Shown here in pieces: positions 1 through 47,672 of a stretch of 47,672 nt of DNA. The number at the start of each line of letters is the position of its first letter. Position 1 is the stretch's first letter. Below the pieces are notes generated by a model. That model was not told the origin of the DNA. It did not search any database and worked only from the letters and a program-made list of their open reading frames with translations. Source of the stretch: Clostridiaceae bacterium (lineage in GTDB: Bacteria; Bacillota; Clostridia; Oscillospirales; Acutalibacteraceae); the NCBI GenBank assembly GCA_016282855.1, contig JAEELT010000028.1:1-47672 (forward strand), written 5' to 3'. Made by a program: the position numbers and the translations under genes.

Positions 1-655
1 GGTCATCGGCGGCTGTTATGGGTCTGCCGACCACTATGTAATCGGAGCCGACTGCCTTTGCCTGCTCCGGGGTCATAACTCTTTTCTGGTCACCGACATC
101 GCCGTCGGCAAATCTCACGCCCGGTGTAACGATAAGAAAGCCGCTGCCGCAGACTTCGTGCACCCTGCCCGCCTCAAGAGGAGAGCATACAACGCCGTCA
201 AGCCCGGAGTTCTTCGCGTTGAGAGCGTAGTGAATCACAACATTCTCTATGGGCTCTTTTATGAGAAGCTCATTTTCCATTATTTCATTATCGGTTGAGG
301 TGAGCTGAGTAACGGCTATAAGCAGAGGTCTTGTGCCGTCGGCTCTTGTGAGGCCTTCGAGCGCTGCCTGCATCATTCTTGAAGTGCCCGAGGCGTGAAG
401 ATTGCAGATATCAACATCGAGTGACGAGAGCACCGACATAGCTTTTTTTACGGTGTTGGGAATATCGTGAAGCTTGAGGTCAAGAAAAATCTTGTGGCCT
501 CTCTTTTTTATCTCCCTGACGATTGACGGACCCTCGGCATAGTAAAGCTCCATACCGATTTTCACAAACGGCTTTCTGCCTGTGAACTTATCAAGAAAAT
601 CGAATGTCTGCCGTGCCGAAGCAAAGTCGCAGGCAATTATTACATCTTTACCCAT
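1..655 (-). CDS. pyrF: Orotidine 5'-phosphate decarboxylase, 3' end cut by window edge
   Basis: Catalyses OMP to UMP, the last step of de novo pyrimidine synthesis, in the cytosol. 218 residues are visible. The N-terminus has the substrate-loop start IIACDFAS, followed by VKIGMELYY and the catalytic block FLDLKLHDIPNTV, with the Lys/Asp pair typical of the family. Near the window edge comes the phosphate-binding stretch GSDYIVVGRPI. The ATG at 655 overlaps the pyrD stop codon by 8 bases, so translation is probably coupled and pyrF is the fourth visible gene of the operon. Only the last few C-terminal residues should be missing, since the family is usually 230-245 residues long. Recognition is by motif and context and I regard it as secure. 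Confidence 0.96.
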   Translation of the reverse strand, partial: MGKDVIIACDFASARQTFDFLDKFTGRKPFVKIGMELYYAEGPSIVREIKKRGHKIFLDLKLHDIPNTVKKAMSVLSSLDVDICNLHASGTSRMMQAALEGLTRADGTRPLLIAVTQLTSTDNEIMENELLIKEPIENVVIHYALNAKNSGLDGVVCSPLEAGRVHEVCGSGFLIVTPGVRFADGDVGDQKRVMTPEQAKAVGSDYIVVGRPITAADD

Positions 656-1565
656 TGTGCGCTCCTCCGATTATATCTTCAAGATTTTTTATGCCGTATT
701 TATCCATAGCTGCGGGAAGGGCTTCAATTATCTTTTTGCAGGCAAACGGGTCAATGAGATTCGCTGTGCCGACCTCAACGGCACACGCGCCCGCAAGCAT
801 CATTTCTATCACATCTTCTGCGCAGGATATACCGCCGAGACCGACTACGGGGATACTCACCGCCTCAAAAACCTGATAAACCATACGCACGGCTACCGGG
901 AAAACCGCGGGGCCCGAGAAGCCGCCCATTTTATTGTAAATCACGGGCTTTTTAAAGTTAAGGTTTATTCTCATACCGAGCAGGGTGTTTATGAGGCTAA
1001 TGCCGTCGGCGCCCGCCTGCTCACAGGCAGAGGCGATAGCCGCGATATCGGTTACATTCGGCGAAAGCTTAATTATAACCGGCTTTTTTGTGACAGCCTT
1101 CACGGCCTTTGTCACCTGTGCCGCAGCTTCGGGAGATGTGCCGAATGACATTCCTCCGCCGTGCACATTCGGGCAGCTCACATTGACTTCAAGCCACCCT
1201 ACCTCATCACAGGCGTCAAGCTTTTCGCAGGTGTAAGCGTAGTCATCAACCGAAAAACCGCTGACGTTTGCCATCACTTTTTTGCCGAATACTTTTCTGA
1301 GTTCAGGCAATTCCGCGGATATTACTTTATCCACACCGGGATTCTGAAGCCCCACTGAATTTATCATGCCGGCGGTGCACTCGGCTATGCGCGGAGTGGG
1401 ATTGCCGAAACGGGGGTCTTTTGTGGTGCCCTTGAACGAGAAAGTGCCGAGAATATTTATATCGTAAAGCTCCGCAAACTCATACCCGAAACCGAAGGTG
1501 CCCGACGCGGGAATAACGGGATTGTCAAGCTCAATGCCGCAAAGGGTTGTTTTTATGCTTGCCAC
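648..1565 (-). CDS. pyrD: Dihydroorotate dehydrogenase B, catalytic subunit
   Basis: FMN enzyme that oxidises dihydroorotate to orotate. It is a class 1B type and works with PyrK to pass electrons to NAD+. Length is 305 residues, normal for the class. Visible motifs are the FMN contact SFKGTT near residue 45 and NVSCPNVHGGG with the catalytic Cys131 (class 1A and 1B enzymes use Cys, class 2 uses Ser). Near the C-terminus GLGGISCAEDVIEMMLAGA matches the phosphate/FMN loop. I chose the GTG at 1565 because GGAGGAA lies 5 bases upstream. A longer frame extends to 1604 but has no better ribosome site. The start overlaps the pyrK stop by 13 bases. Confidence 0.97.
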   Translation of the reverse strand: MASIKTTLCGIELDNPVIPASGTFGFGYEFAELYDINILGTFSFKGTTKDPRFGNPTPRIAECTAGMINSVGLQNPGVDKVISAELPELRKVFGKKVMANVSGFSVDDYAYTCEKLDACDEVGWLEVNVSCPNVHGGGMSFGTSPEAAAQVTKAVKAVTKKPVIIKLSPNVTDIAAIASACEQAGADGISLINTLLGMRINLNFKKPVIYNKMGGFSGPAVFPVAVRMVYQVFEAVSIPVVGLGGISCAEDVIEMMLAGACAVEVGTANLIDPFACKKIIEALPAAMDKYGIKNLEDIIGGAHNG

Positions 1566-2287
1566 AGTATTTCCTCCTTCCTGAGAACGGGACCGTCTTT
1601 GCATATGCGTTTATACCCGGTCACTGTTTTGCAGGAGCAGCCCATACACGCGCCGAAGCCGCAACCCATACGCTCCTCAAAGCTGAACTGCCCGTCTGTG
1701 TTGCAGGCAGAATAAACCGCTTTCAGCATAGGCTCGGGTCCGCAGGTATAGAAGCTTGTGTAATCATCGGGCAGAGCGGCTGTTACAAAACCTTTTGTGC
1801 CTTTTGAGCCGTCAACGGTTGTGACCGCCACATCGGTGCCGAGCGCACGGAACTCATCTTCATAAAACACTTCGGCCGAAGTGTTGAACCCAAGTATAAC
1901 GCAAACCTTTTTGCCCTGAGATATAAGCTCTTTCGCGAGCATATAAAGAGGCGGCACTCCGACTCCTCCGCCTATAAGCAACGGCCTGTCTCCGGAAACG
2001 GATAAATCATAACCGTTGCCCAGACCTGTAAGCACATCAAGGCGCACGCCCGGCTTCATTGCGGACATTTTTGCGGTGCCGGCTCCGACGGATTTATAAA
2101 TAATCGTAACTGTATCTTCGCTTTTATCGCATACGGATATGGGGCGGCGCAGATAGAGCCCGTCAATCAGGATATTGATAAACTGACCGGGACGGGTAAT
2201 TGCGGAAGTGTCACCCTGCAGTACCATCCTGAACACATTTTCCGTAAGCGCTTCATTTGATTTTACGGTAAAGAAAGACTGCTTCAT
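1553..2287 (-). CDS. pyrK: Dihydroorotate dehydrogenase B, electron transfer subunit
   Basis: FAD and [2Fe-2S] subunit that connects PyrD to NAD+. It has 244 residues, against about 250 in the family. The FAD-binding RxxS-type motif appears as LRRPISV, followed by the glycine-rich nucleotide site LLIGGGVGVPPLYMLAKEL. The C-terminal iron-sulfur motif GCGFGACMGCSC plus a later Cys (YKRICKDGPV) supplies four cysteines. The ATG at 2287 follows GAGG in the tail of pyrC. The open frame extends further upstream into pyrC, but those residues do not resemble the family. Sits between pyrC and pyrD with only 7 bases separating it from pyrC. Confidence 0.97.
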   Translation of the reverse strand: MKQSFFTVKSNEALTENVFRMVLQGDTSAITRPGQFINILIDGLYLRRPISVCDKSEDTVTIIYKSVGAGTAKMSAMKPGVRLDVLTGLGNGYDLSVSGDRPLLIGGGVGVPPLYMLAKELISQGKKVCVILGFNTSAEVFYEDEFRALGTDVAVTTVDGSKGTKGFVTAALPDDYTSFYTCGPEPMLKAVYSACNTDGQFSFEERMGCGFGACMGCSCKTVTGYKRICKDGPVLRKEEILWQA

Positions 2288-2294
2288 TTTAACC

Positions 2295-3512
2295 TCATAC
2301 TTCTTTATAAGCCACCACGCCGTTTGCAACCGTCGCGCAGCATCTGCCATAAACTTTTTTGCCCTCAAAGGGTGTTGCCCTGCCTTTGGAAAGGAATCTT
2401 CCGGGGTCGATGGCATACTCATCGCTGAGTTTCCACAGAGTGAACCCTTTGTCAATCTTTATGCCGAAGCGTTTGCGCGGATTGACGCAGATTAAATCAA
2501 TCAGCTTATCAAGAGAAATCACTCCGGTTTTCACAAGCCCTGTGTAAAGCACGGGGAAGGCGGTTTCAAGCCCGACAATTCCGAACGCACTGCCCGCGAG
2601 GCCCTTTGATTTTTCATCCTCAGAATGTGGAGCGTGATCGGTGGCTATAATGTCTATCGTGCCGTCTTTGATCCCCTCAATCAGGGCAAGGCGGTCATCG
2701 GCAGAGCGCAGAGGCGGGTTCATTTTGAATCTGCCGTCATCAATAAGGTCATTTTCATCAAGGAGAAGATAGTGCGGCGCTGTTTCACAGGATATATCAA
2801 TGCCTCTCGCTTTTGCCTGCCTAATGAGTTCCACGCTCTCCTTGCAGGAAATGTGGCACACGTGATAAGCGCAGCCGGTTTCCTGAGCGAGCACTATATC
2901 CCTCTCAATCTGGCGCCACTCGCTTTCGGAGCTGATGCCTTTATGCCCGTTTTCGGCGCAGTATTTGCCGTCGTGAATATATCCGCCGAAAAGCAGGGAA
3001 TTATCCTCACAGTGCGCAACTATCATTTTGCCGAGAGATTTTGCCTTGAGCATAGCCTGTCTCATCATATCGGCGCTCTGCACTCCCCTACCGTCATCCG
3101 AAAAAGCGACAGTCTTGGCGGCAAGAGCATCCATATCGGAAAGCTGTTCGCCCTTCTCCCCGACTGTAATTGAGCCGTAAGGGTAAATATTGATAACTGA
3201 ATCAATATTTATTATGGAAAGCTGAAGAGAGAGATTTGATCTGCAGTCGGGCACAGGGTTCAGATTCGGCATTGTGCATACCGCGGTATAACCGCCGTGA
3301 GCGGCGGCAAGAGACCCGGTGCGGATGGTTTCCTTATAAAAATATCCCGGCTCTCTGAAATGGACATGAACATCACAAAAGCCGGGAAAAATAATATATT
3401 CATCTGTGTTGAAAACTGAAAATGAAGGGTCAACAGCAAGGCATTTTGAAAATGCCCCCTGCGCTGATTTAGCAAATTCATTCTGATGTATGGTCGCCTT
3501 GATTTCGGTCAT
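2295..3512 (-). CDS. pyrC: Dihydroorotase
   Basis: Zinc amidohydrolase that cyclises carbamoyl-aspartate to dihydroorotate. It has 405 residues, in the range of the class I dihydroorotases of Gram-positive bacteria. The metal site HVHFREPG is at residues 49-56, with VAHCED and YHVCHIS supplying further histidines and IIATDHAPHS the catalytic aspartate. The start at 3512 is preceded by AGAGGA 9 bases upstream. A longer open frame runs to 3638 but would begin inside the promoter. First gene of the pyrimidine operon, with its promoter about 50 bases upstream. pyrB is absent from the window and must lie elsewhere, which differs from the gene order in Bacillus. Confidence 0.96.
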   Translation of the reverse strand: MTEIKATIHQNEFAKSAQGAFSKCLAVDPSFSVFNTDEYIIFPGFCDVHVHFREPGYFYKETIRTGSLAAAHGGYTAVCTMPNLNPVPDCRSNLSLQLSIINIDSVINIYPYGSITVGEKGEQLSDMDALAAKTVAFSDDGRGVQSADMMRQAMLKAKSLGKMIVAHCEDNSLLFGGYIHDGKYCAENGHKGISSESEWRQIERDIVLAQETGCAYHVCHISCKESVELIRQAKARGIDISCETAPHYLLLDENDLIDDGRFKMNPPLRSADDRLALIEGIKDGTIDIIATDHAPHSEDEKSKGLAGSAFGIVGLETAFPVLYTGLVKTGVISLDKLIDLICVNPRKRFGIKIDKGFTLWKLSDEYAIDPGRFLSKGRATPFEGKKVYGRCCATVANGVVAYKEV

Positions 3513-3559
3513 AAAAAATATCCTCTCAGTTAAAAGGCGCCACCCTTTCGCCTCAAAGT

Positions 3560-3589
3560 ATTTTAACATTATTAACAAGCTTTTGTCAA
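3560..3589 (-). promoter_or_regulatory. Promoter of the pyrC-pyrK-pyrD-pyrF operon
   Basis: On the minus strand TTGACA (3584-3589) and TAAAAT (3560-3565) are separated by 18 bases. The predicted start near 3553 leaves a leader of only about 40 bases, too short for a PyrR-type attenuator. The leader holds a small AGGCG/CGCCT hairpin just ahead of the ribosome site. Regulation, if present, would have to be at initiation or by that small hairpin. Confidence 0.75.
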
Positions 3590-3704
3590 GGAAAGACCGT
3601 AATAAAAGAAGAAAAATTATAATAAAAATACAACGCATCCAAAAAACGCTTTACAGTCACCCTTTTCAGGGAGCGTAAAGGACACATAAAAATGTTTCCG
3701 GAAT

Positions 3705-3871
3705 GAAGACAGTATCGAGATACGGCGAAGGACGGAAAGAGACGAAAACAGACAAAAACTCTATTCCTTATACTTAACTTAATCAAAGCTGAAAAAAGAA
3801 GTACGAGTTAAAAGCCCGTACTTCATAATTACTCTTTGTCTGTTTGTTTTTCGCCTTTTATGCGACGACCG
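3705..3871 (-). repeat. 167-bp structured repeat, copy C, behind iolE
   Basis: Read on the minus strand, it starts with CGGTCGTCGCATAAAAGGCG and ends with TCGCCGTATC-T-CGATACTGTCTTC, the same boundaries and the same 167-base length as the copy at 44990-45156. Its centre is a terminator hairpin (arms 3798-3807 and 3815-3824, T-run 3792-3797 on the transcribed strand). Outer arms containing AAACAGACAAA pair with each other, where the other copies have GAAAAGACAA in both arms. It begins 7 bases beyond the iolE stop and so ends that operon. Together with the pyr promoter it accounts for most of the gene-free stretch 3513-3878. The remainder (about 3590-3704) holds only A/T-rich sequence and a weak CTTTAC/GTAAAG hairpin. 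Confidence 0.8.
3791..3824 (-). terminator. Terminator hairpin inside repeat copy C
   Basis: Minus-strand hairpin GAAGTACGGG / CTCGTACTTC (one G-U pair, 7-base loop) followed by a run of six T. It lies about 55 bases after the iolE stop and should end the iol operon transcript. Confidence 0.75.
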
Positions 3872-3878
3872 GAAAGTA

Positions 3879-4772
3879 TTATAAGCCGGTTTTTTCGGCA
3901 ATATACTTCCTGGCAAGGCAGGCGTACTCATAAGGATTCGCTTTTGCGGGATCCTGCTCCGCCTCAACCACTATCCAGCCCTCGTATCCGCTTTCATCAA
4001 GGATATCAAAAACGGGGGTGAAATCAAAGTCGCCGTCTCCGGGAACGGTGAATGAACCCGCTCTGACACAGTCAAGGAAGCTCCAGCCCTTTTCCTTGCC
4101 TTCGGCTATGATATCCTTGCGTACGCTCTTGAGATGCACGTGCTTGATTCTACCTGCGTACTTTCTGAGCACGCCGATTGCGTCCTCTCCGCTGAATGCA
4201 AGATGACCGGTATCATAAAGGAGATAAACAAGGTCGGGGTCTGTGATGCTCATAAGCTTGTCAATCTCTGCCTCAGTCTGAACGCCCGTACCCATATGAT
4301 GGTGCACCGTGAAATACATGCCCTTTTCTTTTGCAAGGCGTCCCATTTCGTTGAAGCCTTTTCTGATAAGCTCCCAATCCGCGTCGGTATAAACGGGCTT
4401 GTCGCCGAATATCGACTTTGATGTGCCCTGAATTGAGTTGCCCTGCTCGGAAGCGCCGATTACTCTTGCGCCGAGTTCATAAAGGAAATCTCTGTGCTTT
4501 ATGAAAGCTTCGATTGTGGCGTCATAGCCTTCCGAGAGAAGAAGGGACGAAAACCAGGCGTTGCAAATCTGAAGACCTCTCACATCAAGCTTATGCTTGA
4601 GGATGGCCGCGTCCTTGGGGTATTTGTTGCCGATTTCGCTGCCCTTGAAACCGCTGAGCGCCATTTCGCTCACGCACTGTTCAAAGGTGTTTTCCGCGCC
4701 GAGGTCGGGAAGGTCGTCATTGGTCCATGCTATGGGAGCTATAGCGAGTTTTACTTTATCTTTGTTAAGCAT
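3879..4772 (-). CDS. iolE: Myo-inosose-2 dehydratase
   Basis: Dehydrates 2-keto-myo-inositol (scyllo-inosose) to the diketone that IolD hydrolyses, in cytosolic inositol catabolism. The 297 residues match the usual IolE length. It is a xylose-isomerase-like TIM barrel; family-typical stretches include LAIAPIAWTNDDLPDLG at the N-terminus, GFKGSEIGNKYP, YFTVHHHMGTGVQTE with the metal-binding histidine region, LLYDTGHLAFSGED, and VPGDGDFDFTPVF near the end. GGAGG lies 7 bases before the ATG. Last gene of the operon, 19 bases after iolD, and followed directly by the structured repeat that supplies a terminator. Confidence 0.95.
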   Translation of the reverse strand: MLNKDKVKLAIAPIAWTNDDLPDLGAENTFEQCVSEMALSGFKGSEIGNKYPKDAAILKHKLDVRGLQICNAWFSSLLLSEGYDATIEAFIKHRDFLYELGARVIGASEQGNSIQGTSKSIFGDKPVYTDADWELIRKGFNEMGRLAKEKGMYFTVHHHMGTGVQTEAEIDKLMSITDPDLVYLLYDTGHLAFSGEDAIGVLRKYAGRIKHVHLKSVRKDIIAEGKEKGWSFLDCVRAGSFTVPGDGDFDFTPVFDILDESGYEGWIVVEAEQDPAKANPYEYACLARKYIAEKTGL

Positions 4773-4791
4773 AATTATCCTCCGCTTAAAT

Positions 4792-6642
4792 TTAATACAG
4801 TCTTGCTTTTTTGATATTTGCCTGAAGGTCTTCGTAAGCCGCCTGCACTCTCGGGCTTGTGCTTACTTCGGCAACACCGACTCTCCACCAGGCATCATAA
4901 CCTTCGCTCATACTCTTGTGAGCTACCTTTATATCAAAAAGACAGGGAACGGTCTGCTTCTTTGAATCCTCAAGCGCAGCCTGAAGCTGTTCAACACTCT
5001 CAACGGTGTAAGCCTTGCAGCCGTAGCCCTCGGCAATTTTGGCGAAATCAATGAGCACAAGGTCGCCGTCAAGCATACCTGTTACGGGGTTTCTCGCGCA
5101 GAACCTGGTGCCGAAGGTATCGGTGCCCTGATTGTTCTGCAGGTTTTCGATACAGCCCCAGCCCTGGTTATCGAAGAGCATAACATTTATTTTTGCGTTT
5201 TCCATAACGGCGGTGTAAAGCTCGGAGTGAAGCATCACAAAAGAACCGTCGCCGCACATCGTGTAAACTTCTCTGTCGGGCTCGGCAAGCTTTACGCCGA
5301 GAGCGCCGCACACCTCGTAGCCCATGCAGGAAAAGCCGTATTCAACGTGATAAGTGCCGGGCACGGAAGATCTCCAGAGTCTCTGAAGACAGCCAGGAAG
5401 AGAGCCGGATGAACCGATAACAACGGAATCGGGAGCGATTGCCTTGTTGATTTCGCCGAGCGCTCTTGTCTGAGAAAGAGCACCGGGAAGCTCAACTGAG
5501 TAGTTGCGGTCAACTTCGGCAGTGTAGGAATCTTTGGCTTCCTTTATTTCAGTGCCCCAGGCGGCTTTGTACCCGCCCGCAAGCTCCTTATCTATCGCCT
5601 CAAGAGCAAGCTTTGCATCGGCTATAACCGAAACAGAGTCCATCTTGAAGGCGTCAAAGGGGCAGACGTTGACAGAGAGCATCTTTACGCCTGGATTCTG
5701 GAAGCCCCATTTGGATGCGGTGGTGAAATCCGTAAGCCTTGAGCCTACGGAAATAACAAGGTCGGTCTTTTTTGCAAGGGCGTTTGCGGCCGCTCCGCCG
5801 GTAACGCCGATACCGCCGAGATTAAGCGGGAAATCCCAGGGAATATTGCCCTTGCCGGCCTGGGTTTCGCCGATGGGTATATCATATTTTTCGGAGAAAG
5901 ATTTCGCGGTTTCCCACGCTTCGGAGTAAGTAACGCCTCCGCCGACAACAAGGAGAGGCTTTTCTGCGTTCTTTATCATCTGAGCGGCAAGCTTTATTTC
6001 ACGCTCTGTCGGCACTCTGCGGTCAAGATACCATACTCTCTTGGCAAGGAAATAATCGGGGTAATCAAAAGCTTCGCCCTCAACATCCTGAGGCATGGCA
6101 AGGCAGACAGCGCCTGTTTCAGCGGGGTCTGTAAGCACACGCATTGCATTGATGGCAGCGGTCATAAGCTGCTCGGGTCTAACGATTCTGTCCCAATATT
6201 TGCAAACAGCCTTGAACGCGTCGTTTGATGTTACGCTGTAATTGGTGGGCTGCTCAATCTGCTGAAGAACGGGATCCGGCTGGCGGCAGGCAAAGGTATC
6301 GCCCGGAAGCACAAGCAGAGGAATTCTGTTTGCGGTTGCGGTGCCGCAGGCTGTGACCATATTAAGAGCGCCGGGGCCGATTGATGAGGTGCAGGCGATT
6401 ATTCTGCGCCTTCTGTTTTGCTTGGCAAAAGCCATTGCGGCGTGAGCCATACCCTGCTCGTTGTGTCCCTGATAAAACTTCAGGCTGTGGCCGCCCTGCT
6501 CAAGGGCCTGGCCGAGACCTACAACGCATCCGTGGCCGAAGATGCCGAAAATGCCGTCAACAAATTTTGTTTCAGTGCCGTCAAAGCTGACATACTGATT
6601 GTCAAGAAATTTAACGAGCGCCTGTGACATTGTCAGTTTCAT
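4792..6642 (-). CDS. iolD: 3D-trihydroxycyclohexane-1,2-dione acylhydrolase (decyclizing)
   Basis: Thiamine-diphosphate enzyme that opens the ring of the inositol-derived diketone to give 5-deoxy-glucuronate. It has 616 residues, the expected size. The N-terminal domain has GHNEQGMAHAAMAFAKQ with the catalytic Glu, and SSIGPGALNMVTA. The central domain has VVGGGVTYSEAWE and SVGSRLTDF. The C-terminal cofactor motif is CGDGSFVMLHSELYTAV running to MLFDNQGWGC. A strong GGAGGAAAG site precedes the ATG. Lies between iolB and iolE, matching the order of the chemical steps E, D, B in reverse. No frame damage seen. Confidence 0.97.
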   Translation of the reverse strand: MKLTMSQALVKFLDNQYVSFDGTETKFVDGIFGIFGHGCVVGLGQALEQGGHSLKFYQGHNEQGMAHAAMAFAKQNRRRRIIACTSSIGPGALNMVTACGTATANRIPLLVLPGDTFACRQPDPVLQQIEQPTNYSVTSNDAFKAVCKYWDRIVRPEQLMTAAINAMRVLTDPAETGAVCLAMPQDVEGEAFDYPDYFLAKRVWYLDRRVPTEREIKLAAQMIKNAEKPLLVVGGGVTYSEAWETAKSFSEKYDIPIGETQAGKGNIPWDFPLNLGGIGVTGGAAANALAKKTDLVISVGSRLTDFTTASKWGFQNPGVKMLSVNVCPFDAFKMDSVSVIADAKLALEAIDKELAGGYKAAWGTEIKEAKDSYTAEVDRNYSVELPGALSQTRALGEINKAIAPDSVVIGSSGSLPGCLQRLWRSSVPGTYHVEYGFSCMGYEVCGALGVKLAEPDREVYTMCGDGSFVMLHSELYTAVMENAKINVMLFDNQGWGCIENLQNNQGTDTFGTRFCARNPVTGMLDGDLVLIDFAKIAEGYGCKAYTVESVEQLQAALEDSKKQTVPCLFDIKVAHKSMSEGYDAWWRVGVAEVSTSPRVQAAYEDLQANIKKARLY

Positions 6643-6661
6643 TTATCTTTCCTCCGTTTGA

Positions 6662-7468
6662 TTATTTTTCTGGGGGCCAGAAGTCTTTTTCTTTGTCGGG
6701 GTCGGTTACCCAGAGGTGCTCGTCTATGAACACGGGTGTGATATAGGGATTGCCCTCAAGGTGTCTTATGCCCCAGTAATACCACATTGCGTAACCTGGG
6801 GCGGTGGTCTGCGGATGTGTCTCCTTATCACAGATAAACACGGTGGAGTTGTTGTGGGTCTTTACGACATCCTCGCCGAGCTCTGCAAAGCCGTAGCCGT
6901 TTTCGGGCAGGAACTTGTAGAAATAAATCTCCGGCTGGGGGTGCCAGTGGGGCGGATAGCTTGACCACTTTCCCGGGAAGCCGATGACCTCACCCATAAC
7001 CATATTGGAATAAGGGGCGGTGGAATAGTCGATAACCGTACGCACTATGCGTGTGGAAGCCTCACGCATTGTGCCTTTTCCCCTGTTTTCATTTCTGCAC
7101 TCCTCGGGAGTCCAGAGCTTTGACGGGAAAATATTTTCGTTGTCGGTTCTCTGTACGATAATCTCAGCATCGGAGAGAGCCGTGAAGCTTACCTCAACAT
7201 CATTGGAAACGTGGAGAATCCAGGGGCAGTAATCAAAGCAGTTCGGTCTGTCGGCCTCGGTCCTGTTGCCCTCCCACTCAAATATTATTTTGCCGCTTAT
7301 CAGAAGATATCCTCTCTCAAGAGGCAGCTTTTCGGAGTAAACATCGCCCTCTTTCAGCTTAAGGATGCCGAAATCCATAAGGCTGTTAACTTCTTTGTTA
7401 TCCATAGTGGTGATTTCGTTGTAGCCGTAAGCGTATGAGCTCGGGCCGGGTATGTGTCTTTTATCCAT
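6662..7468 (-). CDS. iolB: 5-deoxy-glucuronate isomerase
   Basis: Isomerises 5-deoxy-glucuronate to 2-deoxy-5-keto-gluconate in inositol breakdown. It has 268 residues, as expected (about 271 in Bacillus). Two cupin halves are visible; the C-terminal one carries the metal site PHWHPQPEIYFYKF and later DKETHPQTTAPGYAMWYYWG. I chose the ATG at 7468, which follows AAGGAA by 8 bases. The open frame continues to 7549, but that part is unlike the family and overlaps the upstream phosphoesterase. The pathway genes that should follow (iolC, iolJ, iolA) and precede (iolG) are not in the window. Confidence 0.95.
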   Translation of the reverse strand: MDKRHIPGPSSYAYGYNEITTMDNKEVNSLMDFGILKLKEGDVYSEKLPLERGYLLISGKIIFEWEGNRTEADRPNCFDYCPWILHVSNDVEVSFTALSDAEIIVQRTDNENIFPSKLWTPEECRNENRGKGTMREASTRIVRTVIDYSTAPYSNMVMGEVIGFPGKWSSYPPHWHPQPEIYFYKFLPENGYGFAELGEDVVKTHNNSTVFICDKETHPQTTAPGYAMWYYWGIRHLEGNPYITPVFIDEHLWVTDPDKEKDFWPPEK

Positions 7469-7487
7469 TTGGCAGGTTCCTTTCATA

Positions 7488-8534
7488 TCATTCAATCGGC
7501 AGCTTATCGCCGTATTTTCTAATGCATTCGCCGGGGTAATCATCCACACAGTCGGATGAACGCACCATATAAGTGCTGATAATATCCGGAGTTTCTTCCT
7601 TCACCTCGATTACTCTGCCGCCTCTCAGGTCATCATCGCAGTAGCAGTCGTATGAGAGACCGCCGTCCATAGCGAGGCGGATGTTGCAGTAATCCCCTTC
7701 AAAATCATTTATATGATCGTGCCCGCAGATGACTGCCTTCACTTCACCTCTCTCAACAAGGGCGTTGAACAGCCCGGAGTTGAAGGGACCGCAGCCGACC
7801 GACTCACGCCTCGTTCCTTTGTAATAAGTCTGGGCGGTATTTTTATAAAGAACGATAAACTCCGGCAGAGGGATGTGAAATACCATAATTCCCGGTATCT
7901 TTTTGCCTTCGCGGGCGTTAAGCTCGTCGGAAGAGTTCCAGTACCACATTATCTGATTGAATCTGATGCTGTCATATCCGCAAAACGGATAGAGAGGGTC
8001 GGGCAGGTTGAAAAACCAGGGGTCTGTTTTAAGAGAAAACTCCTTTATGTAGTCGCCCATGCCGTCGTGAGAGTCAAGCCCCCATACGTTGAAAATGATT
8101 TCATCGCTTTTTTCAGACTTTACGGGAAGCACATAGTTTGCCGTGCCGGCGACATCATCGGGCCCTCTCTTGGATACACAGTATTCAAAGCTCTCGTAAA
8201 TGCCTTCCTGCTCCTCGTTGAGCAGGCCTCTCTCGTCATCGTGATTGCCGAAAACGTGAGCCCAGGGAATTTTTCTCTTTTCCATCGGGCGCACAACATC
8301 CGCAAGGTATTCCGAAAAAACTGCTGTGTCTGTCACAGCGGTGCGCCAGCCGACATCTCCCAGCAGAAGAACAAGATCGGGTCTGACTTTTTCTATAATC
8401 GCATCAAGGTCGCGGGTCAGGCGCGTATCGTAGTTCCGTATGCCGTGAAGGTCCGAAAAAGTGAGCACGCGGAATTTACCGTCTTTAAACCTGAGCGGTT
8501 TTTTCAGATAAAGATTTTCTTCAAGCCTTGTCAT
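7488..8534 (-). CDS. Cytosolic calcineurin-like metallophosphoesterase
   Basis: 348 residues with the full metallophosphoesterase signature: FSDLHG near residue 27, LLLGDVGW, VFGNHDDE, MVFHIPLPEF and ICGHDHINDF. There is no signal peptide, so it should act in the cytosol on a small phosphorylated compound; the substrate is not known. It is a paralogue of the anchored enzyme at 43087-44178: both share the layout HIPLP...GHDH with similar spacing and a glycine-containing insert before GHDH. Its place between the carrier and iolB suggests a role in the same polyol pathway, for example removing phosphate from an inositol phosphate or a dead-end sugar phosphate. That is inference. Confidence 0.85.
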   Translation of the reverse strand: MTRLEENLYLKKPLRFKDGKFRVLTFSDLHGIRNYDTRLTRDLDAIIEKVRPDLVLLLGDVGWRTAVTDTAVFSEYLADVVRPMEKRKIPWAHVFGNHDDERGLLNEEQEGIYESFEYCVSKRGPDDVAGTANYVLPVKSEKSDEIIFNVWGLDSHDGMGDYIKEFSLKTDPWFFNLPDPLYPFCGYDSIRFNQIMWYWNSSDELNAREGKKIPGIMVFHIPLPEFIVLYKNTAQTYYKGTRRESVGCGPFNSGLFNALVERGEVKAVICGHDHINDFEGDYCNIRLAMDGGLSYDCYCDDDLRGGRVIEVKEETPDIISTYMVRSSDCVDDYPGECIRKYGDKLPIE

Positions 8535-8552
8535 ATAGAGCCTCTTGAATAC

Positions 8553-10196
8553 TTACGCGTAATTGACCGCCACCGCGAAATACATAAGCGCGAGCGCGAT
8601 AACGAGTTCAATCGCAAACAGTTTCCAGGTGAATCTGAGCCACTTGCCGTATGAGACGTTCACGAGCCCTATGGCGATAATCATAATGCCGCTTGTGGGG
8701 TAGAGAAGGTTTGTGAAGCCGTCTGCCATGCAAAACGAGAGAACGACGGAGTTGCCGGATATGCCCACAAGACTTGCAAGCGGCGCGACAATGGGCATAA
8801 CGAGAAAAGCTTTTGCCGTGCCGGAGCCGATGAAGAACTCAAGCACTACTATGAAAGCGAAGAGCAGAAGAATCGCGCCGAAGGGCGACATACCGGAAAT
8901 CAGATTATAGACTTTGAAAAGAATGGTGTGAATTATCATTCCCTCGCTGAGAATATAAGTGATGGCAAGTATAAAGAAGATGAGGGGAATGGCGGGGGCG
9001 ATGGTTTTGACGCCTTTCATAAAGCCGCCGAGGAGCTGCTTGCCCCTGAGACCCGTCATATATCCCGCCAAAAGCCCGCCTGCGGTGAAGAGCACAGCCA
9101 TGCCGGGCATTGAAAGCATACCGCCCAGTGAGAGCGCAAAATCAAGAATGATGCAAAGAAGGACAAAGCTTATGCAGATAACAAAAGCTTTTGTTGCCTT
9201 TGCTATGCTTTTATCAGCGAGCACATCTTCGGTATCGGTGAGGCGGAATTTATTTCTGAGCTCCTCATCCGTTTCGCGGCAGATTGATTTTGCGGGGTTT
9301 TTCTCTATGCGCTTTGCGTAAATGATTACAAAAGCGGTGAGCGAGGCGTAAACCACGGCAAAGGTTATAAGGCGAAGCCACAGGCCCGAAAAGACGGGCA
9401 CACCCGCTAACTTCTGAACGGTGACCACATTGAACGGGTTGAAGGTAGCGGCGGTGAAGCCGAAGGCGACAGCGATAAGGCTGATTGAAATGCCCACAAG
9501 GCTGTCCCACCCGAGGGCAAGAGCCACCGCCACGGCAATCGGCACGAGAGTGACGGACTCTTCAAGAATGCCCGCTGTGGAGCTGAGAAGCATACACACA
9601 AATATCATAACACAGATAAGTATGTATTTGCGTTTCTCAAATTTTCTTATGACACTCGCCATAATATATTTGAGAATTCCTCTCTCGTCAAGTATAAAAA
9701 ATGTGCCGCCAATAAGCACAATAAACAGAATAATCGCTATACCTGTGGTGATGTTTTCGGAGCCGAAAACAAGAACGATGGAAGCGGGAATCTTCCAGAT
9801 GGGCATTTTATAATCAATCTCGTGATAGGTGCCGTCAATAATCTGCTTGCTCAGGTCATCGGCGCCCTCAAGGTTTATTTCTCCCTCAACAGGGTAGGTC
9901 ACTACGGAAATATCGTACTGCTCAAGGCGTGCAAGATAATCCTTATAGGAAACCTTTTCTTTGCCGTCAACCGTGAACTCGCTGTCCTGCTCGCCTATAC
10001 ACACTACGGTGCCGTCCGCAAGACGGTAAGTGCTGTCGGGGTAAAAATAATACTCGCCCCGCGGGACAAACTGGGTAAGCACCCCGGCAAATACCATTAT
10101 AACGGCAAGAATGGCACATAAACCGAGTATTGTTTTTTTGTTAAGATGCAGGCCGGTATTATCCTGACCGCTCACGTTTTTTTCTTTTTCAGGCAA
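8553..10196 (-). CDS. DcuC/YfcC-family membrane carrier
   Basis: About 547 residues with roughly 12 hydrophobic segments. The first, near the N-terminus (TILGLCAILAVIMVFAGVL), is followed by a soluble loop of about 100 residues beginning VPRGEYYFYPD. Recognisable blocks are LSSTAGILEESVTLVPIA, FGFTAATFNPFNVV and, near the end, FFIGSGTAKAFLVMPIVAPL and CMADGFTNLLYPTSG, as in the DcuC/YfcC C4-dicarboxylate carrier superfamily. The start is uncertain: no ATG is available, a TTG at 10196 has GGGGAG 10 bases upstream, and GTG codons at 10175 and 10232 are alternatives. First gene of the iol operon, so it probably imports or exports a pathway-related acid or polyol; the family assignment does not fix the substrate. 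Confidence 0.85.
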   Translation of the reverse strand: MPEKEKNVSGQDNTGLHLNKKTILGLCAILAVIMVFAGVLTQFVPRGEYYFYPDSTYRLADGTVVCIGEQDSEFTVDGKEKVSYKDYLARLEQYDISVVTYPVEGEINLEGADDLSKQIIDGTYHEIDYKMPIWKIPASIVLVFGSENITTGIAIILFIVLIGGTFFILDERGILKYIMASVIRKFEKRKYILICVMIFVCMLLSSTAGILEESVTLVPIAVAVALALGWDSLVGISISLIAVAFGFTAATFNPFNVVTVQKLAGVPVFSGLWLRLITFAVVYASLTAFVIIYAKRIEKNPAKSICRETDEELRNKFRLTDTEDVLADKSIAKATKAFVICISFVLLCIILDFALSLGGMLSMPGMAVLFTAGGLLAGYMTGLRGKQLLGGFMKGVKTIAPAIPLIFFILAITYILSEGMIIHTILFKVYNLISGMSPFGAILLLFAFIVVLEFFIGSGTAKAFLVMPIVAPLASLVGISGNSVVLSFCMADGFTNLLYPTSGIMIIAIGLVNVSYGKWLRFTWKLFAIELVIALALMYFAVAVNYA

Positions 10197-10204
10197 AAAA
10201 AACT

Positions 10205-10273
10205 CACTCCCCAACGGCGGCCCGGCGGGCACACCTGCACAGTTTTAATTATTATATCACTGTGTGGGGAGTG
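10205..10273 (-). promoter_or_regulatory. 9-bp inverted repeat around the iol promoter
   Basis: CACTCCCCA at 10205-10213 and TGGGGAGTG at 10265-10273 are exact inverted copies. One lies in the spacer between the -35 and -10 hexamers and the other in the leader, where it also forms the GGGGAG ribosome site. The placement suits binding by a regulator at two sites; no regulator is identified. Confidence 0.35.
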
Positions 10274-10280
10274 TTTGCAA
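10251..10280 (-). promoter_or_regulatory. Promoter of the carrier-phosphoesterase-iolBDE operon
   Basis: Minus-strand TTGCAA (10275-10280) and TATAAT (10251-10256), spacer 18 bases, with an extended TGA before the -10. The predicted start near 10244 leaves a leader of about 50 bases before the carrier gene. Confidence 0.75.
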
Positions 10281-10309
10281 TATTTTTATTTGTTACTTAT
10301 ATATTAGTT

Positions 10310-10325
10310 ATAAAACCGGTTTTAT
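10310..10325. promoter_or_regulatory. Perfect 16-bp palindrome, LacI-type operator candidate
   Basis: ATAAAACCGGTTTTAT is a perfect palindrome with a central CG, the shape bound by LacI/GalR-family regulators. It lies 65-80 bases upstream of the predicted iol operon start and just past the end of the DUF4838 gene. There is no LacI-type gene in the window. It could also fold as a weak hairpin after the DUF4838 stop, but it lacks a T-run. Confidence 0.4.
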
Positions 10326-10342
10326 CGGGCTGAATCGTGATA

Positions 10343-12265
10343 TCATACCCGAAACAGAGAAACCAACGCTTTCTCTATCGTGTAGTAAAGGCCGCCCAGG
10401 GAAAGAACGGGGGTAAGCTTTTCGAGGAGCTGACCGAAGAACAGCCTCGCCTTAGCTCCGCTCTCGTCCGGCTCGTACATATTCCACTCGTTGACCGGAA
10501 CATATCTCACGCACAGGCAGTCAAGGTAATCGTCGTAGCTTCCTTCGCTGAGCATCTTTACTCCGTATGACTGCATATCCTCAAATAGCTTTTGCCTTTC
10601 GTCAAAGCGAGCGGGATTGGTGATTGAAAACTCGCCCTTGCCCTCACTGCCCTTCCAGAAGCGCCAGGAAAGCTCTGAGCGGGATATATGCTCAAGCTGC
10701 TCGTCGCTCTGCGCGGCTTCTTTTGCGCTCTCCCACAGGCTGTCTATTTTCGCGACATCAGCGGAAGAAAAGCTGAAGCTGCTGCCGGGACTCTGACCTA
10801 TTCCGAGATGGCCGCCGACAATACTGCCGGTGGAGGATATGTGCATATTGATTATTTCTTTGATATCTTGCCATCCCGCGCCGTAATACGCGGCAAGGAA
10901 GCCGTCTGTTTCCTTCTCAATGTCGCAGTAAGGATTCTGCAGACATTTTGCAATCATATAAGCGCGAAGCTCACCGAATTCGGTGTCGCAGGAGTCGATA
11001 TAGTAGTTGCCCTCCTCATAAACGCCCTTCACATTGTTCTCATAGAAAACCTGTATGTTGCGCTGAATAACGTCAAAATCCGGGAAAACAATGCAGGTGT
11101 TTGAGTAGTTGGTGGTGTAATCCCACACATAGATTCTGCCGCAAATTGCGGACCAGTCGGCAAGGTCCTTCATAAGGTCGGTGTTGCGCTTGCAGGATTT
11201 GTCGTCAAGGCTGTGGCAGAAGCAGCATTCTATTGTACAAAGGCGCACTATAACATTATCGCGTGGCTTGATTCCCGTGGGAGCCTTGCGGGTATACTGA
11301 TAGGCAAATGTATCTATCGCAACATTGTCATAGCCGGCTTCTCTGACGGCATCGGCTATCTGATTTACAAAGTTTATCATCGTTGCGGACTGCACTGCGC
11401 CGTGAGCTTTTTCAAACTCTTTGCATCTGTCACATTTGCAGTAATGCTGATTATCATTCTGAGTAACGGAGACTATCTGCAATGAAGCATCCGGGTCGTG
11501 CTTTTCGGCTAAAATGCCGAGCACATTTTTCGTGGCAATGGCAAGCACATCGGGATTTGTCAGGCAGGGCTGGTCTGCCGTACGCTCGCCGTCAAACAGC
11601 GCGAGCTGAGAAGGGTCGGACTGAGCGTGAGCCTCGCTCTCGCACAGCGTTCCCATCGTGTGGCAGAAGCCGCCGAGATAGTCAACGGTGCCGCCCGCCT
11701 CGGCGGGAAGGTTTCTGTAAGTGCCGCCGTCAAGCCCGTTTGCGAGGGAATACTCAACATCGCGCGGGCTTTTCCAGTCGGTATCGGTATATTCGAAGAA
11801 CGGCTCATATTTAAGGTCCGTGTCCGCAGGAACGGCGATGCTCTGCGAGCGGGGCAAGACGGTAATCTGTGCGGTATATACCTTCCTGCCGCAGAATTCC
11901 TCAAGGAACCGGTTCACGCCCGCCTGAAGGCCGCGTACGCCCGTGCCGCCGATATGAATACAGCCGTCAATCACCTGAATACGGTAACCGTTAACGGCAA
12001 TATCCGAAACATCGGCGCAGGAAGCGGAGCCGAGCGCAATATAATTGCCTTCGGCCTCAACGGCAGTCTGTATCTGTGTGCCGAATACCTGCGAGAGTGC
12101 GCCGCACAGCTTTTCAGCCGCGTAGGCTTCATACCGGTCCGGTGCTTCGGACACAAGTACGCTCCACGAGCTGTCAACGGATACGGCACCGTCGGAGGCG
12201 AAAGCCGCCTGCGTAAATGCCGCGATAAGACAAAGCGCGAGCAAAAGGGAAACTGTCTTTTTCAT
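10343..12265 (-). CDS. Secreted DUF4838 protein
   Basis: 640 residues. The N-terminus is a clear signal peptide (KKTVSLLLALCLIAAF, then AFA as a likely cleavage site near residue 24). Residues from about 35 to 130 resemble the non-catalytic N-terminal domain found before GH20/GH67 catalytic domains (YAAEKLCGALSQVFG, GVRGLQAGVNRFLEEFCG). The DUF4838 core follows: VTQNDNQHYCKCDRC, VIVRLCTIECCFCHSL, IYVWDYTTNYSNTCIVFPD and VKGVYEEGNYY. DUF4838 proteins occur in carbohydrate-use loci and are thought to be glycan-active, but the activity is not established. GGAGGA precedes the ATG at 12265. It follows the transglutaminase gene by 28 bases and may be its last operon member. Confidence 0.85.
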   Translation of the reverse strand: MKKTVSLLLALCLIAAFTQAAFASDGAVSVDSSWSVLVSEAPDRYEAYAAEKLCGALSQVFGTQIQTAVEAEGNYIALGSASCADVSDIAVNGYRIQVIDGCIHIGGTGVRGLQAGVNRFLEEFCGRKVYTAQITVLPRSQSIAVPADTDLKYEPFFEYTDTDWKSPRDVEYSLANGLDGGTYRNLPAEAGGTVDYLGGFCHTMGTLCESEAHAQSDPSQLALFDGERTADQPCLTNPDVLAIATKNVLGILAEKHDPDASLQIVSVTQNDNQHYCKCDRCKEFEKAHGAVQSATMINFVNQIADAVREAGYDNVAIDTFAYQYTRKAPTGIKPRDNVIVRLCTIECCFCHSLDDKSCKRNTDLMKDLADWSAICGRIYVWDYTTNYSNTCIVFPDFDVIQRNIQVFYENNVKGVYEEGNYYIDSCDTEFGELRAYMIAKCLQNPYCDIEKETDGFLAAYYGAGWQDIKEIINMHISSTGSIVGGHLGIGQSPGSSFSFSSADVAKIDSLWESAKEAAQSDEQLEHISRSELSWRFWKGSEGKGEFSITNPARFDERQKLFEDMQSYGVKMLSEGSYDDYLDCLCVRYVPVNEWNMYEPDESGAKARLFFGQLLEKLTPVLSLGGLYYTIEKALVSLFRV

Positions 12266-12293
12266 ATAGCAAATCCTCCTCTGCGAATATTTA

Positions 12294-14801
12294 TCACCAC
12301 ATAAAGTCAACAAAGAAATAGCGGAATTTTTTCAGCAGCGGCATTGATCGGACTATGCTTTTGCGGCACAAATTGAGTGTTTTGGCAATTTCGTCTGTTT
12401 CGGATTTTCCTGCATTTTCGCCTGCAAAAAGCGCCTTTTCGAGTTTCACGCGGAAATCGCCGGCGTCACCGCAGACGGATGCCGCACTGTCTGCGCTCTC
12501 CCGGGCAAATATTTCAAAGAATTCGCGGTATGAGCAGATTCCGGAGCCTGAGTTTGAATAGAGATAGGTGTCATAGAGGTGCCCATATCTGCGGCGGATT
12601 ATTTCCTTGCCGTCGCCGCGCACAAACGACAGATGGCGGGGTACGGCTTTCATCATCATTTTAAAAAGATAAAAAGCAAAAAGAAGAGCAAGAATTATAA
12701 GCGCAAGCATTAAAAGGCGCTGACCCGTGGCGCTCATATTCATTCTTTCAACAAGCTCGGCCGCGCCACGGCTTTCGCCTGCCTGACCCCGGCTGAGAAG
12801 ATTGCCCAGCAGGCTGCGGTTTTCATTGCGGGAAACGGCAATAGTTACCTCCAGCGGGTCCCAGCCGAAGCCGTCCCTGAAAATTTCCACCCAGGCGTGC
12901 CCGTTGGAGTCGGGTATGAGCACGCGGCTCACGTTTGTATCGATTCTGTAAGGCGAGGTGACCCATTCATCGAAGTTTTCCACCACCACGGGATCGGATG
13001 AGTAAAAGTCTTCTCTGTCAACGGCATAGCCCTCGGCATATCTTGCGGGGATACCGAGATATCTTAAAACAAGAGTTGCTGCTGTTGCGAAATGCTGGCA
13101 GTATCCCTTTTTGGACGCTGACAGGAAATAATTGACATAATCCTCATCCTGAGGCACTTTGCCCGGGCGCAGGGTATATTCATAATCGTTTCTGAAAGCT
13201 CCGAGCACCTTCTGAATTTTAGAATAATCGCTGTCGCTTTGCTTAATTCCGTATTCCTCGCAGAATTGCTCGATTGCCGGTAAATTGCGTTCGGGTACGG
13301 TAAGAGCATTTTCGGCGTCCGCTTTCATACCGAGAAATAGAGATGACGCCTTAAACTCAAACTGCTTGTCCTCCCTGACAGAGTCGGAAGAGAGCAAGTC
13401 GTAAGAGCCCTCCTCATCTACGGTAAACACGTCATAATAGATGATTTCGCCCAGGCCGCCGTCCGGCGAAGCGGCGCTGCCGGGGCCGTTATATGTTACG
13501 CTGTCAAGATTTCTGAGCGTGGTGAAGTAAGGCACGTTGAGCCCGTTTGAAGCCACCTTGGGGTCAACCGCTCTCACGCCGATTTTGTGGCGGCTTTTTG
13601 TGAGATTCTGCTCCGTGAGGAAGTCTTTTTCAAGCAGGCGGTAAGTTATGTCAAAAGTGTCATCGGTGTCCGTGCTCTCGGGCGGGTTGTACCAGCGCAT
13701 AGTGTGAGAATCGTAATAATAACCCGAAAAGCTCCTCAGGTACATACGGTCCACCCTGTAGTTGACAAGCTCCACTTCAAGGTCGGTGCGTCCGTCAAAC
13801 GAAATTGAGCTGACATTGGCAAGCTTACCGGGGGCATTCGCCTCCCTCTCCTGAGAAAAGACAGCGCTGAAGCCGTATGACATAAAGTTCTTTGCCGCGC
13901 GCCGGCTTTCGGTTTTTATATCTCTCACAGGGAGATTCACCTCAAAATTCTCATCCGGCACCACGGTGAAAACAAGCGCCGTGACAGCTATGAGAAAACC
14001 GAGCCAGATAACGGCTATGGTCGAGGTGTTGCGCGCGTCTGTAAGAAAGCCGTAGCTGTGTCTGTGCTTTTTGATTGAAGAAAAGACGGTGAATTTATCG
14101 GTGAGCCCGTAATAGCCTCCGGAGAGGAAAACAACCTCCACAAGCACCCACGAAACAGCCACAAGGAACATACCTGCCTTTGAGCAGGGAAAACCGAAAA
14201 ACATACCGAGCTGAGCTATGGGGAAGGTGAAGAAGAAAAGGCCTCGCAGACTCATTTTTTCGGAAACCACGATATTCTGCAGTATCATAAGCCCCACCGC
14301 TATTACACAAACCGCGGCGGACATCGCCGTGTAAGTATCGCTGTAATAAACGGTGAACTCCCTGAGATACGGCAGCTTGGTCATACTGTCGGTATAAAGG
14401 ATAATGCTGTTCCACAAGGCGTTGACGCCGCTGTTGACGAGAGTATAGTATCTGAATATGACAACGAGAAAGCCGGCGAAAACAGCAAGATAGGTAATCA
14501 CTTTAAGGCGCTGTCTTACATACATAAATGAGAGAATCAGAGAAAACACTGCGCAGGTAACGGCAAGCGGGCCCGTGGAAAGCTCTATATGGAACGCCGA
14601 AATCACGCAGTAAAGCGAGCCGAAATCCGCGCAGAAAAGTATCAGCGAATTGATAAGATACTTCAGCACGGGGAATCCGGCTTTTTCGGCGGTAATCTCC
14701 TGAGAAAAAACTATACCCGTTTTTTCCGCAAGGGACTCCCTGCTTTCTCTGAGCCTTTTTTCTCTTCTGAGTTTGATTCTGTCGGAAATGCTCAAAGGCA
14801 T
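12294..14801 (-). CDS. Membrane transglutaminase-like protein (TgpA type)
   Basis: 835 residues. After a charged N-terminus come about seven hydrophobic segments (residues 45-275), then a large external region with a transglutaminase core: KKGYCQHFATAATLVLRYLG with catalytic Cys568, GHAWVEIF with His635 and GWDPLEV with Asp648, so the triad is complete. One more membrane segment (LLMLALIILALLFAFYLF) and a cytosolic tail follow. The start overlaps the DUF58 stop by 10 bases and has no strong ribosome site of its own, which points to coupled translation. The moxR-DUF58-transglutaminase trio is a recurring bacterial operon thought to handle cell-envelope proteins; the actual substrate is unknown. 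Confidence 0.92.
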   Translation of the reverse strand: MPLSISDRIKLRREKRLRESRESLAEKTGIVFSQEITAEKAGFPVLKYLINSLILFCADFGSLYCVISAFHIELSTGPLAVTCAVFSLILSFMYVRQRLKVITYLAVFAGFLVVIFRYYTLVNSGVNALWNSIILYTDSMTKLPYLREFTVYYSDTYTAMSAAVCVIAVGLMILQNIVVSEKMSLRGLFFFTFPIAQLGMFFGFPCSKAGMFLVAVSWVLVEVVFLSGGYYGLTDKFTVFSSIKKHRHSYGFLTDARNTSTIAVIWLGFLIAVTALVFTVVPDENFEVNLPVRDIKTESRRAAKNFMSYGFSAVFSQEREANAPGKLANVSSISFDGRTDLEVELVNYRVDRMYLRSFSGYYYDSHTMRWYNPPESTDTDDTFDITYRLLEKDFLTEQNLTKSRHKIGVRAVDPKVASNGLNVPYFTTLRNLDSVTYNGPGSAASPDGGLGEIIYYDVFTVDEEGSYDLLSSDSVREDKQFEFKASSLFLGMKADAENALTVPERNLPAIEQFCEEYGIKQSDSDYSKIQKVLGAFRNDYEYTLRPGKVPQDEDYVNYFLSASKKGYCQHFATAATLVLRYLGIPARYAEGYAVDREDFYSSDPVVVENFDEWVTSPYRIDTNVSRVLIPDSNGHAWVEIFRDGFGWDPLEVTIAVSRNENRSLLGNLLSRGQAGESRGAAELVERMNMSATGQRLLMLALIILALLFAFYLFKMMMKAVPRHLSFVRGDGKEIIRRRYGHLYDTYLYSNSGSGICSYREFFEIFARESADSAASVCGDAGDFRVKLEKALFAGENAGKSETDEIAKTLNLCRKSIVRSMPLLKKFRYFFVDFMW

Positions 14802-15871
14802 ATTATTGCCACACTTTCTTTATACATTCCGATAAGCTCGTGTTCCTTTATATGTTCAAAAGACACGGGGGTGAAATAAATCGCGGCGTCTCCCCTGCCT
14901 TTTTCGGCACCGGCATATTTTTCATAAGCGGTGAAGCCCTCATAGCTGTTCATCATAAACATCTGCACAAGAGCGGCCTCAAGGTCGTCGTTGCTTTCTA
15001 TAAACTCACGCGAAAGTTTGCCCGTGAACCGGTCATACCACACGGCAAAAAACGGTATTTCAAGCTCGATGAGTCTGAGAGCGGCGGAGTAGAAAGCCGT
15101 AACGATTTTATCCAGGAAGCCGGGCTCTTCGCCGTCCTTACGCAGCTCGGCTATGAGACTTAAAGTTCTGTTGCTCTCAAGCTCGTATTCCTTGACATAA
15201 AGTTCATCGCGTTTCACGCTTATTTTCCAGTTAACCCTCTGCATTCTGTCGCCGGGGATATACTCTCTGAAATCCTTTATCTGAGTGACATCCTCGGTGT
15301 AGTCAAGGTTATCCGTTTCCTGCTCGTCGCCCTGAGAAAACATATTCTCCACTGCGTCCATCACAACCTCGGAGCGAGCGGGCAGAGCGGTTACGCTCGC
15401 GCTGCAGGGAAAATCCAGGGTGAAGAGAAAAAGCCCGAGATAATCACAGACGGTAACTTTTTCACCTTTAACGGTTATTCTGCCGGCATATTTTGACTGT
15501 ATATGCCAGGTGTAGGTTTTTTTGCCGCGTCTGAGAGGAAAATCCATCTGCTGAATCTCCTCATTGGGATAAAACAGGTTTTCAGCCCTGAACTCAAGCA
15601 GAGCGGACGGCAAAGGCAGAATGCTGCCGTTTGTTATTTCAAAAGCAACGGGTACATCCGTACCCTGCTGAATGCTCGCGGCTCTGAAAGACACATTGAA
15701 TTCAAGCTTAGGGAGAATCTGTTTGACGGCTATATAGCTTATGAGCGGAATAAGAGCGACAACAGTGAGAAGATAGAAGAAAAAGAAATTTCTGTAAAAC
15801 AGGAAAAGAACCACAGCCGCAATGACAACCGTGGCATATTCCGTTATGTTTCTCGCTCTGCTTCTCGCCAT
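14792..15871 (-). CDS. DUF58 domain membrane protein
   Basis: 359 residues with two adjacent N-terminal membrane segments (VVIAAVVLFLFYRNFFFFYL and a following stretch), then a soluble region. The DUF58 core is visible as TQIKDFREYIPGDRMQRVNWKIS followed by ELYVKEYELE. DUF58 proteins carry a von-Willebrand-A-like fold and are partners of MoxR ATPases. The adjacent moxR and the overlapping transglutaminase gene make a three-part assembly or maturation unit likely. GGAGCGG precedes the ATG. No damage seen. Confidence 0.93.
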   Translation of the reverse strand: MARSRARNITEYATVVIAAVVLFLFYRNFFFFYLLTVVALIPLISYIAVKQILPKLEFNVSFRAASIQQGTDVPVAFEITNGSILPLPSALLEFRAENLFYPNEEIQQMDFPLRRGKKTYTWHIQSKYAGRITVKGEKVTVCDYLGLFLFTLDFPCSASVTALPARSEVVMDAVENMFSQGDEQETDNLDYTEDVTQIKDFREYIPGDRMQRVNWKISVKRDELYVKEYELESNRTLSLIAELRKDGEEPGFLDKIVTAFYSAALRLIELEIPFFAVWYDRFTGKLSREFIESNDDLEAALVQMFMMNSYEGFTAYEKYAGAEKGRGDAAIYFTPVSFEHIKEHELIGMYKESVAIICL

Positions 15872-15905
15872 AATCCGCTCCGGTTAAAAAATGATTGGTG
15901 AATGA

Positions 15906-16844
15906 TTATCTCTGCGTGCGCCCGCCGGGCATGGGAACCAGGCGCACGGTTTCGTCAAGAATTTCCCTCTCGGTTTTGCCCTGTGCCTTTGCCTTAGCGC
16001 TGAGCGTGACTCTGTGGCAGCAGGTAAAGGGAATCACCTCTATCACATCCTCGGGTATCACATAATCTCTGCCGTCAAGATAGGCGCACGCTCTTGCCAT
16101 TTTGAGCACGGCCTTCGCCCCCCTGGGGCTTATACCGCTTCTGAGCCACTCGCTCTCTCTCGATTTGAGAGTAATTGCCGCAATGTAATCATATATGCCG
16201 TCATCAACAAAAAGCGCCGCGGCGTTTTTTTGCATCTCGATTATATCGTCAGCTCCCACGACAGGTGAGACATAGTCTATAAGATTTGACTTGTCGCGCT
16301 TAAGCATAACCGCCTCGCTCACCGGGTCGGGGTAGCCCATGGTAAGGCGCACTGTAAAGCGGTCAAGCTGCGATTCGGGGAGCTTCTGTGTGCCGGCGGA
16401 ACCGAGAGGATTCTGCGTTGCCATCACAAAAAACGGCTCAGGCAGAGGATGGGTAACGCCGTCAACAGTCACCTTTCCCTCCTCCATAACCTCAAGCAGG
16501 GCGGACTGTGTTTTGGGCGAAGTGCGGTTAATTTCGTCGGCAAGAAAAAGATTGCTCATTACCGCGCCCTCTCTGTACTCAAACTCGCCCGTTGATTTGT
16601 TATACATCGAAAAGCCTGTAACATCCGACGGCAGCGTATCGGGAGTAAACTGCATACGTCTGTAATTAAGAGAAAGAGTTTTTGAGAAAGCGAGCGCAAG
16701 CGTGGTCTTGCCCACGCCCGGTATATCCTCAAGCAGTATATGCCCCGAGGCAATCACGGTCATAAGCACGGTCTTGATAACTTCGTCTTTGCCTATTATA
16801 ACTTTCTTTACTTCGTCCTGAATTTTTATAAATCTGTTATCCAT
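15906..16844 (-). CDS. moxR: MoxR-family AAA+ ATPase
   Basis: 312 residues, standard size. Walker A GVGKTT at residues 43-48, Walker B LFLADEINR, the sensor stretch FFVMATQNPLG and the arginine-finger region ESQLDRFTVRLTMGYPDP are all present. The C-terminal lid has GISPRGAKAVLKMARACAYLDGRDYVIPEDV. Such ATPases act as chaperones that insert cofactors or remodel partner proteins. First gene of the operon, 34 bases before DUF58, with a strong promoter about 40 bases upstream. Confidence 0.95.
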   Translation of the reverse strand: MDNRFIKIQDEVKKVIIGKDEVIKTVLMTVIASGHILLEDIPGVGKTTLALAFSKTLSLNYRRMQFTPDTLPSDVTGFSMYNKSTGEFEYREGAVMSNLFLADEINRTSPKTQSALLEVMEEGKVTVDGVTHPLPEPFFVMATQNPLGSAGTQKLPESQLDRFTVRLTMGYPDPVSEAVMLKRDKSNLIDYVSPVVGADDIIEMQKNAAALFVDDGIYDYIAAITLKSRESEWLRSGISPRGAKAVLKMARACAYLDGRDYVIPEDVIEVIPFTCCHRVTLSAKAKAQGKTEREILDETVRLVPMPGGRTQR

Positions 16845-16884
16845 ATTATTCTCCCGGTAAAACTGCTTAATTTATTCTGAATAT

Positions 16885-16914
16885 ATTATATTATGCAAAG
16901 CGATTGTTTGTCAA
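16885..16914 (-). promoter_or_regulatory. Promoter of the moxR operon
   Basis: Minus-strand TTGACA (16909-16914) and TATAAT (16885-16890), both consensus, spacer 18 bases. Predicted start near 16878, giving a leader of about 35 bases. Confidence 0.8.
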
Positions 16915-17022
16915 TAAACAAGCGCTCCGGTGTGTGACAGAAGCTCGGCGGCAAAGGGTAAAAGCGAGGCAGAATCTTTTAAGGAAGCCGCTCCGGCAAA
17001 CAGCGCAAAAAGCAAAGCCGGG

Positions 17023-17066
17023 ATAAAAAATGCTCACCCCGGGGGATATCTGCCCGCAGGTGAGCA
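17023..17066 (-). terminator. Terminator after the GH3 gene
   Basis: Minus-strand arms TGCTCACC (17059-17066) and GGTGAGCA (17031-17038) enclose a loop with an inner CGGG/CCCG pairing and are followed by six T. It sits 12 bases after the GH3 stop and closes the transporter-LRR-GH3 operon. Confidence 0.8.
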
Positions 17067-17077
17067 CTGTTTTCATC

Positions 17078-19255
17078 TCATATTTGCGTGAGCTTTCCGT
17101 TTTCGGCTTTGAGCTCAAAACTTTCAACTGTATCCTCGCTCGAAGTGCCGAGCATCAGGGTGTGAACACCGTTATGAACGCCGAATTCCATAGCGGCATT
17201 ATAATAAGCAAAAGCGTCTTCATTTACCGTCAGCGAAACAAAGCGGCTTTCACCGGCGCGCAGGAATATGCGGCTGTAAGCGACAAGCTCCTTAACCGGG
17301 CGTACTACCTCACAGCAGCGCGAGCCGCGGTAAACCTGAACAACCTGCGCCCCGTCAAGACTGCCGGTATTGGTAATGTTAAAGCTTATCTGAGCCTCAC
17401 TTTCCCGCACCGAGATGGAAGAAGCGCTTATTTCAAATGAAGTGTAACTCAGGCCGTAACCGAACGGGAAGAGCGGTTTGCCGTCATCATCGCAGTAAGC
17501 ATAGCCCCTGCCGGAGGGCTTATAAGAATAATTCAGCGGAAGCTGCCCCGCGGATTTCGGCACGGTAAGCGGAAGCTTTGCCGAGGGATTTGTTTCGCCG
17601 AAAAGAATTTCCGTAAGCGCCCTCGCGCCCTGCTCCCCGGGGTACCAGGATTCCACCGCAGCGGGTACCCTGTCAATCCACGCAGTCATATCAATGGGAG
17701 CGCCGTTCTGAAGGATAACAACGGTATTGCCGTTTGCCCTGCTAAGGCGTAGAATTGACTCCTCCTGATTCTCTGTTATGACCTGCCGTGCCGTATCAAC
17801 AATAAGCCCGCCGTCATCTGAGCGGTTTGAATGAACCGATACGGAAGGCAGACGCAGATTGCTCCTGTCGCTCCCCTCGCCCTCCATTATTGACGTGAAA
17901 TAAAATACAGCGTCACATCCGGGAGCTATCTTCTCTATATCATCGCTGCTGCCGTAAACCACGCTCGCCTCATCGCCGAAGTATTCCCTGAGCGCTTCAA
18001 GCGGCGTGGGGGCGTCATCACCCTGCCAGGGGGTGCCGTAAGGCCCGGAATAGTTTGCGCCTATCGGAATTAAATCCGCGCTCTGACCGAACACTCCGAT
18101 TTTCTTTATCCCGTCTTTTTTCAGAGGCAGAATTCCTTCGTTTTTCAGCAGGATAATACATTCCCGCGCCGACTCAAGAGCAAGCTGCCTGTGCTCCGGG
18201 CAGCGCACCGTCTTCTGCGCCAAGGCGGGATCACGGTACGGGCTGTCAAACAGTCCGAGGCGAAACTTCGCCTTTAGAATTCTGAGCACGTTTCTGTCAA
18301 GCTCAGTCTCGGTTATACAGCCTTTTTCAACGGCCTGCTTAACCTCGTCAAACCACTTGTACGGCAGTATTACATCGAGCCCTGCTCTGAGAGCGTCAGC
18401 GGCGGCCTGTGCCTTTGAGGATGCGGTTTTGTGGGATGAATAAAGCCCCTCAACCCCGCCGTAATCGGAGACAACAAAGCCGTCAAAGCCCCACTCGCCG
18501 CGCAGGATATCGGTGAGCAGATGTCTGTTTGCGCTGCAGGGAATACCGTCCCAGCCGTTATAGGCGGCCATAACGGACTGCGCGCCCGCCTCAAAGCAGG
18601 CCTTAAATGGCACAAGTATGGTTTCGCGCATTGTGCGCTCGCTTGTCTCGGAGTAGTTTGAATCTCTGCCTCCCGCGGCATAATTATCGGCAAAATGCTT
18701 GGGTGTGGCGATAACGCCGTTTTTCTCAAGCCCTCTGCACATTGCCGCCCCCATATCGGCCGAGAGTTTCGCATCCTCTCCGTAAGTTTCAACCGTTCTG
18801 CCCCAGCGGCAGTCGCGCGCGAGATTAACCACGGGAGAAAACACCTGACGCACTCCGACGGCGTTGCACTCTTTGCCTATTACATCTGCAACCTTCTCAA
18901 CCATTTCGGGGTCGAATGATGAAGCCAGGTTGACAGGCTGGGGAAAATTGGTGCACATACCCCACTGCGCGCCGTGAAGCGCCTCTCCGTTTTCAATAGG
19001 CGGAATATGATGAGGCTGGGCATCAATGCTTTCTTTTACATCGCGGTTGATTCTTTCGGCAACCTCGCCGGGCGAAGCGGGTTTTTCCCTGCCGCAATGC
19101 ATGAAATGGCCCGGATTGCGGTAGCTGCCGCAAAGCGGATCTCTGTAATCTTTATCGGGGTCAAACAGCATTTCGCCCGTAACCTGATATATTTTTTCAT
19201 CGAGCGTCATTTCGGCAAGCAAAGACGCCGCGCGCTCCTCCGGAGAACCTGACAT
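17078..19255 (-). CDS. Glycoside hydrolase family 3 beta-glucosidase-type enzyme
   Basis: 725 residues without signal peptide, so probably cytosolic. The N-terminal barrel carries KHFADNYAAGGRDSNYSE and the nucleophile motif GFVVSDYGG with Asp264. The second domain starts near LLKNEGILPL, and the C-terminal fibronectin-III-like domain has ISFNITNTGSLDGAQVVQVY. Family 3 enzymes remove terminal beta-linked glucose or xylose residues from imported oligosaccharides. I chose the ATG at 19255, preceded by GAGAGG; the frame is open to 19351 but starts there without a ribosome site. Third gene of an operon with a sugar transporter, which fits uptake followed by cleavage. The exact sugar cannot be told from the sequence. 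Confidence 0.93.
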   Translation of the reverse strand: MSGSPEERAASLLAEMTLDEKIYQVTGEMLFDPDKDYRDPLCGSYRNPGHFMHCGREKPASPGEVAERINRDVKESIDAQPHHIPPIENGEALHGAQWGMCTNFPQPVNLASSFDPEMVEKVADVIGKECNAVGVRQVFSPVVNLARDCRWGRTVETYGEDAKLSADMGAAMCRGLEKNGVIATPKHFADNYAAGGRDSNYSETSERTMRETILVPFKACFEAGAQSVMAAYNGWDGIPCSANRHLLTDILRGEWGFDGFVVSDYGGVEGLYSSHKTASSKAQAAADALRAGLDVILPYKWFDEVKQAVEKGCITETELDRNVLRILKAKFRLGLFDSPYRDPALAQKTVRCPEHRQLALESARECIILLKNEGILPLKKDGIKKIGVFGQSADLIPIGANYSGPYGTPWQGDDAPTPLEALREYFGDEASVVYGSSDDIEKIAPGCDAVFYFTSIMEGEGSDRSNLRLPSVSVHSNRSDDGGLIVDTARQVITENQEESILRLSRANGNTVVILQNGAPIDMTAWIDRVPAAVESWYPGEQGARALTEILFGETNPSAKLPLTVPKSAGQLPLNYSYKPSGRGYAYCDDDGKPLFPFGYGLSYTSFEISASSISVRESEAQISFNITNTGSLDGAQVVQVYRGSRCCEVVRPVKELVAYSRIFLRAGESRFVSLTVNEDAFAYYNAAMEFGVHNGVHTLMLGTSSEDTVESFELKAENGKLTQI

Positions 19256-19292
19256 AAGCACCTCTCGATTATTACAAAAATTAATCCGGTTC

Positions 19293-19358
19293 CTGCGTTG
19301 CCGCAGAGCGTTATCCGCGCGCATTCCCCGCACGGCCGTATATTGCCGCACAGGGAAT
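19293..19358 (-). other. Intercistronic RNA hairpins between LRR gene and GH3 gene
   Basis: In the 119-base gap, arms 19323-19336 and 19345-19358 form a 14-pair stem on the minus strand with three G-U pairs. On the plus strand those three positions would be C-A mismatches, so the structure belongs to the transcribed strand. A second hairpin (19293-19306) has a CTGCG/CGCAG stem closed by a GCAA tetraloop. There is no T-run, so these look like processing or stability elements rather than a terminator. Confidence 0.55.
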
Positions 19359-19374
19359 GTATCTCGGAATATTA

Positions 19375-20475
19375 TTATTTCTCTCTGACGGATGAGTAGT
19401 TTACATCTATGGTCTTTTTAAGAAGCTTCCAGTCGTAGCTCGGGAGCCAGTGGTCGCCCGACTCGGCATTCGCGGAAAAATCATCCTCGCTTCTCTCAAC
19501 ATTCATAACGCTCACACCCCTGAGCTCGCCGTTCTCTTTGTAAACAGTGTCCCAGAAAGCGTGATGGCCTATGTATTCAACGCTCTTCGGAATGAACATA
19601 TATGAGAGACCCTGGTCATAGGCGAAGGCATCTGAGCCGATATATTTCAGAGTATCGGGCAGGGATTTGTACTCGCCCCCGGCGCCGTAAGTGATGACAT
19701 TCGCGAGATCCCACGATTTGAAAAAAGCGAGGGTTTCGATGGTTTCAAGCCCCTCGGGTAAATAAACCGTGACAAGGTTTGCATAGTTGAAAGCGAGCTC
19801 GCCTATTTTAACCACGGTTTCGGGAATTTTATAGGTCTGCACTGCCTCGATGTACTTTTCATCATAGCCTTCGCTGTCTTTCCACAGCTCTTCTTTATAG
19901 CCGGCCTTCTCTCTGAGATAGGCATCGTGGTCTATGGGGTAACAGATAACCTCTGTCATATCCTTTGTGTAGAGCACACCGTCAACATCGCAGTAGTTTT
20001 CGTTCTCATCATCCACATAAATATTGCGGAGATTCCATACGCTGTAAAACGACTTGCCGTCAATTTCCTTAACGGTTTTGCCTATTGTGATGCTTGTGAG
20101 CTTGTCATCGCAGTTGAAAGCGTATTCCCTTATGCTTGCAATCGGCCTGGAAATGTCGCCGTCGGCATAATCAACGGTGAGCTCTGTTATGTCACCGGGG
20201 TTGCTGAATTTTGAAAACTGCCAGCCGCTTTCAAGCTCTTCAAATGAGTAGGTTTCGCTGTGTACCGCGCGCACGGAGAAGAAAATGGAAAGGGCTATGG
20301 CAACAAGCAGGACCGCAACGACAATAACTTTTTTCTTCGCGGCATTTTCAACGGGTTTGCCTATCACCGGCGCTTTCATCCCCTCTATCTGATAGGTCCA
20401 CTCTTCGCCCGCGGGGATATCGAGCTTTAAGTTTTCATAAACCGTATTATCGGTCTTTGCTTTCTTTTTGCTCAT
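19375..20475 (-). CDS. Membrane-anchored leucine-rich-repeat (BspA-like) protein
   Basis: 366 residues. A cytosolic N-terminal part of about 48 residues is followed by one membrane segment (VIVVAVLLVAIALSIFFSV, about residues 50-68). The outside part has degenerate LRR_5/BspA-type repeats such as IREYAFNCDDKLTSITIG, VKIGELAFNYANLVTVYLP and LKYIGSDAFAYDQGLSYMFIP. These repeats usually bind proteins or glycans. The gene overlaps the upstream transporter by ATGA and precedes the GH3 gene, so it is made together with both. A role as a surface receptor or a sensor for the operon's sugar is possible; nothing in the sequence proves it. Confidence 0.85.
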   Translation of the reverse strand: MSKKKAKTDNTVYENLKLDIPAGEEWTYQIEGMKAPVIGKPVENAAKKKVIVVAVLLVAIALSIFFSVRAVHSETYSFEELESGWQFSKFSNPGDITELTVDYADGDISRPIASIREYAFNCDDKLTSITIGKTVKEIDGKSFYSVWNLRNIYVDDENENYCDVDGVLYTKDMTEVICYPIDHDAYLREKAGYKEELWKDSEGYDEKYIEAVQTYKIPETVVKIGELAFNYANLVTVYLPEGLETIETLAFFKSWDLANVITYGAGGEYKSLPDTLKYIGSDAFAYDQGLSYMFIPKSVEYIGHHAFWDTVYKENGELRGVSVMNVERSEDDFSANAESGDHWLPSYDWKLLKKTIDVNYSSVREK

Positions 20476-22271
20476 ACCGTTACCTCGCTTTCCGCAGTTT
20501 CGGGGGCATCGGGCAGGAGCTCATCCTCCGGGTTGTACTCCGCGCCCTCTGAGCCGTCAAGGCTGCCGCCCGTAGCGGCTTCACGGGCTTTGAGCACCTC
20601 CATGACCTTTGCCTGCTTCTCATCATCATAATCCCAGAAAATATAGGGAATAGTCATAAGCACATATCCGATAATGTCAATGATTATGGGTATTACTATA
20701 ATCTTGATTCTTGAAGAATCAACAAAGAGCACATCCCAGTTGCTGTTGAAGCCGTATCTGAGAAGCATAAGCGGTATGATAAGGCCGACAAAAGATGTTA
20801 TAGGCCCGGTGAACCAGCCGAATACACCCGAGAAGTTTTCAAGGCGCTCACCCGAAAGATACATCTGATAGTCATTGATACGGATATCCATATCGTGACC
20901 GGCGGTGACGGGTATGGTTTTTGTCATCTCCATAAATATAAGTGTAATAACACAAACCGTGCCGCAAAGATTGACTCTGTCGCCCAGGAAGAGCAGGGCA
21001 ATAACGATAATGCCGTTGCCTATCGCTCTGGAGAGCTGATAGAATATCATCAGCTGCTTATATGAGAATCGCCTCAGGAAATATGGCGCGAAGAAATCGG
21101 GAGGAGTGCCCGCGAATGAAACGAGGGCAACAAGAAGGCTGTAAATAAGCCCGCTGAGGCGGAATGTGTAAAGATAAAGGATTGTCGCGAAGGGAAGCAT
21201 ACCGTTGCCCAGCGAATCAATAAGGCCGACGACGGTGTTGACCCATTTGTACTTGTTGCGCATTACGCCGAACATGCCGTCCCAGAAACTTATATTTACT
21301 TTTTTCTCAAGAGGAGGCTGGGGAATACGCTCTTTGATTCTGCCGGCAAACAGCATGGTAACAACAACGCAGAATACAAAGAAGCCGGGGATGATATATT
21401 TGAAAAGGTTTATATCTGCCCATTCATAACGGAGCATACCGATGAAAACGGGCATAACTATCGCGACTATGGAGTTGAGAAAATGCGAAAGCTTGATGGG
21501 AATGGTACGCACCCAGATTCTTTCACGCACATTCGGGCTGATATTCTGCGCGCACATTTCCAGGGAGTTATCAAACGGGAAGAGGTTGTAGATGGCAAAC
21601 ATAAGGTTTGCGACCCAGACTCTTGTGATAACATCGGGTATGTTGTAAAACGGGAGCCAGCCTATGGCGATAACAGCAATGCTCTTGGGAATGGCGTTGC
21701 AGTAAAGGCCGTATTTGTATCTGCCGTATTTGGGCACGAGCTTCTTGCGCCAGAAAATGTTTCTCGCGCCGAACCAGCCGTTCCAGAGTATGTGTGTGCC
21801 GAGTATCTTGAATGCCGAAGAGCAGTTGATGCCTTCAAGCGAGTTCATATAAGTTACAAACCTGCTGCCCGGGCTGAAAAGCCTTGAAGGATCTGTCAGT
21901 ATGAGCGCGAGGCCGATAACAATAAGGAGCATATAGACAACGTAAAACTTGCGCTCGGTCTTTTTCTTCATAAAGCCGAGATTGTCCGCAATATACCAGG
22001 TCATCATTGTCCATATATAGTTGAGGGGCATATTGATGATGTTGATTACGGAAAAGGTAAGGTACGGCAGCTTGTAATGATACATCATCAGGTAGCAGGA
22101 CGCCGCGAAAACTATGTACTCGAGCGTCTTGTTGCCGGAATAGTTGAAGCCAACCGCAAGGAAAATATCCTTGTATTCCCTGTAAGGAACATATTTACCC
22201 TCGGCAGGCGTCTTCCAGTGGCCTTTTACTTCGTGATAAAAGCCGCTGATTTTTTTGCCGATATCAGCCAT
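20472..22271 (-). CDS. GPH/MFS-type sugar transporter
   Basis: 599 residues with about 12 hydrophobic segments and a long acidic C-terminal tail of about 45 residues. The opening GFNYSGNKTLEYIVFAASCY and the pattern of loops match large clostridial MFS_2 (glycoside-pentoside-hexuronide) carriers found beside glycosidases. A long loop with FGARNIFWRKKLVPKYGRYKYG lies between early segments. AAGGAGG precedes the ATG at 22271; an alternative start at 22301 lacks a site. First gene of the operon with the LRR protein and GH3 enzyme. Probably imports a beta-linked oligosaccharide; substrate inferred only from the neighbour. Confidence 0.85.
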   Translation of the reverse strand: MADIGKKISGFYHEVKGHWKTPAEGKYVPYREYKDIFLAVGFNYSGNKTLEYIVFAASCYLMMYHYKLPYLTFSVINIINMPLNYIWTMMTWYIADNLGFMKKKTERKFYVVYMLLIVIGLALILTDPSRLFSPGSRFVTYMNSLEGINCSSAFKILGTHILWNGWFGARNIFWRKKLVPKYGRYKYGLYCNAIPKSIAVIAIGWLPFYNIPDVITRVWVANLMFAIYNLFPFDNSLEMCAQNISPNVRERIWVRTIPIKLSHFLNSIVAIVMPVFIGMLRYEWADINLFKYIIPGFFVFCVVVTMLFAGRIKERIPQPPLEKKVNISFWDGMFGVMRNKYKWVNTVVGLIDSLGNGMLPFATILYLYTFRLSGLIYSLLVALVSFAGTPPDFFAPYFLRRFSYKQLMIFYQLSRAIGNGIIVIALLFLGDRVNLCGTVCVITLIFMEMTKTIPVTAGHDMDIRINDYQMYLSGERLENFSGVFGWFTGPITSFVGLIIPLMLLRYGFNSNWDVLFVDSSRIKIIVIPIIIDIIGYVLMTIPYIFWDYDDEKQAKVMEVLKAREAATGGSLDGSEGAEYNPEDELLPDAPETAESEVTV

Positions 22272-22313
22272 AGTCAACCTCCTTATAGTGCGATTAATCA
22301 CATTATTAAGAAA

Positions 22314-22342
22314 ATTGTATCATATATGATTATATAATGCAA
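22314..22342 (-). promoter_or_regulatory. Promoter of the transporter-LRR-GH3 operon
   Basis: Minus-strand TTGCAT (22337-22342) and TACAAT (22314-22319), spacer 17 bases, extended -10 TGA. The spacer and -10 edge contain the perfect palindrome ATCATATATGAT (22319-22330), a candidate operator. Confidence 0.65.
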
Positions 22343-22357
22343 GCACACAAAAAGCGC

Positions 22358-22391
22358 AAAAAAAAGAGCCGGACTTGATACGAAGTCCGGC
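22358..22391 (-). terminator. Terminator after the Gfo/Idh/MocA gene
   Basis: Perfect 9-pair stem (22368-22376 with 22383-22391), 6-base loop, followed on the minus strand by eight T. T-runs flank both sides, so it may also work for plus-strand transcripts. Begins 7 bases after the oxidoreductase stop. Confidence 0.88.
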
Positions 22392-22397
22392 CGTTTT

Positions 22398-23351
22398 TTA
22401 TTCAAACGGATATTTAAGATTCATCTGTCTGCGGCATTCGTCCGCAATCATCACACACTGCCGCGTGAAAGAGTGCGGCACATAAGCGGATTCAGTCCTG
22501 CCCTGCCTGATTTCCTGCGCGGCGCGGGTAAACTCCGTGAGATAGTCGGTGACTCCTCTGATTGTTTCGGCTTTGCCGCCTTTTTTTATCTGAGCGGAGC
22601 CCGCGGCATAAAATGACGGGACCGATATGGTGCCGTTTGCGCCTTTTATAACACAGCTTTCCCTGAGATTTCTCAGCGACACTTTCAGCGTGCAGTCAAA
22701 GCCGTCATAGCCGAGAATAATCTTTTCGGCAATATCTATGCCGCTTTTTACCTTGCCCCTGCATGTGACGGTCTGTGGAAAGCCGAAAAGACTCAGGCAG
22801 TAGGCGATGGGGTAAACACCTATGTCCAGCAGCGCTCCGCCGGCTGTTTCCGGCATAAGCAGACGGGAATCTCTGCTCATAAGCACGCCCGGGAAGGCGT
22901 ATTCTATCTTCACGCTTTTTACTGCGCCGATGTCTCCGCCGGAAACCCGCTCTCTGATTCCGAGAGCGAGGTCGGAAAACCAGGTCCACATAGCCTCGCA
23001 GAAATACACCCCGTTTTTTTGTGAAAGGTCAATCACGCTGTCAATTTCTTTAAGATTGACGGCGGCCGGCTTTTCGCAGAGAACGGATTTTCCCGCCTCA
23101 AGCGCTTTTATGGAATAAGCGCAGTGTGATGAGTGCGGCGTAGCTATGTAAACACCGTCAAAGCAGTCTGACGCCAGCATTTCATCAACATTTTCAAACA
23201 GGCGTGAGCCGTACTTTCCGGCAAAATCCGCTGCCTTCTGAGGGTTTCTCGAATAAACGGCTGTTATACGGTGGCTGCCCCTTGAAATGTCTTTCGCAGT
23301 TTTCCGGGCAATGCTTCCGCAGCCGATATAAGCCCACCTGAAATCATCCAT
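22398..23351 (-). CDS. Gfo/Idh/MocA-family oxidoreductase
   Basis: 317 residues. The N-terminal Rossmann fold starts with AYIGCGSIARKTAKDI; the family motif CEKPAA is at about residues 92-97, followed by EAMWTWF and the C-terminal substrate domain (GGALLDIGVYPIAYCLSLFG). These enzymes oxidise or reduce sugars, inositols or related polyols with NAD(P). Subgroup and substrate are not clear. It starts 3 bases after the SGNH gene and has no visible ribosome site, so it is probably translated by coupling. Could be linked to sugar metabolism of the flanking operons, but its co-transcription with a secreted hydrolase and a dipeptidase gives no firm clue. Confidence 0.9.
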   Translation of the reverse strand: MDDFRWAYIGCGSIARKTAKDISRGSHRITAVYSRNPQKAADFAGKYGSRLFENVDEMLASDCFDGVYIATPHSSHCAYSIKALEAGKSVLCEKPAAVNLKEIDSVIDLSQKNGVYFCEAMWTWFSDLALGIRERVSGGDIGAVKSVKIEYAFPGVLMSRDSRLLMPETAGGALLDIGVYPIAYCLSLFGFPQTVTCRGKVKSGIDIAEKIILGYDGFDCTLKVSLRNLRESCVIKGANGTISVPSFYAAGSAQIKKGGKAETIRGVTDYLTEFTRAAQEIRQGRTESAYVPHSFTRQCVMIADECRRQMNLKYPFE

Positions 23352-23354
23352 AGC

Positions 23355-24206
23355 TTAAGCGAAAACACCGTAAAGAAGTGAAATGAAATGAAGGACATTG
23401 CCGTAGAGTTTAAGAGGAGCCGTAAACACCGAAGGCACAGATATATCCGCGCCTTTTTCGGTAATAACGGGCTCTGTCTTTTCACCGAGCCCGAGCTCGG
23501 CGAGCTTTTCAAGCACGGCGCGGGCTATTTTTTCATTGCCCTGCACGCTCGGATGAATACCGTCCTGAGCAAAATCCTTTTCGGAGTCTTTGACGCGGGT
23601 GGCAACGTCAACTATGACAATCGCTCCCTCGTTTTCCTGCGCATAGCGCACAATCGCTTCGTTAAGTATATCAATGGCGACTTGATAAGCCTCGCCGACA
23701 TAGCCGGTCTGCGGATTATAGAGAGTCTGCATAAGAATAACGGCATCGGGGTTGTATGAGCGTATTTTCTTTACTATCTCATCAAAATCCTTGTAGAAAC
23801 CGTCAACGGTTTCTCTTGCGAGAGAGTCGTCACCTTTTACAATAACATCAAAAAGAAGCTTGGCCATATTGCCGAGAAGGAAGTTGTTGCCCCCGATTGA
23901 TATGCTGATTATATCGGCCTGCTTAACGTGTTTAATAACCTCTTCATTTTCAAGGCGGTCCAGCAGATTCTGAGTGGTGTGGCCGGGAATCGCGTCATTT
24001 GCGTAATCATAGCCGTTGGTATCCGCAACTATTTTGCCGTAGCACGCCTGCCGGGAATTGCGCAGCCCGGAGCCGTAGCCGATAGAGTCGCCGAGCACCA
24101 TATAAAAGAGCTTGTCCTCTGAGGCGAAAGCGCCGGCAGTCATTATGCCTGTGAGCATTATCAGGCAGAGAATAACCGCTGCCGTCTTTTTGATTGCTGT
24201 TTTCAT
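23355..24206 (-). CDS. Secreted SGNH/GDSL hydrolase
   Basis: 283 residues. Signal peptide KKTAAVILCLIMLTGIMTAG with likely cleavage after GAFA (residue 28). The SGNH blocks are GDSIGYG with nucleophile Ser41, GGNN at 105-108 and DGIHPS with Asp215 and His218, so the active site is complete. Such enzymes deacylate esters, often acetyl groups on cell-wall or plant glycans. A hydrophobic C-terminal stretch (LYGNVLHFISLLYGVFA) could touch the membrane. GGGGA precedes the ATG. Confidence 0.92.
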   Translation of the reverse strand: MKTAIKKTAAVILCLIMLTGIMTAGAFASEDKLFYMVLGDSIGYGSGLRNSRQACYGKIVADTNGYDYANDAIPGHTTQNLLDRLENEEVIKHVKQADIISISIGGNNFLLGNMAKLLFDVIVKGDDSLARETVDGFYKDFDEIVKKIRSYNPDAVILMQTLYNPQTGYVGEAYQVAIDILNEAIVRYAQENEGAIVIVDVATRVKDSEKDFAQDGIHPSVQGNEKIARAVLEKLAELGLGEKTEPVITEKGADISVPSVFTAPLKLYGNVLHFISLLYGVFA

Positions 24207-24235
24207 TTTTCTGTCCCCTTTTTTATTATTTCAAA

Positions 24236-24254
24236 ACAGGAAACCGTTTCCTGT
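24236..24254 (-). other. Short hairpin between dipeptidase and SGNH genes
   Basis: ACAGGAAAC-C-GTTTCCTGT, a near-perfect palindrome 12 bases after the dipeptidase stop, followed on the minus strand by only four T. It could be a weak terminator that lowers expression of the two downstream genes, or simply an intercistronic hairpin. Confidence 0.45.
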
Positions 24255-24266
24255 CTTGTATTCGGT

Positions 24267-24926
24267 TTATTTTTTGAGATATTCCGAGCTGTTCGGAAAG
24301 TCAAAATAAGTATCCGGGTAAGGCTCATCGGCAAGCATAAAATGCCACCACTCGCACTCCAAAGGAGCAAAGCCGTTTCTGAGCATGGTGTTTCTGAGCA
24401 TCATCCTGTTTGCGTACTGCTCATCGGTGATGCCCGTATAATCCGGGTGGGATACTTCGCCGAAGAAATCAAACGGGCTGCCCATATCGAGCTCTTTGCC
24501 CGTGGTCATATCAAGCAGGGTGAGGTCAACGGCGCTGCCTCTGCTGTGGCTTGACTGTTTTGCGATATAGCCTCTTGAAAAAAGCTCCTGCTTAACAAGA
24601 TCTGGATAAAAATAAGGCTTCATACGGATATCTGTATCCTCTATACCCCAGAGCATAAAATGCTTTACAGCAGCGGCCGGGCGGTAAGCGTCAAACACCT
24701 TAAGGCGCAGGCCGCGCACCATAAGCTCATTGCTCACAGCCCTGAGCGCCCTCGCCGCCTCCTTTGTCAGAAGAGCTACGGGCTCCTCATAGCCGTCTAT
24801 GCGGTCTCCTATGAAATTGAAAGTGGAATGATAGCGGATTTCCTGCACAATCGCAGGCACGAAATCCGAAAGGACAACAAAGCCGGACGGATCCGTAATC
24901 ACCTTTTTTTCAAAATCGGTTGCCAT
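24267..24926 (-). CDS. D-alanyl-D-alanine dipeptidase (VanX/DdpX family)
   Basis: 219 residues. Zinc site and catalytic residues of the family are intact: SSHSRGSAVDLTL with His127 and Asp134, then ECEWWHF with Glu192 and His195, and the Arg of DAYRP at 82. The enzyme hydrolyses D-Ala-D-Ala, in housekeeping cases for wall recycling or nutrition. There is no signal peptide. No vanH, vanA/B or vanRS gene lies nearby, so I see no vancomycin-resistance cluster. First complete gene of an operon with the SGNH hydrolase and the Gfo/Idh/MocA enzyme; a cell-wall recycling theme is possible. Confidence 0.92.
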   Translation of the reverse strand: MATDFEKKVITDPSGFVVLSDFVPAIVQEIRYHSTFNFIGDRIDGYEEPVALLTKEAARALRAVSNELMVRGLRLKVFDAYRPAAAVKHFMLWGIEDTDIRMKPYFYPDLVKQELFSRGYIAKQSSHSRGSAVDLTLLDMTTGKELDMGSPFDFFGEVSHPDYTGITDEQYANRMMLRNTMLRNGFAPLECEWWHFMLADEPYPDTYFDFPNSSEYLKK

Positions 24927-24948
24927 TTAATACACCCTCTGAATTGCT

Positions 24949-25044
24949 TTAATATCCCCGGGAAACAAGTTCCCAGTCTTCGTCGCCCGTGCGCGCGAGC
25001 CACCACTGATAGCCGGCGTAATCATTGTTCAGGGCGCCTCCACA
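24949..25044 (-). pseudogene. Possible gene remnant ahead of the dipeptidase
   Basis: A 31-codon open frame without a credible start codon ends in a protein-like tail (AGYQWWLARTGDEDWELV) typical of the C-terminus of small lipoproteins. It may be a remnant of a deleted gene. The same transcript also contains an overlapping frame, ATG at 25025 to TAA at 24927, that has GGAGG 11 bases upstream and ends directly before the dipeptidase ATG; that could be a 32-residue leader peptide. The rest of the gene-free stretch 24927-25263 holds a promoter and a terminator. Confidence 0.3.
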
Positions 25045-25062
25045 TAAGATTATTTTTAAATT

Positions 25063-25091
25063 ATTATACCAAAACGCACGGGCATTATCAA
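25063..25091 (-). promoter_or_regulatory. Promoter of the dipeptidase-SGNH-oxidoreductase operon
   Basis: Minus-strand TTGATA (25086-25091) and TATAAT (25063-25068), spacer 17 bases, TGG directly before the -10. Predicted start near 25056, leaving a leader of about 130 bases that contains the possible small frame described at 24949. Confidence 0.75.
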
Positions 25092-25163
25092 GAAAAAACT
25101 CCTCAGACCTTGCCTGCGAAGTCAATTTTTCCGATTATGAAAACAGCATCCCCGAATCAGCCG

Positions 25164-25206
25164 AAAAAAAAGGGACAGGCTTTTTGCATAAGCCTTATCC
25201 CTTTTT
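25164..25206 (-). terminator. Terminator after cysK
   Basis: Interrupted stem: AAAAAGGGA pairs with TCCCTTTTT and AGGCTT with AAGCCT around a short loop. A/T-runs on both sides allow it to work in both directions. It lies about 60 bases after the cysK stop and separates the sulfur genes from the dipeptidase promoter. Confidence 0.8.
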
Positions 25207-25263
25207 ATGTTACTGTATTGCATTTAAGACAGCACCCGTTTTTGCTCTTTTAAGCAGAGTGCT

Positions 25264-26196
25264 TCAATCGGTGAAAAGCGCGGTTGAATAATATCTGTCA
25301 CCGCTGTCCGGAAGAAGGGCGACTATTACCTTGCCTTTGTTTTCGGGGCGCTTAGCAAGCTGAATTGCTCCGAAGAGAGCGGCCCCGGATGAAATACCGA
25401 CGGATATTCCCTCTTTTTTCGCGAGAAGTTTCGCAGTATCAAAAGCATCCTGATTGGAAGCGGTAAAGATTTCGTCATAAACCGAGGTGTTGAGTACATC
25501 GGGCACAAATCCTGCGCCGATACCCTGAATCTTATGGCTGCCCGCTCTGCCCTGCGAAAGCACAGGCGAATCCTCGGGCTCGAGGGCAACCACCTTCACA
25601 GCGGGGTTTTTCTCCTTGAGGTATTCACCTGTACCCGTAACGGTGCCGCCGGTACCTACGCCGGCGATAAACACATCAACTCTGCCGTCGGTATCATTCC
25701 AGATTTCGGGGCCTGTTGTCGCTTTGTGAACCGCGGGGTTTGCGGGGTTTACAAACTGGCCGGGGATAAAGCCGCCGGGGATTTCCTTCTCAAGCTCCTT
25801 TGCCTTTTCTATAGCGCCCTTCATACCCTTTGCGCCCTCTGTGAGCACAAGCTCCGCGCCGTAGGCCTTGAGTATGTTTCTTCTCTCAACACTCATCGTT
25901 TCGGGCATTGTAAGAATAATACGATAGCCCTTGGAAGCCGCTATGGATGCGAGACCGATTCCGGTATTTCCGCTGGTAGGCTCTATGATAACCGAGCCCT
26001 CTTTCAGCAGGCCCTTTGCCTCGGCATCCTCTATCATCGCCTTTGCTATTCTGTCTTTTACGCTGCCTGCCGGATTGAAATACTCAAGCTTCACAAGAAC
26101 TGTTGCCTCAAGGCCAAGCTCTTTTTCTATATTTGTGACCTCAATAAGAGGGGTATTGCCTATAAGCTCAGAGGCTCCTTTATATATTTTTGACAT
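25264..26196 (-). CDS. cysK: Cysteine synthase (O-acetylserine sulfhydrylase)
   Basis: PLP enzyme making cysteine from O-acetylserine and sulfide. 310 residues, the usual size. Cofactor Lys47 lies in NPAGSVKDR; the substrate loop TSGNTG is at 76-81; the phosphate loop GVGTGGTVTGTG and the C-terminal LLPDSGDRYYST are typical of CysK/CysM. AAGGAGAT precedes the ATG. It follows metY by 13 bases and shares its attenuator-controlled promoter, so both sulfide-fixing enzymes are made together. The neighbouring iscS is a consumer of the cysteine formed. Confidence 0.97.
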   Translation of the reverse strand: MSKIYKGASELIGNTPLIEVTNIEKELGLEATVLVKLEYFNPAGSVKDRIAKAMIEDAEAKGLLKEGSVIIEPTSGNTGIGLASIAASKGYRIILTMPETMSVERRNILKAYGAELVLTEGAKGMKGAIEKAKELEKEIPGGFIPGQFVNPANPAVHKATTGPEIWNDTDGRVDVFIAGVGTGGTVTGTGEYLKEKNPAVKVVALEPEDSPVLSQGRAGSHKIQGIGAGFVPDVLNTSVYDEIFTASNQDAFDTAKLLAKKEGISVGISSGAALFGAIQLAKRPENKGKVIVALLPDSGDRYYSTALFTD

Positions 26197-26209
26197 TGTT
26201 TTATCTCCT

Positions 26210-27493
26210 TTATCTTATTGCCGCAAAGCCTTTTTCAAGGTCCGCGATTATATCGTCAATATGCTCCGTGCCGATTGAAAGACGGATTGTATTCTGCTTT
26301 ATGCCCTGATCTGCAAGCTCTTCATCCGAGAGCTGGGAATGTGTGGTGGATGCCGGGTGAATCACAAGGCTCTTGACATCCGCAACATTTGCGAGCAGTG
26401 AAAAAATGCTGAGATTATCAATAAACTTCCACGCCTCTTCCCTGCCGCCTTTGATTTCAAAGGTGAATATTGAAGCGCCGCCGTTGGGGAAATACTTTCT
26501 GTAAAGGGCGTTATCCGGATGATCGGGAAGAGAGGGATGGTTGACCTTCTCAACAAGCGGATGACTTGAAAGATAATCAACAACCTTTTTTGTGTTTTCG
26601 GCGTGCCTTTCAAGGCGAAGAGAAAGCGTTTCAACCCCCTGCAGAAGAAGGAAGGCGTTGAACGGGGAGATTGCGGCACCGGTGTCTCTGAGAAGAATTG
26701 CTCTGATATAAGTGACAAACGCGGCCGGGCCGGCAACATCATAAAACGAAACACCGTGATAGCTCGGGTTCGCCTCTGCTATGTTGGGATATTTGCCGCT
26801 TGCCTTCCAGTTGAATTTGCCCGACTCAACTATGATGCCGCCGAGCGTTGTGCCGTGACCGCCGATGAATTTTGTGGCGGAATGCACAACTATATCAGCG
26901 CCGTGCTCAATAGGTCTGATAAGGTACGGCGTGCCGAATGTGTTGTCAACCACTACGGGAATACCATGCCTGTGAGCTATTTGCGCAACAGCGTCAATAT
27001 CGGGAATATCGCTGTTGGGATTGCCGAGAGTTTCAAGGTAAACAGCGCGGGTGTTTTCTCTGATTGCTCCCTCAATCTGCGAGAGATCGTGGGCGTCAAC
27101 AAAAGTTGTTTCTATGCCGTACTGCGGAAGAGTATGAGAAAGCAGATTGAAGCTGCCGCCGTAAATTGTCTTCTGAGCGACTATGTGACCGCCGTTTGCG
27201 GCAAGAGCTTCAATAGTGTATGTAATCGCCGCCGCGCCGGATGCGAGGGCCAGAGAAGCGCTGCCGCCCTCAAGAGCCGCAAGACGCTTTTCAAGCACAT
27301 CCTGGGTAGTGTTTGTAAGCCTGCCGTAAATGTTGCCGGGGTCCGCAAGGCCGAAACGGTCGGCGGCGTGCTTGCTGTTATGGAAAACATATGAGGTGGT
27401 CTGATAAATGGGGACTGCTCTTGAATCGGTTGCGGGGTCAGCCTGTTCCTGACCTACGTGGAGCTGAAGGGTCTCAAATCTGTAGTTACTCAT
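26210..27493 (-). CDS. metY: O-acetylhomoserine/O-acetylserine sulfhydrylase
   Basis: PLP enzyme of the Cys/Met gamma family that adds sulfide to O-acetylhomoserine, giving homocysteine for methionine synthesis. 427 residues. N-terminus RFETLQLHVGQEQADPATDS, cofactor aspartate in VVDNTFGTP (Asp183) and Lys208 in HSATKFIGGHGT are as expected; the length of about 430 and the insertion after the Lys separate MetY from the shorter cystathionine enzymes. AAGGAG precedes the ATG. The 245 bases upstream form a leader with a Cys-rich small ORF and a terminator, so expression should respond to cysteine supply. Some family members accept O-acetylserine, so a direct share in cysteine synthesis is possible. 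Confidence 0.95.
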   Translation of the reverse strand: MSNYRFETLQLHVGQEQADPATDSRAVPIYQTTSYVFHNSKHAADRFGLADPGNIYGRLTNTTQDVLEKRLAALEGGSASLALASGAAAITYTIEALAANGGHIVAQKTIYGGSFNLLSHTLPQYGIETTFVDAHDLSQIEGAIRENTRAVYLETLGNPNSDIPDIDAVAQIAHRHGIPVVVDNTFGTPYLIRPIEHGADIVVHSATKFIGGHGTTLGGIIVESGKFNWKASGKYPNIAEANPSYHGVSFYDVAGPAAFVTYIRAILLRDTGAAISPFNAFLLLQGVETLSLRLERHAENTKKVVDYLSSHPLVEKVNHPSLPDHPDNALYRKYFPNGGASIFTFEIKGGREEAWKFIDNLSIFSLLANVADVKSLVIHPASTTHSQLSDEELADQGIKQNTIRLSIGTEHIDDIIADLEKGFAAIR

Positions 27494-27553
27494 TTTATTT
27501 TTCTCCTTTTCAGATGATAGTTATTTGTCGTTTGATATGTTCGGTTTTACATT

Positions 27554-27585
27554 AAAAAAACCGGGGGCTTCTTCAAAGCTCCCGG
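27554..27585 (-). terminator. Attenuator terminator before metY
   Basis: Minus-strand stem CCGGGAGCTT / AAGCCCCCGG (nine of ten pairs), 5-base loop, followed by seven T. It lies between the leader ORF and metY, so RNA polymerase must pass it to express metY-cysK. Its 5' arm overlaps the antiterminator arm 27579-27590. Confidence 0.85.
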
Positions 27586-27683
27586 GCAAACGGCATAAAT
27601 GACGCGAGTTTCAACATCGCTCCATACTGCAGAGGCGCGGCAAAACACCACCGTGCGCCCCGGCCGTTATTTTTGCCCGGGAG
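27579..27683 (-). promoter_or_regulatory. Antiterminator and competing hairpin of the cysteine attenuator
   Basis: Minus-strand CTCCCGGGCAAA (27672-27683, codons 19-23 of the leader ORF) is exactly complementary over 12 bases to TTTGCCCGGGAG (27579-27590). The second copy overlaps the 5' arm of the terminator at 27554-27585, so the two structures exclude each other. A third segment, TTTTGCC (27639-27645), can pair with GGCAAAA (27671-27677) and would hide the first arm after the ribosome has passed. The first arm begins 14 bases beyond the start of the third Cys codon, about where a stalled ribosome's leading edge would be. The structure is seen; the mechanism is inferred. Confidence 0.7.
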
Positions 27684-27739
27684 TACAGCATTCGACACCA
27701 CATACAGGTACAATATTCAGTATTGAGTGATTTATACAT
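27611..27739 (-). CDS. Cysteine-rich leader peptide upstream of metY-cysK
   Basis: A 42-residue ORF with an excellent ribosome site (AAAGGAGG, 7 bases before the ATG), starting about 26 bases after the predicted transcript start. Residues 9-16 read YCTCMWCR: Cys at 10, 12 and 15, with Cys also at 37 and 42. Methionines at 13 and 17 add Met codons. It precedes a terminator and two genes of cysteine and methionine synthesis. The peptide has no fold or membrane features, and its likely job is to let the ribosome sense charged Cys-tRNA. No database family is known to me for it. It lies in the stretch 27494-27890, which otherwise holds only the promoter and the terminator. Confidence 0.75.
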   Translation of the reverse strand: MYKSLNTEYCTCMWCRMLYSRAKITAGAHGGVLPRLCSMERC

Positions 27740-27771
27740 GCCGGCACCTCCTTTTTCAATGTTATGCTGTG

Positions 27772-27805
27772 AGTATATCACCATTTACCTACCGTGTCAA
27801 TAGGT
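27772..27805 (-). promoter_or_regulatory. Promoter and Rrf2-type operator of the cys leader-metY-cysK operon
   Basis: Minus-strand TTGACA (27795-27800) and TATACT (27772-27777), spacer 17 bases, extended TGA. The -35 is centred in the inverted repeat ACCTATTGACACGGTAGGT (27787-27805), half-sites ACCTA and TAGGT spaced by 9. Almost the same sequence overlaps the iscS promoter, and a one-mismatch version overlaps the promoter ahead of the Rrf2 gene at 30792. Confidence 0.75.
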
Positions 27806-27890
27806 TTTACTAAAAATTTCCAAAAAAGTTTTTCGTTTGTTGCCGGCAGACCGTAACCGGGGCGATTAAATCCGGCGCAGTATAAGAAAA

Positions 27891-28268
27891 TCAGTCGCCC
27901 TTTCCTGCGCGGTAATTCTCCAGGGCATTTTGGATTGCCTCCTGCGCGAGTACCGAACAGTGCATCTTATAATCGGGGAGGCCGTCGAGCGCCTCAGCCA
28001 CCGCCTTGTTTGTAAGCTCCAGCGCCTCGGAAACGGGTTTGCCCTTTATCATTTCAGTTGCCATTGAGCTTGACGCTATGGCGCTGCCGCATCCGAAAGT
28101 TTCAAACTTAACGTCCGTTATTATATCGTTTTCTATTTTCATATACATTTTCATTATATCTCCGCATTTTGCGTTGCCGACTTCACCAACGGCATCGGCA
28201 TCCTCGATTATGCCCACATTGCGCGGATGAAGAAAATGATCCATTACTTTTTCGCTGTATAGTGCCAT
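27891..28268 (-). CDS. iscU: Fe-S cluster scaffold protein (IscU/NifU-like)
   Basis: Scaffold on which [2Fe-2S] or [4Fe-4S] clusters are built with sulfur from IscS. 125 residues, normal length. The three ligand cysteines are present: Cys35 in NAKCGD (with Asp37), Cys60 in FGCGSAIASSS and Cys104 in KMHCSVL. GGAGA precedes the ATG. It starts 12 bases after iscS. The clostridial iscS-iscU pair serves Fe-S enzymes such as the hydrogenase encoded at 33635. No clear terminator separates it from the downstream cys promoter, so some read-through into the cys leader is possible. Confidence 0.96.
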   Translation of the reverse strand: MALYSEKVMDHFLHPRNVGIIEDADAVGEVGNAKCGDIMKMYMKIENDIITDVKFETFGCGSAIASSSMATEMIKGKPVSEALELTNKAVAEALDGLPDYKMHCSVLAQEAIQNALENYRAGKGD

Positions 28269-28280
28269 ATCTGTTTCTCC

Positions 28281-29465
28281 TTATATAATATGTTCAGCTT
28301 TGCCGGTCATCAAATCACGCCAGACGGGTGAAAACCCTCTTAGATAAGCTGTAACTTCCTTTACGCTGTTTATTATGTAATCCGCGTCCTCCTCGGTAAT
28401 ATCCGTGCCTATGCTCAGGCGCAGCGAGCCGTGTGCCACATCATGCACCCGCCCGATTGCGAGAAGCACGTGGCTCGGGTCAAGAGACCCGGATGTACAG
28501 GCGCTGCCCGAAGAGGCGGCAATTCCCTTGCTGTCAAGCAAAAGCAGAAGCGCCTCTCCCTCAATGCCCTCAAAGCAGAAATTCACATTGCCGGGAAGTC
28601 TGCGCACAGGGTCACCGTTTAAAGCCGAATGCTCAATTTCCGAAAGACCTTTTATGAGCCTGTCGCGTATTTTTATCAGATATGCGGCGTTCTTTTCCAT
28701 TACGGCGCACTCATCTTTAAGCGCTCTTGCCATTGCGGCTATGCCGGGTACATTTTCGGTGCCCGCGCGCTTTCCCCTCTCCTGCGCTCCGCCTTCAATC
28801 AGGTTTGAGAGGCGTATGCCCTTTTTCACATAAAGAAATCCCACTCCCTTGGGGCCGTGAAATTTATGGGCGGAAGCAGACATCATATCTATATTGTCGC
28901 TGACAACATTCACGGGAATGTGAGCAACGGCCTGAACCGCGTCGGTATGAAAAATAACATTTTTCCTTCTGCATATTTCGCCGATTTCTCTTACAGGCTG
29001 AACAGTGCCGATTTCGTTATTGGCGTGCATCACCGTAACAAGGCAGGTGTCATCGCGTATTGCGCTCTCGACCTCCGACGGTATAATAATTCCGTTTTCG
29101 TGAACGGGAAGCAGGGTGACTTCGAACCCGTCTTTTTTAAGTTTCTCCAGGGTGTGTAAGACAGCGTGATGCTCAAACGCCGTTGAGATTATATGCTTTT
29201 TCCCCTTCTCTCTGCCGAGAAGCGCGGCGGAAACAATCGCCTGATTATCGCTCTCACTTCCTCCGGATGTAAAAAATATTTCACGGGGTGAGGCACCGAT
29301 AAGCTCTGCTATATCCTCACGCGCTTTTTCAAGCACTTCCTTTGCTCTCTGCCCGTGCATATACAGACTTGAGGGATTGCCCCAGTTATCTCTTATTACC
29401 TCTGTCATTATGTTTACGGCCGCTTCGCTCATTTTTGTGGTGGCGGCATTATCGGCATAAATCAA
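28281..29465 (-). CDS. iscS: Cysteine desulfurase
   Basis: PLP enzyme releasing sulfur from cysteine as a persulfide for Fe-S assembly. 394 residues. Cofactor Lys201 in SASAHKFHGPKG, His/Asp around FHTDAVQAV, and the active-site Cys323 in SSGSACTSGS are all present. The start is a TTG at 29465, with GGAGG 8 bases upstream. It is the first gene of the iscS-iscU operon. Its promoter carries the same operator as the cys operon, which links desulfurase level to an Rrf2-type regulator. Confidence 0.96.
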   Translation of the reverse strand: MIYADNAATTKMSEAAVNIMTEVIRDNWGNPSSLYMHGQRAKEVLEKAREDIAELIGASPREIFFTSGGSESDNQAIVSAALLGREKGKKHIISTAFEHHAVLHTLEKLKKDGFEVTLLPVHENGIIIPSEVESAIRDDTCLVTVMHANNEIGTVQPVREIGEICRRKNVIFHTDAVQAVAHIPVNVVSDNIDMMSASAHKFHGPKGVGFLYVKKGIRLSNLIEGGAQERGKRAGTENVPGIAAMARALKDECAVMEKNAAYLIKIRDRLIKGLSEIEHSALNGDPVRRLPGNVNFCFEGIEGEALLLLLDSKGIAASSGSACTSGSLDPSHVLLAIGRVHDVAHGSLRLSIGTDITEEDADYIINSVKEVTAYLRGFSPVWRDLMTGKAEHII

Positions 29466-29498
29466 AACGCAATCCTCCTTTTCTTATTTTCGCTGTGA

Positions 29499-29532
29499 AT
29501 TATACTCCTATTTGCCTACTGTGTCAATAGGT
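29499..29532 (-). promoter_or_regulatory. Promoter and Rrf2-type operator of iscS-iscU
   Basis: Minus-strand TTGACA (29522-29527) and TATAAT (29499-29504), spacer 17 bases. The -35 lies in ACCTATTGACACAGTAGGC (29514-29532), the same operator as at 27787 with one half-site base changed. Identity with that promoter extends over AAAACCTATTGACAC and GTAGG-N-AAAT. Confidence 0.75.
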
Positions 29533-29643
29533 TTTAAGAAAATGCTTTGTTTTCTCTTTTTTACGTTATGTACGAATAAAGGAACTCAGCCGCGACCTGC
29601 CCGGGCCGTTTTTTCAATTTGTAATAAAAAAGTAATCTGCCGC

Positions 29644-29672
29644 TTCAAAAATAGTAATAATTAAGGTATAAT
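29644..29672 (+). promoter_or_regulatory. Promoter of the YdcF-like gene
   Basis: Plus-strand TTCAAA (29644-29649) and TATAAT (29667-29672), spacer 17 bases. Divergent from the iscS promoter, about 110 bases apart; no operator of the ACCTA-N9-TAGGT type here. Confidence 0.55.
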
Positions 29673-29708
29673 ATATAATCAGAATATAATTTGTTTATTG
29701 AGGATTGA

Positions 29709-30503
29709 ATGCTGATGAAGTTTGCTTTGAGATTGCTTGTTTTTGCTGCCGGCCTCGCCTGTATAGGGCTTAATATAGGGCCGCTTTACACCTCGGGCGA
29801 AAAAAATATCGGTCTGATAACCGGCCTTGCCGCGGGCACGGCTCTGCTTGTTTACGGAGCTTTTTTCAGCCGTGTAAATATGATTACAGCTAAAGTGTTT
29901 TCATACACGGCAGGCAGAATCATTCTGTGCGCCGCCGCAGTAATTGCCGCCGCCGCGCTGACAGTAGGAGGCCTTACCCTGACCAATATAGTCAGATACA
30001 GCCGTGATTCCGCCGTTAAAACCGAGTATGTCATAGTGCTCGGCTGCCAGGTGAATTCAACATCTCCCGGCCGTTTCCTTTCCGCTCGCATTAACGCAGC
30101 TTACAGATACCTGAGCGAAAATCCGGGCAGCAAGGCGATACTCTCGGGAGGTCAGGGCAATGACGAGGATATATCGGAAGCTCAGTGCATGTTTAACGAA
30201 CTCACTTCAAAAGGAATTGACCCCGCCCGGCTGATAATTGAAGAAAAATCAACATCAACTATTGAGAACTTTGAAAACGCCGCCGCAATTCTTAAACAGA
30301 GCGGTGTGGCAATAGACGAAATTACCGTTGTCACAAACGACTTTCACGAATACCGGGCTTCCCTCATCGCTCAGAAAAACGGAATCAAAGCTTACCCCTG
30401 CCCCGCAAAAACCCCGTGGAACGGGTACCTGCCGTTCGCAATAAGAGAGGTTTACGCAATAGGATATCAGGTTTATCTCGGAAGAAACGCTCTGACAAAC
30501 TGA
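29709..30503 (+). CDS. YdcF-like (DUF218) membrane protein
   Basis: 264 residues. Three or four N-terminal membrane segments (to about residue 95) are followed by the DUF218 domain: YVIVLGCQVN, FLSARINAAYRYL, AILSGGQGNDEDISEAQCM, GIDPARLIIEEKSTSTIENFENAA and VTNDFHEYRA. Relatives (SanA, ElyC, YdcF) affect envelope integrity, but their reaction is not settled. GAGG is 5 bases before the ATG at 29709; an in-frame ATG 6 bases later is an alternative start. Lies between the divergent iscS promoter and the mini EF-hand/Rrf2 operon, apparently unrelated to either. Confidence 0.88.
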   Translation: MLMKFALRLLVFAAGLACIGLNIGPLYTSGEKNIGLITGLAAGTALLVYGAFFSRVNMITAKVFSYTAGRIILCAAAVIAAAALTVGGLTLTNIVRYSRDSAVKTEYVIVLGCQVNSTSPGRFLSARINAAYRYLSENPGSKAILSGGQGNDEDISEAQCMFNELTSKGIDPARLIIEEKSTSTIENFENAAAILKQSGVAIDEITVVTNDFHEYRASLIAQKNGIKAYPCPAKTPWNGYLPFAIREVYAIGYQVYLGRNALTN

Positions 30504-30522
30504 AGAAACTGTTATTTGGGGC

Positions 30523-30556
30523 TTGATTTACCCATTCACCTTGCGGTATAATAGGT
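30523..30556 (+). promoter_or_regulatory. Promoter and candidate autoregulatory operator of the mini EF-hand/rrf2 operon
   Basis: Plus-strand TTGATT (30523-30528) and TATAAT (30547-30552), spacer 18 bases. ACCTTGCGGTATAATAGGT (30538-30556) covers the -10 and fits ACCTA-N9-TAGGT with one mismatch, so the Rrf2 protein encoded 236 bases downstream could repress its own promoter. Confidence 0.6.
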
Positions 30557-30581
30557 ATATAAGACGAAATGAGGTGCTGTT

Positions 30582-30776
30582 ATGGGTTTTTTCGGCGGAA
30601 TGTTTGACAGTATATTTGATTTTGACGGAAACGGCAAGCTCAGTGACTTTGAAAAGGCCGTAATGTTTGATGCCCTGTTCGGAGACAGCGATGAGCCCGG
30701 CGACGAAAACAGCGATGATTACTTTAATGAATACGGCGATGATTTCTCCGACGGCGGGTCCGACTTTGATTTCTGA
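30582..30776 (+). CDS. Mini protein with one EF-hand loop
   Basis: 64 residues, strongly acidic (many Asp/Glu in the second half). Residues 13-24 read DFDGNGKLSDFE, a textbook 12-residue EF-hand calcium loop (Asp at 1, 3; Asn at 5; Gly at 6; Glu at 12), as also found in dockerins. The following AVMFDALFGD can form the exit helix. GAGGTG precedes the ATG. It is co-transcribed with the Rrf2 gene, 15 bases downstream. I recall similar short EF-hand proteins in clostridia but know of no function. No signal peptide, so any calcium binding would be in the cytosol. Confidence 0.75.
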   Translation: MGFFGGMFDSIFDFDGNGKLSDFEKAVMFDALFGDSDEPGDENSDDYFNEYGDDFSDGGSDFDF

Positions 30777-30791
30777 GAGGAGACGGGTAAT

Positions 30792-31196
30792 ATGATTTCA
30801 ACAAAAGGGCGTTACGCGATACGCGTTCTGATTGATCTTGCGGAAAACGATAACGGCGGCTGTATTCCCCTCAAGGATATTGCCGCGAGGCAGGAAATAT
30901 CAAAAAAATACCTTGAAATAATCGTCAAGGATATGGTCGAGGGCGGTCTGCTTATAGGAGCGAGCGGAAAAGGCGGCGGTTATAAGCTCTGCCGCAAGCC
31001 GGAGGATTACATTATCGGCGAGGTTATAGAGCTTATGGAAGGGCCTCTTTCTTCCGTAGCGTGCCTTGCGGGCGACTCAAACGAATGTCCGAGAAAGGAC
31101 TCCTGCCGCACCCTGCCCATGTGGGAAGAATACGATAAAATGGTTCACGACTTTTTCTACGGGAAAAGGCTCAGCGACCTTATTGAAAAAGGCTGA
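30792..31196 (+). CDS. Rrf2/IscR-family transcriptional regulator
   Basis: 134 residues. The N-terminal winged helix starts with MISTKGRYAIRVLIDLA and continues through ISKKYLEIIVKDMVEGGLL and ASGKGGGYKL, as in IscR/CymR. Cys91, Cys99 and Cys105 (C-x7-C-x5-C, in VACLAGDSNECPRKDSC) correspond to the Fe-S ligands of IscR, which are spaced C-x5-C-x5-C. CymR proteins mostly lack these, so an Fe-S-sensing type is more likely. The three ACCTA-N9-TAGGT sites at 27787, 29514 and 30538 are its obvious candidate targets. AGGAG precedes the ATG. Confidence 0.9.
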   Translation: MISTKGRYAIRVLIDLAENDNGGCIPLKDIAARQEISKKYLEIIVKDMVEGGLLIGASGKGGGYKLCRKPEDYIIGEVIELMEGPLSSVACLAGDSNECPRKDSCRTLPMWEEYDKMVHDFFYGKRLSDLIEKG

Positions 31197-31231
31197 GTTC
31201 ACACAAGTCTCAGATTCATAATAAAATAAAA

Positions 31232-31260
31232 AGGCATACCGCCGGCGGTATGCCTCATTT
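31232..31260. terminator. Bidirectional terminator between rrf2 and nitroreductase genes
   Basis: Perfect 24-base palindrome (31232-31255; arms AGGCATACCGCC and GGCGGTATGCCT) with T-runs on both strands. It ends the convergent rrf2 and hydrogenase-cluster transcripts. Confidence 0.9.
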
Positions 31261-31926
31261 TTATGCCCAGATGCTGCTGTCTTTGTCCGCACCCGTTTCA
31301 AAGTTGAATTTAACTATCCCGAGATCTACTTTGCTGAAGGGCCCGTAAAGCGCCTTCGCCTCCACCTTGCCGTCAACCAGATTCAGCACAAACTTCTGCT
31401 GATTTGTGGCGGTGGGGGCAAGCAAAGCCGCCTCAACACCGTTTCTGAACCATTCGGGCGAGTCATCGGAGAGATTGGAAACCTCCGAAGGGGTCTTGCT
31501 TTTACGTTCATGGCCCTGATCTGAGCCGTACCCAACCGCGATTACAAGAGCGAGCTTCTCACCTTCATTAACGGTAAACGCTTCCGGTATTTTTTTGAAC
31601 ATTATGCCTATCCAGCAGGTATTAAGCCCGAGCGTCTGAGCTTCAAGGACTATTTTTTGCCCGTAGTAACCGCACTTTTCACGAAGGGAACTGTCTTTTT
31701 TCCCGACAAGAGCTATATAATTTGTGATGCCGGTAAGTTTGCCGTAATGAGCCCTGAACGAATCAAAAGCCCTGGGCTCATTGAGCACGAGCTGAATATG
31801 CAGCCCGCTTTCTTTGTTTACGGCGTCAATGATTTCCTTAAGGCGCGCGGCCGTATCCGCTTCAATCGGGCGGCTTTCGTAATGCCTGACGGAATGGCGC
31901 TGTCTGATTGCTTCTTTCAGATCCAT
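31261..31926 (-). CDS. Nitroreductase-family flavoprotein
   Basis: 221 residues. Starts with LKEAIRQRHSVRHYESRPI, the FMN-binding RxSxR-type motif of nitroreductases, and continues with GYYGQKIVLEAQTLGLNTCWIG and APTATNQQKFVLNL. The swapped order and size resemble the TM1586-like subgroup. Uses FMN and NAD(P)H; the substrate is unknown. Its stop codon sits at the shared terminator, and it is the last gene of the cluster beginning with the GltD-like flavoprotein. AAGGGG precedes the ATG. Confidence 0.9.
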   Translation of the reverse strand: MDLKEAIRQRHSVRHYESRPIEADTAARLKEIIDAVNKESGLHIQLVLNEPRAFDSFRAHYGKLTGITNYIALVGKKDSSLREKCGYYGQKIVLEAQTLGLNTCWIGIMFKKIPEAFTVNEGEKLALVIAVGYGSDQGHERKSKTPSEVSNLSDDSPEWFRNGVEAALLAPTATNQQKFVLNLVDGKVEAKALYGPFSKVDLGIVKFNFETGADKDSSIWA

Positions 31927-31944
31927 AGTCTTTCCCCTTTACAT

Positions 31945-33219
31945 TTATTCGGTTTCGCTTTTTTCTCTGACAGAATCAAGCATTATCGTTTTTGTGCCTT
32001 TGAAGGCAACATAGTTTTCTTTCACACCGAGCTCCTTTATCCACCTGCGTGTTTCAAGGGTTTTGTACTGCCCTTTGCCGCCGAGGTTGGTCCACAGCCA
32101 GGAGGGTGTAGGCCACAGGCAGATACGGGGACTTACCTCCTTATAAAATTCCTCAGTACATCCGCTTTGCCCGTGATGTGACATCTTGCATATATCGCAT
32201 CTGAGAATACCGGTGCCCTTAAAACGGGCAAGTATTTTTCTCTGCGCCGGAATCTCACAATCCCCCGTAAAGAGAATGCTTTTGCCGGCCAGGTCCATAC
32301 GGAAAACGAGCGAAGAATCATTGCAGATTTCAAACGATGGATCAAAAGTATAAAGAACTGTTATCTTTGCCTCGCCTATGCTGAAAACATCATCGTCGTG
32401 CAAAACCACTTCTCTGTCTTCAAAAAGCGGTCTGAGGCTTTCATACCTGCGCAGTATATTGAAGGCATAGCTGTCGGTATCTTTGTAAAAATCTGCAGGC
32501 GGCATATTCACATATACTTTTTCGACATCAATTATATTGCGGTGCTTTTCAAGCACATTCAGAAACACTTCGGCGTGGTCATCGTGCGCGTGAGAGAGAA
32601 ACCAGGCGTCGATGTGAGGCCTCCTGCTTCCGGTAACGGCGCGTAGATATTCAATGAAGTAGCCTGTTTCGGCGTTATACCCGCCGTCTATGACTATCAC
32701 TTTACCATCAGAGGTAGTAATGATAAAGCTGTCGCAGATAGTGTTTATTACGGATTTGAGCATGTGAACGGCGTTTTTACCGTATGTCGGTTTTACGCCC
32801 GCTGTTTTAAGCGTCAGAGCCGTGCGCATACGTCTGAGAACGCCGTCATTTTTTTCGGAGTCAACAGCCTTTTGCGTAAAAGCTGAGATTACAGCGCCCG
32901 CGGCATAGCAGGCGATATCGCCAAATGAGAATGTTCCGCCGAGAGCGGTTGAAACAAAACGGTTGCCGCTCATACCGATAAGCGAGACAAAATCGAAATA
33001 CTGCAAAATCTCAATGAAGACGGCAAACAGAAAAACATAGGCCGCAAGGAACACAGGCTTTTTGGTAAACGGTATTCTCAGCAAAGAGAAAACAAGCAGC
33101 ACCACAAGCACATCGCCGACACTGCCCCTCACAAAGCCCGATGAAAACAGGGCAATGAGGATTTCGGCAATGAGAGTGAGAGCAAATATAACTGTATAAT
33201 TGATTCTCTTTTTTTTCAT
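31945..33219 (-). CDS. Fusion of DUF2809 membrane domain and ComEC-like MBL hydrolase
   Basis: 424 residues. Residues 1-115 form four to five membrane segments with the DUF2809 pattern: VRGSVGDVLVVLLVFSLL, AVFIEILQYFDFVSL and FSFGDIACYAAG. Residues from about 150 form a metallo-beta-lactamase domain with HAHDDH at 210-215, FTGD at 317-320 and KMSHHGQSGC near 346, most like the ComEC-type MBL branch. DUF2809 proteins are normally free-standing at about 120 residues, so the fusion is unusual. The ATG at 33219 has only a weak ribosome site and follows the small Cys protein by 15 bases. Confidence 0.82.
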   Translation of the reverse strand: MKKKRINYTVIFALTLIAEILIALFSSGFVRGSVGDVLVVLLVFSLLRIPFTKKPVFLAAYVFLFAVFIEILQYFDFVSLIGMSGNRFVSTALGGTFSFGDIACYAAGAVISAFTQKAVDSEKNDGVLRRMRTALTLKTAGVKPTYGKNAVHMLKSVINTICDSFIITTSDGKVIVIDGGYNAETGYFIEYLRAVTGSRRPHIDAWFLSHAHDDHAEVFLNVLEKHRNIIDVEKVYVNMPPADFYKDTDSYAFNILRRYESLRPLFEDREVVLHDDDVFSIGEAKITVLYTFDPSFEICNDSSLVFRMDLAGKSILFTGDCEIPAQRKILARFKGTGILRCDICKMSHHGQSGCTEEFYKEVSPRICLWPTPSWLWTNLGGKGQYKTLETRRWIKELGVKENYVAFKGTKTIMLDSVREKSETE

Positions 33220-33234
33220 AACCGGTAAAAACTG

Positions 33235-33573
33235 TCAGCCGACAAGCATACCGAGCAGTTCATTAGCCTTTGTGCAGCCGGGGCACAGACAAATACGCGC
33301 GCCGTTTGCTTTGGCCTCAATACCGGCTTTATACATAAGCTCTGCCTCTTCCTCGCCTTTCATATTTTTGCAGTAATCACTCTGCGTAAAACCGATGAAG
33401 CTGTCTATTGAGCATATATCTTCCTTAAGCTCGGCAATAAGTGCTGTGGGGTCGGCTTCGCCCGTCTTTTCAGCGCTTTCGAGAAATGCTTTTGCCGCCT
33501 GCTGAAGCTCAGGGCAGACATATACGGAAAGCATATCGTTGATTTTTTCAATAATCTGATCGGAAACTTTCAT
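33235..33573 (-). CDS. Small Cys-containing protein of unknown function
   Basis: 112 residues, mostly helical and acidic (LIAELKEDICSIDSFIGF). Cys pairs occur near the end as CLCPGC (residues about 96-101), with single Cys at 20, 53 and 68. Similar short proteins occur beside redox genes in clostridia under misleading names; I do not know the function. A metal- or Fe-S-binding role is possible from the C-x-C-x2-C cluster. AGGAG precedes the ATG. It follows hydA by 62 bases, which include a strong intercistronic hairpin. Confidence 0.72.
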   Translation of the reverse strand: MKVSDQIIEKINDMLSVYVCPELQQAAKAFLESAEKTGEADPTALIAELKEDICSIDSFIGFTQSDYCKNMKGEEEAELMYKAGIEAKANGARICLCPGCTKANELLGMLVG

Positions 33574-33593
33574 TATATTATCTCCTTTTTTTA

Positions 33594-33623
33594 CGCCGCC
33601 CGCGGAAAAAGCCGCAGGCGGCG
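33594..33623 (-). other. Intercistronic hairpin between hydA and the small Cys gene
   Basis: Stem CGCCGCC-T-GCGG / CCGC-G-GGCGGCG with a 6-base loop: 12 pairs on the minus (transcribed) strand, including one U-G pair that would be a C-A mismatch on the plus strand. It is followed by A rather than T, so not a terminator. Likely a 3' stability element for hydA mRNA. Confidence 0.6.
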
Positions 33624-33634
33624 CATAACTTTAA

Positions 33635-35371
33635 TTACTTGCCTTCACAGGGCATGTGCCAGCCGTGATGGTCGGTATGAAGCAAATGGTGAGACTTCTC
33701 AGACAAAGGCGAGCCGAGAAACTCGGAGTAAAGCGCCTGTACGGAAGGATTCTCGTGAGAAAATCTCAGCTTGCTCTCGCGGTCAAGGGCGTAAAGTTTT
33801 TCATCACGCACCTGAGCGAGCTCAGACCCGTCGCAGATAGGCTGACCTCCGCCTCCGCCGCAGCCGCCGGGGCAGGCCATAATTTCAACGAAATCATAGT
33901 GAACTTTGCCGGCCCTGATTGCTTCAATAAGCTCACGGGTGTTTGCAAGGCCGCTTGCAACGGCAACTCTCAGAGTGCTGCCGGCAAGCTCAAACTCAGC
34001 CTCGCGCCACGGCCCGTCAAAACCGCGAACAGCCTTGAAATGATCCGGGTCCGGGTTGGTGCCGGTCACAAGGAAGTAAGCAGACCTGAGAGCAGCTTCC
34101 ATAACGCCGCCTGTGGTGCCGAATATAACTGCGGCGCCGGTGCTCTCGCCCAGAGGAGAGTCAAACTCTTCCTCGGCAAGGGAGGCAACATCTATGTGCT
34201 CGGCGCGGAAAATACGGTCAACCTCGCGGGTGGTGAGCACAAGATCAACATCCTTGGCTGCTGAATCGTTGATATTGGGGATATCTATCTCCTGTTTCTT
34301 TGATACACAGGGCATAACGGATATGCAGAAAATCTTTTCCGGTTCTTTCCCGATTTTATCGGCAAAGTAAGTCTTGGTAACCGCGCCGAACATTGCCTGA
34401 GGCGATTTTGCCGAAGAAAGACGGTCAACCATATCGGGGTACTGCGATTTAATGAATCTCACCCAGCCGGGACAGCAGGAGGTGAACATCGGGTATTTCG
34501 CAATGTCTCCCGATTTGAGGCGCTCCAAAAATTCGGAACCTTCCTCCATAATGGTAAGATCAGCGGAGAAGTCGGTGTCAAATATATAATCGAAGCCCAC
34601 TTTGCGAAGGGCGGCGACAAGGCGTTTTACTGATGCTTCATCGCGGCTCATGCCCAGGTCCTCGCCCCAGGCCGCGCGAACTGCGGGAGCAATCTGAATA
34701 ACGGTGGTGATTTCGGAATCTGCAAGGGCGGCAAGCGCCTTCTGAGTGTCGTCTCTTTCGTGCAGAGCGCCGACGGGGCAATGTGTAATACACTGACCGC
34801 AGAGAACACAGGCGGTATCCTCAATCTTTTTGCCGCCGGAAACGCCGATGTCCGTGCGTGTGCCGGTGCCGTTGAGATCCCAGATACCGAGCCCCTGTAT
34901 TTTTTCACATACCTGAATACAGCGCATACAGCGTATGCACTTTGAAGCGTCACGGATAAGCGGGAAATCTTCGTTCCAGCTGAAGGGAGAATACCTGACA
35001 TCATATGATTCGGAAGTGATGCCCAGGTCGTTGGCAACCTTCTGAAGCGAGCAGTTGCCGCTTCTCACACAGGAAGGACAGCGGCTGCTGTGCTGTGAAA
35101 GGATAAGCTCCACATTGGCGCGCCTTGAAGCGCGCACTTTGGGGCTGTTTGTGAGTATTTCGATTCCTTCCTCAACGGCATTGTCGCAGGCCGCAATCAG
35201 GTGGCTTTCGCCGACTTTTTCAACCACGCAGACACGGCAGGCGCCGATTTCATTGAGGCCTTTAAGATAGCAGAGAGTGGGAATATTGATGCCCGCCTGA
35301 CGGGCGGCATCGAGAATAGTTGTGCCCTCGGGAACAGTTACGGCAATGCCGTCAATTTTAAGGTTTACCAT
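33635..35371 (-). CDS. hydA: [FeFe]-hydrogenase catalytic subunit
   Basis: 578 residues. N-terminal [2Fe-2S] domain with Cys34, 45, 48, 62; His94-Cys98-Cys101-Cys107 cluster; two [4Fe-4S] motifs (CIRCMRCIQVC at 145-155, CVLCGQCITHC at 188-198). H-cluster motifs: TSCCPGW (Cys299/300), MPCVSKKQE (Cys355) and MACPGGCGGGGGQP (Cys500, Cys504), all complete. The enzyme makes or uses H2 in the cytosol. The short His/Cys-rich C-terminal tail (HHLLHTDHHGWHMP) is odd. The ATG at 35371 overlaps the stop of the GltD-like gene by 7 bases, so both polypeptides are likely partners. The GTG at 35380 is a less likely start. Confidence 0.95.
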   Translation of the reverse strand: MVNLKIDGIAVTVPEGTTILDAARQAGINIPTLCYLKGLNEIGACRVCVVEKVGESHLIAACDNAVEEGIEILTNSPKVRASRRANVELILSQHSSRCPSCVRSGNCSLQKVANDLGITSESYDVRYSPFSWNEDFPLIRDASKCIRCMRCIQVCEKIQGLGIWDLNGTGTRTDIGVSGGKKIEDTACVLCGQCITHCPVGALHERDDTQKALAALADSEITTVIQIAPAVRAAWGEDLGMSRDEASVKRLVAALRKVGFDYIFDTDFSADLTIMEEGSEFLERLKSGDIAKYPMFTSCCPGWVRFIKSQYPDMVDRLSSAKSPQAMFGAVTKTYFADKIGKEPEKIFCISVMPCVSKKQEIDIPNINDSAAKDVDLVLTTREVDRIFRAEHIDVASLAEEEFDSPLGESTGAAVIFGTTGGVMEAALRSAYFLVTGTNPDPDHFKAVRGFDGPWREAEFELAGSTLRVAVASGLANTRELIEAIRAGKVHYDFVEIMACPGGCGGGGGQPICDGSELAQVRDEKLYALDRESKLRFSHENPSVQALYSEFLGSPLSEKSHHLLHTDHHGWHMPCEGK

Positions 35372-37203
35372 CTGTCGCACCTGCCTCCCCTGAATTTTCC
35401 GTAGCCGAAGTGATCACACCTGAGGCAACGGGCCGATTCCTGTTTTGCGTCCTGGTCGCTCATACATAATTCCATCAGGCTGAAATCATTTTTGCGCTCG
35501 GAAGCCTCACGCTCCTTGAGCGTAACTCTGCCGCACGCGGGGCGGTCAAGCAGAAGAGGCTGAGGAATCTCTATATCGCTGCTTATCTCGTGGGTAAACC
35601 CGAGATAATGGTCTATGTTGTGCGCGGCAACCTTCGCCGCGGCGATTGCTCTGATAACCGTAGCGGGGCCTGTCGCGCAGTCACCGCCGGCAAAAACACC
35701 TTCCTTCTCGGAAAATTCGCAGGCGCTGTCGCTCGCTATGGTATCCAATTTGGTAGGAAGACCGAATTCGCCGAAGGACTCCTGCTCTATCGCCTGGCCT
35801 ATAGCGACAACGACTATATCGACATCGAGCTTTTCCTCGGGAGCGTCCGCGTTTGAAACGGAAGGTCTGCCGTCGCGCCCGATTGCGCCGGTAATCTGAG
35901 GCTTCATAACAAGAGCCGTTGCATCGCCGTCCTCGTTGCCCTCAATACGGGCGGGCGCCATCATGGTGAGAAGCTCGCAGCCCTCGGCTATGGCTCCCTC
36001 AACCTCTTCGGCCAGGGCGGTCATATCGGCCTGACGGCGGCGGTAAACTATGCTCACTCTCTCGGCACCGAGACGTACGCTCGACCTTGCAGCATCCATT
36101 GCAACATTGCCGCCGCCTACAACAGCAACCTTTTTGCCCGTAAAGTCGGGATGTTCACCGTCTCCTATGCCGCGAAGAAGCTGCACTGCGGATACAACGC
36201 CGCCGAGCTCTTCGCCCGGAATGCGGAGCTTTTTGTCTGTATGAGCGCCGATTGAAATATATGTGGCATCAAATTTCTCCGTCAGCTCACGGATTTCGCT
36301 AACTGTGCCGATGTCGGTATTGAGATGAAGTTTGACCCCTGTTTCAAGTATAACATTTATTTCATTCTGAAGGATTTCTCTGGGCAGCCGGTAGCTCGGT
36401 ATGCCGTAGCGGAGCATGCCGCCGGCGTACCTGCGTCTTTCAAACACTTCCACCTCGTGGCCCATAAGAGCAAGAAAATAAGCGGCGGACAGACCGCTCG
36501 GGCCTCCGCCTATAACGGCAATTCTCTTGCCTGTAGGCTCTGCGGTAACCTTTTCTGCCGGCACATAACCCGCATGCTCAACAGCGTAGCGCTTGAGGCC
36601 GCGGATGTTGATTGCGTCATCAACCATATGCCTGCGGCAGCCTTCCTCGCAGGGATGCTCACAGATAAGGCCGCACACCGCCGGGAACGGATTATCCTTG
36701 CGGATAAGGCGCACAGCGTCCGCATAACGGCCAGCCTGCACGAGCGCTATGTAGCCGGGGATATCCACCTGTGCGGGGCATAGAGATGCGCAGGGCACGG
36801 GATGCTCGGCACGGGCGGAGCACCAGCCGTTTGTGACGTGGCTTTCAAAATCATCACGGAAAGCTTTGACACTCTCATAAACTATTCTGCCCGCGTCATA
36901 TCCGATTGCGCAGTCCGCGGAATTCATTGCGGTTTCAGCAGTTTTTTCAATCAGGTCAATATCCTGAAAAGTACCGTTGCCGTCTGTGATTTTATTGAGC
37001 AGCGCGCCGATTTTGGCAAGGCCGACTCTGCAGGGAACGCATTTGCCGCAGCTCTGCGCCGCGCAGACATTCACAAGGGCTGTCGTCATATCCACAGGGC
37101 AGATTCCCTGCTGGCTTGCGGGCAGGCGGCGCATTATGTCACTCTGGATTGCCTCAAGTGCGCGCTGATCCCCGCTTTTTGAGATCAGGTTAAGTTTGCT
37201 CAC
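35365..37203 (-). CDS. GltD-like FAD/NAD(P) oxidoreductase with NuoF-type Fe-S domain
   Basis: 612 residues. N-terminal NuoF C-terminal-type domain with CGKCVPCR (Cys52, 55, 58) and a fourth Cys at 98. Then the GltD Fe-S domain (PCASLCPAQVDIPGY, CGLICEHPCEEGC), the FAD site IAVIGGGPSGLSAAY at about 228-242 and the NAD(P) site VAVVGGGNVAMDAARS. A short C-terminal stretch ends with further cysteines (SARCLRCDHF). No NuoF FMN domain is present. The start is a GTG at 37203 with AAAGGA upstream. With the overlapping hydA it fits hydrogenases described as linked to glutamate-synthase-type flavoproteins (group A2 in the hydrogenase classification); electrons would pass between NAD(P)H and H2. Confidence 0.9.
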   Translation of the reverse strand: MSKLNLISKSGDQRALEAIQSDIMRRLPASQQGICPVDMTTALVNVCAAQSCGKCVPCRVGLAKIGALLNKITDGNGTFQDIDLIEKTAETAMNSADCAIGYDAGRIVYESVKAFRDDFESHVTNGWCSARAEHPVPCASLCPAQVDIPGYIALVQAGRYADAVRLIRKDNPFPAVCGLICEHPCEEGCRRHMVDDAINIRGLKRYAVEHAGYVPAEKVTAEPTGKRIAVIGGGPSGLSAAYFLALMGHEVEVFERRRYAGGMLRYGIPSYRLPREILQNEINVILETGVKLHLNTDIGTVSEIRELTEKFDATYISIGAHTDKKLRIPGEELGGVVSAVQLLRGIGDGEHPDFTGKKVAVVGGGNVAMDAARSSVRLGAERVSIVYRRRQADMTALAEEVEGAIAEGCELLTMMAPARIEGNEDGDATALVMKPQITGAIGRDGRPSVSNADAPEEKLDVDIVVVAIGQAIEQESFGEFGLPTKLDTIASDSACEFSEKEGVFAGGDCATGPATVIRAIAAAKVAAHNIDHYLGFTHEISSDIEIPQPLLLDRPACGRVTLKEREASERKNDFSLMELCMSDQDAKQESARCLRCDHFGYGKFRGGRCDRW

Positions 37204-37273
37204 TTCTTTCTTCCTTTCTGACTCATTGATAAGCACGGACTGCCGCATAAACCGGCGACAGCCTGTTTCTTCA

Positions 37274-37302
37274 AGTATATATTAAAAAACAATACAATGC
37301 AA
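37274..37302 (-). promoter_or_regulatory. Promoter of the hydrogenase cluster
   Basis: Minus-strand TTGCAT (37297-37302) and TATACT (37274-37279), spacer 17 bases. Predicted start near 37267, leader about 65 bases. Divergent from the GH36 promoter about 100 bases away. Confidence 0.65.
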
Positions 37303-37392
37303 CACCGAACATTATTTTTTTATTCATATTGAGACATCATTTCCGTTTTGCCCGGCAGAAAAAATTTTTTTTAATAAAATTATAATTTTTTG

Positions 37393-37447
37393 TTTATTCC
37401 TGCAGAAAAAAATGTTATAGTAGTACCGATAGTGGGGTATTATACCC
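37393..37447 (+). promoter_or_regulatory. Promoter and operator-like palindrome of the GH36 operon
   Basis: Plus-strand TTTATT (37393-37398) and TATAGT (37416-37421), spacer 17 bases; A-rich sequence lies upstream. GGGTAT-T-ATACCC (37435-37447) falls at about +8 to +20 of the predicted transcript, a classical repressor position. No regulator is identified. Confidence 0.5.
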
Positions 37448-37469
37448 AAACGCAGAAGGAGTGATTGGC

Positions 37470-39542
37470 TTGAGAATCATTCTGTGCCTTATACAGGCAA
37501 TGTTGCTGCTTGTTTCTTCCTTTTCGGTTTATGACTCAAATTTCAAGTTTGAAGTTGACAGGAGGGCAATCGGCTTGACATCTCAGACTGATTTCGGATT
37601 TGACGGCATTGCAGCCGAAGCTCTTGCCGTGAGCGCGAAAGAAAAAGAAAAATGCCGCGGCTGGTATGAAGAAAACATTCTTACCGCAACAAACCCTGCT
37701 TATAATTTCAAAGTCGGCTCCGAGCAGCTGGCCAAGCATATTGAAGACTGGGAAATTGCCGTGGGCCCCGAAAGCGAAGAGGGAGAGGTACGCCCGCACG
37801 GCAAAACCTCAGTTATAACTCTCAAGCACAGAAAAAGCCCGCTGATAGCTTATGTTGAGAGCACCATATATGAGGATTACGCCACATGCGAATGGACGGT
37901 TTACATAAAGAACACCGGTGAAAAGGAGTCGCCGGCAATCAGGAATTTTTATGCCGCTGACTGCGTGATTGACACCGGGAAGGCCGAGGCGTATTTCAGC
38001 AAAGGCAGTGACCCCGCCTGCGATGATTTCGAGCTCATGCGCTCCCCCGTAAGTCTGACTGAAATGGTGTTTAACGCCAACGGCGGAAGAAGCGAATCAT
38101 TTCTGCCTTATTTCAATATATGCGGCAAAGACCTCTCCGCCCTTGTCAGCGTCGGCTGGACCGGTCAGTGGTATGTTTCTCTGGCTGCCGCTAAAGCCGG
38201 AGTACGTGTGAGAGCAAAGCAGGAGTTTTTCAGTGCTCCCCTGCTCGCAGATGAGGAAATCCGCTCTCCGCTTGTAACCGTTTCCTTCTTCGGCTCCTCA
38301 AATCCTCTTGAGGGCTTCAATCAGTTCAGGAGCTTTGAGAGAGACTGCGTTTACCCCGCAAGCATAAAAACGCTTAACGGCTATGTTATTGCCAACGAGT
38401 TTTCAAAGAAGACCTGCGATGAGCTGATTGACGAGGTAAACTCGATTGATGACGATGTCATTGCCGGCACAGATTATTTCTGGATGGATGCCGGCTGGTA
38501 TGAATATAATGAGGGATGGTACGACGGAGTCGGAAACTGGACTCCGGACAGAAGCCGTTTTCCCGACGGACTTAAGCCGCTCTCCGACGCCATGGCTGCC
38601 AGAGACAAAAAATTCCTGCTCTGGTATGAGCCCGAAAGAGTGCGTGAAAACACCGTGCTTTATAATGAAGGTATCAGGCACGAAGGTTGGATAGTGCAAA
38701 TAGGCGATAATCTGCTCTGGAATCTCGGCAATGACGAAGCGTGCCGATATCTTTCCGAGTATATTGCCGCCTCTCTGAGAGAAAACGGTGTGTCAATGTA
38801 CAGACAGGATTTCAATTTCTGCCCGCTTGAATACTGGAACAAAGCCGACAAAGAGTTTTGCGGCAAGCGCAAGGGTATAACCGAAAACCATTACGTAAGC
38901 AACCTTTACGCCTACCTTGATTATCTTATGGACGCTGTTGACGGGCTTGTGATTGACAACTGCGCAAGCGGCGGCAAGCGCCTCGACATTGAAATGACAC
39001 GCAGAAGTCTCCCTCTGTGGAGAAGCGACTACAACTGCGGGAATGAGGACGGCACGGTCAAGGAAGATGTGCTTGAGGCAACTCAGTCCATGACTTACGG
39101 TCTCTCGTGCTGGCTGGTTTACAGCGGCACCAACAGATATTTCCACTCCGAATACGCGTCAAGAAGCGCGATACTCACCGACCAGTCCGTTTATATGCCC
39201 GCGCCCTCGGAGTATAACGCATACGCCGACATAAGCAGATATATGACCGGAAACTATTTCCCGCTGACATACGGCGGCACAAACAGATCAAGGTTTCTCG
39301 CCATGCAGTTCGGCTCGGGAGATGAGGGAGCGGCAGTCATTTACAAGCGTGAAAAGGTTAAGGAAAACTCCTACACCCTGGTTTTAAACGGACTTGAACC
39401 CGAAAGAATATACCGCGTTACCGATATTGACTCCCCCGGTGTGCTTTGCGAAAAGACCGGCGAGGAGCTGATGACCGGCGGCATCAATCTTACGATAAGC
39501 GATACTCCAAAAGCGGCTGTAATAAAATACAGCGGCCTTTGA
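37470..39542 (+). CDS. Glycoside hydrolase family 36 alpha-galactosidase
   Basis: 690 residues. Core motifs: FWMDAGWYEYNEGW, FLLWYEPERV, the nucleophile region YRQDFNF (Asp about 445), DNCASGGKRLD, and LPLWRSDYN with the acid/base Asp about 520. It removes terminal alpha-galactose from raffinose-type or galactomannan sugars. The start is a TTG at 37470 with AAGGAG 8 bases upstream; GTG at 37461 is too close to that site. The first 20 residues (RIILCLIQAMLLLVSS) are hydrophobic and may be a signal peptide or a start misread; an ATG at 37500 is another option. First gene of the operon with a GPH transporter and a GH31 enzyme. Confidence 0.92.
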   Translation: MRIILCLIQAMLLLVSSFSVYDSNFKFEVDRRAIGLTSQTDFGFDGIAAEALAVSAKEKEKCRGWYEENILTATNPAYNFKVGSEQLAKHIEDWEIAVGPESEEGEVRPHGKTSVITLKHRKSPLIAYVESTIYEDYATCEWTVYIKNTGEKESPAIRNFYAADCVIDTGKAEAYFSKGSDPACDDFELMRSPVSLTEMVFNANGGRSESFLPYFNICGKDLSALVSVGWTGQWYVSLAAAKAGVRVRAKQEFFSAPLLADEEIRSPLVTVSFFGSSNPLEGFNQFRSFERDCVYPASIKTLNGYVIANEFSKKTCDELIDEVNSIDDDVIAGTDYFWMDAGWYEYNEGWYDGVGNWTPDRSRFPDGLKPLSDAMAARDKKFLLWYEPERVRENTVLYNEGIRHEGWIVQIGDNLLWNLGNDEACRYLSEYIAASLRENGVSMYRQDFNFCPLEYWNKADKEFCGKRKGITENHYVSNLYAYLDYLMDAVDGLVIDNCASGGKRLDIEMTRRSLPLWRSDYNCGNEDGTVKEDVLEATQSMTYGLSCWLVYSGTNRYFHSEYASRSAILTDQSVYMPAPSEYNAYADISRYMTGNYFPLTYGGTNRSRFLAMQFGSGDEGAAVIYKREKVKENSYTLVLNGLEPERIYRVTDIDSPGVLCEKTGEELMTGGINLTISDTPKAAVIKYSGL

Positions 39543-39579
39543 TACTCAAACATAAACTCTACCGGAAGGGGGAAAACCA

Positions 39580-41100
39580 ATGTCTGTTAAATCTTTACTG
39601 CGCGGTCTTAAAAGCACGTATCTTGACAACGAATCCGTCTCCAACAGGGAACAGCTCGGTTACGCCGGCGGTATTTTCGGCAACGCGATGGGGCAGGACA
39701 GCATAGGCACATTTGCGGGCAACTTCGGGCGGGACTACGCCGGTCTCACAAACGGTATGTCAGCCGTGAAGGACAATATCAGCACCATACTGAGCTTTAT
39801 TGTTCCCCCCGTGGCCGGGGCACTCTATGATATGCCCATCAAAAAAGGGAAAAGAAGCCACCTGCGCACCGCTCTTCTCGTGGCTCCCGTTCCGTTTGCG
39901 GTCACATCAATGCTCCTTTTCATTGTTCCCACAACAAGCGCCGTGTATAATTTTGTGTGGACGCTGTTTCTGAGCATTTTTTTCTCAATCGCGGACACAT
40001 TCTATGACATAGCTCTTGCTTCACTGGGTCTGAAAATGGTTTCCGACCCTGCGGACCGCAAGAAATTTTTCACCTTTGAGTCAATAGCGGCCACTCTCGG
40101 CTCTCTTCTGCCCGGGGGAGTAATTCCCGTTGTTGTGGGTATGGCAAAAACACCCGCCCGTGAGCAGTGGAGTTATTTCTTTATAGCTCTGGGCTTTTGC
40201 ATTATAGGTGTTGCCGCTATGTACGCCCCGTATATGACCATTTCGGAAAGAGTAAGCTTTTTCACTCCTTCTGAAAGCACAAAAGAGGAAAAGGTAAACT
40301 GGAACAAAGACACCGTACTTGCACTGCTTCACAACCGGCCGTTCATGGTGCTCATGATTTCAACCGTGTTTGAGACGATAAGAAAGGTAACATACGATAC
40401 CCTCATTTATCTCTATAAAAACACATTTGATGACCTGCCCATGAAGACAATCGTTGAAAGCATCAGCGGAGCTCTTTCATACGTAGGCCTTATGGCGGTA
40501 CCCTTTGTTGGTAAAAAGATTTCCGCCAAGGCTATGCTCGCGGGCGGCTACTATTACACGGCCTTTTTCTACACCATCATTTCATCTTTCAATATCAATT
40601 TCAGCCTCGAGAGAGTCAGAAAGCTCAGATACATTCCGGGCGTCTGCATCGCTCTGGCGGGTATGCCTAACGCCGCTCAGGGCGCGGCGCGCAGAATAAT
40701 CGTGGGTGATTCCACAGACTATATGGAATGGTACTCCGAGAAAAAATACGGTGTTCCCGTAAGAAGCGACGGTCTGCTCTGCGCTGCGCAGAATATTGTG
40801 GCAAAAGTCACGTCTCTCATCAAAGTGAACCTTACAAACGGGCTGCTTGCCGTTATCGGATACAAGTCAAAAGATTTAAAGACGGGAGAAGCCGCGGTAC
40901 AGACCCCGCAGACTCTCAGAGGCATTTACGCCATGATTTCCCTTTGCGGCCTGCTCGGCAATCTTCTGCCCGCTCTCTGCTTCCTGTTTGATAATTACAG
41001 CGGCAAGAGGAAAGAAATGATTTATTCCGAACTTGTTGAAATGAGAAAACTCAGAGAAGAAAAAGCGGAGGAGCTTGAAAACAATGAAATTTCAGTCTGA
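39580..41100 (+). CDS. GPH-family sugar transporter (melibiose-carrier type)
   Basis: 506 residues, about 12 membrane segments. Near the N-terminus GNAMGQDSIGTFAGNFGRDY, then PPVAGALYD and the cytosolic KKGKRSHLRT loop, as in MFS_2 carriers of the GPH group. Further stretches ADTFYDIALASLGLKM and GDSTDYMEWYSEKKYG match the middle and second half of the family. Imports a glycoside or oligosaccharide with a cation. A GGAAGG site precedes the ATG. Co-transcribed with GH36 and GH31 genes, so an alpha-galactoside or alpha-glycoside is the likely cargo. Its stop overlaps the GH31 start by 17 bases. Confidence 0.92.
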   Translation: MSVKSLLRGLKSTYLDNESVSNREQLGYAGGIFGNAMGQDSIGTFAGNFGRDYAGLTNGMSAVKDNISTILSFIVPPVAGALYDMPIKKGKRSHLRTALLVAPVPFAVTSMLLFIVPTTSAVYNFVWTLFLSIFFSIADTFYDIALASLGLKMVSDPADRKKFFTFESIAATLGSLLPGGVIPVVVGMAKTPAREQWSYFFIALGFCIIGVAAMYAPYMTISERVSFFTPSESTKEEKVNWNKDTVLALLHNRPFMVLMISTVFETIRKVTYDTLIYLYKNTFDDLPMKTIVESISGALSYVGLMAVPFVGKKISAKAMLAGGYYYTAFFYTIISSFNINFSLERVRKLRYIPGVCIALAGMPNAAQGAARRIIVGDSTDYMEWYSEKKYGVPVRSDGLLCAAQNIVAKVTSLIKVNLTNGLLAVIGYKSKDLKTGEAAVQTPQTLRGIYAMISLCGLLGNLLPALCFLFDNYSGKRKEMIYSELVEMRKLREEKAEELENNEISV

Positions 41101-43072
41101 CGGTATTAAAACCGTATTTGAGTTCAAAGGCGTCAATCTGCTTCTCACTTACGAAAACAAAGGCGTATGGCGCCTGAGAAGCAGCGCAGACGGCGGCTTT
41201 GATGATATGGGCGCGGCACAGACTCTTGCGCGCGACCTGGGCGAAGAATATGAATCCGCTCCCCTGCCGGTAAAAGCAGAGGAAAAAGATAACATCATAG
41301 CTATACAAACAGACGACGGCTTCAGCGCCGTTATAAGCGGGAGCTCCGTTGAGTTTTACCCGGCACAGGGCGAAGCGGTCAGAAAAATCACGGATGTAAA
41401 GACCGCGCCCGGCTCATCATCCGTCACTCTGGCCGCGTACCACGGCGAGAAACTTTACGGCACGGGCGAAAGATTTGACAAGGTGAACCAGAGAGGAAAG
41501 AAGCTGCATCTTTACGCGGTTGACCGCTGGTGCCAGACAAAAGGGAACAGCTATATTCCCATACCCGTTCTGCTGTCATCCCGCTCGGATATGATGCTTA
41601 TGAACAGATATGAATACTCTGTTTTCGATATCTGCTCATCGGATAAGAACAGCATAACAATCGAGCAGAAGTACGCTCCGGTAGATTTGTATCTTTTCAC
41701 ACTCGGCAGCGCTGCGGATAACATAAACGCGTATTGCCGGCTTACCGGTTTTTCTCCGATGCCGCCCGAATGGTCATTCGGCACTCTCGTTTGCCGCTAC
41801 CATCCGGAGTTTCAGACCAAAGAAGGCGTTTTCGCAATGGCGCAGGCTATGGAGGAAAACGACTTTCCCTGGAGCGCGGTAATCCTTGAGGGCTTCAGGC
41901 CCTATCAGGTTGAGAATCTTCCCGAGCTCAAAATCATAAGCGACAGGATCCATTCTCTGGGCAAAAAGGTGATGCTTTACGAGCAGTGCGGGCGATTCCC
42001 CAAAGACGCTGACAAGCTTTTCGGGCTTGACGATTCCTATGCAGTATCTTCAGACAGCGGCGTTGAGCTTGACGAAACAAGCTCATACAACAAGCTCGAT
42101 AATTTCAATAAGAAAAAAATGCGCTGCATTGACCTGACATCCGAAAGAAGCAGAGCCAAATGGGAGGAATTCTGGAACGGCTATGTCAATGATATCGGCA
42201 TAGAGGGCGCAAAAATTGATTTCTGCGAGCAGTTTCCCGACAGAGAAGATATAAAATTCGCTGACGGACGCTCGCCCCGCGCGGCGCACCACTGGTACCC
42301 CACGCTCTATAACATACTGCGCTACAAGCATTTCAACACAAGGCCTCAGGGAGGCGTGAACTTCTCAAGAGGCGGCGGCATAGGAGCGCAGAGATACCCC
42401 TTCGTTTGGGCCGGAGATCAGAGAAGAGAATTTTATTTCTTAAAACCCGTTATAAGAGCGGCTCTTTCGCTGGGGCTCTCCGGCGTACCCTTTGTGAGCT
42501 GGGATATGGCGGGCTATCAGCCGTCATTCAACCCCATAGACAAGAAGCAGGAAGACAGAGTTTTCATAAGAGGTCTTGAGTTCACCGCTTTCTCATCGAA
42601 CATACAGACTCACGGCAAAATCAAAAGGCCATATGATTTTGATAATCATACAAAGGCGGTTTACAGAGCATACTCCAAGCTTCACGAATGCCTGAAGCCC
42701 TATCTGCTCGAGCAGGCTGAAGTCTCCTGCAAAACCGGGCTGCCCCTTATGCGTCACCTTTTCCTTTATGACAGCTCAGATAAACACTGCGCCGACACCG
42801 AGGACGAATATATGCTCGGCTGCGCACTGCTTGTAGCCCCCGTGCTCAGCAGATGGCGCAAGAGAAATATTTACCTGCCTAAAGGCGTTTGGGTGAACAT
42901 TTTTGACGGCAGAGAGTATGAAGGCGGCAGAATGCTGAAAGGCTTCAGAGTTCCGCTTGAATCCGTGCCTGTATTCAAGCTCAAAGACGCGCCGTCGGAG
43001 CGCATTGACGAAGCGCTCAGGCAAGCAAAGCCGTTTACAGATGAAATCAACAGACTTTCCTCGGCAAAATGA
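41084..43072 (+). CDS. Glycoside hydrolase family 31 alpha-glycosidase
   Basis: 662 residues, cytosolic. N-terminal beta-sandwich with GTGERFDKVNQRGKKLHLYAV, then the barrel: WSFGTLVCRYHPEF, GAKIDFCEQFPD with nucleophile Asp379, and FVWAGDQ with acid/base Asp445. The C-terminal part has LLVAPVLSRWRKRNIYLPKG. Family 31 includes alpha-glucosidases, alpha-xylosidases and sulfoquinovosidases; the specific sugar cannot be read here. GGAGGAG lies 10 bases before the ATG at 41084, inside the transporter gene. Works on sugars released or imported by the neighbours. Confidence 0.93.
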   Translation: MKFQSDGIKTVFEFKGVNLLLTYENKGVWRLRSSADGGFDDMGAAQTLARDLGEEYESAPLPVKAEEKDNIIAIQTDDGFSAVISGSSVEFYPAQGEAVRKITDVKTAPGSSSVTLAAYHGEKLYGTGERFDKVNQRGKKLHLYAVDRWCQTKGNSYIPIPVLLSSRSDMMLMNRYEYSVFDICSSDKNSITIEQKYAPVDLYLFTLGSAADNINAYCRLTGFSPMPPEWSFGTLVCRYHPEFQTKEGVFAMAQAMEENDFPWSAVILEGFRPYQVENLPELKIISDRIHSLGKKVMLYEQCGRFPKDADKLFGLDDSYAVSSDSGVELDETSSYNKLDNFNKKKMRCIDLTSERSRAKWEEFWNGYVNDIGIEGAKIDFCEQFPDREDIKFADGRSPRAAHHWYPTLYNILRYKHFNTRPQGGVNFSRGGGIGAQRYPFVWAGDQRREFYFLKPVIRAALSLGLSGVPFVSWDMAGYQPSFNPIDKKQEDRVFIRGLEFTAFSSNIQTHGKIKRPYDFDNHTKAVYRAYSKLHECLKPYLLEQAEVSCKTGLPLMRHLFLYDSSDKHCADTEDEYMLGCALLVAPVLSRWRKRNIYLPKGVWVNIFDGREYEGGRMLKGFRVPLESVPVFKLKDAPSERIDEALRQAKPFTDEINRLSSAK

Positions 43073-43086
43073 AGGGAGAAGTTACC

Positions 43087-44178
43087 ATGAAAAAAGCCGT
43101 AAAAATAATATTATGCGTTTTACTTGTCGTTATCATTGCCGGAGGCGCGGTTGCGGGCGCCCTGCTCCCCCACCCGCTCAGATACAAAATCAAGGATATT
43201 CAGAATATCGGCAGCCGGATAGAAGTGCTTGAAAAAACCGGTGACCGCGTTACAATAAGAAACACGCAGGCAGGCAATCTGAAGGTGGTCACATTCACGG
43301 ACACTCACCTTGACGGCAACAACAAGACCTCGGATATCACCGTGGGCAATATGGTGAACAACATCATAAAAGAAAAGCCGGACCTCGTAATTTTCGGCGG
43401 CGACAATGTCACCTCGGCATTCAACAAAAAAAGAGCCAATCAGTTTGCTCAGATATTTGAAAACTTCGGCATTTACTGGGCTGCCGTGCTCGGCAATCAC
43501 GAGGGTGACAACCCCTACTCAATCAAGAGGCCCGAAATGGTTGACATTTTCTCATCTTATGAGCACTGCCTTATGCTAAAAGGTTCAGACGAGGTCTGGG
43601 GCAACGGAAACTACTGCATTGATATTCTCAACTCCGATAACAGCTTCTGCCACGCCTTCATCTTTCTTGACACGGGCAACGAGATGAGCGAACAGGACAA
43701 AGAAAAATACGGCATCCCCGCAGACGAAAACCCGGACGACGGCGTAAAAGAATCGCAGGTGGAATGGTACAGAGGGATTATCGAAAGCGGTAAGAAGCAA
43801 TACGGCGAATACCCCTCAAGCGTTATTATGCACATTCCTCTGCCACAGATGAAGCAGGAGGCCGAAAAAGGCGAATTCCTCGAAGGTGTCAAACTTGAAG
43901 GAGTATGCGCCTCAGGATTTGACGCCGGGATGTTTGACGCAATCAAACAGGGCGGCTCCACAAAGAAAGTGTGGTTCGGGCACGACCATCTGAACGCGTT
44001 TTCCCTGATGTATGACGGCATTTTGCTCGGCTACCTGCAAACCTCGGGTTACGGCTCTTACGGCGCCGCCAAACTCGGCTATGACGAAAAGGACTGGCTT
44101 CAGGGGTACTCGGTAATGGATATATCCCCTGCGGGCGAATATGAACTCGTCCGTTTCAGAAACGCGCAAAGCAATTAA
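43087..44178 (+). CDS. Membrane-anchored calcineurin-like metallophosphoesterase
   Basis: 363 residues. An uncleaved anchor or signal segment (IILCVLLVVIIAGGAVAGALL, split here as residues 6-26) places the enzyme outside. Metallophosphoesterase motifs: FTDTHLD, FGGDNV, VLGNHEGD, IMHIPLP and FGHDHLN. It is a paralogue of the cytosolic enzyme at 7488-8534, sharing the HIPLP-to-GHDH layout. The substrate is unknown; an outside phosphatase in a glycoside operon could act on phosphorylated sugars or wall polymers. GGGAG is 8 bases before the ATG at 43087; an ATG at 43069 is less likely. Confidence 0.87.
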   Translation: MKKAVKIILCVLLVVIIAGGAVAGALLPHPLRYKIKDIQNIGSRIEVLEKTGDRVTIRNTQAGNLKVVTFTDTHLDGNNKTSDITVGNMVNNIIKEKPDLVIFGGDNVTSAFNKKRANQFAQIFENFGIYWAAVLGNHEGDNPYSIKRPEMVDIFSSYEHCLMLKGSDEVWGNGNYCIDILNSDNSFCHAFIFLDTGNEMSEQDKEKYGIPADENPDDGVKESQVEWYRGIIESGKKQYGEYPSSVIMHIPLPQMKQEAEKGEFLEGVKLEGVCASGFDAGMFDAIKQGGSTKKVWFGHDHLNAFSLMYDGILLGYLQTSGYGSYGAAKLGYDEKDWLQGYSVMDISPAGEYELVRFRNAQSN

Positions 44179-44192
44179 AGGGAGTTGATAAA

Positions 44193-44981
44193 ATGACTGA
44201 CGCGCTTAACCTTATAAACGAATCCACTCCTGCAGTTTTTTACATATTGGCACTCTTATTCGGCATTGCGGTAGGAAGCTTTCTGAATGTGTGCATTTAC
44301 CGCATACCGAAAAAAGAGAGCATCGTAACCGTGCCGTCTCACTGCATGTCCTGCGGCAAAAAGTTGCACTGGTATGAGCTTATCCCCGTTTTCAGCTACA
44401 TTTTTCTCAGAGGAAAATGCTCGGGCTGCAAGGCTAAAATCTCGCCGCAATACTGCATAGTTGAGCTGGCAAACGGTCTGCTGTGGGCCCTCGTGTTTTT
44501 TGTTAAAGGCATTCAGGTTGACACTATTCTCATTCAGCTTCTCATTTCGGCGCTGCTCGTTATAGCCGTTATAGATGCCCGCACAAAAGAAATACCCTTC
44601 CCGATAGTTATATTCATTGCGGTGCTCGGCGCCGTAAGAGTTATATTTCACCACGAATCCTGGCTTGACCTTGTGCTCGGGCCCGTGGTTATGGCAGTGC
44701 TCTTCCTCGCGATTATATTTTTCTCAAACGGCAGAGCGATGGGCGGCGGAGACTATAAGCTCTGCACCGCTATGGGCCTTTTCCTCGGCCTCAAGCTATG
44801 CTTCCTCGGGCTTGTGCTGGGCTGCATTCTCGGCTCAATAATTCACGTGGGCAGGATGATAATAAAGCACGTAGGGCGCGAGCTCGCGTTCGGCCCGTAT
44901 CTTGCGGCAGGGTTTGCAATCAGCGCTCTCTGGGGTGCGGATATATGGGGATGGTATATCGGTAAATTTTTCACATTCTGA
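44193..44981 (+). CDS. Prepilin peptidase (A24 family)
   Basis: 262 residues with about seven membrane segments. Cleaves type IV prepilin-like leaders and methylates the new N-terminus, at the inner face of the membrane. N-terminal domain with zinc cysteines Cys51/54 (CMSCGKK) and Cys76/79 (CSGCKAK), and GSFLNVCIYRIP at 28-39. Catalytic Asp128 (VIDARTKEIP) and Asp187 (GGGDYKL) are present. It follows the phosphoesterase gene by 14 bases, so it seems co-transcribed with sugar genes, with no pilin or secretion genes nearby. The repeat copy A begins 8 bases after the stop. Confidence 0.94.
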   Translation: MTDALNLINESTPAVFYILALLFGIAVGSFLNVCIYRIPKKESIVTVPSHCMSCGKKLHWYELIPVFSYIFLRGKCSGCKAKISPQYCIVELANGLLWALVFFVKGIQVDTILIQLLISALLVIAVIDARTKEIPFPIVIFIAVLGAVRVIFHHESWLDLVLGPVVMAVLFLAIIFFSNGRAMGGGDYKLCTAMGLFLGLKLCFLGLVLGCILGSIIHVGRMIIKHVGRELAFGPYLAAGFAISALWGADIWGWYIGKFFTF

Positions 44982-44989
44982 ATATAATA

Positions 44990-45156
44990 CGGTCGTCGCA
45001 TAAAAGGCGAAAACCGAAAAGACAATATAGTTTTACGGGACTGCGAATTATAAACTCGCAGTCCTGTTTTTTGCTCGTATTTTACTAAAATATGGAATAA
45101 TTGTTTTGTCTTTTCTCAACGCCTTTGCTCGCTCGCCGTATCCCGATACTGTCTTC
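44990..45156 (+). repeat. 167-bp structured repeat, copy A, behind the prepilin peptidase
   Basis: Begins CGGTCGTCGCATAAAAGGCG and ends TCGCCGTATC-C-CGATACTGTCTTC, the same borders and length as copy C at 3705-3871 (opposite strand). The core 44995-45128 is 134 bases, exactly the length of copy B at 45391-45524. Left arm AAAAGGCG...GAAAAGACAA pairs with right arm TTGTCTTTTC...CGCCTTT; the central hairpin 45038-45064 is followed by T-rich sequence. The gene-free stretch 44982-45807 is filled mainly by this copy, copy B, a partial copy D, and a decayed coding fragment. Confidence 0.82.
45037..45072 (+). terminator. Terminator hairpin inside repeat copy A
   Basis: GGACTGCGA / TCGCAGTCC perfect 9-pair stem with a 9-base loop, followed by TGTTTTTT. 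Ends the GH36-to-prepilin-peptidase operon. Confidence 0.8.
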
Positions 45157-45221
45157 GCTCGCAAATTGCGTTGTTTTCATCCTTTTCTGCTTCCGACCTC
45201 CCGCGGTGCCTTTGAATGTAT

Positions 45222-45297
45222 GCCTGCTTTTTAATGCATAAAAGGCGATAGCAGGCAAAAAAAATAAAGGGCTGCGTTTTTACGCAGTCCCTTTTTC
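45222..45297. repeat. Partial repeat copy D with terminator hairpin
   Basis: Carries the left-end motif GCATAAAAGGCGA (45236-45248) inside a GCCTGCT/AGCAGGC hairpin (45222-45256), followed by an A-run and the hairpin AAAGGGCTGCGT / ACGCAG-T-CCCTTT (45266-45294, one bulge) and a T-run. A/T-runs on both sides allow termination in both directions, including after the decayed minus-strand frame ending at 45307. The rest of the repeat core is missing, so it may be a degraded copy. Confidence 0.5.
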
Positions 45298-45306
45298 TTT
45301 TTTATT

Positions 45307-45390
45307 TTACATCAGATCGAGCTTGCCGGCAAGCCACATAAAAACAAAGAACGGCACGTAATCGAGAAAGCTGAAGAAGTTAAGGAACTT
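45307..45390 (-). pseudogene. C-terminal remnant of a membrane protein gene
   Basis: A minus-strand frame ends in FLNFFSFLDYVPFFVFMWLAG and a stop at 45307, then a terminator. This looks like a genuine hydrophobic C-terminus, but upstream (from 45391) the frame runs into repeat copy B and loses any protein-like character. I read it as the last 27 or so codons of a gene interrupted or replaced by the repeat. The protein is not recognised. Confidence 0.45.
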
Positions 45391-45524
45391 GTCGCATAAA
45401 AGGCGAAAAGCGAAAAGACAATAAATATTTAAGGAGTACGGGTTTTTAATTCGTACTCCTTTTATTTCTTGGATTATACTTGAATAAGGAATAATTGATT
45501 GTTGTCTTTTCTCAACGCCTTTGC
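45391..45524 (+). repeat. 134-bp structured repeat, copy B
   Basis: Core only: starts GTCGCATAAAAGGCGAAAA and ends TTGTCTTTTC-TCAACGCCTTTGC, both nearly identical to copy A, with an equal length of 134 bases. The central hairpin AAGGAGTACG (45431-45440) / CGTACTCCTT (45452-45461) differs from that of copy A but remains paired. The outer right part present in copies A and C (CGTATC-CGATAC) is missing. The following stretch 45525-45746 shows only A/T-rich sequence with two GCATATATGC palindromes (near 45532 and 45576) and no gene. Confidence 0.8.
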
Positions 45525-45746
45525 AGGGCAGGCATATATGCTTGCCGTAGGAGCGGATAATATTCGCCCGAAAAAGCATATATGCAGATTACTGAAAAAA
45601 CTTTCCTACCCGAGGAAAAGGCGTATAAAAGGTATATATATCAGACACAAAGGTAAATGTGAGTAAATTATGCCTTCGCCTTCCGGATAACCCGATTAAC
45701 AAATGTATTCTTTTGAGTCGATTTTATATATAATGACAAAAATAAC

Positions 45747-45775
45747 TTGACTTGAACTATGATTTATTAGATAAT
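45747..45775 (+). promoter_or_regulatory. Promoter of the M28 peptidase gene
   Basis: Plus-strand TTGACT (45747-45752) and GATAAT (45770-45775), spacer 17 bases. Predicted start near 45782, leader about 25 bases. Confidence 0.65.
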
Positions 45776-45807
45776 AAATTATAATTTCAGTTGAGAGGAG
45801 AATGAAA

Positions 45808-47046
45808 ATGGATCTTTCCAGAATTATTGAAAAAAAATCCGGCTACGCAAACTATATGATTAAAGAAATATCATATATCTGCCGCCACTTTGAAAAAAGA
45901 GAGCCCGGCTCAAAGGGTGAGGAGCAGGCCTGCAACTATATGGCAGATGTGCTCAAAAAGCTCGGCTGCGAGGCAGAGGTGGAGTCTTTCAAGGAAAATC
46001 CCCGTTCATTCTTCGGCTGGATTTTTATCACAATAACCTGCGTGCTTCTTGCAATCATCGGTCTTTTTGTCAGCACCAAGGTCGGCGGCATTATTATTCC
46101 CATCATCTCCGCCGCTCTCATAGTCTTCGGACTTATCGTTGTTTTCCTGCAGTTCGGTCTTTACATCAAAGCTGTTGATTTCCTTTTCCGTGAGAAAACA
46201 GGCCACAATGTGACCGCATACAAAAAGCCCACGGGCGAAATCAAGAGAAGAATCATATTCAACGGCCATCCGGACGCTGCGTGGGAGTGGCCCGTAAACT
46301 ACGCTCTGGGCGGTGTCGGCTTTGAGAGCCACGCCATCATCTCCGCCGTAGGCGCGGTTTACTACCTTGTGCTTGCAATCCTTGCGATAATCAAGGGCGG
46401 CTTTGAAGGTGTTCTGCTCAAGTGCGGACTCTGGGGTCTTATTTTCGTCCCCTTCCTCGCGGGTCTCTATTTCATGGTAAACTACAGGAGAATAGTTGAC
46501 GGCGCAAACGACAACCTCTCCGGCTGCTATATGGGTATCGCAATTCTCAAGGCGCTCGCAGATGAAGACATTCAGCTTGAAAACACCGAAATCGGCGTTG
46601 TGCTCACCGGCTCTGAAGAAGCGGGTCTCAGAGGTTCCAAGGCATGGTGCGAGGCGCACAAGGGCGAGTATGACGATGTGCCCACATTCATTTATTCCTA
46701 TGATACCATTTATGATCCCAAATACCTTATGACCAACTACCGCGACCTTAACGGCACAGTGAAGGCCGATAAGGATGTTTCGGATCTGTTTATGGAATGC
46801 GCCGAAGAGCTCGGCATAAAGTGCAGCAAGGGTATGGTTCCCCCTCTCGGCGGCGCTACCGACTCCGCGGCATTTGCTCAGGCAGGCTTCAGAGCAACCG
46901 GCATCACCGGTCTTAATCACAAGCTTGAGAGCTACTATCACACCAGAAAAGACACCTACACCAACATGAACGCAAACGGCCTTGCGGACTGCTTCGCAGT
47001 GTCGGTGAAAGTGCTTGAAAAATTTGACGAAGGCGCAAAGCAGTAA
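45808..47046 (+). CDS. Membrane-embedded M28-family metallopeptidase
   Basis: 412 residues. Zinc-peptidase residues: His154 (NGHPDAAW), Asp235 (GANDNLSG), Glu270/271 (TGSEEAGLRGSK), Asp299 and His378 (YYHTRKDTYTN), the pattern of M28 aminopeptidases and carboxypeptidases. Unusually, two pairs of hydrophobic segments are inserted before and between the ligands (about 70-118 and 175-225), so the enzyme is anchored in the membrane. I chose the ATG at 45808 because GGAG is 7 bases upstream; the ATG at 45802 is too close. It is a single gene, closed by a terminator. Substrate unknown. Confidence 0.88.
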   Translation: MDLSRIIEKKSGYANYMIKEISYICRHFEKREPGSKGEEQACNYMADVLKKLGCEAEVESFKENPRSFFGWIFITITCVLLAIIGLFVSTKVGGIIIPIISAALIVFGLIVVFLQFGLYIKAVDFLFREKTGHNVTAYKKPTGEIKRRIIFNGHPDAAWEWPVNYALGGVGFESHAIISAVGAVYYLVLAILAIIKGGFEGVLLKCGLWGLIFVPFLAGLYFMVNYRRIVDGANDNLSGCYMGIAILKALADEDIQLENTEIGVVLTGSEEAGLRGSKAWCEAHKGEYDDVPTFIYSYDTIYDPKYLMTNYRDLNGTVKADKDVSDLFMECAEELGIKCSKGMVPPLGGATDSAAFAQAGFRATGITGLNHKLESYYHTRKDTYTNMNANGLADCFAVSVKVLEKFDEGAKQ

Positions 47047-47062
47047 GATTAAAACAAAAATT

Positions 47063-47096
47063 ATTCCGCCCCCTGAAACGGGGGCGGAATTTTTTA
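47063..47096. terminator. Bidirectional terminator after the M28 gene
   Basis: ATTCCGCCCCC / GGGGGCGGAAT perfect 11-pair stem with a 6-base loop; T-runs on both strands. Ends the M28 gene (plus) and the Ig-like gene (minus). Confidence 0.92.
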
Positions 47097-47672
47097 TTCA
47101 ACTGTAAACTCGGCGTAATATGTTCTTTCTTCTCTCTGAGGGCCTGTGCCGCAGGTTACGGTTTTTATAATGCGGTAAGTGCCCGGTTTCAGTTCACCGT
47201 AAGTATTTGTGAAGTCTATATCTTCGGAATATTCGCCGTCGAGCGGAATCGAATACGCAATCATGGTGAATATCAAATCCGGGTCTTTGTAACTTTTATC
47301 GTAATGCGTGCGAACATAGTTTTCATAGGAAGTCCAGTAGCCGTCATCCTTCGCCTCAACCTTATACATAGCGCCCGTTATCAGTTCACCGTCCGGTCTG
47401 CCCGCTTCGGTTGACTGGGTAAAGGTGAGCCTGCCGCCTTTTCCGTCCTTACAGTCAAAGGTCAGAGCAACGCCCCATTTATCATCAATATCGGGCTGTG
47501 GTTTTGAGGCGGTCACGGTTTCGGGCTTCGCTGTCTGCGCCTGTGAGGCAGGTTCCGGCACATCTGTAAATTCACCCGTCTTCGCGTCAATATAATACTT
47601 CACTGCTTTTTCAGGGCTGTCATACTCATATTTTGTAAATATGATGAGTTTTTCAATGCTTTCATATTCACA
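47094..47672 (-). CDS. Bacterial Ig-like domain protein, 5' end cut by window edge
   Basis: The frame is open to the window edge, so the N-terminus is missing; 192 residues are visible. After a Pro/Thr/Ala-rich linker (about PASQAQTAKPETVTASKP) comes a beta-rich domain: WGVALTFDCKDGKGG, LTFTQST, ELITGAMYKVEAKDDG, SIPLDGEYSEDIDFTN, and LKPGTYRIIKTV with a final YYAEFTVE. This resembles the Ig-like domain found at the end of BlaR1-type and other surface proteins of clostridia. Probably on the cell surface; partner unknown. Confidence 0.72.
   Translation of the reverse strand, partial: CEYESIEKLIIFTKYEYDSPEKAVKYYIDAKTGEFTDVPEPASQAQTAKPETVTASKPQPDIDDKWGVALTFDCKDGKGGRLTFTQSTEAGRPDGELITGAMYKVEAKDDGYWTSYENYVRTHYDKSYKDPDLIFTMIAYSIPLDGEYSEDIDFTNTYGELKPGTYRIIKTVTCGTGPQREERTYYAEFTVE

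Follow-up and report, generated by a model that had tools for sequence, protein, structure and literature searches.

Background

In ribosome-mediated attenuators such as the trp, his and ilv leaders, a short leader peptide contains codons for the amino acid of the pathway, and an antiterminator and a terminator compete for one arm of the RNA. In translation attenuation of the ermC type a stalled leader ribosome frees the downstream site, and TnaC is an arrest peptide that responds to tryptophan. Methionine and cysteine genes of Bacillota are usually controlled by SAM riboswitches, T-boxes or CymR. The nearest described counterparts of the locus treated here are actinobacterial leader ORFs with runs of Cys codons, located upstream of cys operons in Mycobacterium and Propionibacterium acnes and of cbs in Bifidobacterium longum (PMC1262725); cysteine-responsive attenuators of mycobacteria have been reported (as cited in PMC13236596). 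Histidine leaders of Bacilli demonstrate that ribosome-mediated attenuators exist in Firmicutes (PMC2965389), and CliM is a clostridial arrest peptide that monitors membrane insertion (PMC13183943).

The region upstream of metY-cysK in a Clostridiaceae bacterium (Acutalibacteraceae, contig JAEELT010000028.1) is compared with these systems below. The window is the whole analysed stretch of 47,672 nucleotides, to which all coordinates refer. We regard it as rather probable that the region is a leader-peptide attenuator for sulfur amino-acid supply, responsive to cysteine and perhaps also to methionine.

Organisation of the metY-cysK locus

The minus strand of the window holds, in this order, a promoter with a dyad, the leader ORF, a terminator, metY and cysK. 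The promoter (27772..27800, TTGACA-17 nt-TATACT) agrees with the consensus at 11 of 12 positions, and promoter-like elements are also readable in several genus relatives. The genes 3' of the leader are those named in the first-pass annotation, i.e. metY (26210..27493, O-acetylhomoserine aminocarboxypropyltransferase/cysteine synthase family, TIGR01326, 626 bits) and cysK (25264..26196, cysteine synthase A, TIGR01139, 453 bits), both above the cut-offs of their models. Upstream of the leader lie an IscU/NifU-type gene (NifU_N), an IscS/NifS-type gene (Aminotran_5) and, on the plus strand, the gene of an Rrf2-family regulator (30792..31196, PF02082), to which the IscR and CymR models both match, each below its own cut-off.

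A CCTA-N9-TAGG dyad (27788..27804, minus strand) is placed over the -35 box. Among relatives, 42 of 138 leaders have CCTA-N6..11-TAGG within the preceding 110 nt, with a spacer of 9 in every one (shuffle mean 0.89; 0/114 inside genes), and the dyad frequently encloses TTGACA (CCTATTGACATAGTAGG). The dyad is probably the operator of an Rrf2-type repressor, with the gene at 30792-31196 as the candidate. Control by such a regulator at the promoter only, leader and hairpin being leftovers, would suit the strong dyad and the Rrf2 gene in the window, yet it is extremely improbable, because the dyad pattern is missing in 96 of the 138 and neither the arm covariation nor the peptide conservation reported below would be explained.

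The leader ORF (27611..27739, minus strand) extends from an ATG at 27739-27737 to a TGA at 27613-27611 and encodes 42 residues (MYKSLNTEYCTCMWCRMLYSRAKITAGAHGGVLPRLCSMERC), preceded by an AGGAGG Shine-Dalgarno (SD) sequence at 27747..27752. The 42-codon ORF with its strong ribosome site and the Cys codons at 10 (27712-27710), 12 (27706-27704) and 15 (27697-27695) are read as annotated; these codons (27695..27712) are the putative stalling codons. Directly behind them follows CGA-ATG (Arg16-Met17, 27689..27694), the most conserved element of the family by the codon-open matches described below. Conservation of the ORF, the lack of which in close relatives the annotation would have taken as a refutation, was found in the relatives, where the reading frame around the motif is retained.

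Antiterminator, inner helix and terminator

Arm 1 of the putative antiterminator (27672..27683, minus strand) lies inside codons 19-23 (Y-S-R-A-K) and pairs with arm 3 (27579..27590), which overlaps the 5' arm of an intrinsic terminator (27554..27585). Direct reading verified the exact 12-base complementarity, CTCCCGGGCAAA (27683-27672) being the reverse complement of TTTGCCCGGGAG (27590-27579), as well as the overlap with the terminator (CCGGGAG..CCCCCGG-T7, 27585-27554) and the start of arm 1 at 14 nt past the first base of Cys codon 15. The terminator stem has -14.8 kcal/mol and contains a mismatch; the hairpin was not among the results of an automatic terminator scan. A second, inner helix is formed by AACGGC (27663..27668) and GCCGTT (27589..27594), the latter having two T in common with arm 3. 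The minimum-energy fold places a further hairpin (27632..27661), GGGGCG (27661-27656)/CGCCTC (27637-27632), inside the antiterminator, and similar stems are readable in the alignment of 26 of 40 long forms. The leader was also folded, as had been suggested: the folding energy of its RNA beats 199 of 200 dinucleotide shuffles (z -3.43).

A third segment, TTTTGCC at 27645-27639, had been put forward as a competitor for arm 1. It is present in the window and complementary, but the exact 7-mer occurs in just 1 of 40 long forms, the window copy, so that it looks like chance and is rejected as a conserved competitor. In 24 of the 40, CYGGG or CCGAG at +28 to +45 may serve arm 1 as an alternative partner nearby.

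No Rfam family matches in the window at gathering score, and relaxing the limit to E 1 brings up none within 27450-27900; ten related loci yielded only one tRNA. T-box and SAM riboswitch covariance models have zero matches in the window, and the leader peptides have none in NCBIfam or Pfam. The openly licensed literature accessible to searches with the motif strings and related topics returned no description of the family.

Long-form relatives

With the leader DNA as query, 9 of 60 genomes match, and the core pattern occurs in 10 of 45 genus genomes, the window's own being counted both times. The long-form set comprises 40 loci, window included, picked by a pattern that combines CG[AG]A[TG]G with the arm 1 core and requires T or G to open the pre-R codon; 18 loci judged to be chance matches, frames of more than 160 codons, duplicates and loci offering less than 240 nt past the match were dropped. 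Since the selection pattern contains the arm 1 core, the constancy of this core arises partly by construction. Many source genomes are metagenome assemblies, and two long forms (from G791 and G794) stand outside the class by their kinship label. Matches of a phylum search to YRMLTSRA were considered as distant leaders and rejected: the five fetched are parts of open frames 620 to 662 codons long, which we take to be MnmG, and their location inside such large frames makes them a coincidence. Other three-mismatch matches in unrelated frames were discarded as well.

With G-U counted as a pair, 39 of the 40 long forms have 9 to 14 pairs between arm 1 and arm 3; the exception, L034, retains 6 of 7 core pairs. 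Arm partners elsewhere include CTCCCGGGCATA:TATGCCCGGGAG, CTCCCGGGCTTT:AAAGCCCGGGAG, CTCCCGGACTGC:GCAGTCCGGGAG and AACTCCCGGACAC:GTGTCCGGGAGTT. Over 36 distinct arm pairs, in a register chosen by complementarity and with counts that are of related sequences, not of events, 80.0% of cells are paired (shuffle mean 74.1%, maximum 78.3%) and 53 cells show double changes (shuffle mean 33.6, maximum 51), values that 0 of 1000 shuffles reach in either case; slid registers give 36 to 50% paired. The useful variation lies outside the core, since the terminator also constrains the arm 3 core and the search pattern fixes that of arm 1; arm column 13, for instance, has A-T in 17 and T-A in 11 of the 36. 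The inner helix covaries too, with TATGGC:GCCATA, TCGGAA:TTCCGA, GAGAGCGG:CCGCTTTT and others in place of the AACGGC:GCCGTT of the window, and strands of one locus match each other better than strands exchanged between loci (0 of 5000 permutations as good). The covariation of the arms in relatives, which the annotation had proposed to look for, is thereby borne out. A terminator-like hairpin with a T run, sharing an arm with the antiterminator, is present in 36 of the 40 loci; no such hairpin was recognised in the other 4. By sequence comparison a chance origin of the window arms is excluded, mainly by the relatives.

A Cys codon occurs at most three residues before Arg-Met, i.e. ahead of the first arm, in 38 of the 40 long forms (two are without), a count partly biased by the search, many having been found with a Cys-or-Trp-codon pattern. 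Free of this bias, the fourth position of the motif is Cys and not F in 15 of 17 NFR[FC]GRM leaders with a long xxSR tail vs 10 of 122 others. The expectation of conserved early Cys codons is thus borne out for the presence of Cys near Arg-Met, whereas codon number and exact place vary. In the window genus, ten long forms have lost NFRFG and kept CGA-ATG. One leader (L080, G264) reads CGA AGG (Arg-Arg) where the others have CGA ATG, and its near relative L082 (G127) retains Met.

A wider family of short leaders

The window leader appears to be one variant of a larger and apparently undescribed family. Most leaders found are short, with 18 residues to the end of NFR[FC]GRM, followed by a stop or by a tail that is often Cys-rich, and the majority precede metY or metQ. 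Seven further leaders of the genus, MKLLFECLLRQNFRFGRMRCCF, MKILFGSLLRKNFRFGRM and similar, are located upstream of metY orthologues that were found independently of the leader. All seven possess CGA-ATG and five of them NFRFGRM; the other two read KTRMRCF and FSCFRMCCK, with CGA-ATG kept. Neither arm 1 nor a terminator was seen in these seven. Two metY orthologues of genus relatives (G027 and G016) are without a leader, and for a third (G009) the sequence ends upstream.

The NFR[FC]GRM pattern with CGA is present in 53 of 394 order genomes (reversed control 0), in its strict form in 35 of 169 genera of one order, and in at least 120 stretches of named genomes; among the matches listed, most titles name Oscillospiraceae, Ruminococcaceae, Ruminococcus or unplaced Clostridia, and a small number name other phyla. 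With the Arg codon left open, 29 matches were obtained in 28 of 245 order genomes (reversed control 3), and all are CGA. The same codon-open pattern matched in 0 of 398 genomes across the phylum (reversed control 8). Against these 29 of 29 CGA codons before Met stands a background of 52 among 1479 Arg codons (3.5%) in the downstream genes.

The set of NFR[FC]GRM leaders consists of 139 sequences, out of the 140 that remained of 150 after near-identical removal; rows with short flanks were dropped. Nine loci judged to be non-leaders were excluded (L132, L148, L158, L159, L175, L176, L183, L187 and L231), among which L159 may be a true leader. As the query contained NFR[FC]G, only the codons outside it and the last Arg test conservation freely. 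The start codon lies 11 codons before N in 129 of the 139 leaders, this position having been tried first in start assignment. Codon 10, outside the query, is Arg in 128 of these 129 (CGN 59, AGR 69, no Ser-type AGY), and codon 8 is Leu in 114 of the 129, by way of all six Leu codons. Synonymous drift at these two codons reflects selection on the peptide in the NFR[FC]GRM leaders, and the family is, judged from its sequences, conserved at both the peptide and the RNA level.

The constancy of CGAATG at the nucleotide level, together with the covarying arms and helix 2, could be taken for a riboswitch-like RNA or a regulator site made of these parts, with an incidental ORF. We consider this quite improbable, given that the conserved codons vary synonymously, with AGR for CGN included, that a start codon is set at a fixed distance before the motif, and that the Rfam searches came out as they did at the leader and the ten related loci. 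CATTC before the metY SD was tried as a pairing partner of CGAATG: it is present in 15 of 82 short forms vs 4.1 expected, yet mostly absent, so that pairing with CATTC does not explain the constancy of CGAATG.

Of the 139 leaders, 34 end directly after GRM (31 with TGA, 3 with TAA), hence without Cys after the motif; TGA in this position (31/34) compares with 31 of 107 stops of downstream genes. Tails of one to eight residues are found in 57 leaders, 56 of them with Cys, and longer tails in 48. Cys amounts to 171 of 815 residues after GRM (up to 12 residues counted) vs 10 of 1406 before NFR. Short forms thus place Cys after R-M, long forms before R-M. One leader (L229) possesses a tandem duplication of the NFRCGRMCCSCSNS segment.

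Fixed peptide length, the nearly invariant Arg at codon 10 in spite of its drifting codons, the exclusive CGA before ATG and the preference for TGA after GRM all suit an arrest peptide, in which nascent NFR[FC]GR-M would stall the ribosome at CGA-ATG on a metabolite (methionine, SAM, cysteine or an acetylhomoserine-type precursor) in the manner of TnaC, the Cys codons being secondary; pure codon attenuators need no such peptide. We nevertheless rate this as rather unlikely. The window genus has lost NFRFG in its ten long and in two of its seven short forms while CGA-ATG remains, and an arrest at R-M would have opposite effects in long and short forms. Moreover, according to the accessible text of PMC10454642, four consecutive CGA codons do not impede translation in Bacillus subtilis. 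Among the observations that count against the attenuator reading that we prefer are the 34 leaders that stop after GRM without Cys, the leaderless metY genes of G027 and G016, the leader L080 without Met, and the long forms with no Cys before R (2 of 40) or no recognised terminator (4 of 40).

Genes downstream of the leaders

A downstream ORF is readable at 133 of 144 places, corresponding to 132 of 143 loci. Named by similarity clusters, of which few members were profile-scanned, these 132 comprise 106 metY-like, 11 MetQ-like and 4 MetN-like genes and 11 others. The latter are L132, L148, L158, L176, L183 and L187 (other phyla or classes), L231, and L141, L159, L236 and L257, in which a leader-like peptide is present. 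At L141 the readable ORF lies far downstream and resembles an amino-acid ABC permease, L236 has weak matches only, and L257 contains an amidohydrolase-like fragment. Among 20 pattern loci with longer flanks, metY follows in 11, metN in 3 and a polar-amino-acid ABC operon in 5, one being a chance match (L084). The permease of the ABC operon at L078 passes the general HEQRo permease model, the substrate-specific models staying below cut-off, so that its substrate is not certain. By these assignments, sulfur or amino-acid uptake operons account for the majority of the downstream genes that were classified.

In 119 downstream genes of at least 200 amino acids, Cys makes up 0.23% and Met 0.50% of residues, the start Met counted, as if these proteins were economising for growth under sulfur shortage. 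Elsewhere in the window's genome (G000, contig C101), a SAM riboswitch (84.8 bits, L292 1501-1597) is located ahead of a gene at 1673-2818, presumably metK; S-box control there coexists with the leader at metY.

Predicted sequestration of the metY Shine-Dalgarno region in short forms

Fold predictions for the short form have the NFRFG codons base-paired to the SD region of metY. Fold tests covered 60 of 82 short forms for shuffles, 73 for pairing location and swaps, and 55 for recoding. The metY SD is less accessible than with shuffled leaders in 54 of 60 and than with synonymously recoded leaders in 45 of 55; over 73 sequences, the 15 nt that encode NFRFG account for 45% of the predicted SD pairing. 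Leader and SD of one locus match each other better than combinations drawn by permutation (0/5000 as good), whereas a per-sequence swap of leader and SD is near even (38/73). Sequestration as in a translation attenuator is thus predicted, with a moderate effect among related sequences. A ribosome waiting at Met or at the next codon would, from its footprint, cover NFRFG, free the metY SD and permit translation, a reading that the placement of the Cys codons supports.

A run of at least five T is present between GRM and metY in 17 of the 82 short forms, where terminators may accordingly exist. A Rho-dependent, tnaC-like short form, in which the stalled ribosome would hide a Rho site in the spacer between leader and metY, seems very improbable: the spacers of the 82 short forms do have C above G (A 42%, T 27%, C 20%, G 11%), but they are mainly A-rich and not C-rich, predicted SD sequestration accounts for the short form without Rho, and the long form of the window is not touched by the proposal.

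Folding with a ribosome and proposed mechanism

Constrained equilibrium folding was performed with the edge of the ribosome footprint assumed at 12 nt past the A site; the pair probability of the antiterminator was used, the printed terminator probability not being a clean measure. When the A site is at Cys 10 the mean antiterminator probability is 0.77, and it is nearly the same (0.74) for Cys 12; it falls to 0.32 for Cys 15 and to 0.001 for Met 17, compared with 0.70 without a ribosome and 0.58 with a ribosome at the stop codon. The first-pass annotation had a ribosome stalled at Cys 15 just leaving arm 1 free; the antiterminator is only partly kept there, and it is Cys 10 and 12 that keep it. 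A stall at these two codons thus corresponds to the ON state and movement onto arm 1 to the OFF state. As the ON fold also dominates without a ribosome or with one at the stop codon, termination would depend on timely translation, i.e. on kinetics, and on a further step that stops arm 1 from pairing again behind the ribosome. A ribosome at Met 17 favours termination in the long form, and long and short forms would thus respond oppositely to a stall at R-M.

The comparison as a whole shows a peptide under selection, a conserved arm 1-arm 3 and inner helix, a terminator that competes for arm 3, and a position upstream of metY-cysK. In the attenuator that we favour, scarce charged Cys-tRNA would make the ribosome wait at a Cys codon just before CGA-ATG. 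The waiting ribosome would leave arm 1 free, the antiterminator would form, and RNA polymerase would read into metY-cysK; with plentiful Cys, the ribosome would travel over arm 1 and the terminator would form. The conserved peptide and the CGA codon probably make the ribosome linger at Arg-Met. With Cys before R-M in long and after it in short forms, a ribosome waiting for Cys would stand at the place required for either output, as one would expect if both forms respond to Cys supply.

More tentatively, and with the odds somewhat against it, NFR[FC]GRM as a nascent peptide and its obligatory CGA before AUG, a codon decoded by an inosine tRNA, may represent a new bacterial sulfur-responsive stalling module that renders one site hypersensitive to the supply of sulfur amino acids. 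Evolution would then have coupled this module to SD release in short forms and to antitermination in long forms, moving the Cys codons across R-M.

At metY and at uptake operons of the Met or Cys type, the leader family would take the place of the usual SAM riboswitch, T-box or CymR, in hosts that are mostly gut bacteria and are known largely from metagenome assemblies. One peptide linked to two RNA outputs offers a natural series in which it is testable how attenuators change their output, and the contrast between the constant CGA and the synonymous drift in the rest of the motif gives a sharp hint of bacterial stalling that is specific to a codon.

Comparison with known systems

In contrast to genes controlled by a SAM riboswitch or T-box, metY in the window is without such an element. 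By its sequence features the window element would work like a leader-peptide attenuator. It resembles the trp, his and ilv attenuators in possessing pathway codons as well as an antiterminator and a terminator that share an arm, and differs from them in its few Cys codons without a long run and in belonging to a family with a conserved peptide and a constant CGA-ATG. The short form resembles the ermC type, as fold predictions pair its leader codons to the downstream SD, which a stalled ribosome would release; its signal, however, would be sulfur amino-acid supply and not an antibiotic. With TnaC and CliM the R-M leaders share, as far as the available descriptions go, a short peptide upstream of a gene regulated in cis; CliM differs in that it monitors membrane insertion, and stalling of the R-M leaders is putative. 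The actinobacterial Cys-run leaders resemble many short forms in the short ORF, the Cys codons near the stop and the lack of an obvious terminator; they belong to another phylum, and the accessible text of the reports describes no FRFGRM peptide or CGA rule for them. Compared with these leaders as described there, the long form of the window adds a covarying antiterminator and a terminator.
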